Origin: Prochlorococcus sp. AG-355-I20
GTDB lineage: Bacteria > Cyanobacteriota > Cyanobacteriia > PCC-6307 > Cyanobiaceae
Assembly (NCBI GenBank): GCA_003280895.1
Contig: QCDM01000002.1
Span: 1 to 64,000, forward strand
Reading direction: 5' to 3'
DNA: 64,000 nt
Part shown: positions 1 through 64,000 of the stretch, one piece after another
How positions within the stretch are numbered: position 1 is the stretch's first letter
Layout of the letters: each line of letters opens with the position of its first letter
The notes under the pieces: model-generated
What the model was told of the DNA's origin: nothing
Databases searched by the model: none
Seen by the model: the letters and a program-made list of their open reading frames with translations, nothing else
Translations under genes and position numbers: made by a program

Positions 1-1
1 T

Positions 2-409
2 ACAGAATTTCTCGAGGGATCAATTGAAAAACTTGATGAATTAGATAAGGATCTAAATCCATTAATCGCTGATAAATCAGTTGATATTATTTTAAGTAAT
101 TGCGTTTTAAACTTAGTAAGTCCAGAATCTAGAAGCAACCTTCTAAGAAATATAAAAAGAGTTTTAAACGATAATGGAAGAATTGCAATTAGCGATATTG
201 TCTCTAACAAAAAAGTTCCCTTAAGATTACAAAATGATCATGACCTATGGACAGGATGTATTAGTGGAGCATGGTATGAGCCGGACTTTATTAGTGATTT
301 TAAAGAACTAGGATTTAAAAATTTAGAATTTGCAGAAAGGAGTGCTGAACCTTGGAAAATAATTGAGAATATTGAATTTAGAACAGTAACTTTAGTAGGC
401 AATATTTAG
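2..409 (+). CDS. SAM-dependent methyltransferase, C-terminal part (arsenite methyltransferase-like), 5' truncated by window
   Basis: Open frame from base 2 to TAG at 407-409: ..SVDIILSNCVLNLV..RVLNDNGRIAISDIV..DLWTGCISGAW.. Confidence 0.7.
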   Translation, partial: TEFLEGSIEKLDELDKDLNPLIADKSVDIILSNCVLNLVSPESRSNLLRNIKRVLNDNGRIAISDIVSNKKVPLRLQNDHDLWTGCISGAWYEPDFISDFKELGFKNLEFAERSAEPWKIIENIEFRTVTLVGNI

Positions 410-446
410 AAAATTCAAGAATTTAAAAATATAATTTAAATTTTTC

Positions 447-1622
447 ATGATAAATAATTTAAGAGACCAAATACCAGCTTTAAAAAATAAGTATTATTTC
501 AACTATGGGGGTCAAGGACCATTACCAAAATCTTCTCTAGAAGCAATAGTCAAAACTTGGGAAATTATTCAAGATTTAGGACCATTTACCAATGATATGT
601 GGCCTTTTATTTACAAAGAAATATTGACCACAAAAAGAATCATTGCGCAAAAGTTAGGTGTCAATTCAAAGAATCTAGCTTTAACCGAGAATATCTCTTC
701 TGGTATGATTTTGCCTTTTTGGGGAATAAAGGTAAAAGAGGGAGAAGAGTTGTTAATAAGTGACTGTGAACATCCCGGAGTAGTAGCTGCAAGTCGTGAA
801 TTTTGCAGAAGAAATAAATTAATACTAAAAATTTTGCCAATCCAAAAAATTAAAAATCTTAACGACGAAAATTTAATTTTAGAGATTTTAAAAAATCTAA
901 ATAGTAAGACTAAGATCCTAATTATTTCTCATATTTTGTGGAACTTTGGATATAAAATTCCCTTAAAACAAATTTCCATCGAATTAAAAAATAATCGAGA
1001 AAACTCCTATTTACTTGTTGATGGTGCTCAAACCTTTGGGCACATAAAAATTGAAGAAGAAGTTTTTTATTCTGATTTATACTCAATAACTTCTCATAAG
1101 TGGGCATGTGGACCAGAAGGTCTTGGAGCAATTTATGTCTCAGATAGATTTATTCATGAAACAGATCCAACAATAATTGGTTGGAAATCATTAAAAAAAG
1201 AACAAGGAATCTATGAGCCTTCAGATAATCTTTTTCATGATGATGCAAGGAAGTTTGAAGTAGCTACCTCTTGTATTCCTTTACTTGCAGGTCTGCGTAA
1301 TTCCTTAGATCTTTTGGATAAAGACTGTAATGAAAAAGAAAAGAGAAAAAATATAAAAAGATTAAGTGAGAAACTTTGGGATGAATTAAATCAATTAAAC
1401 GGAGTTGAATTAGTTTTAGAAAAAAAATACTTAAATGGGATAGTTAGTTTTAATATAGAAAATATTGAAGATAAGGATAAATTTGTTAAGAAACTTGGAG
1501 AAAAGAAAATTTGGATTAGAGTTTTAGAAGATCCAAAATGGTTTAGAGCATGTGTACATCAAATGACTACAGAAGCTGAGATTGATTTACTTTCTAAAGA
1601 AATAAAAAAAATATTAAATTAA
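447..1622 (+). CDS. Aminotransferase class V / cysteine desulfurase-like PLP enzyme
   Basis: 391 aa; PLP-lysine context TSHKWACGPEGLGAIYV; VDGAQTFGH. Confidence 0.85.
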   Translation: MINNLRDQIPALKNKYYFNYGGQGPLPKSSLEAIVKTWEIIQDLGPFTNDMWPFIYKEILTTKRIIAQKLGVNSKNLALTENISSGMILPFWGIKVKEGEELLISDCEHPGVVAASREFCRRNKLILKILPIQKIKNLNDENLILEILKNLNSKTKILIISHILWNFGYKIPLKQISIELKNNRENSYLLVDGAQTFGHIKIEEEVFYSDLYSITSHKWACGPEGLGAIYVSDRFIHETDPTIIGWKSLKKEQGIYEPSDNLFHDDARKFEVATSCIPLLAGLRNSLDLLDKDCNEKEKRKNIKRLSEKLWDELNQLNGVELVLEKKYLNGIVSFNIENIEDKDKFVKKLGEKKIWIRVLEDPKWFRACVHQMTTEAEIDLLSKEIKKILN

Positions 1623-1651
1623 AAATCTATTGTTATAAAGATAAAGTTTAT

Positions 1652-2356
1652 TTACCAAGGTATCTCCGAGCTGTCCCATGCAATAAATTTTCCAGTAGAT
1701 TCTGGAGTTTGATTCTTAATAATATTGATCAAAAATTGGGATGATTTTTCTTTGCTAAATAATTTATGTTCTGGAACAAATTTGTGAAAAGGTCTAGATA
1801 AATCAGTATCTACTGTTCCTGGATGAAGCAATGTAATAGTAGCCTTTGGGAAACGTCTAGCCCACTCAATACTTAAAGATTTAAAAAACTGATTTTGGGC
1901 AGATTTTGCAGCTCTATATGAATACCATCCTCCAGTTTGATTATCTCCAATACTTCCTACTCTTGCACTTATACTTGCAAAATTAAAATCAAAATCTCTT
2001 GGTATAAATTCTTCAATAGTTTTAGCTAATAAAATAGGAGAAAAAGCATTTATTGAAAAACTTTCCATCATATTTTTTTTATCAAGATGTTGTAATCTTT
2101 TTTCTGGTTGCAAAGAATCACTATGAAGTCTCCCTGTAGCATTAACAACTAGTCTTAATTTTGAAGGATGATTTGATATTTTATTTTTCAATTGCAGAAG
2201 AGATTGAGAATCCTCTATATCTAATTTCCAAAAAGAATTAAATTCACTTTTTCTTCCACACAAAACAACATCTAAATCTTTTTCACTTTCATTCAGATCT
2301 TTAGCTATTTGTGTTCCAATCCCTCCTGCCCCTACAACTAAGGCTAAGCCTTTCAT
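1652..2356 (-). CDS. Short-chain dehydrogenase/reductase (SDR) family protein
   Basis: VVGAGGIGTQIA nucleotide-binding start, YSYRAAKSAQNQ catalytic YxxxK. Confidence 0.85.
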   Translation of the reverse strand: MKGLALVVGAGGIGTQIAKDLNESEKDLDVVLCGRKSEFNSFWKLDIEDSQSLLQLKNKISNHPSKLRLVVNATGRLHSDSLQPEKRLQHLDKKNMMESFSINAFSPILLAKTIEEFIPRDFDFNFASISARVGSIGDNQTGGWYSYRAAKSAQNQFFKSLSIEWARRFPKATITLLHPGTVDTDLSRPFHKFVPEHKLFSKEKSSQFLINIIKNQTPESTGKFIAWDSSEIPW

Positions 2357-2436
2357 TTTGTTAAAGATAATTGCTTTGATTCTAAGAAACTTTTCTTGTG
2401 ATTTGCGTAAAAATCTTTCTGATTTGATTAGGAAAT

Positions 2437-3972
2437 TTATTGTAATTTACTTTTTTCTTTTAAAAATTTATAAGCTATTTTTCTATCATCAAAATTAATA
2501 ACTTTATCATTGAGAATTTGGTAGTCTTCATGTCCTTTTCCTGCAATTAAAACTATATCTTCTTTATTGGCAAATTTAATAGATTCATTTATTGCTTTAA
2601 ATCTATCAATCTCAATTGTTATTTTTTCTCTTTTTTTTATACCAATCAAAATATCATTTACTATCTTTTGGGGTTCTTCTGATCTTGGATTATCTGAAGT
2701 TATAAAAAGTTGATCAGAAAACTCTTCAGCTATTGATCCCATTAAAGGCCTTTTACTACGGTCTCGATCTCCGCCACAGCCAAAAACAGTTATAAGTTTC
2801 CCTTCACAAAGTTTTTTAATTGATTGCAAAACTTTTTTTAATCCATCAGGAGTGTGGGCATAATCAACAATTACTGTTGGAAGTGATCTTAAAACGACAT
2901 CATTATCAAGTTGAATTTTCTCCATTCTCCCAGGAGCGCCAGGAAAAGATTGTATTAACTTTGATAGATCTTTTAAAGAAAAATTAAGTTTATACAAAAT
3001 TGTTATTGCTTGAATAGCATTCATTAAATTAAATTCGCCGACAAGTGGAACAAAAAGTTGAATTTTTTCACTAGGTGTATGAAATATACAGGTGGAACCA
3101 CTTTCAGTAAATTTTTTATCTGTCACGAAAAAAAAATCATCATTTTCAAATTCACTTTCAGTAATCTTTGTAGAGACTAAAAAAGATCTTTTTTCAAGAT
3201 CAGATGACAATTTAGATATCCAATGGTCATCATGATTTAATACACAAATTCCATCTTTTTCTTTTAAGTAAGGTGGGAAAAATAATTTTCTTTTTGTATG
3301 AAAATATGATTCCATATCTGAGTGATAATCAAGATGATCTTGAGTTAAATTAGTAAAAATAGCCGCCTCAAATTCGCATCCTGATATCCTGTTTTGAGCA
3401 ATAGAATGAGAACTTACCTCTAGTATCGCGAATTCAGATTCTGCCTCAACAGCAGCATTTAATTTCTTTTGAAGCTTATCGGCGAAATCAGTTGTATGAG
3501 TTGCCACCTCTGAGAACCCAGGCCATCTATTGAGCAAGGTCCCAAATAATGCAGTCTTTTTTCCTAATTTTTTTAAAAGATATTCCAATAAAAAAGTAAT
3601 TGTCGTTTTTCCATTAGTACCCGTAACACCAATAAGTTTAAGTTTTCTTGAAGGCCTATTCCAAAACTCAGCGACTATTTGACCAAAAATATAATCTAAA
3701 TTATCCTCTATAACCAAAATCCTTTCTCGATCAATAGATCCAATTTTCTTTTTTGCAGCAGACCCAATAATGGCAGCCTCAGCGCCATTTTCAATTGCCT
3801 CAATACAATATTTTCCTCCATCAACATTTAAACCAGGCATACCTAAAAATAAAGTTCCTTTTTGTACTTCTTTAGAGTTAAAGGAAATATTATTGATTTC
3901 ATGATCGATTAAATCTAATGAAGGAATAATTCCTACCAAATCTAAAAGTTTATGTAATTTTATAGATCTCAT
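2437..3972 (-). CDS. murE: UDP-N-acetylmuramyl-tripeptide synthetase
   Basis: GVTGTNGKTT P-loop, DYAHTPDGL, SDNPRSEEP. Confidence 0.95.
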   Translation of the reverse strand: MRSIKLHKLLDLVGIIPSLDLIDHEINNISFNSKEVQKGTLFLGMPGLNVDGGKYCIEAIENGAEAAIIGSAAKKKIGSIDRERILVIEDNLDYIFGQIVAEFWNRPSRKLKLIGVTGTNGKTTITFLLEYLLKKLGKKTALFGTLLNRWPGFSEVATHTTDFADKLQKKLNAAVEAESEFAILEVSSHSIAQNRISGCEFEAAIFTNLTQDHLDYHSDMESYFHTKRKLFFPPYLKEKDGICVLNHDDHWISKLSSDLEKRSFLVSTKITESEFENDDFFFVTDKKFTESGSTCIFHTPSEKIQLFVPLVGEFNLMNAIQAITILYKLNFSLKDLSKLIQSFPGAPGRMEKIQLDNDVVLRSLPTVIVDYAHTPDGLKKVLQSIKKLCEGKLITVFGCGGDRDRSKRPLMGSIAEEFSDQLFITSDNPRSEEPQKIVNDILIGIKKREKITIEIDRFKAINESIKFANKEDIVLIAGKGHEDYQILNDKVINFDDRKIAYKFLKEKSKLQ

Positions 3973-3981
3973 ATAAAAAAA

Positions 3982-4284
3982 TTATTTCTCCAGAATGGTA
4001 CTAATATTTTTTTGAAACCAATTCTTTAATTGATTATCTTTTAATCTAGGAGAAATGCGAGGCAATTCTATAACCTCCTCGGATCTAATTCCTCCAACAG
4101 CAATAACAGGCACTTCATAATTATATTTTTTATATTTATCTTTATATAAATCGACCCTATCAATATCAATTTCTTTAAGCTCCTCTAGATTAGGGAATAA
4201 CTCATTAAGATTTATTTTTGCCAGTTTGTTTTTTAATGAATCACAAAGGCAACATCCCTGCCTAACAAAAATAAATATTTTCAT
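3982..4284 (-). CDS. Glutaredoxin-like (DUF836-type) thioredoxin-fold protein
   Basis: MKIFIFVRQGCCLCDSLK with CxxC, YEVPVIAV cis-Pro motif. Confidence 0.75.
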   Translation of the reverse strand: MKIFIFVRQGCCLCDSLKNKLAKINLNELFPNLEELKEIDIDRVDLYKDKYKKYNYEVPVIAVGGIRSEEVIELPRISPRLKDNQLKNWFQKNISTILEK

Positions 4285-4288
4285 TCAT

Positions 4289-4525
4289 TTAGTCAGGCAC
4301 AGGGTCGCAACCACAGGGAGTTAAAGGATGACATCTGCTTAATCTTCTTAAAGTTAACCAACCTCCCTTCCAAGGACCATGTCTAGTAATTGCCTCATAT
4401 CCATAAGAGCTGCAACTTGGAATAAATCTGCATCTTGGTCCGAAAAAAGGTGAAAACCACTTTTGATAAAAAGAAATCATAAAAAGAAGTATAGAAGTAA
4501 TTAATTTATTAATAGTTTTGAACAC
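4289..4525 (-). CDS. yidD: Membrane protein insertion efficiency factor YidD
   Basis: YQKWFSPFFGPRCRFIPSCSSYGYEAI..CHPLTPCGCDPVP. Confidence 0.93.
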   Translation of the reverse strand: MFKTINKLITSILLFMISFYQKWFSPFFGPRCRFIPSCSSYGYEAITRHGPWKGGWLTLRRLSRCHPLTPCGCDPVPD

Positions 4526-4620
4526 TTTGATGATGTAAAATATTATTTCCAGTAGTAATTAGTTTAATTGAATTTAATCAATTATCCAATTTATTGCAAA
4601 TTTTTATTTAATTTAAAATT

Positions 4621-5229
4621 ATGTCAAGATACCGCGGCCCCAGATTAAGGGTTACGCGTCGCTTGGGAGAACTACCAGGTCTCACCAGGAAAGCCTCAAA
4701 GAAGTCTAATCCTCCAGGTCAGCACGGCCAAGCCCGTCGCAAGCGATCAGAATATGCAATTCGTCTAGAAGAAAAGCAGAAACTTAGATTTAATTATGGA
4801 GTTTCTGAAAAACAACTAGTACGTTATGTAAAAAAAGCTAGAGCTCAAGAAGGATCTACAGGAACTAACCTACTAAGACTTTTAGAAAACAGACTTGATA
4901 ATGTTTGTTTTAGATTAGGTTTTGGAGGTACAATCCCAGGCTCAAGACAATTAGTAAATCATGGCCATGTAACCGTTAATGGAAATGTTCTTGATATTGC
5001 TGGTTATCAATGCAAATCAGGCGATGTAATCGGAATTAAAGAAAACAAAGCAAGCAAAAAACTTGTAGAAGGTAATATAGAATTCCCTGGTTTAGCAAAT
5101 GTCCCACCTCATCTTGATTTAGACAAACCTAAATTAACAGGAAAAATAAATGGGAAATGCGATAGAGAGTGGGTGGCTCTTGAAATAAACGAACTACTAG
5201 TTGTTGAATATTATTCAAGAAAAGTTTAA
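4621..5229 (+). CDS. rpsD: 30S ribosomal protein S4
   Basis: [25 protein letters not shown]4 domain [11 protein letters not shown]. Confidence 0.98.
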
Positions 5230-5249
5230 TACTACTTTTCTTTGGATTA

Positions 5250-5282
5250 TTAAATCTCTCTTTTAAAAAAGAGAGATTTAAT
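5250..5282 (+). terminator. Hairpin terminator after rpsD
   Basis: AAATCTCTCTTTTAAAAAAGAGAGATTT inverted repeat just after the rpsD stop. Confidence 0.6.
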
Positions 5283-5304
5283 TTAATTCTTATTTTTAAA
5301 AATA

Positions 5305-6468
5305 ATGGGAAATAAGGAAAATAATATCAAAAAGCCAGGTTTTAAGACCCTATCTATTCACCATGGGAAAACATTTGCAGAAGAGACTGGATGCGTTATG
5401 CCTCCTATTTTTTCTACATCTACTTTCAAACATGGAAATAAAGATAATTTCGACTACACAAGATCAGGTAATCCAAACTTTAGAATTCTAGAAAGCGTAC
5501 TTAAATCAATAGAAGATTCAAAATACTGTACAGTTTTTGGATCTGGAATTAGCGCGGTTACTGCTATTTCATCAACACTAAAATCAGGTGACAAGATTCT
5601 CTGCGAGTCAAATCTCTATGGTTGTACAGTGAGGATGTTCGAAAAAGTTTTCAAGAAATTTGGACTAGAAGTTTTATACACAGATTTTACAAACGAAAAT
5701 AATATCAAAAAGATTTCAAACTTCAAGCCAACATTGATATGGCTAGAAAGTCCAACTAACCCACTTTTGAAGGTACTTGATATTAAGGCGATCTGTGATG
5801 AAGCGAATAAACTCGAAATACCAGTAGTTGTAGACAACACTTTTTCTACAGCGCTTATTCAAAAACCATTGGACCTTGGTGCAACACTATCGGTTGTAAG
5901 CACCACAAAATTCATTAATGGACATAGTGACGCACTTGGGGGCGCAGTACTGACAAATAATGAGGAATGGAATAATAAGATGCTTTTCTCACAAAAAGCT
6001 CTCGGGCTTCAACCCTCTCCTTTTGATAGTTGGCTCATTACGAGAGGAGTAAAAACTCTTCCATTAAGAATCGAACAACATACTAAAAGTGCAGAATTTA
6101 TTTCTGAAGAATTAGGAAATCATAAAATGATTAGTAAAATAATTTACCCTTTTAATCGAGAACATCCGCAATTTAATTTAGCAAAATCGCAAATGAAATC
6201 TGGAGGTTCGATGATCACCCTAAAATTAAATTTAAAAAAAGAAGATACTTTTAAATTTTGCAAATCTCTCAAATATTTCTCTCTAGCAGAAAGCCTTGGA
6301 GGAGTTGAAAGTTTAATTTGTCACCCTGCAACGATGACTCATGCTTCTGTTGATGACAAAACAAAAAATCTACTTGGGATAGATGATTCTCTTGTCAGAT
6401 TATCAATTGGATGTGAAGAAACAAACGATTTAATATCGGACATTTTATTTGCTTTAAATAAATTCTGA
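5305..6468 (+). CDS. Cys/Met metabolism PLP enzyme (cystathionine beta-lyase / gamma-synthase family)
   Basis: DYTRSGNPN, STTKFINGHSDALGGAV PLP-lysine motif. Confidence 0.85.
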   Translation: MGNKENNIKKPGFKTLSIHHGKTFAEETGCVMPPIFSTSTFKHGNKDNFDYTRSGNPNFRILESVLKSIEDSKYCTVFGSGISAVTAISSTLKSGDKILCESNLYGCTVRMFEKVFKKFGLEVLYTDFTNENNIKKISNFKPTLIWLESPTNPLLKVLDIKAICDEANKLEIPVVVDNTFSTALIQKPLDLGATLSVVSTTKFINGHSDALGGAVLTNNEEWNNKMLFSQKALGLQPSPFDSWLITRGVKTLPLRIEQHTKSAEFISEELGNHKMISKIIYPFNREHPQFNLAKSQMKSGGSMITLKLNLKKEDTFKFCKSLKYFSLAESLGGVESLICHPATMTHASVDDKTKNLLGIDDSLVRLSIGCEETNDLISDILFALNKF

Positions 6469-6471
6469 AAA

Positions 6472-7941
6472 TTGAGAGATTTACTTAAAAACCCTATATG
6501 GAAAAATTTAGAGTTAGGATATGCAATTCCTGATAGTATTCATGCCGTTTCTGTAGCATTACCAACTTGGAATGATGTAATAAATTACGAGGAAAAAGAT
6601 CAAGAATGCATGAATTTATTGAAGTCCATTTACCCACGATTCGGACTAAACCCCATAGTGAAAAGATTGTGCGAAAAAGTAAAAAAGCAATATTACTACA
6701 ACAATAAAAGTATCTGGCCATATCCGAATGAAAGCATAGCTTTTAAAGCCAAAAATTACGTTGATAGAAATACTTCTGAACAATTCTCATTAATAGAAAA
6801 AAGAGATAATTTAGCTCTTTTAATAACTGAAAAAGAAGGAAGTATCTATGCAAAATCTTTTTGGCAACATACTGGTCTTGGCATATCTTCAAGGACTGCT
6901 GCTATAGAACTAGGTCTTGAAGATTGCCCTCCAAAATCATACGTAAATGAATGTTCTCAAAGAATAAAAAATAGAATTTCTAAATCTACAAAAATAAACT
7001 CTAATGATATTCACTTAACGTCATCTGGAATGTCTGCATTGCATACATCATTAGAAATGATATATAAATTATTTCCAGCTAGACCAACGCTACAAATTGG
7101 TTTTCCATATGTAGATGTACTTAAATTACCAATGAATATCTTTCATGGAGCCAAGTTGATTACAGAAGATAATTGCGAGGATATTGAATTAGAAATCAAA
7201 AGCATAAATCCATCAGCATTAATTATTGAACTACCGAGTAATCCAATGCTCAAATGTGTAAATATTAAAAAAATTTCAAAAATAGCAAAAAAGTTAAATA
7301 TTCCCTTAATTGTTGACGATACAATTGGTTCGAATTTAAATATAAATTCCCTAGAACATGCAGATATAGTTTTTACTTCACTTACAAAAATTTTTTCAGG
7401 TAGTGGTGATATTCTTGCTGGATCATTAATACTAAATCCAAAAAGCAAATGGATTGATCAATTTAGAAATGCATTAAACGAGATTAATCTTCCAACACTT
7501 TCCGATGGAGATACAGTTTATCTAGAGAAAGTTAGTAGAGATGTAAATCATAGAGTTTTTGAACAAAATAAAGCATGTTTAGAATTAAAAAAAAGATTAG
7601 AGACCCATAGCGAGATTAAAAGTATTTTCCACCCTGAAAATTGTCCAAACTTTAATTCTTTACTCACTTCTGATGGAGGATACGGCTGCTTATTATCGTT
7701 TGAATTAACTGGAGGATTGAACAAAGCTAAAAAATTTTATGATTCTTTACAAGTATCTAAAGGACCTAGTTTAGGTACAAAGTTTACTCTGGTTTGTCCT
7801 TATGTTTTACTAGCTCATTATGACGAGTTGGATTGGGCTGAAAGTTTTGGTATACCATCGCACCTTATTAGAGTATCAGTTGGATTAGAAGACCAAGATC
7901 AATTATGGAAAACCTTTGCTGAAGCACTAAATAATTTCTAA
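6472..7941 (+). CDS. Divergent cystathionine gamma-synthase-like PLP enzyme (TTG start)
   Basis: C-terminal half aligns by eye with the upstream paralogue: ELPSNPMLK, VDDTIGSN, SLTKIFSGSGDILAGS. Confidence 0.75.
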   Translation: MRDLLKNPIWKNLELGYAIPDSIHAVSVALPTWNDVINYEEKDQECMNLLKSIYPRFGLNPIVKRLCEKVKKQYYYNNKSIWPYPNESIAFKAKNYVDRNTSEQFSLIEKRDNLALLITEKEGSIYAKSFWQHTGLGISSRTAAIELGLEDCPPKSYVNECSQRIKNRISKSTKINSNDIHLTSSGMSALHTSLEMIYKLFPARPTLQIGFPYVDVLKLPMNIFHGAKLITEDNCEDIELEIKSINPSALIIELPSNPMLKCVNIKKISKIAKKLNIPLIVDDTIGSNLNINSLEHADIVFTSLTKIFSGSGDILAGSLILNPKSKWIDQFRNALNEINLPTLSDGDTVYLEKVSRDVNHRVFEQNKACLELKKRLETHSEIKSIFHPENCPNFNSLLTSDGGYGCLLSFELTGGLNKAKKFYDSLQVSKGPSLGTKFTLVCPYVLLAHYDELDWAESFGIPSHLIRVSVGLEDQDQLWKTFAEALNNF

Positions 7942-8025
7942 ATTCCTAGTATTTACCGTATAGAAACTTATATACTCTTTTTCTGAATAATAGTTAGTAT
8001 AAAAATATATTTTCTCAATATATAA

Positions 8026-9012
8026 ATGGCAAAAATTTATGAGGACAACAGTTTTGCTATTGGAAACACTCCATTAGTAAAGTTAAAATCAGTTACTAAA
8101 AACGCGAAAGCTACAGTACTTGCAAAAATTGAAGGTAGAAATCCTGCTTATAGTGTCAAATGCAGGATTGGCGCCAACATGATCTGGGATGCCGAGAAAA
8201 GTGGGAAGCTTACAAAAGACAAAACTATTGTTGAGCCAACTTCTGGAAATACAGGCATTGCTCTAGCTTTTACTGCTTCAGCAAGAGGTTATAAACTCAT
8301 CCTTACAATGCCAGAATCCATGTCAATTGAAAGAAGAAGGGTTATGGCAGTGTTGGGTGCTGAAATTGTTTTAACAGAAGCATCTAAAGGTATGCCTGGA
8401 GCAATAGCTAAGGCTAAAGAAATTGCAGAAAGTAATCCTTCTCAATATTTCATGCCAGGTCAATTTGATAATCCAGCAAACCCTGAAATTCATTTCAAAA
8501 CTACTGGACCAGAAATCTGGGATGATTGCGATGGTGAAATTGATGTCTTAGTTGCAGGGGTTGGAACTGGGGGCACAATTACAGGAGTTTCAAGATACAT
8601 TAAGCAAGAAAAGGGGAAAAATATTACTTCTGTAGCTGTAGAACCATCACATAGTCCTGTTATTACACAGACAATGAATGGAGAAGAGGTTAAATCTGGA
8701 CCACATAAAATTCAAGGAATTGGAGCAGGATTTATTCCTAAGAACCTTGACTTATCAATTGTTGATAAGGTTGAACAGGTGACAAATGACGAGTCAATCG
8801 AGATGGCTCTTAGATTAGCAAAAGAAGAAGGTCTATTAGTAGGAATATCTTGTGGAGCTGCTGCAGCTGCTGCTGTTAGATTAGCTGAACAAGATGAATA
8901 TGCGGGAAAAACTATTGTAGTTGTTCTACCTGATTTGGCAGAGAGATATTTATCATCAATTATGTTTACTGAAGTTCCAAGCGGAATCATTCAAGAACCA
9001 GTCAAAGCCTAA
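8026..9012 (+). CDS. cysK: Cysteine synthase A (O-acetylserine sulfhydrylase)
   Basis: [30 protein letters not shown]. Confidence 0.95.
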
Positions 9013-9014
9013 AT

Positions 9015-10139
9015 CTATTTTTTCTCCAGTAATGAATCTGGTGAAATATACATCGCATCGCCATAAGAGAAAAATCTAAATTTTTCTTTTATGGCTTTTT
9101 TATACAAATCTAATAATCTTTCTCTACCAATCATTGCACTTACTAAAAGTAATAATGAACTTTTAGGAAGATGAAAATTAGTTAATAATCCATCAACTAC
9201 CTTAAATTTATAACCTGGCTTAATAACTAAATCCACGTACTTTGCTATGGGAATATAATCATTAATTTCTTGAGAATAACAACTTTCAAGAGCTCTCACG
9301 CTAGTTGTCCCAATAGCAATTATTCTTCTATCTGTTTTCTTTATTTTTTTTATTTCCTCCACTACTTCCTTATTAACACTTACCCATTCTTTATGAAGTT
9401 TTAAGTTACTCAGATCTTCTTGATCAATTGGTTTGAATGTTCCATAGCCCACGTGCAAAGTTATCGGTAAAATTATTACTCCTTTTTTTTTTAGATTGGA
9501 AATAAGACTTTTGCTTAAGTGTAAACCAGCAGTTGGCGCAGCAACAGCCCCTGGATTAGTTGCATACTCAGTTTGATAACTATTCTCATGAAAAGATTCT
9601 TCTTCGGCATTTTTTATATATGGCGGGAGAGGGATTTCCCCGTATTTATCAAGAAGGTCATTCATTGAATTGAGATCAGTTATATTTTCAGGAAATTTAA
9701 TAAATCTCCCTCCAGTTTCTTCATCAACCCCATCAACCATCAAATTAATATCTTGTACAGAAGGAGATTTTAATATTATTTTTCTATTTATTTTTAACTT
9801 TTTCGCTGGCTTTGCCAAACATAACCAAACACATTCATGGGATCTTTCTAAGACTAATAATTCGATTAACGTCCCATTTTCTAATTCAACCTTTAACCTT
9901 GCCTTCATTACTTTAGTATTGTTTACAACTACAAGATCGCCTTCTCTAAATTCATCTAAAAGATTCTTGGTAAATTTATTAGTTAAGCAGTCTTCCTCTA
10001 AAACACTATTTCTAACTATCATCAATCTTGATTCATGCCTAATTGCAGAAGGTTTACTAGCAATTAATGAAGGATCAAGTAAATAATCATAAGATTCAAG
10101 CCTATAATCTCTCTCTTCTTTATTAATTTGATAGATCAA
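9015..10139 (-). CDS. queA: tRNA preQ1(34) S-adenosylmethionine ribosyltransferase-isomerase
   Basis: AAPTAGLHLS, THVGYGTFKP-like, LLTNFHLPKSSLLLLVSA. Confidence 0.95.
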   Translation of the reverse strand: MIYQINKEERDYRLESYDYLLDPSLIASKPSAIRHESRLMIVRNSVLEEDCLTNKFTKNLLDEFREGDLVVVNNTKVMKARLKVELENGTLIELLVLERSHECVWLCLAKPAKKLKINRKIILKSPSVQDINLMVDGVDEETGGRFIKFPENITDLNSMNDLLDKYGEIPLPPYIKNAEEESFHENSYQTEYATNPGAVAAPTAGLHLSKSLISNLKKKGVIILPITLHVGYGTFKPIDQEDLSNLKLHKEWVSVNKEVVEEIKKIKKTDRRIIAIGTTSVRALESCYSQEINDYIPIAKYVDLVIKPGYKFKVVDGLLTNFHLPKSSLLLLVSAMIGRERLLDLYKKAIKEKFRFFSYGDAMYISPDSLLEKK

Positions 10140-10145
10140 TTAAAT

Positions 10146-11513
10146 TTAAGATACAAGTGTCTCTGGCTCATTTTCAATCAGGTTAGCCAAGTCTTTCAAG
10201 AATGAAGCACCATCAGCTCCATAGATCACTCTGTGATCAGCTGTAAGATTTACTTGCATTATTTTTTTAACAGATATTGAACCATCACTATTGGCTACAA
10301 CAGTTGGTTTCGATGATGCTATCGCTAAGATCGCACCGGTCCCTGGGGGTAGTATTGCGTCAAATCTATCAACACCAAACATACCAAGGTTAGATAAGGT
10401 AAATGTCCCCGTTGAGTATTCATCTGGTTCTAATTGTTTTGATCTAGATCTTTTTACGAGATCTTTCCATTCCCTAGATAATTCAAATAAATCAGTATTG
10501 CATGGTTCTTTTAATACTGGAGTTATTAGTCCCCCATCTTCCATTGCAACAGCAACAGCAATATTTATATTTTCTGGATAAGAAATTCCATTTTCTGAAA
10601 AGCTTGAGTTAACTTGAGGATGTTTCTTTAGTGTCTTTGCAACTGCCTTTACAAGTAAAGCAGTCATAGTAACTCCGTTCTGTTTAACCTTTTTGTAGAA
10701 ATTATCTAATTTATCTGTATTTATAGAGTAACCCACCCTAAAACATGGAACATCTAAACTAGATTCCATATTTTTATTTACCGCTTTTTGAAGAGTATTA
10801 AATTGAACTGTTTCTCCAGGATTACCAAAACTATTTCCTGAAGTTTCTGGTTTTCTTTCAACTCCCAAATTTGCATCAAGAATAATTGCAGGAGAACCAC
10901 CTTCTCCTATCCATGGGATAGAAACAGGTTGGCCATTAGCTTTTAAAATATCATCGGCTTGAATCCTTCCGTGAGGGCCAGATCCATGAACCTTTGCTAA
11001 ATCAACACCCATTTGAGAGGCAAGTTTTTTAGCTCTTGGAGATGCAATTATCCTCGAAGAAACATTACTTATTGCGGCATTAATTTGATTGACATGAAGA
11101 GATGGGACAGTCTTTTCACTCTTTAAGACGACTTCTTCAGCTTCTTTCTTGATATTTTCAGTCTGGACTACTGGTTTCTCTTCATTTTTATTGCTTACCA
11201 ATTCAAGTTGGTCTGAAGTTGAGACTTTGGGTTGATTTCCTTTATTTTTTTCTTGGACAGAAGCTATCTCATCCTCATTTTCTACGATGAGACCAATAGT
11301 TTCTCCAACAGGTGCAGTGCTGCCAGCAGGCATTAAAACTGCTGCAAGATATCCATCTTGAAAAGATTCAACATCCATATCTGCCTTGTCAGATTCAACA
11401 ACCAAGACAGATTCGCCTCTTTCAACCTTATCTCCCGGATTTTTCAACCATTCCACAATCTTGCCCTCCGTCATAGTAGAACTCAAGGCAGGCATGAATA
11501 TTTCGTGAGACAT
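10146..11513 (-). CDS. pdhC: Pyruvate dehydrogenase E2, dihydrolipoamide acetyltransferase
   Basis: Lipoyl motif ESDKADMDVES, E3-binding ASPRAKKLA, catalytic DHRVIYGADGA. Confidence 0.93.
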   Translation of the reverse strand: MSHEIFMPALSSTMTEGKIVEWLKNPGDKVERGESVLVVESDKADMDVESFQDGYLAAVLMPAGSTAPVGETIGLIVENEDEIASVQEKNKGNQPKVSTSDQLELVSNKNEEKPVVQTENIKKEAEEVVLKSEKTVPSLHVNQINAAISNVSSRIIASPRAKKLASQMGVDLAKVHGSGPHGRIQADDILKANGQPVSIPWIGEGGSPAIILDANLGVERKPETSGNSFGNPGETVQFNTLQKAVNKNMESSLDVPCFRVGYSINTDKLDNFYKKVKQNGVTMTALLVKAVAKTLKKHPQVNSSFSENGISYPENINIAVAVAMEDGGLITPVLKEPCNTDLFELSREWKDLVKRSRSKQLEPDEYSTGTFTLSNLGMFGVDRFDAILPPGTGAILAIASSKPTVVANSDGSISVKKIMQVNLTADHRVIYGADGASFLKDLANLIENEPETLVS

Positions 11514-11733
11514 AAGAAAATTGTTATTGCATAAGTTTTAAGGGATTTTTACCAAACTTTCAAAAGTTTTTTATGATTAAAAACCCTTTTAACTTTTAAT
11601 CTAATTATACGAAATCATGTTCACAGTGGGAACTCTTAAAACTTAAGAAAGTAATAATTTAGATCGATTAGAATTTAAAACTTTTCGCAATTAAGATTTA
11701 CTTATTTTTGACATAAATACAAAATCTTTTTAT

Positions 11734-12177
11734 TTAATTATTATCTATAGATTGAATAACTCCATCTTTAACAGTAATTGAGACTTGCATTTTTTCAATA
11801 AGATTGTCGCCCACATTGACATCACAGAAACTATCCACTTGTCCTTGATCAACAATCTCGTCCATTTTTAATTCGCGAACTTGACTCTGTTGTTGAAGTA
11901 GATTTCTTTTTTGTTCTTCAATTTCATTTCGTTTTGCTGCCACTTGTTGTTGCACCTGACTAACCTGTTCTTGGACTCTTGGATCCAGAGGATTAACCGA
12001 TTGGGATCTAATATTATTTACTATTTGCTGCCCCTCCTGCTCAAGTTGAGATAATTGCTGGTCAATGTTTGAAATTGCTTTACTTAATTCTTTTTCAGCA
12101 TCTTCTTTCCAAGTTGGTGTAACTACAGCTTTAATAGCTATTGAGCGCTTTATAGATATTGGGTTTTTTGTTTCCAT
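11734..12177 (-). CDS. YlqD-like coiled-coil protein
   Basis: SIKRSIAIKAVVTPTWKEDAEKEL, Q-rich coiled coil, IEKMQVSITVKDGVI end. Confidence 0.7.
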   Translation of the reverse strand: METKNPISIKRSIAIKAVVTPTWKEDAEKELSKAISNIDQQLSQLEQEGQQIVNNIRSQSVNPLDPRVQEQVSQVQQQVAAKRNEIEEQKRNLLQQQSQVRELKMDEIVDQGQVDSFCDVNVGDNLIEKMQVSITVKDGVIQSIDNN

Positions 12178-12215
12178 AAAAAATTAAATTACCCTTTCAA
12201 TATAGATAGAACAAA

Positions 12216-14159
12216 TCAAATTTTATTACTAAATTTGTTTTCATACATATTTTCTATTTGTAATGAATACTTTTTTTCTATTTCTTTTCTTTTTTGTTTA
12301 AGAGTTTGTGTTAACAAACCATTTTCTAAAGTAAAGGCATCAACAAAATAACAATCTAATATTTGTTCTTCTGATCTTGCTCCTAATCGACTTTTAAGCA
12401 AATTATTAATTTGTGATTTAAAAAATGTACCAATATTCTTATTGAGGTTTAATTTCGAAAGGTCTTCTTCAAAAAACTTGTTTTTAACCAATTCGACATT
12501 AGGCACTACAAGGGCTGTTAAACATTTCTTGTCTTGTCCTACTAGTTGAATCTGATTAATAAATTCAGAACTAAGGATTTCGGTCTCAAGCGGATTCGGT
12601 TCTATATTTTCGCCACTTGAAAGCACTATTGTATCCTTGGCTCTTCCTGTTATGAAAAGAGAACCATTAGGTATTAGGAAACCTAAATCACCAGTATCAA
12701 ACCATCCATCCTTGGATAAAACATCTTTTGTAGCTAATTCATTATTAAGATAACCTTTCATTACTTGTGGTCCCTTGACAAGAATTTTTCCGACTTCTCT
12801 GAACTTCAGAATCTTTTTTTTATCATCATTAACTATTTTGATTTCAGTAAATGCTAGAGGCTGACCGGATGATCCCCTAACATTTAATTCTCTTCTCCTA
12901 CAAGTTAATACTGGACTAGTTTCTGTAAGGCCATAGCCTACCAAAACATCTACACCTAAAGATTCAAAAAAAAGATCAACATGTTCTGGCAATGCACCTC
13001 CGCCGTTAATGGGAAATTTCAGTTTTTCTCCGCATAGTTGTCTAAGAATATTCGGCCACAAAAAAATAGTAGATAATTTATGTAAAGGATATCGGCCAAT
13101 AACAGAACCCAGTAAGGGGACTTTTGATTTAAAAGTTGTTTGATTGATATCTAAATTTCTTATCTTTCTAAGATTTCTTTTGAAAAATGAACTATTACTT
13201 ATCAAAAACTTAATAAGTTTTTGCTTTTTGGAAGGCATTTTTTTCAACGCCTGAAAAAAACCATCATGTATTGCCTCCCATAGTCTTGGTACAGTAGCCA
13301 TGACAACAGGTTTTACTCGTGTAATATCATCTTTCAGAAATTTTGGAATTGTATAGTATTGAGAACAACCACATGAAAAAAAGAAGTATTCAGCGCTCCT
13401 CTCATAAGAATGCCAGATAGGTAAAACGCTTAATACAGAGGTCCCTGGTTCTGGATCAGCGATATAAGCTAAATTGATTATTTGATGTAAAAAATTTGCA
13501 TGAGTCAAAGGGACACCCTTAGGTTTTCCTGTTGTCCCAGAAGTGTAAAGGATAGTAGCGACGTCATCAATTTCTTGATTAAATTTTTCAAAATTATTAT
13601 TTTGTGAATTTTCTTTTTCTACTGAACTTATAAATTTGCTCCAACTTATTAAACTTTCAAATTGTTCATCTTCTAAATTGATTATAAATTTCAGTCTTTT
13701 TTTTAATTCTTCTTTATTGTTTAACTTTAGCCAAATCTCCTTAGATTGAACTATTAGACCTACAGAATTAGAATGCTCAATAATATATTCTAATTCTACT
13801 GAAGGAGAATTAATACCTCTCACTGCATTTATAGCTCCTAAACGCATTAGGCCTTGGTCAACTGCTAGCCATCTTGGAGAATTTTCTGAAATTATAGTAA
13901 CTACATCCCCCTTTACTAAACCATAATTTTTAAAAGAAAAAGAAACTTTTGTTATTAAATCAGCGAGTTCAGAATAAGAAATTTTTTCTTTGTATTTCCC
14001 TCTTAAATCACAAACAGCTAAAGTATCACCACATTTAAATTTTAATTTTTCCCAAATTTGATCTATATGATGTAGGTTCTTAATAAAATCTCTATTTTTA
14101 GCAAATTTATCTTTGTTAGAAAGAAGTTTGGTTGAAGGCCAGTATGCTAAATCACCCAT
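12216..14159 (-). CDS. Long-chain acyl-CoA/ACP synthetase (AMP-forming)
   Basis: LYTSGTTGKPKGV, GYGLTETSPV, GWFDTGDLG. Confidence 0.93.
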   Translation of the reverse strand: MGDLAYWPSTKLLSNKDKFAKNRDFIKNLHHIDQIWEKLKFKCGDTLAVCDLRGKYKEKISYSELADLITKVSFSFKNYGLVKGDVVTIISENSPRWLAVDQGLMRLGAINAVRGINSPSVELEYIIEHSNSVGLIVQSKEIWLKLNNKEELKKRLKFIINLEDEQFESLISWSKFISSVEKENSQNNNFEKFNQEIDDVATILYTSGTTGKPKGVPLTHANFLHQIINLAYIADPEPGTSVLSVLPIWHSYERSAEYFFFSCGCSQYYTIPKFLKDDITRVKPVVMATVPRLWEAIHDGFFQALKKMPSKKQKLIKFLISNSSFFKRNLRKIRNLDINQTTFKSKVPLLGSVIGRYPLHKLSTIFLWPNILRQLCGEKLKFPINGGGALPEHVDLFFESLGVDVLVGYGLTETSPVLTCRRRELNVRGSSGQPLAFTEIKIVNDDKKKILKFREVGKILVKGPQVMKGYLNNELATKDVLSKDGWFDTGDLGFLIPNGSLFITGRAKDTIVLSSGENIEPNPLETEILSSEFINQIQLVGQDKKCLTALVVPNVELVKNKFFEEDLSKLNLNKNIGTFFKSQINNLLKSRLGARSEEQILDCYFVDAFTLENGLLTQTLKQKRKEIEKKYSLQIENMYENKFSNKI

Positions 14160-14186
14160 ATTAAATTAATTTTGAAATTTTAATTT

Positions 14187-14837
14187 CTATTTTGATACAA
14201 AATCAAAGTTAAATTCTTCCTGAATGATTTTTTTAACAATTCTCTTGACTTCTTGAATATTTAAATTTTTGTTGTAATCAATCATATTTGCCATAAGACA
14301 ATTTTCTATCCCACAAGGAACAATTTTACTAAAGTTTTCTAATTCGCAGTCGATATTTATTGAAAATCCATTTATTGTAATCCATCTTTTACAACCAATT
14401 CCAATTGAAGCAATTTTCTTATTTCCAATCCAAACACCAGTTAAACCCTCTCTTGAATGACAATTAATATTAAAAGTTTCAAGAATTTTTATAATAATTT
14501 CTTCAATTTTTCTTAAATACCAATTTAAATCTTTATTAAAATTTTTCAAATCTAAAACCAAGTAAGTTACTAATTGTCCAGGCATATGACAAGTAACCTC
14601 ACCACCTCTATTGATCTTAAAAACATCATATTTATCATCACCCAAAGGAAATAGTAAATTATCGTAATTAGATCCTCTACCCAACGTATAACAGAGTTGA
14701 TGCTCCCCTATCCAAATAAAGTCAGGGTTAGAATTATCTAAAATCAATGCCTCTTGATATTCTTTTTGTAATTTATAAACATCATTAAAAGAAGAAATAT
14801 TATCAGGTTGTTTAATTATTGCTGTTCTATTTTCCAT
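14187..14837 (-). CDS. lipB: Octanoyltransferase
   Basis: [42 protein letters not shown]. Confidence 0.93.
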
Positions 14838-14880
14838 ATTTAAGTAGATTTAGAAAGTAAGTAAATATTTTAGATTTGTT

Positions 14881-15465
14881 ATGAAAATTTTAATCCATGG
14901 AAAGAATCTTGAGCTCACTGGAGCATTAAAAAAATATACTGAGGCAAAGATAGAAAAAGCAACGCATCACTATAAGGATATCGTTAAAGAAGCTGACATA
15001 CACCTTTCAATTGAAAAGAACCCAAGAGTCTCGTTCCAAACTGCAGAAGTTACAATTTTTGCAAATGGTACCGTAATTAGAGCTGAAGAAAAAACTGAAA
15101 ATCTATACTCAAGCATTGATTTAGTTTCAAACAAACTTTGTAGAAAATTACGTAAATACAAAGAAAGAAACAATAAAACAATTCATAATAATCAATTTAA
15201 AAATAAAGAGTCTTTATCAATTGAAAGTATGGAACCAGGATTTTTAGATAAAGCTTTACTCAAGAAAGGAATGGAAGCAGGTTTGCCTGAGCCATCTATA
15301 AAAAATAAATACTTTGAAATGCATCCAATTTCATCAGAAGAAGCAAGAAAACAATTAGATCTAATTGATCATGATTTTTATGTTTTTCGAAACAAGAAAA
15401 ATAATGAACTTCAAGTTATATATAAAAGGAATCATGGAGGTTATGGACTGATTCAATCTAAATAA
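14881..15465 (+). CDS. hpf: Ribosome hibernation promoting factor (LrtA-type)
   Basis: MKILIHGKNLELTGALKKYTEAKIEK; C-terminal domain FYVFRNKKNNELQVIYKRNHGGYGLIQ. Confidence 0.93.
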   Translation: MKILIHGKNLELTGALKKYTEAKIEKATHHYKDIVKEADIHLSIEKNPRVSFQTAEVTIFANGTVIRAEEKTENLYSSIDLVSNKLCRKLRKYKERNNKTIHNNQFKNKESLSIESMEPGFLDKALLKKGMEAGLPEPSIKNKYFEMHPISSEEARKQLDLIDHDFYVFRNKKNNELQVIYKRNHGGYGLIQSK

Positions 15466-15472
15466 TTTTTAC

Positions 15473-16132
15473 ATGCCTAATATTGAATATGAATTAAACG
15501 AGAAAATTCATGCAATTATTATTAACCCTTATCTATCCTGGGAAGATTTCTGTGTAAATTGCGATTTAATAAGAAAACACAATATCAAAAATATTTCTAC
15601 TTCACTAAATTATTTAACTGATCTTAAAAACTGTTTAGGTAATTACAGTGCGGGTATAAACGCACTTATTTCTTACCCTTTAGCAGATTTACCAGTTTCA
15701 TTTATTGAAGAATTAGTTTGTTTTGCAAAAGATAAGGGTGCAAAAGGAATTGAATATATCCCAAACTTTATCAATTTATCCAAAGGAAATTTAGAAACTT
15801 TCGCTGCTGAAATTGAGCAAGTTAAATTATCTGGATTACCGGTTTCAATAATCATAAATAAATCAAAACTACAAAAAGAAGTTTTTATTAATGTGATAGA
15901 AATATGTTTGGAATTAGGAATAAAAAATTTTCAATTCGGAGACGGGTTTGGGCCTCCTCTTACATTAAATGACATCTCCGAAATACTTAAAATAACAGGC
16001 TCACAAAATCAAATCAAAGTTGTAGGTGGAATAAAAAAACTAACGCAAGTAATTGATTTGTTTGATAATGGAATTAGTTGCGTTGGAACTTCCAATTTTT
16101 ATGAAATTTTTCAAGAAGTAAACGTTATTTAA
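15473..16132 (+). CDS. deoC: Deoxyribose-phosphate aldolase-like protein
   Basis: YPLADLPVSFIEE, VKVVGGIKKLTQVIDL, GTSN end; overall DeoC-like layout. Confidence 0.75.
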   Translation: MPNIEYELNEKIHAIIINPYLSWEDFCVNCDLIRKHNIKNISTSLNYLTDLKNCLGNYSAGINALISYPLADLPVSFIEELVCFAKDKGAKGIEYIPNFINLSKGNLETFAAEIEQVKLSGLPVSIIINKSKLQKEVFINVIEICLELGIKNFQFGDGFGPPLTLNDISEILKITGSQNQIKVVGGIKKLTQVIDLFDNGISCVGTSNFYEIFQEVNVI

Positions 16133-16918
16133 ATGTCTGGTTCTGGTGAGTGCAGACTAAAAGGTCTTTGTATTAAAGCTTCTCCATTAGGCGAGAATGA
16201 TAGATTAATTACTATTCTTACTGATGAGCAAGGGATTGTTAGATTAGCGGTACCTGGTGCTAGGCGTCCTAAAAGTAGTCTTGCCGCAGCTACTCCCTTA
16301 ACATACTTAAGTCTACATATTTTTGGGAAAAGAAATCTTAAATCTGTACGTCAAATTAAAATATTAAAAAGCTATTCTGGTCTAGGAAAAAATATTGAAT
16401 GTCTTGCAGCCGCACAAGCAATAACTGAATTAACATTTTTATTAGTAGGTAATAATGACAAGCAACAAGACTATCTATCTTGCGTTCTTGCACATCTTGA
16501 TAGGATTTATTTGTATGAAGAGTCTCAAGAAGAAGATATTAAAATGCTCTCAATGAGTATTCAATCTTTAATCCATCTATTAGCCATCGGGGGTATTAAT
16601 TTACCAATTCATCATTGTTGTAAAACTGGAGAACCTATTATTCCACCTATAGGAAATTGGGAATGGAGTTGTTATTATTTACCAAGTGAAGGGTTTTCAT
16701 CCATAGAAGATCCTCAAAGTAATCTAAAAATAAATGCATCTGAAGTTGCTCTATTACAGAGACTTCTTTTCCCAGAATTACCAATAAAATCTAATGGAGA
16801 GTTGTTGGGTCCAAAAAAAGTCTGGCTTAAAATATTATTCATTATTCAGACATGGATCTCTGCTCAATTAGAGAAGGATCTATCTTCACTAAAAATGCTG
16901 AGAGAAATATATAGTTAG
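16133..16918 (+). CDS. recO: DNA repair protein RecO
   Basis: LKGLCIKASPLGENDRLITILTDEQGIVRLAVPGARRPKS. Confidence 0.92.
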   Translation: MSGSGECRLKGLCIKASPLGENDRLITILTDEQGIVRLAVPGARRPKSSLAAATPLTYLSLHIFGKRNLKSVRQIKILKSYSGLGKNIECLAAAQAITELTFLLVGNNDKQQDYLSCVLAHLDRIYLYEESQEEDIKMLSMSIQSLIHLLAIGGINLPIHHCCKTGEPIIPPIGNWEWSCYYLPSEGFSSIEDPQSNLKINASEVALLQRLLFPELPIKSNGELLGPKKVWLKILFIIQTWISAQLEKDLSSLKMLREIYS

Positions 16919-17002
16919 CATTTTCATGAAGCATTAAAAAATTTAAAAATATGATCATGGCGCCATTGCCTGTTAACTTTATAAATAGTTAATTAAATTA
17001 AT

Positions 17003-18160
17003 GTGGTTCATATTGCCTGGTTGGGGAAAAAATCCCCTTTTTGCGGAAATGTAACTTACGGTAAGTTAACTACTAAGGAATTAAAGTCCAGAGGGCATAA
17101 AATTAGTTTTATTCATTTCGACAATCCGTCTAGTTCAAATTCATCAAACCCATTATTTCTTGCAAATGATCCTGATGTAAGTCTCCCATATTTAATTAAG
17201 TCTCAAGTTTATACAATACCCTCGCCAAGGGCAGAAAAAGAGCTAAGGCTATCATTGGAAAGATTAAAACCTGACATAGTTCATGCAAGCCTAACTTTAT
17301 CTCCTTTAGACTTTAGACTTCCAGAGCTTTGTAATAAAATTAATGTTCCTCTTATAGGAACATTTCATCCACCATTTGATGCAAAAAATAGAACTCTAAC
17401 TGCGAGCACTCAACAATTAACATATCAACTTTATGCTCCCTCTTTAGCAAAGTTCGACAAAATAATAATTTTTTCTGAACCTCAAAAAAATGTTCTTGAG
17501 AAATTAGGAGTACCTAAAGAAAAACAAATAATTATTCCAAACGGCGTTGATGAAAATATTTGGAAACCTTTTTCTGGAAAAAGTAAAAAATATGATCAGG
17601 TGAAAAACAAACTTGGAAATGCAAGAATCTTTTTATATATGGGAAGGATTGCAAATGAGAAAAATATCGAGGCACTTTTACGTTCTTGGCGCCAAACAAA
17701 AACTCAAAATTGCAAATTAATTATTGTTGGGGATGGCCCAATGAAGCCAACACTTGAAAATAGTTTTTCTAACGTTGGTAATGAGAAATTAATTTGGTGG
17801 GGTGCTGAATTAGATTTAGAAACCAGGATAGCAATAATGCAAATAGCAGAAGTATTTTTCTTACCAAGCTTAGTAGAAGGTTTATCATTATCGCTTTTAG
17901 AGGCAATGTCTGCTGGTACTGCTTGTGTAGCTACAGATGCGGGAGCTGATGGTGAAGTTTTAGATAACGGAGCAGGAATAGTAATTTCAACTGATAATGT
18001 GGCTGCACAATTAAAAACTATAATCCCAATTCTTGTAGAACACCCTTCATTTACAAAAAATCTTGGAGAAAAAGCTAGAGAACGTATACTTGAAAGATAC
18101 ACAATTGCTAAAAATATAAATTTACTTGAAAAAGTTTATATGAACTTAAAAGATAATTGA
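17003..18160 (+). CDS. Glycosyltransferase family 4 (group 1), GTG start
   Basis: IPNGVDENIWKP, YMGRIANEKN, PSLVEGLSLSLLEAMSAGT. Confidence 0.88.
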   Translation: MVHIAWLGKKSPFCGNVTYGKLTTKELKSRGHKISFIHFDNPSSSNSSNPLFLANDPDVSLPYLIKSQVYTIPSPRAEKELRLSLERLKPDIVHASLTLSPLDFRLPELCNKINVPLIGTFHPPFDAKNRTLTASTQQLTYQLYAPSLAKFDKIIIFSEPQKNVLEKLGVPKEKQIIIPNGVDENIWKPFSGKSKKYDQVKNKLGNARIFLYMGRIANEKNIEALLRSWRQTKTQNCKLIIVGDGPMKPTLENSFSNVGNEKLIWWGAELDLETRIAIMQIAEVFFLPSLVEGLSLSLLEAMSAGTACVATDAGADGEVLDNGAGIVISTDNVAAQLKTIIPILVEHPSFTKNLGEKARERILERYTIAKNINLLEKVYMNLKDN

Positions 18161-18165
18161 AAAAC

Positions 18166-18978
18166 CTAACGAAACTCTTTACTTCTATTACTAGCTGAAA
18201 CTATTGATTCCATTAATGCTGACCTCACACTCTTTTTTTCTAAAACCCTTAAAGCAGAAATAGTTGTTCCACCTGGAGAGGTTACTAAATTTTTAAGTTC
18301 AGAGGTAGTAAGTTTATTTTCCTTTATTAGACAAATAGTCCCTAGTATCATTTCCATAACAAGTTCTTCTGAAATTATTTTTGGTAATCCCCCGCTTAAT
18401 CCTCCATCACTTAATGCTTCTATAATTAAGGCAATAATTGCAGGACCTGATGAAGTTAAAGCTAAAAATATATCAAGGTAATCTTCGGGAAATTCATAAA
18501 TTTTACTAGTATTTTCAAATAATTTTTTTGTAAATTGTTTCTGATCTTTTGTAATTTCTTCTCCCCAAGAAATACCTGTTAAACCTTTTCCAATAGTTAT
18601 TGGAATATTTGTAACCACCCTCACGCATTTGTGATTAGGAAACTTTTGAGAAAGTCTATTTATTGAAACCCCGGCAAGAATTGAAACTATTAAATTGTCC
18701 TTATTTTTTACATGATAAGCCTCACTTATATCATTTAATTGTTGGGGTTTTATCGAAAGAAGCTTATATTGACAATCCCAAATTATTTTTGACTCCTCAG
18801 AACCTGATTTGTAAACATTTATATTATATCTATAATTTTTTTTTATGTTTTCTAAACTTTTTTCTGTATTTACAATACAAAAAACATTCTCTGGCTGAAT
18901 TAATTTGTTATCTAAAATAGGGGTAATTATAGCACTTGCAATATTTCCAAAGCCAATAATCGCAATTTTATCTGTCAC
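18166..18978 (-). CDS. proC: Pyrroline-5-carboxylate reductase
   Basis: IIGFGNIASAI, SSGPAIIALIIEALSDGGLSGGL, SPGGTTISAL. Confidence 0.92.
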   Translation of the reverse strand: MTDKIAIIGFGNIASAIITPILDNKLIQPENVFCIVNTEKSLENIKKNYRYNINVYKSGSEESKIIWDCQYKLLSIKPQQLNDISEAYHVKNKDNLIVSILAGVSINRLSQKFPNHKCVRVVTNIPITIGKGLTGISWGEEITKDQKQFTKKLFENTSKIYEFPEDYLDIFLALTSSGPAIIALIIEALSDGGLSGGLPKIISEELVMEMILGTICLIKENKLTTSELKNLVTSPGGTTISALRVLEKKSVRSALMESIVSASNRSKEFR

Positions 18979-18985
18979 AGATTAA

Positions 18986-19561
18986 TCATGAATAAGCACT
19001 TAATTTAGAATTACCCCATGCTGGTTCAGGAGTAGTATTTTTGCCCAAACTATATTGTGGTGTGGTTTCTGTAGAAACAGAAGAAGGAGAAGCTTCTTCA
19101 GGGGAAGAACTAGTTACATTTACACAACTTGGAGCAAAGAGAAAAATACTTTCACCTACTCTCTCTTGATGTCCATCAATTGCATATGTGCCCCCAGCAA
19201 TAAAATCAACTGCTCTTTGAGCTTGATCAGGATCCATCATAGTTAAATTGAGAATTACAGTTTTTCTCTCTCTTAATGCTTGTATAGCTTGAGGCATCTC
19301 ATCAAAACTTCTTGGTTCCATTAGGCTTACTTCTGAGGATGAATTTGAGATTCCAGGCATACCAACTACTTTTGATGATCTGTTGTTATTCATAAAATCG
19401 AATGGATTTGAATTTGCAAGTGCATTTGCATTATTTGGATTTTGTTTGAAATTATTAATATCATTTAATTCATCCTCCGAAGCATAATCCAACTCATCAA
19501 AATCATCATCGAGATACTCATCCCCTGCAATAACTGCCTTTAATCTAGAAATAAGTGACAC
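18986..19561 (-). CDS. sepF: Cell division protein SepF
   Basis: [51 protein letters not shown]. Confidence 0.93.
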
Positions 19562-19711
19562 CTTTTAAATCCTCATGAAATTGATTACTAAGGTTTAAGA
19601 ACCTTGAGTAATAGATTCATTTTTTAAATGAATAAACTACCTATACTTAAATAACGTTAGTTGAACTTTACTGCAAGTTTATAGATAAGATTTTTATAAA
19701 AAAATAACTAA

Positions 19712-20347
19712 TTAGGATCTGCCTCCAAAAATCAATGATCCTAATCTTAACCAAGTTGATCCAGCATCAATAGCTTCCTCCCAATCACCTGACATCCCCA
19801 TGGAACAATCTGGTAGTTGTAGAGAATCAGCGAGAGCTCGACATTTTTTGAACAACCCTGAATTTTCTTTAGAGCTAAGTCCTTTAGGATTGATAGTCAT
19901 CAAACCGGTTAATGAAATATTTTTCAACTCTTGAATTTCTCTCCATTTCAAAATCAAAAATTCAGGATTAAAGCCTCCTTTAGTTGGGTCATCACTCAAC
20001 TTAACCTGCAACATTATTAATGGATTTTTCTTCTCTTCACGTGAAATATTAGAAATCTTTTGCAACTTTTCAAATGAATCTACTGAATGAATGTATTTAA
20101 AATTTTGAACTATTTTTCTTATTTTATTACTTTGTATTCTTCCAATAAAGTGCCAATTTATTTGTTTAAGATCTTTTAGGGTTAATTGTTTTTCAAACGC
20201 CTCTTGAACCTTACTTTCACCAAAATCGTTTTGACCTATATTTTGAATAGTCTTGATTTCTTGACTTTTAAATCCTTTACTTACGGCAAGAATATTTACT
20301 TTTGATGGTATTTTTTTTTTTATTTTTAAAAAATTTTCAGGGTTCAC
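19712..20347 (-). CDS. pipY: YggS/PipY family PLP-binding protein
   Basis: LAVSKGFKSQEI, NDFGESKVQEA, WHFIGRIQSNK, SMGMSGDWEEAIDAGSTWLRLGSLIFG. Confidence 0.93.
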   Translation of the reverse strand: MNPENFLKIKKKIPSKVNILAVSKGFKSQEIKTIQNIGQNDFGESKVQEAFEKQLTLKDLKQINWHFIGRIQSNKIRKIVQNFKYIHSVDSFEKLQKISNISREEKKNPLIMLQVKLSDDPTKGGFNPEFLILKWREIQELKNISLTGLMTINPKGLSSKENSGLFKKCRALADSLQLPDCSMGMSGDWEEAIDAGSTWLRLGSLIFGGRS

Positions 20348-20351
20348 CTTT

Positions 20352-20618
20352 TTACAAGAAAGTTTGCGTAAATAAATTCTCCCATTTAGATAGTTCTTCA
20401 GATCCTTTTCTTCTAGATTTTTGAAGGTTTAATTCGGCCTGATTACGGGCATCTAAATAAGGTATAACTTCAAAAAAAACTTCTCTCTGTCGAACTTCTA
20501 CCAAAAAAAACATTTTTTGAGCATATAAAGTCGCATAAATATCTCTCCCATCATTTCCAGGAGAAACTTGGTAAAGCATACCAAATGTTGGATGGTTTAA
20601 ATAACGCTCAGAACTCAA
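20352..20618 (-). CDS. pipX: NtcA co-activator PipX
   Basis: 88 aa; YLNHPTFGMLYQV..REVFFEVIPYLDARNQAE; directly upstream of pipY. Confidence 0.93.
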   Translation of the reverse strand: MSSERYLNHPTFGMLYQVSPGNDGRDIYATLYAQKMFFLVEVRQREVFFEVIPYLDARNQAELNLQKSRRKGSEELSKWENLFTQTFL

Positions 20619-20637
20619 ACCTAAAATATTATGTTAT

Positions 20638-21552
20638 TTATAATGCACCATACAGTTTTCTAAGAAAAATTGCTATGCAAATAAAACAAATCGATAATGT
20701 ATTAACAATTACATTGAGAGATTTTGAAGGATAAAGAGTTCTAAATCTGTTGGTTTTTATAATAATTTTTTTCTTTGAAAGTAATGATTCTGCTCCATGA
20801 TCAATTCTCAGAAATATATTTTGAAATAACCTTTCTACTAAGATTAATAAAACATTAAAGGATTTCTTTAATCCTAAATTTCGAAAATTTATTGATCTAA
20901 CTGACACTGATTTAATGATATTTTGAAATTCTTCCTGCACTAGAGGAATAAAACGTAGTGCAATTAACAACTGAAAAAGCCACTTACTAATTGGCAATCC
21001 AATCTTTCTTAATGGATACATAAACCAACTTAATCCCCATACAATGTCTTCCTGCAATGTGGTTAAAAGCATCAAATTCACACTATGGATAACGGTAAAT
21101 ATCAAAGTAGAGGTTTTTATTCCTAGTTCAAATGCTTTTCTTGATAAGTTGTAGGGACCAAAATTAATAAACCATATCTTTTGCGAAGGAATTTGCAAAA
21201 TATTCCATTCTTTTTGGCTTTCCAGTACTACTTGCAACTCATTGGGATTTCTTAAGTAGCCATCAAGAGATTGAATATCAGACGAGGCAAGTATTGATAT
21301 ACATCCAATTAATAGTGATAAACATGAGAGAAAAAATAACGATCGCCACCATACCCTAGATGGCAATAAACTTAAAAAAGTAATTAATAGTAAAAACCCA
21401 ACTAAACTCAATCTCCATATTGGACCTGCCCAAATTGGAGTGATTAAAAATATCATTACGATAATTATTTTTAATCTACTATCTATAATTCTTAGCCAAC
21501 TTCTATTACCATGAACGTATTGACCAAGAGAAAATTTGGTTAGCAAATTCAT
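20638..21552 (-). CDS. Energy-coupling factor transporter T / CbiQ-like transmembrane protein
   Basis: LGQYVHGNRSWLRIIDSRLKIIIV, ALRFIPLVQEE..SVRS. Confidence 0.82.
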   Translation of the reverse strand: MNLLTKFSLGQYVHGNRSWLRIIDSRLKIIIVMIFLITPIWAGPIWRLSLVGFLLLITFLSLLPSRVWWRSLFFLSCLSLLIGCISILASSDIQSLDGYLRNPNELQVVLESQKEWNILQIPSQKIWFINFGPYNLSRKAFELGIKTSTLIFTVIHSVNLMLLTTLQEDIVWGLSWFMYPLRKIGLPISKWLFQLLIALRFIPLVQEEFQNIIKSVSVRSINFRNLGLKKSFNVLLILVERLFQNIFLRIDHGAESLLSKKKIIIKTNRFRTLYPSKSLNVIVNTLSICFICIAIFLRKLYGAL

Positions 21553-22925
21553 TAATCTTTTTGAATTAACTCAATATTTTCTCTTTCGACTTCTTTATTT
21601 AAAGCTCTTTGCTGTTTTCCTCTCCAAAGTAAAATGAGAGGTGTGCCTTCAAAGCCTAAATTCACCCTAATTTGTTTTTCAATATATCTTCTATAAGTTA
21701 TTCCGAATAATTTAGGGTCATTTACAAAAAGAGTAAAAGTGGGAGGTTTGTTCTTTACTTGAGTACCATAATAAAGCCTACCTTGCTTGCCGCTTCTCTT
21801 CGTTGGAGGACTTTTCCAACTGATTGATTCTTTAAGTACTTCATTAACTACAGATGTTGTAACTCTTCTTCTATGTTGATTTACAGCATTAAGAGCATGC
21901 TCAAAAATATTATCAACTCTTTGACCAGTTAGAGCAGATATAAAAACCATTTTTGACCAGTGTAAAAAATAAAGTTTAGATCTAAGTTCTTTTTCTACTT
22001 GATAAATTGTTGAACTATTTTTTTCTACAAGATCCCATTTATTAACAACAATTATGCAAGCTCTGCCTTGTTCTTCTATGCGCCCAGCCAGCTTCTGGTC
22101 TTGATCAGTTACTCCATCTACAGCGTCTATAACTAGAACACAAACATCACTTCTATCTATGGATTTAAAAGCCCTATTAATACCAAAGAATTCAGTACCA
22201 TATTTAACATTTTTCTTTCTTCTAATTCCTGCAGTATCAATAATTTTCCAATGATTATCACCTTTTTTAATAAGCGTATCTATTGAATCAGTTGTCGTAC
22301 CACTAATATCACTAACTATTGCTCTTTTTTCTCCACAGATTGAATTTAACAAACTAGATTTACCAACATTAGGCCTACCTATGATTGACATCATTATCTT
22401 TTCTTCATCATCCTGGATATTATTTTCAGGAAGTTCGCCAATAACGAGATCTAAAAGATCTCCAGTACCTGAACCATGAATAGCTGAAACAGGGTTAGGT
22501 TCGCCCAATCCTAATTTCCAGAACTCTGAAGCTAGGGATATTCCTAGATTAGTCGATTCGCATTTATTAACAGCAACAATTGTTTTACAGCTCGAGTTTC
22601 TTAACCATTTTGCTATTGATAAATCACCATTAGTAACGCCTTGATTTCCATCTACCACCAGCAACGCGAGTGAAGCCTCTTCTAGAGCCAAGAAGACTTG
22701 TGTCCTTATCTCTGGGAGAAATTCACTATCATCATCAAAAACTAAACCTCCAGTATCAACTATTTGAAATTCCTTACCTCCCCATGAAGCATTTTGATAA
22801 GTTCTATCTCTTGTAACACCAGGCTTATCAAATACTATTGCATTATTACTTTGGCAAAGACGATTAACTAAGGTAGATTTCCCAACGTTAGGTCTTCCGA
22901 TAATTGCTATTGTAGGAAGAATCAA
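21552..22925 (-). CDS. der: Double-GTPase ribosome biogenesis factor Der
   Basis: Two P-loops [10 protein letters not shown] and [10 protein letters not shown], two NKxD motifs. Confidence 0.97.
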
Positions 22926-22999
22926 TTCTTCACTCCAAAGAAAGTAGTATCCACTACAACTATACCTTTAAAAGAATCATTTATCTTTTTCAAAAAAAC

Positions 23000-23485
23000 T
23001 TATTTAATTTCTGGATCACCAAAATGTCCTTTAACTGGATTTGCAGGTGGGGAACAAGGACTAGGCAATAATTCACAATCTTTTGAAAAACAATCATTTT
23101 CAATCGCCCAATAAATCAACCAATTTACTGCCGTCGCTCTTCTAGTTCTTCTTGGATAGAGTTCATTAATCTTATAACCTTTGAAATTGAGAAAATTTTT
23201 TAATCCTTGTTTATAGTTTTTTGGAATTGAACGAGTCAAATGTACTGAGGCTGGTCGCTCTGAAATGATTTGAGGAGCATTTTTAAATTTTTCTGACCAA
23301 TAAGAAGGAGTTAATGCGCTGAAGGCCCAATCATTTATAGATAGTTCTTTAGTATAAAAAAGTCTTTCCCAAACCAATTCACAAACAAAAATATCACTAA
23401 CCCTATCTTCGAGAACAAGAAATAATAGATCCTTACATATTGGCCATGTAAATTGATTTTCAACTAATTTTTCTTTTTTATACAC
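23000..23485 (-). CDS. DUF1823-like cyanobacterial conserved protein
   Basis: RRTRRATAVNWLIYW, conserved context upstream of cobI; family recalled, not searched. Confidence 0.6.
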   Translation of the reverse strand: MYKKEKLVENQFTWPICKDLLFLVLEDRVSDIFVCELVWERLFYTKELSINDWAFSALTPSYWSEKFKNAPQIISERPASVHLTRSIPKNYKQGLKNFLNFKGYKINELYPRRTRRATAVNWLIYWAIENDCFSKDCELLPSPCSPPANPVKGHFGDPEIK

Positions 23486-24240
23486 TAATCGAACCTTATC
23501 AAAATCAAAGAGAAATAAGGCATAAATTCCTTTTTATATTGTGATGCATATTGAATAATTTGATCAGGCATCCCAACACTTAAAGCTATTAATGTTGTAT
23601 TGATGATATCCTCTTTTTTTAAAATTTCCCTAACTAAATTCCATCTTTTGCCAACTTTCATAATTACCAATACCGTTTTATTTGCCTTACTTTCCCTAAT
23701 TAGGGTTGTTAATTCAGATTCTGAAGAAGGGCATTCTTTGATGATCAATGTCTCGCCTTTTTTTACCAAATCAAAATCATTCAAAGCTGCTGCTGCTGAA
23801 ATAGAGGAAATACCAGGTATTGTTTTGGTAATAATTTCAGCATGATTATTTTTTATTAACCTCAAAATATTAGAAGAACTTGCAAATAGTGAAGTATCTC
23901 CAAGACAAAGTAAAACAACTGATTCGCCATTTTGTATAAATTTCACAATTTTTTCTACAGCATTAGACCATATTTCATCTGGATCAAAATCCTTCCTAGC
24001 CATTGGAAAGATGATAGGAATATTTTTTTTAAATTTGATGTACTTTTTGACTATTTCCGCAGCGAAACTCTTTTTATTATCATCTGAAATTGGGAAAACT
24101 ATAACTTTCGCTTTTTTTATTGCATCCACAGCAGCAATTGTTAAAAGCGATGGATCTCCAGGACCTACGCCAACGATGGTGAATGTTGGTAAATCAGTTT
24201 TATATCTATTAAGTAAACTGAAGAACTTGTTTATTATCAT
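23485..24240 (-). CDS. cobI: Precorrin-2 C20-methyltransferase
   Basis: VGVGPGDPSLLTIAAVDAIKKA, LCLGDTSLF, GISSISAAAA. Confidence 0.9.
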   Translation of the reverse strand: MIINKFFSLLNRYKTDLPTFTIVGVGPGDPSLLTIAAVDAIKKAKVIVFPISDDNKKSFAAEIVKKYIKFKKNIPIIFPMARKDFDPDEIWSNAVEKIVKFIQNGESVVLLCLGDTSLFASSSNILRLIKNNHAEIITKTIPGISSISAAAALNDFDLVKKGETLIIKECPSSESELTTLIRESKANKTVLVIMKVGKRWNLVREILKKEDIINTTLIALSVGMPDQIIQYASQYKKEFMPYFSLILIRFD

Positions 24241-24256
24241 TTTTATTTTATTAACT

Positions 24257-24865
24257 TTAGCTATGTACCCTTGGCAATAAAAAAGTTTCAGCTAGTATTG
24301 ATGACTCAATTTCAGACAATTCCTCTAACCTTTTGAAAGTTTGATTTTTAGAGAATTTAGTTTGCGCTAGTTTCCAGTAAACTCCAAAATGTCTTGCCTC
24401 ACTCTCAAGCAGAGACTCATAAAGGGATTTAAACGATTTATCTTCAGAATTCAGGGCAAGCAAGCTTAATCTTTCATGACTTCTTGCTTCAATAAGTCCT
24501 GCTATTAAGAAACTATCAAGCATTCTATTGGGCTCTTCCTTTCTTATATTCTTGGACAATTCAGCTCCATATGGAGGGGGTTTTAAGGACTCAAGAGAAT
24601 GTCCAAGGTCCTTTAAAAAATAAATTATTTTTTCAAAATGCTCTAATTCCTCTCTCGCTATTGGACTAAGGACTTCTGCTAGGTTTGGTTCTGATGGATA
24701 TCTAAACATCAATTGAATAGCTACTCCTGCTGCTTTTCTTTCACAATGAGCATGGTCAATAAGAATATCGATTGGATTAGATAATGCGAGTTTGATCCAC
24801 TCATCTGAGGTAAATGACGATAAATATTTAATATGAGAAGTGGGTCTTTTGAAATCGACTAGCAT
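24257..24865 (-). CDS. miaE: tRNA-(ms2io6A)-hydroxylase
   Basis: IDHAHCERKAAG, REELEHFEK, EARSHERL, SEARHFGVYW di-iron motifs. Confidence 0.9.
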   Translation of the reverse strand: MLVDFKRPTSHIKYLSSFTSDEWIKLALSNPIDILIDHAHCERKAAGVAIQLMFRYPSEPNLAEVLSPIAREELEHFEKIIYFLKDLGHSLESLKPPPYGAELSKNIRKEEPNRMLDSFLIAGLIEARSHERLSLLALNSEDKSFKSLYESLLESEARHFGVYWKLAQTKFSKNQTFKRLEELSEIESSILAETFLLPRVHS

Positions 24866-25312
24866 TTAATCTTTACTACTTAAATATCCAATGATTCCTT
24901 CAAGAGCTAAGGAATAACTAGATATACCAAATCCACTAATAATTCCTATAGCTTTATCTGTAAGAAAAGATTCTTTACGAAAATCTTCTCTACTGAAAAT
25001 ATTTGAAATATGTAACTCTACAAACGGAATTTTCGATCCAATTAAAGCATCACGAATAGAAATCGAGGTATGAGTAAAAGCGCCAGCATTGATAAGAATA
25101 CCTTGGATACTTTTTACAGACTCCTGAATTTTATCTACTATTTCTCCTTCGTGATTACTTTGAAAACATTCAAGATTAATACTCTTTTCTTGGGCAACTT
25201 TTGTTAGATCTTTTTCTATATCATGCAATGTTTTATTACCATATATTTCAGGTTCTCTAGTTCCCAATAAATTTAAATTTGGGCCATTTATCAATAAAAT
25301 ATTCATTTGCAA
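24866..25312 (-). CDS. aroQ: 3-dehydroquinate dehydratase type II
   Basis: [42 protein letters not shown]. Confidence 0.96.
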
Positions 25313-25407
25313 TAAAGTCTTTCCTATTAAATGCTATCTAGAAAGAAACAAAAAAACCAAAACATTTTCACACAAAGTGACCATTAACTGATAAGTTCAA
25401 ATAGTGG

Positions 25408-25489
25408 GGGTCGGTGCCCGAGTGGTTAAAGGGGGCGGACTGTAAATCCGCTGGCTCTGCCTACGTTGGTTCAAATCCAACCCGGCCCA
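25408..25489 (+). tRNA. trnY-GTA: tRNA-Tyr (GTA)
   Basis: GGGTCGG/CCGGCCC acceptor stem, anticodon GTA in GGACTGTAAATCC, long variable arm, GGTTCAAATCC T-loop. Confidence 0.95.
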
Positions 25490-25499
25490 CTTTAGAATT

Positions 25500-25571
<72 letters not shown>

Positions 25572-25700
25572 TGAACAAGAAGTATCTCCATAACTGAGTT
25601 TATATGAATTTGAAAAAATAAAATAATTTTAAGACCACTAAATGTAAACGAACTAGAGCAGAAATTAGAGCATAATTATTTCTTAAAATAATTCACTTCG

Positions 25701-25740
25701 CTTGGTAAGGGAGAGTACCTAAGTTGAGTTCTAGGCGAGT
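25701..25740 (+). repeat. Degenerate partial copy of the tRNA-Thr 3' half
   Basis: CTTGGTAAGGGAGAG (25701-25715) is identical to tRNA-Thr 25529-25543; weaker collinear similarity continues through the T-arm (GTT..A....C..G.CGAG). Confidence 0.65.
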
Positions 25741-25814
25741 TTATAGCCCAATAAAACTAATTAATATTAAATAACATTTATATATTTTAGAATCTAAAAG
25801 TATTTTTTTAAGAA

Positions 25815-25997
25815 ATGGCATTATCGTCATACAGGATGCACAGAATATATCTTGCAGCGACCATGAATTATGGTCTTGGTTCTGATGATCCAGAAGAGTT
25901 GGCATACTACAACAAAATCAGAAAAGAGATGGATTATATGAAAAAAGAGCCAGTAAAAAAAGGGATACCTCTTAATTGGGATAACCCGAAGAAATAG
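25815..25997 (+). CDS. Small hypothetical protein (60 aa)
   Basis: ATG ORF MALSSYRMHRIYLAATMNYGLGSDDPEELAYYNKIRKEMDYM. Confidence 0.65.
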   Translation: MALSSYRMHRIYLAATMNYGLGSDDPEELAYYNKIRKEMDYMKKEPVKKGIPLNWDNPKK

Positions 25998-26001
25998 ATA
26001 C

Positions 26002-26106
26002 ATGAACCTAAATACTTTTTTATTAATTGATGGGAGTCTTATGCTTGTTGGTCTGCCCTTATTGATGTTTTTTAGAGGAAAAAAAACTAATCGAAACTAT
26101 CTATGA
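26002..26106 (+). CDS. Candidate 34-aa single-TM microprotein
   Basis: MNLNTFLLIDGSLMLVGLPLLMFFRGKKTNRNYL; not in ORF track. Confidence 0.4.
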   Translation: MNLNTFLLIDGSLMLVGLPLLMFFRGKKTNRNYL

Positions 26107-26233
26107 TTTTAACCATATTCAAATTCAATTGTTGATCCTTTATCCGTATAAGGGGGTTCCTCAAACCGTACATATTTATTAGTCGGATAGCTTGCCTGAC
26201 TAGTTAGAACGTGATTGTAGTCGTCATGAGCAA

Positions 26234-26371
26234 ATGTCTACTAAATCCACTCTAAAAGAAGATCATCAATCTGAGATTGAAGAAAGATCAGAAGAAGAAC
26301 TTCTTGAGGAAGAAATCAGGAATCAGCAAACATTGGATAGCTTTGTTGAATCTGATAAGAACTGGAGCTGA
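26234..26371 (+). CDS. Candidate 45-aa highly acidic small protein
   Basis: MSTKSTLKEDHQSEIEERSEEELLEEEIRNQQTLDSFVESDKNWS; not in ORF track. Confidence 0.5.
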   Translation: MSTKSTLKEDHQSEIEERSEEELLEEEIRNQQTLDSFVESDKNWS

Positions 26372-26398
26372 TCAAAACTTATTTATTAGGAGAAAGTT

Positions 26399-26584
26399 AT
26401 GAACTTAAAAACATCACCATTCTCAATCTTGAATAAAGAGAGTAGAGAAATTGACAATATCAAAGGAGTTTACAAGAGAAAAATTCAAGCTGAAATTGAA
26501 TCCTATAAAGATCCCGAAGATGAAGATAAGAGAGATACAATCCAAGCTCAAGATATATTGATGCTTGATAGGATCTCAATTTAG
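26399..26584 (+). CDS. Small hypothetical protein (61 aa)
   Basis: ORF with upstream AGGAGAAAG RBS-like sequence. Confidence 0.6.
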   Translation: MNLKTSPFSILNKESREIDNIKGVYKRKIQAEIESYKDPEDEDKRDTIQAQDILMLDRISI

Positions 26585-26883
26585 TTATTCTTTTTTTTCT
26601 TCTTCTTATCCTTTTTTTTCTTCTTTACCTTTTCATAAACCTCATCAGCCTTCTGTTCAATATTATCCAGCTTATTTGACAGTTCCTTTAAAGTTTCTGC
26701 TTTTCCTTCTTTAATTACTTTACTTTTTAGTTCAATATTTTTAACAGGCTTTTCTTTAATTAAGGTATCTTTTTTCTCTTCAGTTTTAATTCCAAACTTA
26801 TCTTTTATAAAATTGGCTATAAAAATAAGAACAGGTACATGGGCTAGACCACCTATTACTATTCTTGTTTCTGAATAAGCCAT
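26581..26883 (-). CDS. Hypothetical protein with N-terminal hydrophobic segment and Lys-rich tail
   Basis: ..YEKVKKKKKDKKKKKKNN C-terminus; stop overlaps the convergent ORF stop. Confidence 0.6.
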   Translation of the reverse strand: MAYSETRIVIGGLAHVPVLIFIANFIKDKFGIKTEEKKDTLIKEKPVKNIELKSKVIKEGKAETLKELSNKLDNIEQKADEVYEKVKKKKKDKKKKKKNN

Positions 26884-27024
26884 TTAATAGTTAAAAGTTC
26901 TGAGATATTTAAGCATAAATTTAATTTTTAAATTCGTTTTATTAAGCCAATAAATATTAGTATTCATTTCTTGATTCGTAGATCAAAAATCTTGCTATTA
27001 ATTGATTAGAGACTTTTTTATCAA

Positions 27025-27114
27025 ATGCCATTAGACGTATTTCTAATGAACATGTGTGTTGTAGTTATAGCTCTGCTTATTAGAAGAGAAATCAAACTTA
27101 AGAAGGCTAGATAG
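27025..27114 (+). CDS. Candidate 29-aa TM microprotein
   Basis: MPLDVFLMNMCVVVIALLIRREIKLKKAR; positive-inside tail. Confidence 0.3.
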   Translation: MPLDVFLMNMCVVVIALLIRREIKLKKAR

Positions 27115-27117
27115 ATT

Positions 27118-27237
27118 ATGAAGACACAAATTTTAAAAGAGCAATACATTCCAAATATTCATGCAATTACCCTTTTACTATTGCTTCTTTTATGTCTGTG
27201 GTTACCTCTATCACTCAGATTTCTATTAATAATTTAG
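27118..27237 (+). CDS. Candidate 39-aa TM microprotein
   Basis: MKTQILKEQYIPNIHAITLLLLLLLCLWLPLSLRFLLII. Confidence 0.35.
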   Translation: MKTQILKEQYIPNIHAITLLLLLLLCLWLPLSLRFLLII

Positions 27238-27265
27238 TCGAACTAGTTAGTAAATACCCTTATCC

Positions 27266-27700
27266 TTAAACTCTGCTATAACCAAATTTTGTTTTAAAGA
27301 TCTTATATGGAACTCCTGTTCTGTTCATGGCTTCAATAACTTTATCTCCCACAGTTCCGTAAAATTCAACAGAAAGATCAGACCCCAGTTCAGCATGAGC
27401 CTCAAGATAAATACCTAATGCTGGATTAGCTAAATGAGCTAGTAAAGCATCATCATTTTTATAAACTTCTGACCATACGAAACGAAGAGGATCATCAGGG
27501 TCTTGATCAAAAGTATGATGGAGCATTCCTGGTTCGTCAGCTTCAACAGCTTTATCTGTCTTATCTGCAATTTCTAAGTATTCTGCAACCTTATCTTCCT
27601 TAACTTTAAGTTTTGCAAGAAGTATAAATGGAGTGTCTGATCCAAAACTAGACATAAAAAAAAGACTCTTGCGAGCCTGAGTGATGGGGATTTCCATCAT
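27266..27700 (-). CDS. Antibiotic biosynthesis monooxygenase (ABM)-like dimeric alpha/beta barrel protein; start may be 27655
   Basis: DTPFILLAKLKVKEDKVAEYLEIADKTDKAVEADEPGMLHHTF..WSEVYKNDDALLAHL. Confidence 0.75.
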   Translation of the reverse strand: MMEIPITQARKSLFFMSSFGSDTPFILLAKLKVKEDKVAEYLEIADKTDKAVEADEPGMLHHTFDQDPDDPLRFVWSEVYKNDDALLAHLANPALGIYLEAHAELGSDLSVEFYGTVGDKVIEAMNRTGVPYKIFKTKFGYSRV

Positions 27701-27757
27701 GACAAATTAATTAGAAACAAACAACTCCACCAATAGTAAATTTTTATTACTTACAAA

Positions 27758-27771
27758 CACTATATGTAGTG
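27758..27771. promoter_or_regulatory. Palindrome CACTA-TATG-TAGTG upstream of the putative sRNA
   Basis: Perfect 5-bp arms; followed by extended -10-like TGCTAGGAT. Confidence 0.45.
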
Positions 27772-27780
27772 CTAGGATTT

Positions 27781-27845
27781 TAAAAAGGCCGGGTGATGGG
27801 GATTATCCTGCTTTTTGACTGGGGCGAAGATATCGCCCTTTTTTT
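27781..27845 (+). ncRNA. Putative small RNA of about 65 nt
   Basis: -10-like TGCTAGGAT upstream, GC-rich core, terminator GGGCGA-AGATA-TCGCCC-T7 (27822-27845). Confidence 0.5.
27822..27845 (+). terminator. Rho-independent terminator
   Basis: GGGCGAAGATATCGCCC followed by TTTTTTT. Confidence 0.8.
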
Positions 27846-27993
27846 ATGGGTATAATTTTCTAATAGCTTCTTGTTGTTCTTGTTTTTTTATTTCTTCAGC
27901 ATCATAAACAGGAAAAGTATTCTGATTAAGTGATGAGAAAAAAGCACTTTTTTTAAAACGTTTGAATATAGGAATCAATAATAAAAGTTTCAT
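27844..27993 (-). CDS. Candidate 49-aa small protein
   Basis: MKLLLLIPIFKRFKKSAFFSSLNQNTFPVYDAEEIKKQEQQEAIRKLYP. Confidence 0.45.
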   Translation of the reverse strand: MKLLLLIPIFKRFKKSAFFSSLNQNTFPVYDAEEIKKQEQQEAIRKLYP

Positions 27994-28060
27994 TGCTTTT
28001 ATTTGCTAAATTGCTCAAACATACTTAAATACTGCAAAGGAAACACTCCGGTTAAATTTT

Positions 28061-28270
28061 CTACTCTCTCTCTTCATCCAATACAACACCCTCTGGTAAT
28101 TTCTTAATTAACTTTGGAATAGCTTTTTTTGTTTCCTCTCTGCAAAAATTAATTCTATAAAGTAGCTTCTTTTTTTATATTCGTTTTAATTAATCCATCT
28201 TTTTCAAGCATTGATTTTAAATCAAGATTATTTCCTTTGATAAGAGCAATTAAAACAGTATCTGAAATTT
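28061..28270 (-). pseudogene. Out-of-frame continuation of the upstream secreted-protein gene (two coding-like segments in different frames)
   Basis: ISDTVLIALIKGNNLDLKSMLEKDGLIKTNIKK | KLLYRINFCREETKKAIPKLIKKLPEGVVLDEERE, frame changes at an A7 run (28170-28176 on +). Confidence 0.45.
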
Positions 28271-28495
28271 TTAAAGCTCCGCAGGTTCTTTATCTTTGTT
28301 TATTCCAAATATCCAGGTACAGGCACGAACTCCTAATGCTCTTGCAATGCAATCATCATTTCCAATTTCATTACAAGTTAATCTAAAAGACTCTTCAATT
28401 TTTTTTAGATCATATCCATTCTCACCTTCTCGAAAACCAGCTTGAGCAGAAAAAGGAAATAATAATAATATTGCAGGAAAAATTAAGCTTTTCAC
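28271..28495 (-). CDS. Small secreted Cys-containing hypothetical protein (possibly truncated)
   Basis: Signal peptide MKSLIFPAILLLFPFSAQA; three Cys in mature part. Confidence 0.55.
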   Translation of the reverse strand: MKSLIFPAILLLFPFSAQAGFREGENGYDLKKIEESFRLTCNEIGNDDCIARALGVRACTWIFGINKDKEPAEL

Positions 28496-28774
28496 TTAAA
28501 AATAACTGGATATAACCGTTGAATCGTAAATATGACCTGCACTCTCAATTAATGGTTTCACTGCAGGATCTTCAAACATAGCTATTGATTTACCTTCTTC
28601 ACCCTGCTCAATTAGAATTACATTTGTTGGATCATCTTTATTTACACCTTTGTATAAGCAAATAATTCCGCGCTCTTTATTCATTTGTATATTTTCTTCG
28701 CTGTCATAAACCGCAGCCCACTTTTCAAAAGGGACGCTAATTTTGAATGTGAAAACGGTAGTTTCAAGAGACAT
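28496..28774 (-). CDS. DUF3764-like small protein
   Basis: MSLETTVFTFKISVPFEKWAAVYDSEENIQMNKERGIICLYKG. Confidence 0.65.
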   Translation of the reverse strand: MSLETTVFTFKISVPFEKWAAVYDSEENIQMNKERGIICLYKGVNKDDPTNVILIEQGEEGKSIAMFEDPAVKPLIESAGHIYDSTVISSYF

Positions 28775-28821
28775 AATAAGAAGGAGCTAATTGCTCCCTA
28801 TTCTAGATAGAATGTCAATAA

Positions 28822-29169
28822 TTAAGAAAAAACTGGTGGATAAGGTGTTTGTCCATTCATTAATGATTTGTCAATTGGTTTACAGATATTCATCAGAGCA
28901 TCTTGTCCGAAACCTGGACCAGAGGGACCGTCTATAAACTCCTGAAACTCCTCAGCTGAAATACCCTCTTTTACTTCCCAAAAACAATATAAAGGACCAT
29001 TTTTAGTTACGGCATTTGCAGAATGGTTAAAAAATCCTTTTTCTTTATTAGCTGCTACCGCATCATCCCATCCACCACCAGGTGACATTGCCGCATAAGC
29101 TGTTTCCCACCATTTTTCAGCTTTTCCTGCCTTAAATTCATGATGAACGATATAAAAAGTGGATGCCAT
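28822..29169 (-). CDS. Conserved hypothetical protein, ABM/ferredoxin-like fold suspected
   Basis: TFYIVHHEFKAGKAEKWWETAYAAMSPGGGWDDAV..GPLYCFWEVKEGISAEEFQEFID. Confidence 0.6.
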   Translation of the reverse strand: MASTFYIVHHEFKAGKAEKWWETAYAAMSPGGGWDDAVAANKEKGFFNHSANAVTKNGPLYCFWEVKEGISAEEFQEFIDGPSGPGFGQDALMNICKPIDKSLMNGQTPYPPVFS

Positions 29170-29249
29170 AAAAATAATATTTGAGCTGATAATAAAGTTA
29201 CTTGATATAAGTAAAGAGATGATTATTTTATTTTGAATTCCTAAATAAA

Positions 29250-29270
29250 AAGGGGGCTAAAAGCCCCTAG
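29250..29270 (-). terminator. Rho-independent terminator downstream of the 29300-29653 gene
   Basis: On - strand GGGGCTTTTAGCCCCCTTTTT. Confidence 0.75.
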
Positions 29271-29299
29271 CGATCGACTGTCAATATATACAATCTAAA

Positions 29300-29653
29300 T
29301 CAGAATCCAGATATTGCTTCATAGAAATCAGCGTCTGGCAGTATTTCCTTCAAGGGTTCAATCTCCTTGGGAGGGCCTTGGACCTGGACAGTAATATCTG
29401 ACACTTCAAAAAGCTTGGGAATCATATGTCCCATATTTTTGAGATGAAATAAAGCGGCGGCACCATCTTTATATGCCTCTCTTACATAAGCCTTATCTGA
29501 ACCGCATGTAGTGATATTAAAAAAAAGGCAGTCAGGTTCATTAGCTTTTGTCAGTACCAAAATTTCTTCTAAAAGAGCTATGCACTGGTCCATCTTCCCA
29601 TCCTTGATTGTGAAGTGGGGATGGATAGAAACCATGGTTGTATCTAGAGACAT
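29300..29653 (-). CDS. ABM-like dimeric alpha/beta barrel protein
   Basis: SIHPHFTIKDGKMDQCIALLEEILVLTKANEPDCLFFN..REAYKDGAAALFHLKN. Confidence 0.7.
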   Translation of the reverse strand: MSLDTTMVSIHPHFTIKDGKMDQCIALLEEILVLTKANEPDCLFFNITTCGSDKAYVREAYKDGAAALFHLKNMGHMIPKLFEVSDITVQVQGPPKEIEPLKEILPDADFYEAISGF

Positions 29654-29787
29654 TAATTTATAAATATTTCTCCTATCTTTCTAGCAACTAATCTTTATGA
29701 AAAAGTTAAAAATATGGATTATCTAAAAATTAAGAATGTTAATTTGGTATCGCATGTACCGTTTATATGTTTTTTGAAAGCTATTAA

Positions 29788-29976
29788 TTGGATATGAGTT
29801 ATTTTGCTGAGCCAAACCATATTGAATATGATGCATGGTTCGATGAAAACATCGACCCAATGGATCTTGTTAATTACTCAGATGAAAAGGAGTTCAGTGA
29901 TTCGGTACACTTTAAGTTTCATAAGATGTCCACTAGAAATTTAACGATTGGTTCTTCTGATAATTTTCACTGGTAA
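29788..29976 (+). CDS. Small acidic hypothetical protein
   Basis: TTG (29788) or ATG (29794) start ORF, 60-62 aa. Confidence 0.5.
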   Translation: MDMSYFAEPNHIEYDAWFDENIDPMDLVNYSDEKEFSDSVHFKFHKMSTRNLTIGSSDNFHW

Positions 29977-30012
29977 GTAAAAGTTTTTTCACTCCATATA
30001 TATTTATGAATC

Positions 30013-30390
30013 TTACGCAGAATATGTTCCATCACTTTCTCTTCTTGCCTTAGCTAATACAATTTCATCTACAACTTTTTCAATCATGTAAGCACTTTTT
30101 TTACCAAAACATTTTTCTTTTTTAATACTTTCAAAATCATTTGGGATTAAATCATTATGTTTACAACAGTCGCATTTAATATCAATTTTCTTACCTCTGA
30201 AAACCTCCAAAGCTCTAGAAAAAATCCATTGCTGAACTGAAATACTTTCCCAACCATCAAAATTCGACCATTCATCAAAATCCCTATTAAGGATGCCTTT
30301 TAATCCATCAGCCTGATTTACATATACTAAGTATGAATCTTTTCTTGGTTCATCATTAATACCAATTGTATTGACAGAATTTTGATTCAT
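30013..30390 (-). CDS. Hypothetical protein with CDCC cysteine cluster
   Basis: 125-aa ORF, KKIDIKCDCCKHND. Confidence 0.65.
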   Translation of the reverse strand: MNQNSVNTIGINDEPRKDSYLVYVNQADGLKGILNRDFDEWSNFDGWESISVQQWIFSRALEVFRGKKIDIKCDCCKHNDLIPNDFESIKKEKCFGKKSAYMIEKVVDEIVLAKARRESDGTYSA

Positions 30391-30460
30391 TAAATATAGA
30401 TTGATTGAGTAGCCTTATAAATCTAGAGGATAATTTCAAAAATATAAACAAAAAAATGTC

Positions 30461-30928
30461 TCAAATAAGATCATTAATTGCTTTATCCAATCTAGAAGTA
30501 TGATTTGTATTTCTGAGTAATTCAAAATCCTTAAAATCAAAGCCCGGGCCAACACAACAACTCACTAAAGTAAATTCGCCTGTACTTTTTGCAGCTTGCC
30601 AACATCCAGATGGGATCATTTCTACTGGATTATTGGAATCTAAAATTAAATTTCTTATTAACTTATTATCATTATCTAGGCACCATAAATGCAGAGGATC
30701 GCCCCTTAAATAAATCCAAATTTCATCAGCATTTTTTACTCTGTGCCAAGCACTTTTTGCGTCCCTCTCCAATAGATAATAAATTCCCGTAATAAAGTTT
30801 CTACTTTGGCCATCTTCTCTTATTAGAGAATTTTCACTCCTCACTATCTCTCTAAACCATCCACCCTCAGGGTGAGGAGATAAATTGAATTGTTTAATTA
30901 TTTCTAAGTTTTTTTTATTAGGAATCAC
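30461..30928 (-). CDS. Cupin, DUF985 family
   Basis: LSPHPEGGWFREIVRS, TGIYYLLERDAKSAWHRVKNADEIW. Confidence 0.88.
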   Translation of the reverse strand: MIPNKKNLEIIKQFNLSPHPEGGWFREIVRSENSLIREDGQSRNFITGIYYLLERDAKSAWHRVKNADEIWIYLRGDPLHLWCLDNDNKLIRNLILDSNNPVEMIPSGCWQAAKSTGEFTLVSCCVGPGFDFKDFELLRNTNHTSRLDKAINDLI

Positions 30929-31006
30929 ATCACAAAATATCTTTTAAATTTCTCTTATAATTAAAAGCTATCTGAAAAATCAAAATAAATTATATTTTCT
31001 AAAAAA

Positions 31007-31150
31007 TTAAGCACAAATAACTGACAAATCTACAAAATTTTTATTTTCATCTGCCAGTTCAGTAATGATTCTATTGAGCCATTCAGAGGTTGTTTCACAA
31101 TAGCCTACATTTAAAATAGTTTTTTGCTTTGCTGTTTCTTTTTTATTCAT
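31007..31150 (-). CDS. Candidate 47-aa small protein
   Basis: MNKKETAKQKTILNVGYCETTSEWLNRIITELADENKNFVDLSVICA. Confidence 0.4.
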   Translation of the reverse strand: MNKKETAKQKTILNVGYCETTSEWLNRIITELADENKNFVDLSVICA

Positions 31151-31332
31151 AGTTAAAGTATTTTTATATAAATTAGTCTTTAATTAAATCTATGTGAATA
31201 AGTCTTAATTACTATCTGTTTTAAAAAGTTGCATTTTATACATATTTAAGAAATGCTAGTAAACAAATAAAATTAAATCGTTGACAAGAAAATGTATACA
31301 AGTAAGAGTAGAAAAAATTTATTATTTAACCT

Positions 31333-31518
31333 ATGAATAACATCAAGATTGAGGAATTGATGAAAGTAAGGTTTGATGGTATTGCTAATAGAATTGGGCA
31401 ATTAAGCAAAAGGGAAAGTGAGTCTTTATTACTTGAGCATCTTGAGTGGTTGGAGGGAGGATGGGAGACTGAAGAAATCTTATTTTTAAAAAAGCCCTAC
31501 AGGAAATGGTGGTTCTAA
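31333..31518 (+). CDS. Small hypothetical protein (61 aa)
   Basis: MNNIKIEELMKVRFDGIANRIGQLSKRESESLLLEHLEWLEGGW. Confidence 0.6.
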   Translation: MNNIKIEELMKVRFDGIANRIGQLSKRESESLLLEHLEWLEGGWETEEILFLKKPYRKWWF

Positions 31519-31536
31519 CTCCACTTCTATAACTAA

Positions 31537-32316
31537 TTAATAATGGCCTAAGGGACCAGGGCCAGAGCCTATTTTATAAGAATTGTCTAAAGATTTCTCA
31601 ACAAATGTTTTCGCTTTTTGTATGGAATCAAATAGATCAAAACCTAAAGCCTTGTAACCACAAATAGCAGCACTCAAAGTACAGCCACTTCCGTGGGTAT
31701 TTTTTGTATTTATAAAATTATTAAATAGCCACTCTTTTCTACCATTTAAGTCAAGGAAAAAATCCTTCCCTTTCATATTTTTTAAACCGCCACCTTTTAT
31801 AAGTACCGCTTTAGCTCCAAGACCAATAATTTTTCTTGCTGAATTTTCGATATCTTCTTTACTCCATATTTCTAAACCAGAAAGTAGATTTGCTTCATAA
31901 ATATTTGGAGTTACCAAATCAGCAAGTGGTAATAAGAGTTTTTTATAAGCATTAATAGCAGAATCTTCCAGTAATTTAGACCCAGTTCTTGTAACCATTA
32001 CTGGATCAATAATTTTGGTTATTTTGTATGTATTTAATTTTGAAGCAGTATCATTAATTATTCTTTCATTTAATAACATTCCAGTTTTTAAGGCATCAAT
32101 ACCAAAATCAGCAAATAAAGTATCTAACTGATTTAATAAAGTATTCTTTTCTACTGGTTGAACGCATGTAACTTCTATACTATTTTGTGCGGTAATACAT
32201 GTAATAACAGAACATCCATGTACTTTAAGGGCCATGAAAGTTCTCAAGTCAGCCTGTATGCCTGCTCCACCCCCGGAGTCACTACCGCCTATTGAAAGTG
32301 CAATTTTAGAATACAT
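31537..32316 (-). CDS. thiD: Hydroxymethylpyrimidine/phosphomethylpyrimidine kinase
   Basis: SIGGSDSGGGAGIQADLRTF, DPVMVTRTGSKLL, THGSGCTLSAAI. Confidence 0.95.
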   Translation of the reverse strand: MYSKIALSIGGSDSGGGAGIQADLRTFMALKVHGCSVITCITAQNSIEVTCVQPVEKNTLLNQLDTLFADFGIDALKTGMLLNERIINDTASKLNTYKITKIIDPVMVTRTGSKLLEDSAINAYKKLLLPLADLVTPNIYEANLLSGLEIWSKEDIENSARKIIGLGAKAVLIKGGGLKNMKGKDFFLDLNGRKEWLFNNFINTKNTHGSGCTLSAAICGYKALGFDLFDSIQKAKTFVEKSLDNSYKIGSGPGPLGHY

Positions 32317-32365
32317 AATTTATTAACTCGTTTTTGAAAGTACTATAAATAAATTTTAATTTAAA

Positions 32366-32989
32366 TCAGAAGTCTGAATATGCATTAAAAAAATCTAACT
32401 CCAATTCCATAGCTCTCCTGTATAAATATTTGGCCTGATTAATGTCATATGTTTCTTTATTAGTCTCAATAAGATTTTCAAGTGAAGCTGCTAGCTTTTC
32501 AAAGCTCTCATCAGAATAAGTAATTATCCATTTTTTATATTTAATATCAAAATACTCTTCATACAAACTTTTTCCTATCCAAGAATAAAGTCGCATACAT
32601 GGAGTCATTGCAAACATTATTTCAACGGAGCTAAGTCTTTTAGAAGTATCATCAAGAAAATCTGTATAATTTTTAGTGGCTTTTTTTATATAGTTATTAG
32701 ACAAATCAATATCCCATTCTTTTGCATACGTTTCATGAAGTATTAACTCCTCTGAAACGCCCATTAACAGTTCACTTAACTTCCTTATTGAGTACTTATC
32801 TTTCGATTTGGAAACAGCAAGCCCATAAGCCTTAGCAAAAGTCTCTAAAAAGAAATAATCTTGAGCTAAATATTCTTGAAATATTTTTTTAGGGAGACTT
32901 CCATTCTTTAAACCTTGAACAAATTTTGTATTTAAACTTAGTAAAGCAATCTCATAATTATCCTCCCAAAGTTTTTTTGTTATTTTCAT
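32366..32989 (-). CDS. tenA: TenA family thiaminase II / thiamine salvage
   Basis: FQEYLAQDYFFLETFAKAYGLAVSKS, MFAMTPCMRLYSWIG. Confidence 0.9.
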   Translation of the reverse strand: MKITKKLWEDNYEIALLSLNTKFVQGLKNGSLPKKIFQEYLAQDYFFLETFAKAYGLAVSKSKDKYSIRKLSELLMGVSEELILHETYAKEWDIDLSNNYIKKATKNYTDFLDDTSKRLSSVEIMFAMTPCMRLYSWIGKSLYEEYFDIKYKKWIITYSDESFEKLAASLENLIETNKETYDINQAKYLYRRAMELELDFFNAYSDF

Positions 32990-33075
32990 TTTTTTGATTT
33001 TTAGTTATTCTAAAATTTTTAATATTTTTTACCTACAAACTTAATCTTATTTTTCTAGGATTAAAAGAAAAAATT

Positions 33076-34572
33076 ATGAAAGAAATAAATATCTTATGGT
33101 TTAAGAAAGATTTAAGAATTTTTGATAACGAAGCTCTCTGTGAGGCTATAAAAGATAATGATATTTTACCTATTTATATTATTGAGTTAGATATTTGGAG
33201 CCAAAATACTCATTCAGATAGACAATGGCAATTTTGCAAAGAAAGTTTAATAGATTTAAGAAGTGCACTTGCTGAGATTGGACAACCATTAATTATTAGG
33301 ACTGGGGATGTTATTAATATATTTGATGAAATTAGTTCAAAATTTAAAATCAAAGGTATATATAGCCATCAAGAAACCGGAGATTGGATAACTTATAAAA
33401 GAGATCAAAAAGTAAGAGAATGGGCTTTAAGCAAAAATATTATTTGGAAGGAATTTCTACAATTTTCAGTTTTTAGAGGAAATTTAGATAGGAATAATTG
33501 GTCTAAAAAGTGGCAAAAAAATGCCGAAAAAAACTTTTTTAAGGCTCCATTAAGAATTAATTCTATTAACTTTGATGTTGGAGAAATACCCTCATACGAA
33601 ATTTTTCCCTTTAAAAAAGAAACTTGTCCAGGAAGAATGCAAGGTGGAAGAAAGAGAGGTTTAGAGAGAATGCAATACTTCTTTAGTAAAAAATTAGATT
33701 CTTATTCAAAAGATATTTCTAGCCCAGAAAAATCATTTGATAGTTGTTCAAGACTATCCCCATATATTTGTTGGGGATGCATTTCATTAAAAGAAATATT
33801 TTATAAAGCAAATATATCAAAAAACAATAATTCTAGGATGTTAAAAAGTAGATTAACTTGGCATTGTCATTTTATTCAGAAACTTGAAAGTGAACCAGAA
33901 CTAGAGTTTAGGGAATTCCATCCTTTTTTTAAAAACATTAGAGAAAAAAATAATGAATTACTTTATTCATGGAGTTCAGGTAATACAGGCTTTCCTTTTA
34001 TAGATGCATGTATGCGCTCATTAAATTTCAATGGATGGATTAACTTCAGGATGAGAGCTATGTTAATGTCTTTTGCTAGCTATAATTTATGGCTACCATG
34101 GCAAGATTCAGGTTCAGAATTAGCAAATAAATTTGTAGATTATGAGCCTGGAATACATTGGAACCAATGCCAAATGCAATCTGGAACTACATCTATCAAT
34201 ACCAATAGAATTTATAATCCTATTAAGCAGGGAAAAGATCATGATCCTCAAGGAAAATTTATAAAAAAATGGATACCAGAATTAAAGGATATATCAATTA
34301 ATTTCATTCATGAACCATGGCTATTATCCAGATTTAATAAAGAAGAATATGAACAAATTAATTACATAAGACCAATAATTGATATCCCAAATAGCACTAA
34401 AACTGCAAAGAAGAAAATTCAGGAAATCACTAAAAAGGATGGATATTGGGATATTTCAAAAGAAATTTATTTAAAACATGGTTCTAGAAAAAGGCTTAGA
34501 AAAAATATAAGTAATAAAAAAATTGTTTCTAAAGAAAAGGAAATACAATATGAACTGAAATTAGATTTCTAA
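33076..34572 (+). CDS. Cryptochrome/photolyase family protein
   Basis: ILWFKKDLRIFDNEAL; FAD domain GFPFIDACMRSLNFNGWINFRMRAMLMSF. Confidence 0.93.
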   Translation: MKEINILWFKKDLRIFDNEALCEAIKDNDILPIYIIELDIWSQNTHSDRQWQFCKESLIDLRSALAEIGQPLIIRTGDVINIFDEISSKFKIKGIYSHQETGDWITYKRDQKVREWALSKNIIWKEFLQFSVFRGNLDRNNWSKKWQKNAEKNFFKAPLRINSINFDVGEIPSYEIFPFKKETCPGRMQGGRKRGLERMQYFFSKKLDSYSKDISSPEKSFDSCSRLSPYICWGCISLKEIFYKANISKNNNSRMLKSRLTWHCHFIQKLESEPELEFREFHPFFKNIREKNNELLYSWSSGNTGFPFIDACMRSLNFNGWINFRMRAMLMSFASYNLWLPWQDSGSELANKFVDYEPGIHWNQCQMQSGTTSINTNRIYNPIKQGKDHDPQGKFIKKWIPELKDISINFIHEPWLLSRFNKEEYEQINYIRPIIDIPNSTKTAKKKIQEITKKDGYWDISKEIYLKHGSRKRLRKNISNKKIVSKEKEIQYELKLDF

Positions 34573-34699
34573 ATTTTATTGTCAGAAATTTCCAGATTCT
34601 TTTTAGTGAATAGGTAAGTTTTTTAAATTTTGAAATTGAATATATAAATCCACGATGAAGTAATGCAAGCTTTAATGTATTTAGTAGAATTTATAATTT

Positions 34700-34873
34700 A
34701 TGTCTGAAAGATTTGAATGGGACGATACCAATAGTTCAGGTATATGGTGGAGTACTAATGTAAGTATTATGGACGAGTGCATTTTGCTTAAAGAAGATAC
34801 TCAATGCGAAGATTCTGATATCGTCGAACTTCTTAGGAGTATCGCACAAAATATTGAAGATAATGGCCTTTAA
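34700..34873 (+). CDS. Candidate 57-aa acidic small protein
   Basis: MSERFEWDDTNSSGIWWSTNVSIMDECILLKEDTQCEDSDIVELLRSIAQNIEDNGL. Confidence 0.5.
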   Translation: MSERFEWDDTNSSGIWWSTNVSIMDECILLKEDTQCEDSDIVELLRSIAQNIEDNGL

Positions 34874-34896
34874 TTTTTAAAGGAATATTCTCTCTT

Positions 34897-35847
34897 TTAG
34901 AGATTTTGAATACCTTTTACAGCTTTTATTAATTCGATAGTAATACCTTTTTCACTCATTGAATGACCAGCATCATTAACGATAATTAATTCAGAATTCT
35001 TTAATTTCTTATTTAGATCCCAAGCACTCCTAACAGGACATACAACGTCATACCTCCCTTGAATTATTTTTGTTGGAATCGATTCTATTGCTCTTATATT
35101 TTTCAAAATAAAATCACCTTCTAAGAAAATATTATTAATAAAATAATGACATTCGATCCTTGCAAAGGCATCTGAAAAAGAATTAACTTGAGACTTATCA
35201 AAATCAAATTTTTTATTTATTAAATGACTAGTTGAGAGTTCCCATTTTGTCCAAGCTGCTGCTGCTTTTGATCTAAGATTTACATCTGAAGATGTTAGAT
35301 ATTTATAAAAAGAACTTATTAAATCATTTCTTTCTTCTTTTGGTATTACAGAAATATATTCTTCAAATGCATCAGGAAATATCTCACTTGCACCATATTG
35401 ATAGAACCATAATAATTCAAACTTTCTACATAAAAATATTCCTCTCAAAGTTAAGCTCTTAACTCTTGAGGGATTTTTAATTGCATATATAAGTGAAAGT
35501 GTTGAGCCCCAGGATCCACCAAACAAATGCCAACTATCTATTTTTAATAGAATCCTTAATTTCTCAATATCATCAACTAAATGATTAGTCGTATTTTCTT
35601 TTAATTCGGAGAAAGGAGTTGAAGAACCGCAACCCCGTTGATCAAATTGTATAATGTCAAATTTTTCTGGATCAAAGTATCTTCTATATCTTGGTTGACT
35701 TCCTCCTCCTGGGCCTCCATGAATAACTAGTATTTTTTTACCATTTGGATTGCCAGATCTTTCCCAATAAATCGTATGAATATCACTTACTTGTAAAAAA
35801 CCCTTTTCACGAACTTCAATTTTAGGGAACAAGGATTGATCTTTCAT
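34897..35847 (-). CDS. pip: Proline iminopeptidase
   Basis: HGGPGGGSQPRYRRYFDPEKFDIIQFDQRGCGSSTP, GGSWGSTLSLIYA. Confidence 0.95.
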   Translation of the reverse strand: MKDQSLFPKIEVREKGFLQVSDIHTIYWERSGNPNGKKILVIHGGPGGGSQPRYRRYFDPEKFDIIQFDQRGCGSSTPFSELKENTTNHLVDDIEKLRILLKIDSWHLFGGSWGSTLSLIYAIKNPSRVKSLTLRGIFLCRKFELLWFYQYGASEIFPDAFEEYISVIPKEERNDLISSFYKYLTSSDVNLRSKAAAAWTKWELSTSHLINKKFDFDKSQVNSFSDAFARIECHYFINNIFLEGDFILKNIRAIESIPTKIIQGRYDVVCPVRSAWDLNKKLKNSELIIVNDAGHSMSEKGITIELIKAVKGIQNL

Positions 35848-35920
35848 TGTGAAATATTTTTAAACACTTAAAAATCCATATTATCCAAAAAGAAGTCTAG
35901 TTTAGAAGTAGTTTATTAAA

Positions 35921-35949
35921 AAAAAGGACTGATGGTACAGTCCTTTTTA
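35921..35949. terminator. Bidirectional hairpin terminator
   Basis: AAAAGGACTG-ATGGTA-CAGTCCTTTTTA. Confidence 0.75.
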
Positions 35950-36351
35950 ATATTTGATTTCCTTCTAAGGATATAAAATTACATATTTTAAAGTCTATTT
36001 ACTCATAAACCTAGAATACGTGAATTCGGGGATTTCTCTCGATAATCTCAGTCCCTATTGTCGCTAGTAATTATAAAGCGAAGTCTTATCAGACTAATTG
36101 ATTGAACTTTAATTTTCGAATAATCCCATTCTCAGGAATACACTTCCTATATTTTGGAATTTGCTAAATTTCAGGCGGACTATCAATCATTTAGATTGCC
36201 TCCGAACTCAACATTTATAAATTACTCCTTTTTATATTTTCAGTAAATCCGTAAATATGCTGATTTACTTTTTTCTTAATTTGTAAGAGGATTTTAATGA
36301 TTCTTTGTTTTTTATAGATAAATAAAAATAATAAAGTCTATAATCTCTTAG

Positions 36352-36534
36352 TTATTCAGATTCATAGAGCAAAATAGATTCAATTATTCTTTTATCACTA
36401 TCAGAAAGTTTATAATCTTCCAATTTCCACTCAACAAATTTTACACACTCATCAATAGAAGGATTCTTATCCCGGCACTTACGCCACTCTCTAATCCAAT
36501 CTGCCAAGGCAAAAGTTATTTTTGTAGTAAGCAT
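36352..36534 (-). CDS. Small hypothetical protein
   Basis: ATG start MLTTKITFALADWIREWRKCRDKNPSIDECVKFVEWKLEDY. Confidence 0.55.
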   Translation of the reverse strand: MLTTKITFALADWIREWRKCRDKNPSIDECVKFVEWKLEDYKLSDSDKRIIESILLYESE

Positions 36535-36536
36535 AT

Positions 36537-36677
36537 TTACCAATCAGGGTAATTAAAATCTCCGCCTATAGCTTCTTCATAAAATTCCCCTTCTTTTATA
36601 CCTTTATCATATTTTTCAATTATCTTTTCAAAAGAAGCTATTGAGGGAAGTAAATCTCCTACATATATGGGTTCCAT
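36537..36677 (-). CDS. Candidate 46-aa small protein immediately upstream of the previous ORF
   Basis: MEPIYVGDLLPSIASFEKIIEKYDKGIKEGEFYEEAIGGDFNYPDW. Confidence 0.5.
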   Translation of the reverse strand: MEPIYVGDLLPSIASFEKIIEKYDKGIKEGEFYEEAIGGDFNYPDW

Positions 36678-36750
36678 TCTAATTGTTATAATAATTTAAA
36701 TTAATTATTCTTTATATAAGAATTTAATAAATAGATTATTAATATGCATT

Positions 36751-36846
36751 ATGGATTTCATCAAAAAGAACAAGATCTTAACAGTAATGGCCGTAATTGC
36801 AGTTTTATCATTTGCATTAGAAAAAGTAGGCATAATACACCCTTAA
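36751..36846 (+). CDS. Candidate 31-aa TM microprotein
   Basis: MDFIKKNKILTVMAVIAVLSFALEKVGIIHP. Confidence 0.4.
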   Translation: MDFIKKNKILTVMAVIAVLSFALEKVGIIHP

Positions 36847-37053
36847 AATAATTAATTTCATTTGTTAAATACTTCCTAATGAAATAAGTAAACCGATACT
36901 ATTACTGCAAAAATAAGCAATGGAGATAATAATGTAAAAATTAAAGTTGAAAGATTAATCTGCATAAATTTTAAATAAATAAACAAATTTAATAAACATC
37001 ACTTTTAAGCATTTGCAATAAGTAAAATTTAAATTATTACGATATAAAAAAAT

Positions 37054-37251
37054 TTGAATAAAGAAAGATATAAAGAAGAATATGAAGAGGGTTCAGACTT
37101 ATTTTGGCCTAGTGATAAAGAAGATAAAATAACTCGGCAATTTTATAAAGATTTATCTGATCTTTCAAAAAACATACACTATAGTAAAAAGAAAAAGTTA
37201 AAACTTTTTGAACAAGTAGTTAGAATAATAAAAGACAAAAGCTGGGGTTAA
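37054..37251 (+). CDS. Small charged hypothetical protein
   Basis: 65-aa ORF directly upstream of the CPBP gene. Confidence 0.55.
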   Translation: MNKERYKEEYEEGSDLFWPSDKEDKITRQFYKDLSDLSKNIHYSKKKKLKLFEQVVRIIKDKSWG

Positions 37252-37268
37252 TTAATATTCAAACTAAA

Positions 37269-38129
37269 ATGAAAAATTTAATGATATTAATTAAAAGTTT
37301 TTTTCTTTTAAGACCAAGATTTTTATCCACTATATTTTTTATTCCAATTCTTTATGGCATTGGCTGGGCTTTATCTCAGCCACTTTTATTGTTTAATTTT
37401 GAAGAAGAAAATTTATCCTTAATTGGAACTATTATTACTTTCTTTCTTTTTATCTTTTTACTCCCATATTGGTTTTATATCAAACGAAACAAATCAAATG
37501 CTTGGGTAGTTCTTGGGATAACTAAGGACAAATTTTTAAAAAACTTTGTCAATTTTTCTAAAGGTATCTTATTTTCCTTATTTTTAATAATTCTAATTAT
37601 GGTACCACTACTGCAAAAAAATTATATTTCTTGGATAGGTGAATTATCGCCAATAATATTATTAAATTCTATTGTACTGGGATTAGGTGTTGGATTCGCA
37701 GAGGAAATAATTTTTAGAGGATGGTTACTAGAAGAACTAAAATTTGAACATGGTACAAAAGTATCAATAGCTTTACAAGCTATAGTTTTTAGCTTTGTTC
37801 ATAATTTATCAAATGACATATTTTGGAACATAATAGGATTACGTTTAGGTTTTATTTTACTTGGGATATTTCTATCATTAGTCAAAATTAGAGATAAAGG
37901 TTCTCTATGGAATTGCATAGGAATTCATGGGGGACTTGTGGGTATTTGGTTTTTAATAAATAACGGATTAATAGAATTCAAAGAAAATACACCTTCTTTT
38001 TTAGCAGGTCCTTTCACACAAAATATTCCAAACCCAATCGGAAGCTTTAGTGCAATTTTAATATTACTTTTGTTATGTATTTTTTATGGACTAAAATCAA
38101 AAAAAAATTTACTTAGAAGTTTTAATTAG
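37269..38129 (+). CDS. CPBP family intramembrane glutamic endopeptidase
   Basis: GFAEEIIFRGWLLEEL, FSFVHNLSN, multiple TM segments. Confidence 0.88.
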   Translation: MKNLMILIKSFFLLRPRFLSTIFFIPILYGIGWALSQPLLLFNFEEENLSLIGTIITFFLFIFLLPYWFYIKRNKSNAWVVLGITKDKFLKNFVNFSKGILFSLFLIILIMVPLLQKNYISWIGELSPIILLNSIVLGLGVGFAEEIIFRGWLLEELKFEHGTKVSIALQAIVFSFVHNLSNDIFWNIIGLRLGFILLGIFLSLVKIRDKGSLWNCIGIHGGLVGIWFLINNGLIEFKENTPSFLAGPFTQNIPNPIGSFSAILILLLLCIFYGLKSKKNLLRSFN

Positions 38130-38149
38130 ATATAAATACCGATTGATTT

Positions 38150-38356
38150 TTGATTAGTAATTGTCAGATTAAAATAAAGCTTAATTCTCATATGAACTTT
38201 GAGGCAGGAATAAGATTTATTGTCTTTTTAGTAATTTTTGGAGTTACAAACTATCTAATGATGTTGAGAAGATATGAAAACGACATCAAAAAAAAGAAAT
38301 ATTTACAACAGGAAAAAATTTCAAGGCTATACCCTAAAGGTTCATTTATTTTCTGA
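38150..38356 (+). CDS. Small membrane hypothetical protein
   Basis: GIRFIVFLVIFGVTNYLMMLRRYENDIKKK. Confidence 0.5.
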   Translation: MISNCQIKIKLNSHMNFEAGIRFIVFLVIFGVTNYLMMLRRYENDIKKKKYLQQEKISRLYPKGSFIF

Positions 38357-38383
38357 AATTAAAAAAGTTTTTGTAAAATCTAC

Positions 38384-38632
38384 TCACCATTTTTTGTTAG
38401 TTTTTTGCCAACCTTGATTTAACAATTTTTGCCACAATAATCTTGCTTCTTCTATAAAAATTTTTTTTCTAGTTTTCATCAATGGAGGATTCTCTCCATG
38501 TATTCCCATAATAATTCCTTCTTCAATAAACATATAATCAATAGATTTATCAGAATGATCATTATCTTTGTAGAAACGCATTACCCCTACAAAATTGGAG
38601 TCTATTAACCAGAAATCATTAGTTGAATTCAA
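38384..38632 (-). CDS. Hypothetical protein (82 aa)
   Basis: ORF ..EARLLWQKLLNQGWQKTNKKW. Confidence 0.6.
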   Translation of the reverse strand: MNSTNDFWLIDSNFVGVMRFYKDNDHSDKSIDYMFIEEGIIMGIHGENPPLMKTRKKIFIEEARLLWQKLLNQGWQKTNKKW

Positions 38633-38704
38633 TAAAACAAAAATTAAATTAAATTTATCACATGTTTAATTGCAATCTGCGAGGAAAATATTTATTTAGT
38701 TTAT

Positions 38705-39133
38705 TCATATTTGATACGTTTTTTCTTCTTGTCTACTTTTTTTCAATTCGCCACGTTTTTTCTTAACCTCAACTCTTTTTTTTTGTGATGCTTTAGTGGG
38801 TTGTGTAGATTTTCTTAATTTAAATGGTTTATTTAAAGCATTTTTTAGGATTGAACTAAATTTCATTAAAGCTAGCTGCCTATTTAATGATTGATTTCTG
38901 TGTTCTTGAACCGCTAAACGTAAGCTATTATTCACTAATTTGGTTTTCAAGTTTCTCTTAAGAATTTCTTTCTGATAATCATTTAATACTTTGGAATCAT
39001 CTAAATTAAAAATGATCTCTACTCTACTTTCAATTTTATTTACATTTTGTCCTCCAGGACCGGAGGATCTAGAAAATCGCCACTTAATTTCTTTGGATGG
39101 TATTACTAATGTTTTAGTAATTTTTAAATCCAT
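38705..39133 (-). CDS. arfB: Peptide-release-factor-like rescue hydrolase (ArfB/ICT1 type)
   Basis: SSGPGGQNVNKIESRVEI GGQ motif, basic C-terminal tail. Confidence 0.9.
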   Translation of the reverse strand: MDLKITKTLVIPSKEIKWRFSRSSGPGGQNVNKIESRVEIIFNLDDSKVLNDYQKEILKRNLKTKLVNNSLRLAVQEHRNQSLNRQLALMKFSSILKNALNKPFKLRKSTQPTKASQKKRVEVKKKRGELKKSRQEEKTYQI

Positions 39134-39199
39134 TTTTATTTCTTTTTGTATTAGATCTTTAGAATCATTTCCTTAATACTTTAAAACATATCTTGAAAT

Positions 39200-39574
39200 T
39201 TGATCGGTAAATACTGGGCGGTTAAGTTAGGTAAACCGAAATTCGGTGTATTTGCCGTATCAATATCTTCGGTATTTATCCTTTCATATTTCAAAAAATT
39301 ATCCGATATTGATTTTGTACTAATTCAAAGGTCACTTATGTATTCAATGTTTGATCTTCTTTTTGAAACACCTTCATATCGCCCAGTATATGTTATTTCT
39401 GATAGTGAAATGAAGGAGTTAAAGAAAAACCAACATCAAGAAGAGCTTGATGAAATTACAAAACAAAAAGTAAGACTTGAAGATGCTTTTAAAGCTCAAC
39501 TAAAACATCTTGAAGAGAGAGAAAAAGAAGTAAAAAAAGAACTTAAAGTACTCTCAGCTTCAAAAAATAAATAA
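39200..39574 (+). CDS. Hypothetical protein with hydrophobic N-terminus and coiled-coil C-terminus
   Basis: 124-aa ORF, TTG start. Confidence 0.6.
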   Translation: MIGKYWAVKLGKPKFGVFAVSISSVFILSYFKKLSDIDFVLIQRSLMYSMFDLLFETPSYRPVYVISDSEMKELKKNQHQEELDEITKQKVRLEDAFKAQLKHLEEREKEVKKELKVLSASKNK

Positions 39575-39600
39575 TTTATTTTAGAGAAATTATTTTTTCC

Positions 39601-39626
39601 AAAGACGGTTTTTAACCGTCTTTTTT
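39601..39626 (+). terminator. Rho-independent terminator
   Basis: AAAGACGGTTTTTAACCGTCTTTTTT. Confidence 0.85.
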
Positions 39627-39692
39627 AATTCTTTTAATCTTAAGGAATCCATTAAATCCACAGATTTTAAAAATATTTTCCATAATTAAAAA

Positions 39693-39797
39693 ATGAATAA
39701 CAATAAAGAAAAAATAAGAATGTTCTTACCCTTTAGCTGGGTTATTTGTGCAGCAATTTCTTTTGCTTATATAAATTCACATTTAATAAATACCTAA
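39693..39797 (+). CDS. Candidate 34-aa TM microprotein
   Basis: MNNNKEKIRMFLPFSWVICAAISFAYINSHLINT. Confidence 0.35.
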   Translation: MNNNKEKIRMFLPFSWVICAAISFAYINSHLINT

Positions 39798-39802
39798 TAT
39801 AG

Positions 39803-40087
39803 ATGTCTTATCCCTCAAGAGACGAAATACTTGCATCTTCAAAAGGGTGGGTGGCATCTTTTTTAAATTTTCTTCCTGGTTTAGGATCGGGTTACTTATA
39901 TCAAAGAAGATGGAAACCCTATTTTTTTACCATCACTGCTAGTACTGCATGGTTCGCTTTAGGGTTTTTTTTACAAGGAGATTCAGAACCCTCTCAAAGT
40001 GAACAAATAATTGGAATTTCTGGTCTTTTTTTTTATATCAATAGTTACAGTTATAGAAGCCAACTTGGCTTTCAAAAAAGCAAGTAA
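39803..40087 (+). CDS. Conserved small membrane protein
   Basis: GWVASFLNFLPGLGSGYLYQRRWKPYF. Confidence 0.7.
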   Translation: MSYPSRDEILASSKGWVASFLNFLPGLGSGYLYQRRWKPYFFTITASTAWFALGFFLQGDSEPSQSEQIIGISGLFFYINSYSYRSQLGFQKSK

Positions 40088-40253
40088 TAAAACAAAAACT
40101 GAAAAAGAGAAAATAATTTCTTCCAAAAAAAAAGGATGGTTTAAATAATTCAAAAAATTAGATCTTAAAAATATTTACTTATTTCTCAATTTATTTATTT
40201 AATTTTAAAATTATTACCATAAATGATATTTAAAATAATTAAAAAAAATTTCT

Positions 40254-40526
40254 TTAATTATAAAAAAATAAAATTTCCTTTTCTTTAAGACCTTCCCATC
40301 CAGAGTCTATTAATAATTGATTCAATGTTTCTTTATCAAAATGCTTAGAACCCGTTTTGACGCATCTATTTCTCATTGATTTTTTAACACCACTCCTTTG
40401 TCTTTTATTCTCCTCATTCATAATTCTATTGTATAGATCTAGCATCTTTTGAGGGATTGGAGTACCGTCAAGATCCACTCCATTTTCAATAGCAAGATCA
40501 ACAGCCTGCATTCCCATTTTCTTCAT
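40254..40526 (-). CDS. Hypothetical protein (90 aa)
   Basis: MGMQAVDLAIENGVDLDGTPIPQKMLDLYNRIMNEE. Confidence 0.65.
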   Translation of the reverse strand: MKKMGMQAVDLAIENGVDLDGTPIPQKMLDLYNRIMNEENKRQRSGVKKSMRNRCVKTGSKHFDKETLNQLLIDSGWEGLKEKEILFFYN

Positions 40527-40594
40527 ATATTTAAAAAAAAGCTGAAACTATACTAAAACAAAACTTATTAATCTAAAATTCTTTGAATAATAAT

Positions 40595-41044
40595 TTATTG
40601 ATTTTGAATTTCCTTAAGTACTCTAATAGCCTCTTTAATGTGTTCAGGACCATTCAATAAATCTCTAAAAATATGCCTAACTGTCCCTTTGCGATCAATA
40701 ACGTAAGTTACCCTACCATCCATAAAACCTAATACTTTGGGAACTTTAAAAGTTTTCCTAAGAGAGTCATTCTTATCACAAAGTAATGGATATTGTAATT
40801 TATTTTTATTAGCAAATGCTAAATGACTTGAGGTACTTCCATTACTTACTCCCCAAACTTGTGCACCTAATACTTTAAATAAATCATATTTATCTCTAAA
40901 TCCGCAAACTTCTATAGTGCAACCCGGCGTATCATCTTTTGGATAAAAAAACAAAACAAGGGGATTTTTTAAACCCTTATTTGATCTTTTAACTCCATTT
41001 TGATCCAGTAAAGAAAATTCTGGAATTTTATCTCCAATCTGCAC
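40595..41044 (-). CDS. bcp: Peroxiredoxin Q / Bcp
   Basis: VLFFYPKDDTPGCTIEVCGFRDKYDLF. Confidence 0.95.
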   Translation of the reverse strand: MQIGDKIPEFSLLDQNGVKRSNKGLKNPLVLFFYPKDDTPGCTIEVCGFRDKYDLFKVLGAQVWGVSNGSTSSHLAFANKNKLQYPLLCDKNDSLRKTFKVPKVLGFMDGRVTYVIDRKGTVRHIFRDLLNGPEHIKEAIRVLKEIQNQ

Positions 41045-41208
41045 AATGATTCTTATAAAATTCCATATTAGAGGTTAATATGTTTTTTTTGTGGTCTTAA
41101 AGTAAATAACTGATATTAAATTCAGTTTTTTTGTTTTAAAAGATACTAAAAAATTATTGAAATAAACTAGGGTGAATCTAACTATAGTGAATTTATTAAT
41201 TCAATAAT

Positions 41209-41343
41209 ATGGAATTAATAATTTATATTTTTTTATTTCTTCTTCTTTTTTTAGGAGTTATTTTTAATTTAAAAATAACTAATTTCAAAAAAGTTAAAGA
41301 AATTCGAAACAAAGCTAAAGTTTATTCAAAAAAGAATAATTAA
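41209..41343 (+). CDS. Candidate 44-aa TM microprotein
   Basis: MELIIYIFLFLLLFLGVIFNLKITNFKKVKEIRNKAKVYSKKNN. Confidence 0.45.
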   Translation: MELIIYIFLFLLLFLGVIFNLKITNFKKVKEIRNKAKVYSKKNN

Positions 41344-41359
41344 ATATGTATAACTAAGA

Positions 41360-41599
41360 TTAAAATTCAATTTTTTCATTTGGAGTAAATACTGAGCAAT
41401 ATTTTTTTACTAGGTCCTTTGGCTCACTAGTGGAAGAATTCGTTAATTTTAATTTTAGTTTTTCTATAGCCTCATTAGCGTTAATCTCACCGAGTCGATA
41501 TCTTGCACAAGTATCCAATACTTTAAACATTTTTGTGGTAACAGCTTCAGTTGGATAAATTAGAAAAAAAAGGTAAAAAACAACAAATAAGTACTTCAT
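41360..41599 (-). CDS. Small secreted hypothetical protein
   Basis: Signal peptide MKYLFVVFYLFFLIYPTEA, mature part with CARYRLGEINANEAI. Confidence 0.6.
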   Translation of the reverse strand: MKYLFVVFYLFFLIYPTEAVTTKMFKVLDTCARYRLGEINANEAIEKLKLKLTNSSTSEPKDLVKKYCSVFTPNEKIEF

Positions 41600-41775
41600 T
41601 TTTTTTATAGTAGATATTAATCGAATAGTTTGAATAATTTAGAAATAAATTAATTTAGAAAAAGATTAAAATTTAATAGAATAACCTAATTTGGGGAGAA
41701 TCTAGGATTTCTATAAATTAATAATAAAAGAAATTAAGATAAAATAAGTGATAGGAATAAATAATCTCGGTGAAA

Positions 41776-41913
41776 ATGAGAAAATTAATAGGTAAACATA
41801 AAACTCTTATAAATTGGTACCAAAAAAAATTCAAATTGAGTGATTATCAATTACTTTGGTTAGTTTTCTTTAAAGGAGTATTAATAACAATAATATTTTT
41901 CAAAATTTTTTAA
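41776..41913 (+). CDS. Candidate 45-aa TM microprotein
   Basis: MRKLIGKHKTLINWYQKKFKLSDYQLLWLVFFKGVLITIIFFKIF. Confidence 0.45.
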   Translation: MRKLIGKHKTLINWYQKKFKLSDYQLLWLVFFKGVLITIIFFKIF

Positions 41914-42003
41914 TATTAAAAAAGCTTTTCCAAGAATGAAATTTTCACATGATTTGACTATATTTAATAGTAGATTTCCTAATTAGTTAAATAGTTATCA
42001 GTT

Positions 42004-42270
42004 ATGAATATTTTTGGTGTAGGTTTGCCTGAAGTTACTGTAATACTTATCTTAGCTCTTTTAATTTTTGGTCCCAAAAAGCTTCCAGAATTAGGAAAAC
42101 AGCTTGGTAAAACTTTGAAAAGTCTTAAAAAAGCGTCGAATGAATTTCAAAATGAAATCGATCAAGTTATGAACGAAGAAGATAAAGCTGAATCTCCTAA
42201 ATCTATAGAAAGCAATCAAACCAATGAAATTAATCAAGAAAAAATAGATTCAGAAAACAGCAAAAAATAA
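42004..42270 (+). CDS. tatA: Sec-independent translocase TatA/E
   Basis: VGLPEVTVILILALLIFGPKKLPELGKQLGKTLKSLKKA. Confidence 0.93.
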   Translation: MNIFGVGLPEVTVILILALLIFGPKKLPELGKQLGKTLKSLKKASNEFQNEIDQVMNEEDKAESPKSIESNQTNEINQEKIDSENSKK

Positions 42271-42274
42271 TATC

Positions 42275-42667
42275 TTGGATAGGCCCATAACCCCCATAGA
42301 CGAAATTGAAAGAGCATTAGATAAAGCAGCTCTTACTGAAGAAGAATTTGAATTAATAGATTACATCCGCTATACAAGTGTTTTTACGCAGACTAGTCTT
42401 ATTAAAGATTTAAAAAGGCCATCAAAGCCTCCTCTTTTGTCAGTTCTATGTCAAATTTGCAGAAAAATTGGTTCGGAGATGCCAGATCATTTCAAAAAAG
42501 TAATTGAGTGGTCAATTGAAATAAGTGATCACGATACAAAATGGGATGCTCATTTAATTTGCGCAGAAGCGTTGAATATAGACAAAATCCCATTAAGTCC
42601 TATTCATGGAACAACTTTATTTGATGTTCTTGTTGTCCACAAAGAATTATTTCTTGGCTTTGATTGA
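42275..42667 (+). CDS. Conserved hypothetical protein
   Basis: 130-aa ORF 4 nt after tatA, TTG start. Confidence 0.65.
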   Translation: MDRPITPIDEIERALDKAALTEEEFELIDYIRYTSVFTQTSLIKDLKRPSKPPLLSVLCQICRKIGSEMPDHFKKVIEWSIEISDHDTKWDAHLICAEALNIDKIPLSPIHGTTLFDVLVVHKELFLGFD

Positions 42668-42678
42668 ATTAAATTAAA

Positions 42679-42996
42679 TTAATCATCTAAAGGCACAGAA
42701 TCAGTATCTATAACTTCCGAATCATCATACTTATTTATTTTATTTTCAATCCAGTTATTTATATAACTAACTAAAGGCAATGAACCTCTAAAAATAAAAA
42801 TAGAGGTAGGCAAAGCGCTTAGTAAACCGACTAAAGGACTTTTAAAAAGTAATCTTCCGGCTTTAATATTAAATAAAATAATAAGCGCTGAGGGAACCAT
42901 AACTTTAACAACTGTTTTGAGGGCCTCAAGCCAACCAACACGATATATCCACCAAATTAAAATTATGCCAACTATGTAGAGGAATAAGTAAGTCAT
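42679..42996 (-). CDS. Small membrane protein
   Basis: 105 aa with several hydrophobic segments. Confidence 0.6.
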   Translation of the reverse strand: MTYLFLYIVGIILIWWIYRVGWLEALKTVVKVMVPSALIILFNIKAGRLLFKSPLVGLLSALPTSIFIFRGSLPLVSYINNWIENKINKYDDSEVIDTDSVPLDD

Positions 42997-43087
42997 AAAA
43001 ATAGTATAATGATTATCTATTTATCTTGTTCTTACTAAGAAAAAGATTTTATAAATTTCTTTTACATCAATCAATCAAATTCTAGTA

Positions 43088-43303
43088 ATGAGTTTTTCTG
43101 AAATAAGAAAATTTTTAATCAAGATGCAATCTGATGAAGACTTAAAAAAGCAGGTTACAGCATCCTCTACAGCGGATGATGTAGCCCAAATTGGTCAACG
43201 CTTAGGTTATAACTTTTCAGGAGATGATCTCTTAAGATTTAATGGACAAAAAGTTGATAAAGTTACCGTAAGAAAGGTAGATCATCCAGGAGAATATCAC
43301 TAA
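43088..43303 (+). CDS. Nif11-like domain protein
   Basis: SFSEIRKFLIKMQSDEDLKKQVTASSTADDVAQIGQRLGYNFSGDDL. Confidence 0.75.
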   Translation: MSFSEIRKFLIKMQSDEDLKKQVTASSTADDVAQIGQRLGYNFSGDDLLRFNGQKVDKVTVRKVDHPGEYH

Positions 43304-43304
43304 A

Positions 43305-43814
43305 TTAAGACTTAACCCATATTGCAAGCCCTCCGCCCCTTCCTCGAGCACATAACCAATTATCTTTAGTGCTAATTCCTACAAGAGAGAAAAAAGGCAT
43401 TTTTTTTTCTTCTGGTTTTTTTAATTCCTTATTAAAAACTGGAAAACTACTAATACTAATTTTCAATTTTTCAAAATAAAAAGCCAATAAAGGTCTAAGC
43501 CCTTTTAATTCTGCACTGCCTATAAAAGTAATATTTAATAATCCGAAATTAATTGAATTTTTTATTTCATAATTTATTTGATCCTCTTTATTTTTACTTT
43601 TTAATTCGAGTCTTGCCGACAATACTTGGAGAATAGAACTGGGTATATTTTTGATTTCATCTGACTCCTTTCCCCATACACACTTAAAATTCCATATTCC
43701 TAACAATTCCTCATATAAAATTCCGCTACCGTTTTTTTGAGAATTTTTTTCTAAAAGTTTTATCTCATTAATATCAGGAAAGTGTTTCATAATATATTTT
43801 AATCTAAGAATCAA
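43305..43814 (-). CDS. PAP/fibrillin-like conserved protein
   Basis: GIWNFKCVWG..CARGRGGGLAIWVKS C-terminal signature; family assignment by eye. Confidence 0.5.
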   Translation of the reverse strand: MILRLKYIMKHFPDINEIKLLEKNSQKNGSGILYEELLGIWNFKCVWGKESDEIKNIPSSILQVLSARLELKSKNKEDQINYEIKNSINFGLLNITFIGSAELKGLRPLLAFYFEKLKISISSFPVFNKELKKPEEKKMPFFSLVGISTKDNWLCARGRGGGLAIWVKS

Positions 43815-43962
43815 ATACTAAGATAACTCTATAAAAAATGTTCTTAGTTAAAAATATCTCCAAAAAGATTTCTTTATTTCAAAATATTTCCAAAAAAATA
43901 ATTTCATGGCACACATAAGGAACAAGATCTCGTTATTATGTTTACATAAAGTTACTAAATTA

Positions 43963-44073
43963 ATGGATTTTATTTCTAAAAGCCAAGGTTACATCCCTCT
44001 TAAAGCAGTCCCTTACATATTTTTCCTAGCTGTTGTACTAAGTATTACAACTTCAACTAATACATTCGTTTAA
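43963..44073 (+). CDS. Candidate 36-aa TM microprotein
   Basis: MDFISKSQGYIPLKAVPYIFFLAVVLSITTSTNTFV. Confidence 0.45.
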   Translation: MDFISKSQGYIPLKAVPYIFFLAVVLSITTSTNTFV

Positions 44074-44111
44074 AACTAATTAGTTTTTCGAGAAGAAGTA
44101 AGTAAATATTT

Positions 44112-45641
44112 ATGGAAAATTACGATGTTGTAATAGTTGGTAGTGGAATAGGTGGCTTATGTTGCGGTTCAATTCTCGCTTTATCAGGCAAAAAAGTCCT
44201 TATATGTGAAGCTCATAGCCACCCAGGAGGTGTTGCCCACAGTTTCAAAAGAAATGGTTACACTTTCGAATCAGGACCTTCATTGTGGAGTGGAATAGGT
44301 AAATGGCCGACAACTAATCCCCTAGGGCAAATTCTTAAATTACTTGATGAAGAAGTTGAACTATTTCAATACAAAGGTTGGCAAGTAATTGTCCCAGAAG
44401 GCAATTTTAATCTTGATGTGGGGGAAGAACCTTTTAAACATACTATTAAAACTCTAAGAGGTGAGAAATCTGTTAAAGAATGGGAATCATTTATTTCCGG
44501 AATAAAACCTCTTAGCCAAATAATAAATGAAATACCTTTACTCTCATTTTCTCCCGAATCAATAAATTTCTTAGATCTAATAAATTTAACCTCAAAATTT
44601 TTACCTAATATCAATCAAATACCAAAAATTAATAAAGGCTTTGGGAATTTAGTCAATAATCATCTAGAGGATCCTTTCCTCAGAAATTGGGTTGATTTAT
44701 TGAGCTTTTTGATAAGTGGTATGTCGATGCATGATACAAATACAGCTGCGATGGCTACTTTATTTAACGAATGGTTTGAACCAAATTCATACCTTGAATA
44801 CCCCAAAGGAGGTAGTGAATCTATTGTAAAAGCTTTAATTAATGGATTTAAAAAAAATGGAGGAGAATTAATTCTTTCTTCGAGAGTAAAGACAATTAAC
44901 TTCAATAAAAATTTAGCCACAGGCATAACTCTTAATAATGGTTCTAGTTATAATAGTGAATCTGTTGTCACGAATACTGATGTTTGGAATTTAAAAAAGT
45001 TAATTCCAAATGAAATTTCAAAAAAATGGAATACAAAAGTTTTGAACCCTAATAAATGTGATTCTTTCCTTCATATACATCTAGGTTTTGATGCTGATGG
45101 TCTTGAAAATTTGCCAATACATGCGATACATGTTGATGAGTGGGAAAAAGGCATAACCGCAGAAAGAAATATATCCGTATTTTCAATCCCTTCTGTTTTA
45201 GATAAAAATATGGCCCCTGAAGGAAAACATGTTCTTCATGGATATACTCCCGCAAATGAACCTTGGGAAATTTGGGAAAATCTAAATCCAAAGGAATTAG
45301 AATATAGGAATTTGAAAGAACAAAGATGTTCAATATTCCTTAATGCAGTGCGAAAATTCATCCCTGATATAGATGAAAGGATTGATTTAAAGATGCTAGG
45401 AACCCCAATCACTCATAAAAAATTCACCAATACCTTTTGCGGTAGTTACGGCCCTGCATTATCTGCAGCAAAAGGTCTTTTCCCAGGCTGCAAAACTCCA
45501 GTGAAAAATTTATTTACTTGCGGCGCAAGTACATTCCCAGGTATTGGAATTCCTGCTGTTTCAGCAAGTGGGGCTTACGCAGCTGAAAAAATTATTGGTA
45601 AAAAAGAATTTAAAACTCTTCTTAAGAAAATAAATTTATAA
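44112..45641 (+). CDS. Phytoene dehydrogenase-like FAD/NAD(P) oxidoreductase
   Basis: DVVIVGSGIGGLCCGSILALSGKKVLICEAHSHPGG; C-terminal GASTFPGIGIPAVSASGAYAAEKI. Confidence 0.88.
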   Translation: MENYDVVIVGSGIGGLCCGSILALSGKKVLICEAHSHPGGVAHSFKRNGYTFESGPSLWSGIGKWPTTNPLGQILKLLDEEVELFQYKGWQVIVPEGNFNLDVGEEPFKHTIKTLRGEKSVKEWESFISGIKPLSQIINEIPLLSFSPESINFLDLINLTSKFLPNINQIPKINKGFGNLVNNHLEDPFLRNWVDLLSFLISGMSMHDTNTAAMATLFNEWFEPNSYLEYPKGGSESIVKALINGFKKNGGELILSSRVKTINFNKNLATGITLNNGSSYNSESVVTNTDVWNLKKLIPNEISKKWNTKVLNPNKCDSFLHIHLGFDADGLENLPIHAIHVDEWEKGITAERNISVFSIPSVLDKNMAPEGKHVLHGYTPANEPWEIWENLNPKELEYRNLKEQRCSIFLNAVRKFIPDIDERIDLKMLGTPITHKKFTNTFCGSYGPALSAAKGLFPGCKTPVKNLFTCGASTFPGIGIPAVSASGAYAAEKIIGKKEFKTLLKKINL

Positions 45642-45758
45642 ATCAAGTTCTTTTTTATAACTCTACAAATAATTAGTTAAGAAATAAGAATAAAGAAAGC
45701 AAAAACGTTCAATAATGATAATCTTTATCTGAACATAAACTTAACTTATAGTTCTTAT

Positions 45759-45962
45759 ATGTTTTTCTTATCAATTCCTCAAGCATGGCATTTAGTTGGC
45801 ACTTGGTCAGAACAACTTCCAAACGAGTCAAATCTCATAGGAATGGGCCAAACAGAACTAATGATGACTTTGCATTCAATATTCGTTCCTCTCTTACTTG
45901 TAATTTCATATTACCTATTCAATAGACTTAACAAAAACGAATCAAAGAAAATTAAAGGATGA
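45759..45962 (+). CDS. Small membrane hypothetical protein
   Basis: 67 aa with TM LHSIFVPLLLVISYYLF. Confidence 0.55.
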   Translation: MFFLSIPQAWHLVGTWSEQLPNESNLIGMGQTELMMTLHSIFVPLLLVISYYLFNRLNKNESKKIKG

Positions 45963-45973
45963 TCATTTTAGCT

Positions 45974-46264
45974 TTATTTAGCTGAACTTCTTCTAACTAC
46001 TTTTCTACCCGTAGAAGTATCAACTCCGCTTGAATTTTTAGTTTGTGAATTAGTTTCAACATTATCAACATCACTTTTATCCATTTCTGCGCAAACACCT
46101 ACTACCATAGCAGCTTGCATTTGATCTGGTAAATCTCCAATAGTTAATAAGGCCTTTAAAACTAATTGAAGTCGAGTTTGCCGATCTATTTCGGGTCTTA
46201 GTTTTTTTACGGTATTCCAAAGTTCTTGGGTAACTTCTTTTAAAAGTTCTCGATCTACTGCCAA
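45974..46264 (-). CDS. Conserved hypothetical protein
   Basis: MAVDRELLKEVTQELWNTVKKLRPEIDRQTRLQLVLKALLTIGDLPDQMQAAMVVGVCAEMDK. Confidence 0.75.
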   Translation of the reverse strand: MAVDRELLKEVTQELWNTVKKLRPEIDRQTRLQLVLKALLTIGDLPDQMQAAMVVGVCAEMDKSDVDNVETNSQTKNSSGVDTSTGRKVVRRSSAK

Positions 46265-46354
46265 ATTAAATCCTTCTTGTATTTCTACTAATCTAACAAA
46301 AAATTGGATCTCGTAAAATAATATTCAACAAAAAGATTGTTAGTTAATATTTTT

Positions 46355-46561
46355 TTATCTGAATACAAGTTGCATTTGTTGATGCAATTCATACTTCTCT
46401 TGCAAAAATTCATCTTTTTCAATCTTTTTTAGAGTAAAAGTTCTATAAAATTTTTTTTGAATCTTTATTGGAGTATTTTCAAACTTTGCATTTTTGCTTA
46501 TTAAAGAATTCCACTCTTTTGAATTAAAAGGGGCATAAGGAGAAGATGAAATAACTTTCAT
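46355..46561 (-). CDS. Small basic hypothetical protein (68 aa)
   Basis: MKVISSSPYAPFNSKEWNSLISKNAKFENTPIKIQKKFYRTFTLKKI. Confidence 0.6.
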   Translation of the reverse strand: MKVISSSPYAPFNSKEWNSLISKNAKFENTPIKIQKKFYRTFTLKKIEKDEFLQEKYELHQQMQLVFR

Positions 46562-46577
46562 ATCTTAATAATACATC

Positions 46578-46603
46578 TGTACTAATTTTAGTACATTTTT
46601 ACT
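46578..46603. promoter_or_regulatory. Two overlapping palindromes, LexA-box-like, upstream of 46355-46561 (-)
   Basis: TGTACTA-ATTT-TAGTACA (46578-46595) and AGTACATTTTTACT (46590-46603). Confidence 0.4.
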
Positions 46604-46861
46604 ATAGTGCAACAACTGCGTCCAGCTATCATAAATTCAAAATGTCCTTATGAATGGATTGATTTTTTTTATCTATTTTGTAGCAATTATAAGTTTGATA
46701 AATGAATAAACATATCATTAGTAACTTGTTGATCCCTTTTTTTAGTGTCTTAAGACTTTTCTCGCTTAAATACCTTTTAATATAGTTAATTTGTTGAAAT
46801 TAACATTGACAAGATATATTTAATAATCCTTCCTATAAAAAGAATAATGAATTAATTAAAA

Positions 46862-47170
46862 ATGCTCCTCAGTAATGAAAAAAGACTAAAGATCCAAGGA
46901 ATAATAAAAAGAATTGCTCAAGATAAATCAATTACATTAGAAGAAAGGATATATGTGGAGAAATTTGCACACCATAATTCGACAATTTCTCTTTGGCTGA
47001 AAAAAGCTAACAGCTTTAGAAGAAATGGTACAAAAAATGATGGGGGTATTGATAATCTCATACAATCATTTGGGATAGATGGACTAGATAAAGAAAATCA
47101 TTTCAACCCAAATGAAGATGATATATCGGATTGGTTTGGCGGTGCTCCTGGTTGGCTAAGGAGAAGCTAG
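46862..47170 (+). CDS. Conserved hypothetical protein
   Basis: 102-aa ORF ending DISDWFGGAPGWLRRS. Confidence 0.65.
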   Translation: MLLSNEKRLKIQGIIKRIAQDKSITLEERIYVEKFAHHNSTISLWLKKANSFRRNGTKNDGGIDNLIQSFGIDGLDKENHFNPNEDDISDWFGGAPGWLRRS

Positions 47171-47444
47171 ATTCAATAATTATTCAATTTACCCAGGCTA
47201 TCTTACACAAATATATACTCATAAAAAATATGAATACCCAAAAAACCAATGGTATAAATTTAATGGGGACTAAATATTTTTTTGAAAAGGTTTTCATATA
47301 AATTTTTTCTTTTAGATTATTTCTTCCTTACCGTTTTTGAGAATAGGTTTAATTGCTCTATTTATAAATTAAACAATATTCTAAATCTCAAATATATTAA
47401 ATCTCTTTAAGTAGATAAAGTTAATCAGCCTTAATCATCACAAT

Positions 47445-47585
47445 TTAAGCAACTTTATTTTCAATCTTCCTTGTAAAATTTACAATTTTTGCCTCATCAT
47501 GATCTGAATCATTCCAATATTTTATAAGTCTTTCTAATTCATCAATCCTCTTTTGGGCATTTGCAATTTTTTCAGTATTTGTCAT
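47445..47585 (-). CDS. Candidate 46-aa small protein
   Basis: MTNTEKIANAQKRIDELERLIKYWNDSDHDEAKIVNFTRKIENKVA. Confidence 0.5.
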   Translation of the reverse strand: MTNTEKIANAQKRIDELERLIKYWNDSDHDEAKIVNFTRKIENKVA

Positions 47586-47739
47586 ATAAAATTTTATCTA
47601 CCCAATTAATGCATGAAAAAAAAATATTGCAATGGAAGTAACAATTTTTATACTATAAATATTAATTTTTGGTTAATTACATGAATGAATTATAGTCACT
47701 GAGCGGCTAAGTAATTATACTTAAAGAAAAAAGAAATTT

Positions 47740-48249
47740 ATGAAGAAATTAAATTCTTTGATTTTGAATAGTAGTGTTAACTTTTTAGATTTCATATACT
47801 CTGGTAGATCTTTACAAAGATTTTGGGTTTTAGAAGTCATAGCGAGATCACCTTATTTTGCATTTCTTTCAGTTCTTCATTTTAAAGAATCCCTAGGAAT
47901 TAAAAATGAAAAAACAATGATTTTAATGAAAGGACATTTTTATCAAGCTATTAACGAAACTGAGCATCTTAAAGAAATGGAGAAAAGAGGAGGAGATAGG
48001 TTTTGGATTGATAGATTTTTTGCGAGACACCTTGTTCTTGTTTATTACTGGATCATGGTTTTTTATTATTTCTTTTCTCCAGCTAATGCTTATGATGTCA
48101 ACATAAAAATCGAAGAACATGCATTTGAAACTTATTCCAAATATTTAATAGATAATCCAAATGATCAAAAAATAAAAGAAATTGCTCAAGATGAACTTAA
48201 TCATGTCCAAGAACTTAACGAAGCTTTGTCAATGTTTATTACAGTTTAG
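47740..48249 (+). CDS. ptox: Plastoquinol terminal oxidase / alternative oxidase family
   Basis: LEVIARSPYF, NETEHLKEM, IEEHAFETY, DELNHV di-iron ligands. Confidence 0.92.
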   Translation: MKKLNSLILNSSVNFLDFIYSGRSLQRFWVLEVIARSPYFAFLSVLHFKESLGIKNEKTMILMKGHFYQAINETEHLKEMEKRGGDRFWIDRFFARHLVLVYYWIMVFYYFFSPANAYDVNIKIEEHAFETYSKYLIDNPNDQKIKEIAQDELNHVQELNEALSMFITV

Positions 48250-48680
48250 AATAGTGCTGAAAAATCTATTAACAATATTGAGAGTATCACCGAAGAAGAT
48301 ATTAATCCTAGGCTAATCATCAATGAGACATAACCTTTTTTTCTAGGCAATTTATAAAAAGATATTCCAATAATTAATGTCATTATTAATAAGAAAAAAA
48401 TAATAATTTTTTCATTTACTAAATTGAGATGTATAACTAAATTTTTTTCTTCAAAAAATTTGATAAATTCAGATATAACTAATTCATCTTCTATTTTCTT
48501 AAAATAATCAAATGAGCTTATAAAAGCAGAACTTAATAAAGATAATGCAACCAGTGCAGTAACTGGTTTTGTTAACCTGTTAATTGTTCTATTGAAACTT
48601 ACCAAAAAAATAAAAATAAATAAAGAGGTTAATAAAGGTATTAATGGTATAAGAGTTGTTGAATTTATGAAATTTCCCAC
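48246..48680 (-). CDS. Conserved membrane protein, N-terminus NDH-1 subunit 5 (NdhF)-like
   Basis: LIPLIPLLTSLFIFIFLVSFNRTINRLTKPVTALVALSLLSSAF; resemblance judged by eye. Confidence 0.45.
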   Translation of the reverse strand: MGNFINSTTLIPLIPLLTSLFIFIFLVSFNRTINRLTKPVTALVALSLLSSAFISSFDYFKKIEDELVISEFIKFFEEKNLVIHLNLVNEKIIIFFLLIMTLIIGISFYKLPRKKGYVSLMISLGLISSSVILSILLIDFSALF

Positions 48681-48827
48681 GAAAATAATATGTATCTAAC
48701 TTAAAATTTTATATTATTTCGACGCGTTATTTTATTAAATAAAATTTTTTAAAATCTTAAATGTAATTAGTACCTATTGCATTCTGTGTAAATTGATACC
48801 AAAATTAAATTAGTATTGAAAAATAAA

Positions 48828-48929
48828 ATGTTAGCCATTTCTGAAATTATTATTGCAAGTGCTATCTTCCTAGGAATTGTATATTGGGAAGTTAAATTTC
48901 TATACACTAAAACAACTGTAGCGAAATAA
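48828..48929 (+). CDS. Candidate 33-aa TM microprotein
   Basis: MLAISEIIIASAIFLGIVYWEVKFLYTKTTVAK. Confidence 0.45.
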   Translation: MLAISEIIIASAIFLGIVYWEVKFLYTKTTVAK

Positions 48930-49044
48930 CTTCACTCAAAACAGGAAAATTTAAGACGTAGAAAATTTAAATAAAATTTAAGAATTTATGTTGACAAAAA
49001 AAGCTCTAAATATGAGAGAATAAACACAATTTCTTAGCCCTCTA

Positions 49045-49182
49045 ATGAGCGAAGCCCAAAACTCTAATACTAACTCAACTCAACAGCAGCAACAGCAACA
49101 GCAACAATCCTATTCGGAAAGCAAAATTAATTCTGCTGAGAGCGAAAGGCTTTATCTTGAAATGAAAGAGGCTTGGCTTTAA
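49045..49182 (+). CDS. Candidate 45-aa poly-glutamine small protein
   Basis: MSEAQNSNTNST-Q9-SYSESKINSAESERLYLEMKEAWL. Confidence 0.5.
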   Translation: MSEAQNSNTNSTQQQQQQQQQSYSESKINSAESERLYLEMKEAWL

Positions 49183-49306
49183 ATTTAATTCGTGCTTGAA
49201 ATAATATTCCTATAAATTTTTAAAAAATTCTTTTTAATTTTGAATTAATCAATACTTTTTTATTTTTAATACCCTTTAAATTTTGTTTAACCACAAAATT
49301 AATCTG

Positions 49307-49438
49307 TTGAGAAAACTAAAACAGTTTGAGAAAATTAATGGAAGACTCGCAATGGGAGGGTTGATATATTTAGTTTTTACAAAATTAGTCTCCAACCGTG
49401 CCGATATATTAGACCAGCTTAAATCTTATTTAATTTAA
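49307..49438 (+). CDS. High-light-inducible protein (Hlip)-like single-helix protein, TTG start
   Basis: MRKLKQFEKINGRLAMGGLIYLVFTKLVSNRADILDQLKSYLI; contains ExxNGRxAMxG. Confidence 0.5.
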   Translation: MRKLKQFEKINGRLAMGGLIYLVFTKLVSNRADILDQLKSYLI

Positions 49439-49455
49439 GAAATGAATTGGAAATA

Positions 49456-49548
49456 TTATCCAGGAATATTTCTTTCTATATAGGCGTCAGTTAAAGCTAA
49501 AATTAAACCCAATAATGTTGAAAATATAGCAATTTCAGTTGATTCCAT
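49456..49548 (-). CDS. Candidate 30-aa TM microprotein
   Basis: MESTEIAIFSTLLGLILALTDAYIERNIPG. Confidence 0.4.
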   Translation of the reverse strand: MESTEIAIFSTLLGLILALTDAYIERNIPG

Positions 49549-49615
49549 TTTATTGTTGAATTACCCCTATTTTGCGAAATAATTCAAAATTCGGCAACAA
49601 AACTAATATCTTGCT

Positions 49616-49633
49616 ATAGTACATATATACTAT
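49616..49633. promoter_or_regulatory. Palindrome ATAGTA-CATATA-TACTAT, LexA-box-like
   Basis: AGTACATATATACT (49618-49631), ends 14 nt before the GTG start at 49646. Confidence 0.4.
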
Positions 49634-49645
49634 TAGCTATTTATT

Positions 49646-49894
49646 GTGAGCTCGGCAAGACCTGAGTTTCTTTTCGTTAAGCCTGGTGATTATGTCGCAA
49701 TTAAAAAAGAAAATTGCGAAAATACCGAAGAAAAGAATAAAAATTATTGGGTCGGTCAAGTTATCGACTGTATTGGAGGAGCTAGAAATCCAAATTCATG
49801 GACCTTGTTTCAAGTTGCCAATATTGATAGTGGAGAGATTACTATAATCAACGCCGATATTGTAGAAAAAATTTTGAAACCTTCTGAAAGTTAA
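49646..49894 (+). CDS. DUF3104-like protein (GTG start)
   Basis: VKPGDYVAIKKENC..YWVGQVIDCIGGARNPNSWTLFQVANIDSGEITIINAD. Confidence 0.7.
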   Translation: MSSARPEFLFVKPGDYVAIKKENCENTEEKNKNYWVGQVIDCIGGARNPNSWTLFQVANIDSGEITIINADIVEKILKPSES

Positions 49895-49966
49895 GCTTAT
49901 TAATAATCAAACAAGCTTCTTTCGGTATTACAGAAACATAAAATAAATTGAACGCTTTCAAGGAAA

Positions 49967-50857
49967 TCACCCTAGTTCCAAGCAGGCAAGTCCGTATACT
50001 TGATTCATTGGGCAGGGAGGTTGAATGCCTTTATACATTCTGTAAGTTTTTGATATTTCCTCAAACCCCAAACTTGACAAAAGATAATTTGCATAAGGAT
50101 TCAGATTAGAGCAATCCAATAAGATTTGGGAATCTAAATCACCAACTAACTCCCTTATTAGCAGTTCAGCAAGTGGTGGAGTATCCGCTAAAAGAGGTCC
50201 GATTCTCCAACCTTGTTCATTATCCTTCAATACACAAGGTCTTATTCTTCCAAATCCATGGCACATCCCATTATTATCTACAATTGCACTGACATTACCA
50301 TGAGAATTTTTCAACCAATCATTTAGAAAATGTGGTCTAGGACTGGGTTCTCTTTGATCATCATAGATTAAAACTGCTTCAGAAGAAATTTTATTACCCG
50401 GTACAACTTTAAAAGAATGAAATTGATCTTTATAGAAATTTCTCAATGGAAAATCTTGAGATCCATTTAATTTCCATCGATTTGTAATGGAAGATGTTCT
50501 AAAACCCCAATTTGCGTAATCATTTAATCTATCTGGGGCAGCCTCAAGACCAATACAATCAATATTATTTAAATATGCCAGGGCATGTTTCCATAATTTC
50601 ACTCCGTATCCATTATTTCGGAATTCTTTTTTAACAATAAATAAACCTATAAAGCCATACGAGGAATTATATTTTATACACGCAATAGAGCCTATGGGAT
50701 TATCGTCTAGACAAGCTACCCATACCCCTTGTTTATCTGTATTTCTATAAATTGATACATCATCCATTCCAGGAGAAAATCCTTCTAACCTAGCCCAGTT
50801 TGTGACTTCTGGTATTTCATTTATAGATATCAATCTAATTGAAAAATTTTCTCTCAT
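49967..50857 (-). CDS. GNAT family N-acetyltransferase
   Basis: GFIGLFIVKKEFRNNGYGVKLWKHAL acetyl-CoA-binding motif. Confidence 0.85.
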   Translation of the reverse strand: MRENFSIRLISINEIPEVTNWARLEGFSPGMDDVSIYRNTDKQGVWVACLDDNPIGSIACIKYNSSYGFIGLFIVKKEFRNNGYGVKLWKHALAYLNNIDCIGLEAAPDRLNDYANWGFRTSSITNRWKLNGSQDFPLRNFYKDQFHSFKVVPGNKISSEAVLIYDDQREPSPRPHFLNDWLKNSHGNVSAIVDNNGMCHGFGRIRPCVLKDNEQGWRIGPLLADTPPLAELLIRELVGDLDSQILLDCSNLNPYANYLLSSLGFEEISKTYRMYKGIQPPCPMNQVYGLACLELG

Positions 50858-51013
50858 AGAAACATACTAACCAAGAAAAATTTGAATTTTTAAAGTCAAT
50901 ATTAATAAATTTAATTATTTCTCTTAAACAATTCTTTGTGATTTAATTGGCTAAAAACCTTAGTTATTTACAATTTATCTTCTGATATATTTAATACTAT
51001 TCAAAGGTAAAAA

Positions 51014-52405
51014 ATGAAAATTTCTGATAAATTTCATTTAGAAGACATTTATAAATTAAAAAATACAGTTCTCACTGGTAAAACTGAAGATATAAAATGG
51101 CGGATCGATCATATCAATATAGTTTCTAAACTTTTGGATGAGAATAAAAAAGAGATAATAAAATCACTTTTTGTTGATCTCGGTAAATCTGAAATTGAAG
51201 GGCTTTCAGAAATCCTTTTAGTAAAAGAAGAAATTTCCCTCATAAAAAGGAAACTCAATTCTTGGATGCGGCCAAAAAAGATTGATACACCTTTTTATCT
51301 ATTTCCATCATCATCCCAAGTTATTTATGAACCTCTTGGGTGTGTCTTAATTCTTGGTCCTTATAATTATCCATTACTTTATGTTTTTAAGCCATTGGTA
51401 AATATTTTCTCAGCAGGAAATACTGCAGTTATAAAACCTTCAGAGAAATGTCCTGCGACCTCAAAACTTATTAAAAAGCTTACTTCCAAATATTTCCATA
51501 AAGATGTCCTAATGACAGTAGAGGGCGATAATAAACAATCCATAAAATTAATTGAACAAAATTTTGACCACATTTTTTTTACAGGAAGTACTGAAACTGG
51601 AAAATCTATAATGAAATTAGCTTCAAAAAACTTAACTCCATTAACTCTTGAGTTAAGCGGAACAAATCCTGTAATTGTTTTCAAGAATGCAAATTTAGAA
51701 GTGGCTGCTAAAAGAATTGTATGGGGCAAATTTTTTAATTCTGGTCAATCCTGCATGGCTCCGAATCATATCTTTGTAGATAAAGAAATTGAAAATGTTT
51801 TTATAGAAAAATTAAAGAAATACATAGTAAGTTTTTACGGAGATAATCCAATTCTTTCCGATAACCTATCAAAATTGCAGAAAAAACAATTTACATCAAC
51901 TTTGGAAATTCTCAAACAATATGAAAAAGAAAAAAGAATTTTATTTGGGGGGACTTTTAGTAAAAAAAAGTTAAAAATATCTCCTACAATCTTGAGAACT
52001 AAATTAAATGAAACAGATATTTTGCAGAAAGAATTATTCAGTACACTACTTCCTGTAGTTGGAATTAATGATAAGGAATTAGCTTTAAAACAGATTAGTC
52101 AAACATCAAAACCCTTAGCAATCTACTTATTTGGAGGCAATAAAAAAATCCATAATCATATTTCAAAAGTAACCAGCTCTGGAACAATTTGTATAAATGA
52201 TGTGATGTTGCCAGTCCTTATTCCAAATTTACCGTTTGGAGGCGTTGGGCAAAGTGGTATTGGTAAATTTCATGGGGAAGAAGGTTTTCGAAATTTTTCA
52301 AATCAAAAATCTATTACTTTTAAAGGTTTTTTATTTGATTCAAATCTGCGGTATCCCCCCTATGAAAGAGTAAAGAAATTTTTAAAGTTTATTTTTCAGG
52401 TTTAA
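51014..52405 (+). CDS. Aldehyde dehydrogenase
   Basis: LGPYNYPL, FTGSTETGKSIM, LELSGTNPVIV, FNSGQSCMAPNH. Confidence 0.95.
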   Translation: MKISDKFHLEDIYKLKNTVLTGKTEDIKWRIDHINIVSKLLDENKKEIIKSLFVDLGKSEIEGLSEILLVKEEISLIKRKLNSWMRPKKIDTPFYLFPSSSQVIYEPLGCVLILGPYNYPLLYVFKPLVNIFSAGNTAVIKPSEKCPATSKLIKKLTSKYFHKDVLMTVEGDNKQSIKLIEQNFDHIFFTGSTETGKSIMKLASKNLTPLTLELSGTNPVIVFKNANLEVAAKRIVWGKFFNSGQSCMAPNHIFVDKEIENVFIEKLKKYIVSFYGDNPILSDNLSKLQKKQFTSTLEILKQYEKEKRILFGGTFSKKKLKISPTILRTKLNETDILQKELFSTLLPVVGINDKELALKQISQTSKPLAIYLFGGNKKIHNHISKVTSSGTICINDVMLPVLIPNLPFGGVGQSGIGKFHGEEGFRNFSNQKSITFKGFLFDSNLRYPPYERVKKFLKFIFQV

Positions 52406-52468
52406 ATTACTTAAATTGTTTTCAAAAACCTAGCAATTTTAAATTTAAAGATTATCTTTAAATAAATA

Positions 52469-53239
52469 GTGAGTTTTATGAAATTTGCATTTTTAATAAT
52501 TGCAATATTTATTAATTTTTTTAATCACTCATTGATAAAATCAGAAGAAAAAATATTTTCATCAAAAAATAAAATTGAGAATATTGCTAGAAAAGAATCA
52601 ATTACTGAAGAAAAAACTGAAATAAAAAAGATTCATATTGTAAAAAGTGGAGATACAATATCAAGTATTTCAAAATTCTATTCAATTAATAAAGATTTAA
52701 TTATTAAATTTAATAACTTAAAAGATGAAAATTATATCTTTGTTGGCCAAAATCTTATTATCCCAGAATCTTCTGAAAATCTCACAAAACAATCAGATTT
52801 AATTAAAAATTATCATATTGTTCAAACTGGTGAAAATCTTACTGAAATATCAAACAAATATAATTTAAAAGTAAAAGAACTGATAGAGATTAATAACATC
52901 AATAATCCTGATTCAATAAAAATTGGTCAAAAGCTCACAATAAGAAAAAAGAACACAATTAATTCAGAAAAATATGAAACAACTGAATATAAAAAAAATA
53001 ATGACTCATTTGAGTTAGATAAAAAAATTTACGGTCCTATAATTATCCAAAGTAAATCATATAAAGATATTAAAGGTAGAAAAGTTTTAAACGTACTAAA
53101 TCAAGATAATAAAAAACTTATTCTTTCAATCAATTGTGATACGAATGAATTAGATGTAAGAATACCTGGCAGGAAATGGATGGGAAGTAAGCCTGTTAAA
53201 GAAGAATTCGAAAATAATTTGATAAATGATTTTTGTTAA
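52469..53239 (+). CDS. Exported protein with two LysM domains
   Basis: HIVKSGDTISSISKFYSINKDLI and HIVQTGENLTEISNKYNLKVKELI. Confidence 0.9.
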   Translation: MSFMKFAFLIIAIFINFFNHSLIKSEEKIFSSKNKIENIARKESITEEKTEIKKIHIVKSGDTISSISKFYSINKDLIIKFNNLKDENYIFVGQNLIIPESSENLTKQSDLIKNYHIVQTGENLTEISNKYNLKVKELIEINNINNPDSIKIGQKLTIRKKNTINSEKYETTEYKKNNDSFELDKKIYGPIIIQSKSYKDIKGRKVLNVLNQDNKKLILSINCDTNELDVRIPGRKWMGSKPVKEEFENNLINDFC

Positions 53240-53319
53240 AACTTTTAATTAATATGTGTGAATAATTTGTCTAAGAATATTATTGATGGGTTATTCTAAA
53301 AAAAGTTAAATAAATAGTA

Positions 53320-53529
53320 ATGGCAATTTCAAGAGGAGATCTCGTAAGAGTAAAAAGACCAGAATCATATTGGTATAACGAGATAGGTAAAGTAGCTTCA
53401 GTTGATACCTCAGGGATTAAATATAACTGTGTAGTAAGATTCGATAAAGTAAATTACGCTGGGATAAGCGGTACTGATGGTGGAGCTAATACAAACAATT
53501 TTGCTGAAAGTGAATTAGAGAAAGCTTAA
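53320..53529 (+). CDS. psaE: Photosystem I reaction centre subunit IV
   Basis: [41 protein letters not shown]-like SH3 fold. Confidence 0.97.
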
Positions 53530-53533
53530 ATAA

Positions 53534-54412
53534 TTGCCTGAATTACCTGAAGTAGAAACTGTTCGGAGAGGTTTAGAGCAAAAACTAAATAACTTTATTA
53601 TTAAAAAAGTAGAAGTCTGTAGGGATTCAACTGTTGCATTCCCATCAAACAAAGAAGAATTCATTAAAGGACTTAGGAACTCACTTATTTATAAATGGGA
53701 TAGAAGAGGAAAATATTTAATAGCTCAATTAAAAGAAGTTCAAAATGAGCATGCTCAATTTCCTCTAGATAATTCACAAAATAACGGATTTCTTGTAATT
53801 CATCTAAGAATGACTGGATATTTCAAATTCATTGAAAAATCAACTCATCCTTGTAAACATACAAGAATAAGATTTTTCGATAAAAATAATAATGAGCTTA
53901 GGTACATTGACGTAAGAAGTTTTGGTCAAATGTGGTGGATTAATAAAGGCCTATCACTCAACAAAATAATTAAAGGATTAGGTTCATTAGGACCAGAACC
54001 ATTTTCTAAAGACTTTGATGCAAATTACCTTAAGAAAGTTATTTCAAAAAGAACAAAATCTATAAAAGCTATCTTATTAGATCAAACAATAGTGGCAGGT
54101 ATAGGTAATATTTATGCAGATGAAAGTTTATACTCTGCTGGCATCTCACCTTTTAGGGAAGCTCGAACAATAAAGAACAATGAATTAATCAAGCTCAAAG
54201 AATCAATCGTAACTGTATTGAAAAAAAGTATTGGCTCTGGAGGGACGACATTTAGTGATTTTAGGGACTTGGAAGGAGAGAATGGGAATTTTGGTTTACA
54301 GACAAATGTTTATAGGAGAACTGGAAAAGAATGTCGTAAATGTGGAAGTTTAATTGAAAGACAAAAAATTACTGGAAGAAGTACCCATTGGTGCCCTAAA
54401 TGCCAAAAATAA
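53534..54412 (+). CDS. mutM: Formamidopyrimidine-DNA glycosylase
   Basis: [27 protein letters not shown]-terminal CxxC zinc finger. Confidence 0.97.
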
Positions 54413-54447
54413 AAAAGGGCTTACTCAAGGAGAGTAAACCCTTTTAA
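54411..54447. terminator. Bidirectional terminator between mutM and 5S rRNA
   Basis: AAAAAAGGGCTTACTC-AAGGA-GAGTAAACCCTTTT. Confidence 0.75.
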
Positions 54448-54455
54448 ATATTTTA

Positions 54456-54572
54456 CCTGGCATTGAGCTATTTTCTCAAGGGGCTACCCCCTAAATATTT
54501 TCGCCGCTGATGCGTTTCACAACCGAGTTCGAGATGGATCGGAGTGGTTCCACATCGCCATGAACACCAGGA
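54456..54572 (-). rRNA. rrf: 5S ribosomal RNA
   Basis: Reverse complement ..CCTGGTGTTCATGGCGATGTGGAACCACTCCGATCC..; downstream of 23S. Confidence 0.93.
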
Positions 54573-54636
54573 TAGTGTGAACCTTGAGAACTGCATAGAA
54601 ATTATATAAATTAAAAACAATAAATTAAGTTTATTT

Positions 54637-57510
<2,874 letters not shown>

Positions 57511-57764
57511 AATAACTTCAAAATTGAAGCATCAGCTTAATAGAATTGTTATTAATGCATTTGCACAAATAATAAATCTGCATCATAAAGATGCTTATTG
57601 TCTTTAAAAAAATCTATGCAGTTGTCAAGGTTCTCTGAAAACAATGAAATAAATTCAATGAGTCCAGCATCTTAATGATTTTATTAGGAAGCTAGATTCG
57701 TTCAGAAAGATGATCACAACACAAAATTTTCCTTTCTACAGATTATGGTAGAGGTGGTGATCAG

Positions 57765-57837
57765 TGGAGGTAAGCGGACTCGAACCGCTGACATCCTGCT
57801 TGCAAAGCAGGCGCTCTACCAACTGAGCTATACCCCC
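57765..57837 (-). tRNA. trnA-TGC: tRNA-Ala (TGC)
   Basis: GGGGGTATAGCTCAGTTGGTAGAGCGCCTGCTTTGCAAGCAGG.. on - strand, in rRNA spacer. Confidence 0.97.
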
Positions 57838-57849
57838 AACATAGAGATA

Positions 57850-57923
<74 letters not shown>

Positions 57924-58044
57924 AGGAAAATAATGGGTGTGACCTAGAAAAACTTAGGAAATGAAATTCTTAACAAACTAAGAACGTGAGATACCGATCG
58001 ACCTAAGGTGACAAAATAATAATATTAAACATTTTGTTGTCTCC

Positions 58045-59530
<1,486 letters not shown>

Positions 59531-60132
59531 GTGTTCAAATCCTTTTGTAGATAAATCTACTCAAATTGAATTGCTTTATCCAAATAAAAACTTCAGTTTT
59601 TGAATTTAGTTTCAGCCTCCTTAAATTTTAAGGATTACATTGAGTGCACATTAAAAATATTCTAAAGTGACTTTCCAAGATCTCAGATCCGTTTGCATCA
59701 AAGCTAAAAGTTAGCAATTGATGACATATTTATATATTCTTGACGGGACCTCACACCTTTATTGCATATACATCTTGAAATAACTAAAAAAATTTAGTTG
59801 TTCTCGACGCAATAAAAGCATCAGTTCCTAAGTTTTTAAATTTTCTAGGTGCAGAGTTAAACAACAAGTGATCAACTCATTTCGAAGGTAAAAACCTTCT
59901 TCTGGCTGAAAATAATGATAGAAATCAAATCTCCAAAAAATTCATTTATTTACCTAAAATTAGATTTAAGATAATTTCCTGAATAATGCAAAAAGTATAT
60001 TTCTGCCCAGAAGAAAATACTAAACCATCCCACTGTAATTGTGCAACCTTTTATACAAAAATTTTTTATTAATTTTTTATTTGATCAAAGTCTCATTAAA
60101 CAACTAGGCTTAAATAAAGGGATATAAACGAA

Positions 60133-61572
60133 ATGGCAGAAAGATTTAGTCAAAAAAATTTAAGAGTAAGACCAAGTTCTGATGAGGAGAAAATTGTAAC
60201 AAATGCAAAAAAACACTTCGAGAAGACTTTGGTTGAGATATCAGGCGAGTTAGTGGGAAGCGTCGCTGCACTAGAACACCCAACAAAAAATAAAAAATTA
60301 AATTATGGAGAAATATTTTTAAGAGACAATGTTCCTGTAATGATTTACCTCATTACCCAAAAACGTTACGAAATTGTCAAAAAGTTCCTAAGTGTATGCC
60401 TTGAGTTGCAAAGCTCTAATTACCAAACGCGTGGTGTATTTCCTACTAGTTTCGTTGAAGAAAATGGACAGCTCATTGGAGACTATGGTCAGAGATCAAT
60501 AGGGCGGATTACTTCAGCTGATGCAAGTTTATGGTGGCCCATTTTATGTTGGTATTATGTCAATAAAAGCGGTGATTATGCCTTTGGAAAAAGTCAAAGA
60601 GTTCAAAGAGGTATTCAACTTCTACTAGATCTAGTTCTACATCCAACATTTGAGGGTACTCCAGTACTTTTTGTTCCAGATTGCGCATTTATGATTGATA
60701 GACCTATGGATGTATGGGGAGCACCACTAGAAGTTGAAGTTTTACTTCATGGATGTTTAAAAAGTTGCATTAACTTAATGGAATTAAGTAGAGCAGATCA
60801 TGTTAGTAGACTTTTAGACCAAAGACTTATTCTTACAAATCAATGGGTTAAGGATTTAGGAAGTTTTCTTTTAAAGCATTATTGGGTTACCAGCCAAACA
60901 ATGCAAATTTTAAGAAGAAGGCCAACTGAGCAGTATGGTGATGATCAACACTTCAATGAATTTAACGTTCAACCTCAAGTGGTTCCCTCATGGCTACAAG
61001 ATTGGTTAGAGAATAGAGGTGGTTACTTAATAGGAAATATTAGGACAGGAAGGCCTGACTTTCGATTTTACAGTTTAGGCAATTCTTTAGCATGTATGTT
61101 CGGAGTTCTGCCTCCTGAAGAACAAAGAGCTTTATTTAGGTTAGTTTTACATAATAGACAGCATTTGATGGCTGAAATGCCTATGAGAATTTGTCATCCT
61201 CATATGGATGTCGAGGAATGGCAAAATAAAACTGGATCCGATCCAAAGAATTGGCCTTGGAGTTACCATAACGGTGGTCATTGGCCAAGCTTACTTTGGT
61301 TTTTTGGTACAGCTGTCCTATTACATCAAAAACAATATGGTTCAGATGATGTGATCCTCATGGAAGAAATGAAATCTTTAATAGAGGAATCATATTGGTG
61401 TCAACTTAATCAATTGCCTAAGCAAGAATGGGCAGAATATTTTGATGGACCTACAGGTACTTGGGTTGGACAACAATCAAGAACATATCAAACTTGGACA
61501 ATTGTTGGATTTTTATTAATGAATCATTTTTTAAGGAATGAGTATAACGATCTAGATATGTTTAAAATTTGA
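60133..61572 (+). CDS. Neutral/alkaline invertase, glycoside hydrolase family 100
   Basis: GEIFLRDNVPVMIYL, SADASLWWPILCWYY, GHWPSLLWFF. Confidence 0.92.
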   Translation: MAERFSQKNLRVRPSSDEEKIVTNAKKHFEKTLVEISGELVGSVAALEHPTKNKKLNYGEIFLRDNVPVMIYLITQKRYEIVKKFLSVCLELQSSNYQTRGVFPTSFVEENGQLIGDYGQRSIGRITSADASLWWPILCWYYVNKSGDYAFGKSQRVQRGIQLLLDLVLHPTFEGTPVLFVPDCAFMIDRPMDVWGAPLEVEVLLHGCLKSCINLMELSRADHVSRLLDQRLILTNQWVKDLGSFLLKHYWVTSQTMQILRRRPTEQYGDDQHFNEFNVQPQVVPSWLQDWLENRGGYLIGNIRTGRPDFRFYSLGNSLACMFGVLPPEEQRALFRLVLHNRQHLMAEMPMRICHPHMDVEEWQNKTGSDPKNWPWSYHNGGHWPSLLWFFGTAVLLHQKQYGSDDVILMEEMKSLIEESYWCQLNQLPKQEWAEYFDGPTGTWVGQQSRTYQTWTIVGFLLMNHFLRNEYNDLDMFKI

Positions 61573-61574
61573 CT

Positions 61575-62057
61575 CTAAAATAGTCCTAAGGTTAGTGATT
61601 TATCAATTGGCAAGCATGCTCCAATACCTAGGTATATTGTAAGAAAAGTTCCGAATAAGAAAACAGACATTGCTATTGGTCTTCTAAATGGATTAGAAAA
61701 TTTATTAACGTTTTCGATAAAGGGTAAAATCATTAATCCAAGTGGGATTAATGTTTGAAGTGCAATTCCCAAAAGTTTATTAGGAACAACTCTAAGTATT
61801 TGAAAAACTGGGTAAAGGTACCATTCAGGAAGTATTTCAAGGGGTGTTGCAAAGGGATTAGCTTTGTCTCCCAGCATTGCAGGATCAAGAACTGCTAATC
61901 CAACTACGCAGGCAATAGTTCCTAAGATAACAACAGGGAAAATATATAATAAATCATTTGGCCAAGCTGGTTCACCATAATAATTGTGGCCCATACCTTT
62001 AGCTAACTTTGCTCTCAATTTTGGATCAGACAGATCTGGTTTTTTTAAAGTAGACAT
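61575..62057 (-). CDS. petD: Cytochrome b6-f complex subunit IV
   Basis: [38 protein letters not shown]. Confidence 0.98.
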
Positions 62058-62092
62058 ATGGAAAAACTAAATAATGGTTTTAGTATAAGAAT

Positions 62093-62749
62093 TTATAAAG
62101 GACCTGAAATACCTTGTTTACGAATCATTAAAAAGTGCATCAACATGAAAACTGCTAATGACCATGGCAATACGAAAGTATGAAGACTGTAAAATCTTGT
62201 TAAGGTAGATTGTCCAACACTTTCTCCGCCTCTAAGTAATTCAACCATAAAGTCTCCGATAACTGGTATTGCAGCAGGGACACCTGAAACAATCTTAACT
62301 GCCCAATAACCTACCTGATCCCAAGGTAGAGAGTAACCTGTCACTCCAAAAGCGACAGTTATGACTGCCATTACAACACCTGTAACCCAAGTTAATTCTC
62401 TTGGTCTTTTAAATCCTCCGGTAAGATAAACCCTAAAGACATGAAGAATTAACATCAATACCATCATTGATGCACTCCATCTATGCACAGATCTTATTAA
62501 CCATCCAAAACTTACATCGGTCATTAGATAACTGACTGAACTATAAGCTTGTGTAACGGTAGGCTTATAGTAAAAAGTCATTGCAAAACCTGTTGCAAAT
62601 TGAATTAAGAAGCATACTAAAGTTATGCCTCCTAAACAATAAAAAATATTTACGTGAGGGGGTACGTACTTGGAAGTTACGTCGTCAGTTATGTCTTGGA
62701 TTTCAAGTCTTTCTTGAAACCAGTCATAAACAGATGAAGAATTCGCCAT
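62093..62749 (-). CDS. petB: Cytochrome b6 (start reassigned to [11 protein letters not shown])
   Basis: [35 protein letters not shown]; heme-b histidines; the ORF track start at 62812 is likely an over-extension. Confidence 0.97.
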
Positions 62750-62820
62750 CCAAAAAAAAATTAGCTTTGATATAAAGAGCTTACTTAAAATTCTTATACT
62801 TGGTGTTAACACTTAACCCA

Positions 62821-64000
62821 ATGAATTCATCTTTTAACAAACTTTTAACATTCAAAACTGTGATCACTGCCTCAATGATCATCGTTTTTTCTATCAATCT
62901 TTTTTTGATTGAAAGAGTGGATGCTCTCAGTGATAGCAGGCAATTAGTACTTGACGCTTGGACCTTGGTAAACGAAGGTTTTTATGATCCAGAAAAGTTT
63001 GATGAAATCCAATGGAAAAGAATTAGACAAAAAACGTTACAGAAACAAATTGAAACAAGTGAAGAGGCTTATTCCGCAATTGAAGACATGTTAAGACCTC
63101 TAGACGATCCCTACACGAGAGTTTTACGCCCCAAAGATTATGAGCTACTGAAATCAAGTAATTTTGGGAGTGAAATTAATGGTGTTGGGCTTCAATTAGG
63201 TGAAGATGATAACAATAAAGTTAAAGTTATTTCTACACTTGGGGGCTCGCCAGCTGAAGAAGCTGGAATAGTAAGCGGGGACATAATCGAAACAGTGGAT
63301 GGAATCTCATCAGAAAAATTAGGACTTGCTAGTACCGCCTCTAAGTTAAGAGGTGAATCAGGGACAAAAGTTTTAGTTGAATTATCTACGGAATCAGGAG
63401 AAATTAGGGAAGTCGATTTAGAGAGGAGATCAGTAGATCTAAGACCAGTTAGAACAAAAAGATTAAGAGACGATTTTCACACAATAGGATATTTAAGGAT
63501 AACTCAATTTAGCGAAAGCGTACCCAAAAAAGTTGAAGAGGCTCTTCAAGAGTTAAAAGAGAAAGAGGTTGAGGGCTTAATCTTGGATCTTAGAAATAAT
63601 TCAGGGGGACTAGTAAGCTCAGGTATTGCAGTTGCGGACTCATTATTGAGTGAGAAACCGGTAGTCGAGACAAAAGATAGAAATGGAATCAAAGATGCAA
63701 TTATTTCTCAAAAAGAGACATCTTTTGATGGACCAATGGTGACTTTAGTAAATAAAGGCACTGCAAGTGCCAGTGAAATACTTGCTGGCTCTTTACAAGA
63801 TAATGAAAGGTCAATTCTTATGGGAGAAAAAACCTATGGTAAAGGTTTAATTCAATCCCTAAAAAGTTTGGGAGAAGATAGTGGTATTGCTATAACGGTG
63901 GCTAGTTACTTAACACCAGATGGTAATAATATTCAAGGCCAAGGTATAACACCTGATAAATTACTTGATCTACCGGATGCAAGTGATTTTGGCACTACTG
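62821..64000 (+). CDS. ctpA: Carboxyl-terminal processing protease (D1 processing), 3' truncated by window
   Basis: PDZ domain GVGLQLGEDDNNKVKVISTLGGSPAEEAGI, LRNNSGGLVSSGIAVADS, GTASASEILAGSLQDN. Confidence 0.93.
   Translation, partial: MNSSFNKLLTFKTVITASMIIVFSINLFLIERVDALSDSRQLVLDAWTLVNEGFYDPEKFDEIQWKRIRQKTLQKQIETSEEAYSAIEDMLRPLDDPYTRVLRPKDYELLKSSNFGSEINGVGLQLGEDDNNKVKVISTLGGSPAEEAGIVSGDIIETVDGISSEKLGLASTASKLRGESGTKVLVELSTESGEIREVDLERRSVDLRPVRTKRLRDDFHTIGYLRITQFSESVPKKVEEALQELKEKEVEGLILDLRNNSGGLVSSGIAVADSLLSEKPVVETKDRNGIKDAIISQKETSFDGPMVTLVNKGTASASEILAGSLQDNERSILMGEKTYGKGLIQSLKSLGEDSGIAITVASYLTPDGNNIQGQGITPDKLLDLPDASDFGTT

Follow-up and report, generated by a model that had tools for sequence, protein, structure and literature searches.

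What a short, terminated transcription unit beside an ABM-domain gene might regulate is the question raised by a 194-nt block of the window, the whole 64,000-nt stretch of Prochlorococcus DNA that we analyzed. The original prediction placed here a small plus-strand RNA with an antisense match to the start of the ABM gene, and the elements on which it was built are present in the window: the repeat GTGATGGGGATT at 27681-27692 and 27793-27804, the palindrome CACTATATGTAGTG at 27758-27771, the extended -10-like TGCTAGGAT at 27770-27778, and a strong plus-strand terminator, GGGCGA-AGATA-TCGCCC-T7, that ends at 27845. Our results partly confirm that observation and partly support its interpretation: a compact predicted plus-strand sRNA at ~27784-27845 and a conserved match both stand, whereas the ABM gene does not hold up as the target, as the unit adjoins other genes elsewhere. 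The features are as follows.

27656-27849, no strand: twin sRNA unit, a 194-nt conserved block between two outward-facing terminators
27784-27845, plus strand: plus RNA, ~62 nt, a GGGG-loop hairpin then a terminator; predicted mimic of the RpoD4 start, with a predicted 5' end
27787-27804, plus strand: mimic stretch GGCCGGGTGATGGGGATT, matching the RpoD4 start of the same genome, GGCCAGGGTGATGGGGATC
27821-27845, plus strand: plus RNA terminator GGGCGA-AGATA-TCGCCC-T7, conserved in the plus-arm alignment A1
27770-27778, plus strand: extended -10-like TGCTAGGAT for the plus RNA, conserved in the aligned copies as TGCTARGAT or a similar form; putative role
27758-27771, no strand: palindrome CACTATATGTAGTG, candidate operator
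27656-27691, minus strand: minus RNA, ~36-40 nt, a 5' seed then a terminator, with a predicted 5' end
27680-27692, minus strand: antisense seed AATCCCCATCACT; TCCCCATCAC in 55 of 66 copies and TCCCCATCAT in 9
27656-27678, minus strand: minus RNA terminator AGGCTCGCAAGAGTCT-T8, conserved in alignment A2; its U-run abuts the ABM start codon
27696-27724, minus strand: predicted minus promoter (-35 TTGTTT at 27724-27719, 17 nt, extended -10 TGT-CATGAT with the -10 at 27701-27696)
27725-27731, minus strand: GGTGGAG, directly upstream of the minus -35; GATGGGG in most copies, conserved in the unit and the solo gene (below); putative role
27266-27655, minus strand: ABM-domain gene with corrected start; a probable neighbor rather than the target

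The unit recurs across Prochlorococcus

Strong matches to 27640-27850 are present in ~80 of the 101 Prochlorococcus genomes searched, often two or three in each, and the secondary copies mostly span query positions 17-210, which correspond to 27656-27849, i.e. from terminator to terminator. A second copy in the same genome, on contig 16, is 88% identical, and the MED4 copy lies at 348776-348983 (Yfr10 is at 346661 in that genome). The aligned copies occupy at least three genomic settings, in which the unit adjoins the ABM gene, is flanked by a DUF3303 gene and an 87-aa gene that has no Pfam match, or adjoins an 82-aa gene. In one 97% complete genome (G094) blastn did not find the twin unit, though the solo gene and the RpoD4 start are present. 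Carriage of the unit by phages was considered and rejected: phages gave no blastn match to it, and the 14 + 2 exact short matches in viral contigs sit in contexts that differ from the unit and are without its terminators.

Two degenerate remnants were also seen. One, at G022:C1:694781-695010 (L096), has a weak plus-arm match beside a minus-arm-like stretch, and the other, at MED4 772390 (L075:890), is a non-coding AGTGATGGGGATTTTT adjoining GCCGAGCCT. Twin units lie near small genes in two settings: in the window, small ABM-like and DUF3764 genes follow the unit (28496-29653), and at class B the DUF3303 gene adjoins its left flank (L027). At class B loci (L025, L027, L032 and others; element end +190) the 87-aa gene starts directly after the plus-arm U-run (TTTTTTTATGGAAAAATTTAC) with ATG or, in some copies, GTG or TTG, an arrangement that mirrors the T8-ATG of the ABM gene at the opposite end of the class A unit. 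The terminators may be read through into these flanking genes.

Two divergent RNAs are predicted

The unit is predicted to encode two divergent RNAs, a minus RNA of ~36-40 nt and a plus RNA of ~62 nt. The plus RNA folds with z scores of -2.8 to -6.1, and 92.3% of its hairpin pairs are kept in the copies, compared with at most 69% in slid controls. A covariance model of the plus arm (R1) matched 16/16 genomes with E ~1e-20 or better, and the next matches had E 6e-4 or worse. The 11-mer GGTGATGGGGA is exact in the plus arm of 63 of the 66 distinct unit copies. In the other genera that were inspected, the plus arm consists of a GGCCG..GAT-GGGG-ATC..CGGTC hairpin and, after it, a second hairpin that resembles a terminator. 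Upstream of the plus arms at L188-L199 (genera g31 and g52), TTGACA stands five nucleotides before a TANNNT box, where 17 is usual; this TTGACA falls within a partial palindrome, TTGACA..TGTCA, and the promoter layout is unusual. A 19-aa ORF through the hairpin, which had been suggested as another explanation of the plus arm, is not conserved, having 4 codons in MED4 and 22-24 in other copies.

On the minus strand, TCCCCATCAYC and the hairpin are near-invariant in 35 aligned copies, and the promoter layout recurs in the solo sRNA gene. A generic promoter scan of the window did not call the predicted sRNA promoters, which are weak by consensus. We also considered a long minus RNA that starts upstream of GATGGGG, as this word can pair with CCCCATC, but did not retain it, since in the solo gene this word immediately precedes a -35-like box. 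Within the same genome the palindrome CACTANNNNTAGTG is found only in the twin unit and the solo sRNA gene; MED4 has two further CACTANNNNTAGTG palindromes, at 531520-531533 and 996207-996220 (L305, L310), one of which is also present in G041. Being common to both sRNA genes, the CACTATNTGTAGTG palindrome may be the site of a regulator.

The ABM gene most likely starts outside the unit

According to the original prediction, 27681-27692 formed codons 3-7 of an ABM gene starting at 27700. The 144-aa ORF from that position traverses a minus-strand terminator that had been missed, and in 19 ABM loci the T-run between the minus hairpin and the ATG at 27655 is 6, 7, 8, 9 or 10 nt long, so that the upstream frame is not kept; the unit also stands without an ABM gene. 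In the long ORF, Pfam places the ABM match from residue 24 onward, beyond Met16, which is 27655. Because the upstream frame is not kept and the domain begins after that methionine, the gene most likely starts at 27655, outside the unit, and 27681-27692 would belong to a separate divergent RNA. The shorter match TGGGGAT near the start of the other ABM-like gene (29616-29622) comprises only 7 nt of the word, and searching the window for the 12-mer at up to 2 mismatches does not recover it.

The two arms are complementary beyond chance

The complementarity between the arms was examined in 66 distinct copies. At least 11 contiguous pairs join the minus seed and the plus arm in 64 of them, 45 keep 16, and shuffled plus arms reach a mean of 5.6; across copies, arm complementarity thus exceeds chance. 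Within the window alone the signal is not significant, since there are 4 matches to the 12-mer at up to 2 mismatches and 18 of 100 shuffles also reach 4. Conservation of the pairing wherever the hairpin is kept had been named beforehand as a check, and it is seen here for a predicted sRNA-sRNA pairing; because complementarity is kept in strains that keep the hairpin, a local duplication fossil, the other explanation once offered for the repeat, is excluded. The 66 copies hold no usable compensatory change between seed and target because both are nearly invariant.

The word is shared with a solo sRNA gene and the RpoD4 start

Other occurrences of the word were sought by genome-wide pattern searches. 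Ten complete genomes have four to six exact GGTGATGGGGA matches each. In MED4 these are the two twin arms, 936798 and 1632703: the former is the complement of the word within a conserved sRNA-like ‘solo’ gene (936679-936849), and the latter lies across the start codon of a sigma-70 gene (AAGAGGCCAGGGTGATGGGGATCC) that contains the published primers for rpoD4 = PMM1697 (PMC2921402). The distribution is the same in the genome of the window, where exact matches lie in the window plus arm, the contig 16 copy, a solo gene on contig 3 and RpoD4 on contig 8; the minus arm in the window differs from the word at one position. In three genomes, the examined sites with up to one mismatch include no translation start other than that of RpoD4. 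One complete genome (G050) carries one more exact match, which falls within an open frame.

The solo gene has the form TTCCCCATCACC-YGGCC..hairpin..T7, would give an RNA of ~45 nt and is present in ~80 of 101 genomes. It has a layout in common with the minus arm: palindrome, ~33-36 nt, GATRGGG(G), TTG-type -35, 17 nt, -10-like box, seed and terminator. The RpoD4 start is found in ~85 of 101 Prochlorococcus genomes. Over the family, the 24-mer AGGAGGCCAGGGTGATGGGGATCC at up to 3 mismatches is present in 77 of 151 genomes, which represent 40 of 59 genera, mostly with zero mismatches (reversed control, 1 match), and the plus-type word CGGGTGATGGGGATCA at up to 1 mismatch in 111 of 151 genomes from 53 of 59 genera, with at most 6 per genome (reversed controls, 2 matches). 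Larger-genome genera of the family are without the RpoD4 24-mer, yet some of them have plus-type words, so the co-occurrence of word and start is imperfect. A class-wide search did not find the RpoD4 start word in the sampled genomes outside the family.

The RpoD4 start itself folds into a GGGG-loop hairpin, CCAGGG.GAU-GGGG-AUC.CUCUGG, of the same kind as the plus arm. In this hairpin 91% of cells are paired, compared with at most 64% in slid controls, and one A-U to G-C double change occurs among what are only 14 distinct sequences. RpoD4 codon 2 is GGG at every locus examined, compared with 14% of the other RpoD4 glycine codons; of these loci, the 29 from the genus were identified by 191-nt similarity, and the motif played a part in the selection of those from other genera. 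The start hairpin itself could explain part of the conservation.

A predicted antisense and decoy system for RpoD4

Taken together, we favor a reading in which the minus and solo sRNAs repress translation of the group-2 sigma factor RpoD4, and the plus RNA, a mimic of the sigma-factor start, sponges them; we give it a probability of about 0.6. The minus and solo RNAs would carry the seed UCCCCAUCACC near the 5' end, followed by a terminator only, and would pair with the hairpin that holds the SD and start codon of the RpoD4 mRNA (AGGAGGCCAGGGUGAUGGGGAUCC), blocking its translation. The plus RNA would copy this start site, including the GGGG-loop hairpin, and serve as a decoy, relieving RpoD4 by titration of the antisense sRNAs. 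One regulator at the common palindrome may set the balance between antisense RNA and decoy. What the analysis establishes is the sequences themselves, how they are conserved, their near-exclusive occurrence, their fixed orientation and their predicted pairing; from these we infer transcription, pairing in cells, the direction of regulation and the regulator.

Several findings bear on this reading. The predicted minus and solo RNAs have the conserved seed, complementary to a specific mRNA start (RpoD4), that marks a trans-acting antisense sRNA, and the predicted plus RNA has the target-site copy that marks a sponge or target mimic. The solo seed of the same genome, UCCCCAUCACCCGGCC, is perfectly complementary to the plus RNA over 16 nt and is predicted to pair with the SD/start region of RpoD4 across one bulged A. 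The predicted interaction gains are -21.8 kcal/mol for the solo RNA with RpoD4, -18.4 for the solo with the plus RNA, -16.9 for the minus RNA with RpoD4 and -15.1 for the minus with the plus RNA. More tentatively, at somewhat less than an even chance, we suggest a Cyanobiaceae-wide RNA toggle, in which a sigma-start hairpin is under the control of 5'-seed antisense sRNAs and divergent, co-encoded, multi-copy decoys, and a palindrome-binding regulator picks which of them is made.

Four other explanations were weighed. The arms could be cis-acting leaders with attenuators for the flanking genes, with pairing between them tuning read-through and leaving RpoD4 aside. The U-runs do abut starts (T8-ATG at the ABM loci for the minus arm, T7-ATG at the class B 87-aa gene for the plus arm), and the ATG/GTG/TTG substitutions at the class B start fit such a role; however, the flanking genes vary by locus, the minus arm of classes B and C ends at least 100 nt from the next start, and the solo gene and the RpoD4 start have the word outside any such setting, which makes this explanation unlikely. 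We consider it a little less probable still that the plus RNA mimics the structure of the RpoD4 hairpin so as to titrate an RNA-binding protein, by a CsrB-like logic with the antisense RNAs secondary: the GGGG-loop hairpin is common to plus arms and the RpoD4 start across genera, but this would leave unexplained why the minus arm and the solo gene conserve an antisense seed. A DNA-level protein-binding site that lies in these genes by chance would suit a word as short, conserved and rare as GGTGATGGGGA. The word, however, always lies downstream of a predicted transcription start, adjoins the terminators in the minus and solo RNAs, and is surrounded by hairpin pairs that are conserved. Its sense is fixed: RpoD4 and the plus arms have the sense form, and the minus and solo RNAs carry the antisense form at their 5' end; this argues for a role at the RNA level and makes a DNA site very improbable. 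Equally improbable is the original model, in which the plus RNA acts on the ABM gene cluster as a riboregulator: the sequence to which it is complementary, immediately before the true ABM start, is a predicted terminated sRNA, non-coding for ABM, that recurs without the ABM gene.

Relation to known RNAs

In bacterial sRNA sponges and target mimics, a decoy RNA that carries the target sequence titrates an antisense sRNA. The proposed antisense and sponge system for RpoD4 differs from sponges in general in that the predicted decoy and antisense RNA are divergently co-encoded and multi-copy, and in that the decoy copies a sigma-start hairpin. The nearest known case is Yfr1/Yfr10-Yfr2 (Cyano-1) of MED4, sRNAs with complementary motifs in which Yfr2 RNA counteracts Yfr1 on mRNA (PMC6778093). 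Both systems comprise short, Hfq-independent cyanobacterial sRNAs with complementary motifs and a sponge-like logic, but they differ in motif, loci, targets and Rfam families, and Yfr1 and Yfr2 do not form a single divergent unit, nor is either reported to copy a sigma-factor start. PMM1697, once among the predicted targets of Yfr1, is listed as a pseudo target (PMC3142192).

Rfam 15, including Cyano-1/Yfr2, Yfr8 and Yfr10, gave no family at the gathering threshold over 27656-27849 or at the solo and twin loci tested, and the same search recovered the known Yfrs in those tested loci; low-score matches to SraG and AaHKsRNA20 were at chance level and were rejected. The MED4 twin (348776-348983) and solo (936679-936849) loci are absent from the Yfr8-Yfr21 list in Table 1 of Steglich 2008. 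Identity with Yfr103, a highly expressed ncRNA, was rejected on length (290-328 nt compared with the predicted ~36-62 nt). In the literature searched we found no description of the regulatory link proposed here; the transcripts themselves may have been seen before.

All five sigma factors of MED4 show diel cycling of their transcripts (PMC2663038), and the strain has few regulatory proteins and lacks Hfq (PMC2518516). If the proposed control is real, antisense-plus-decoy regulation of one sigma start would offer a direct way into the question of how a cell this streamlined times its gene expression, and would provide a reason, beyond protein-coding need, for the near-invariant 24-nt start region. 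Post-transcriptional control of sigma factors in marine picocyanobacteria would become testable with a simple reporter.

The unit also resembles the Yfr8/Yfr9 antisense pair (RF02360; PMC2518516), another case of paired ncRNAs in Prochlorococcus, but Yfr8 and Yfr9 overlap on opposite strands, whereas the twin arms do not overlap and have a complementarity of just ~11-16 nt. A Yfr8/9 homologue (RF02360, 256.6 bits) lies at 35987-36212 of the window, 8 kb from the twin unit.
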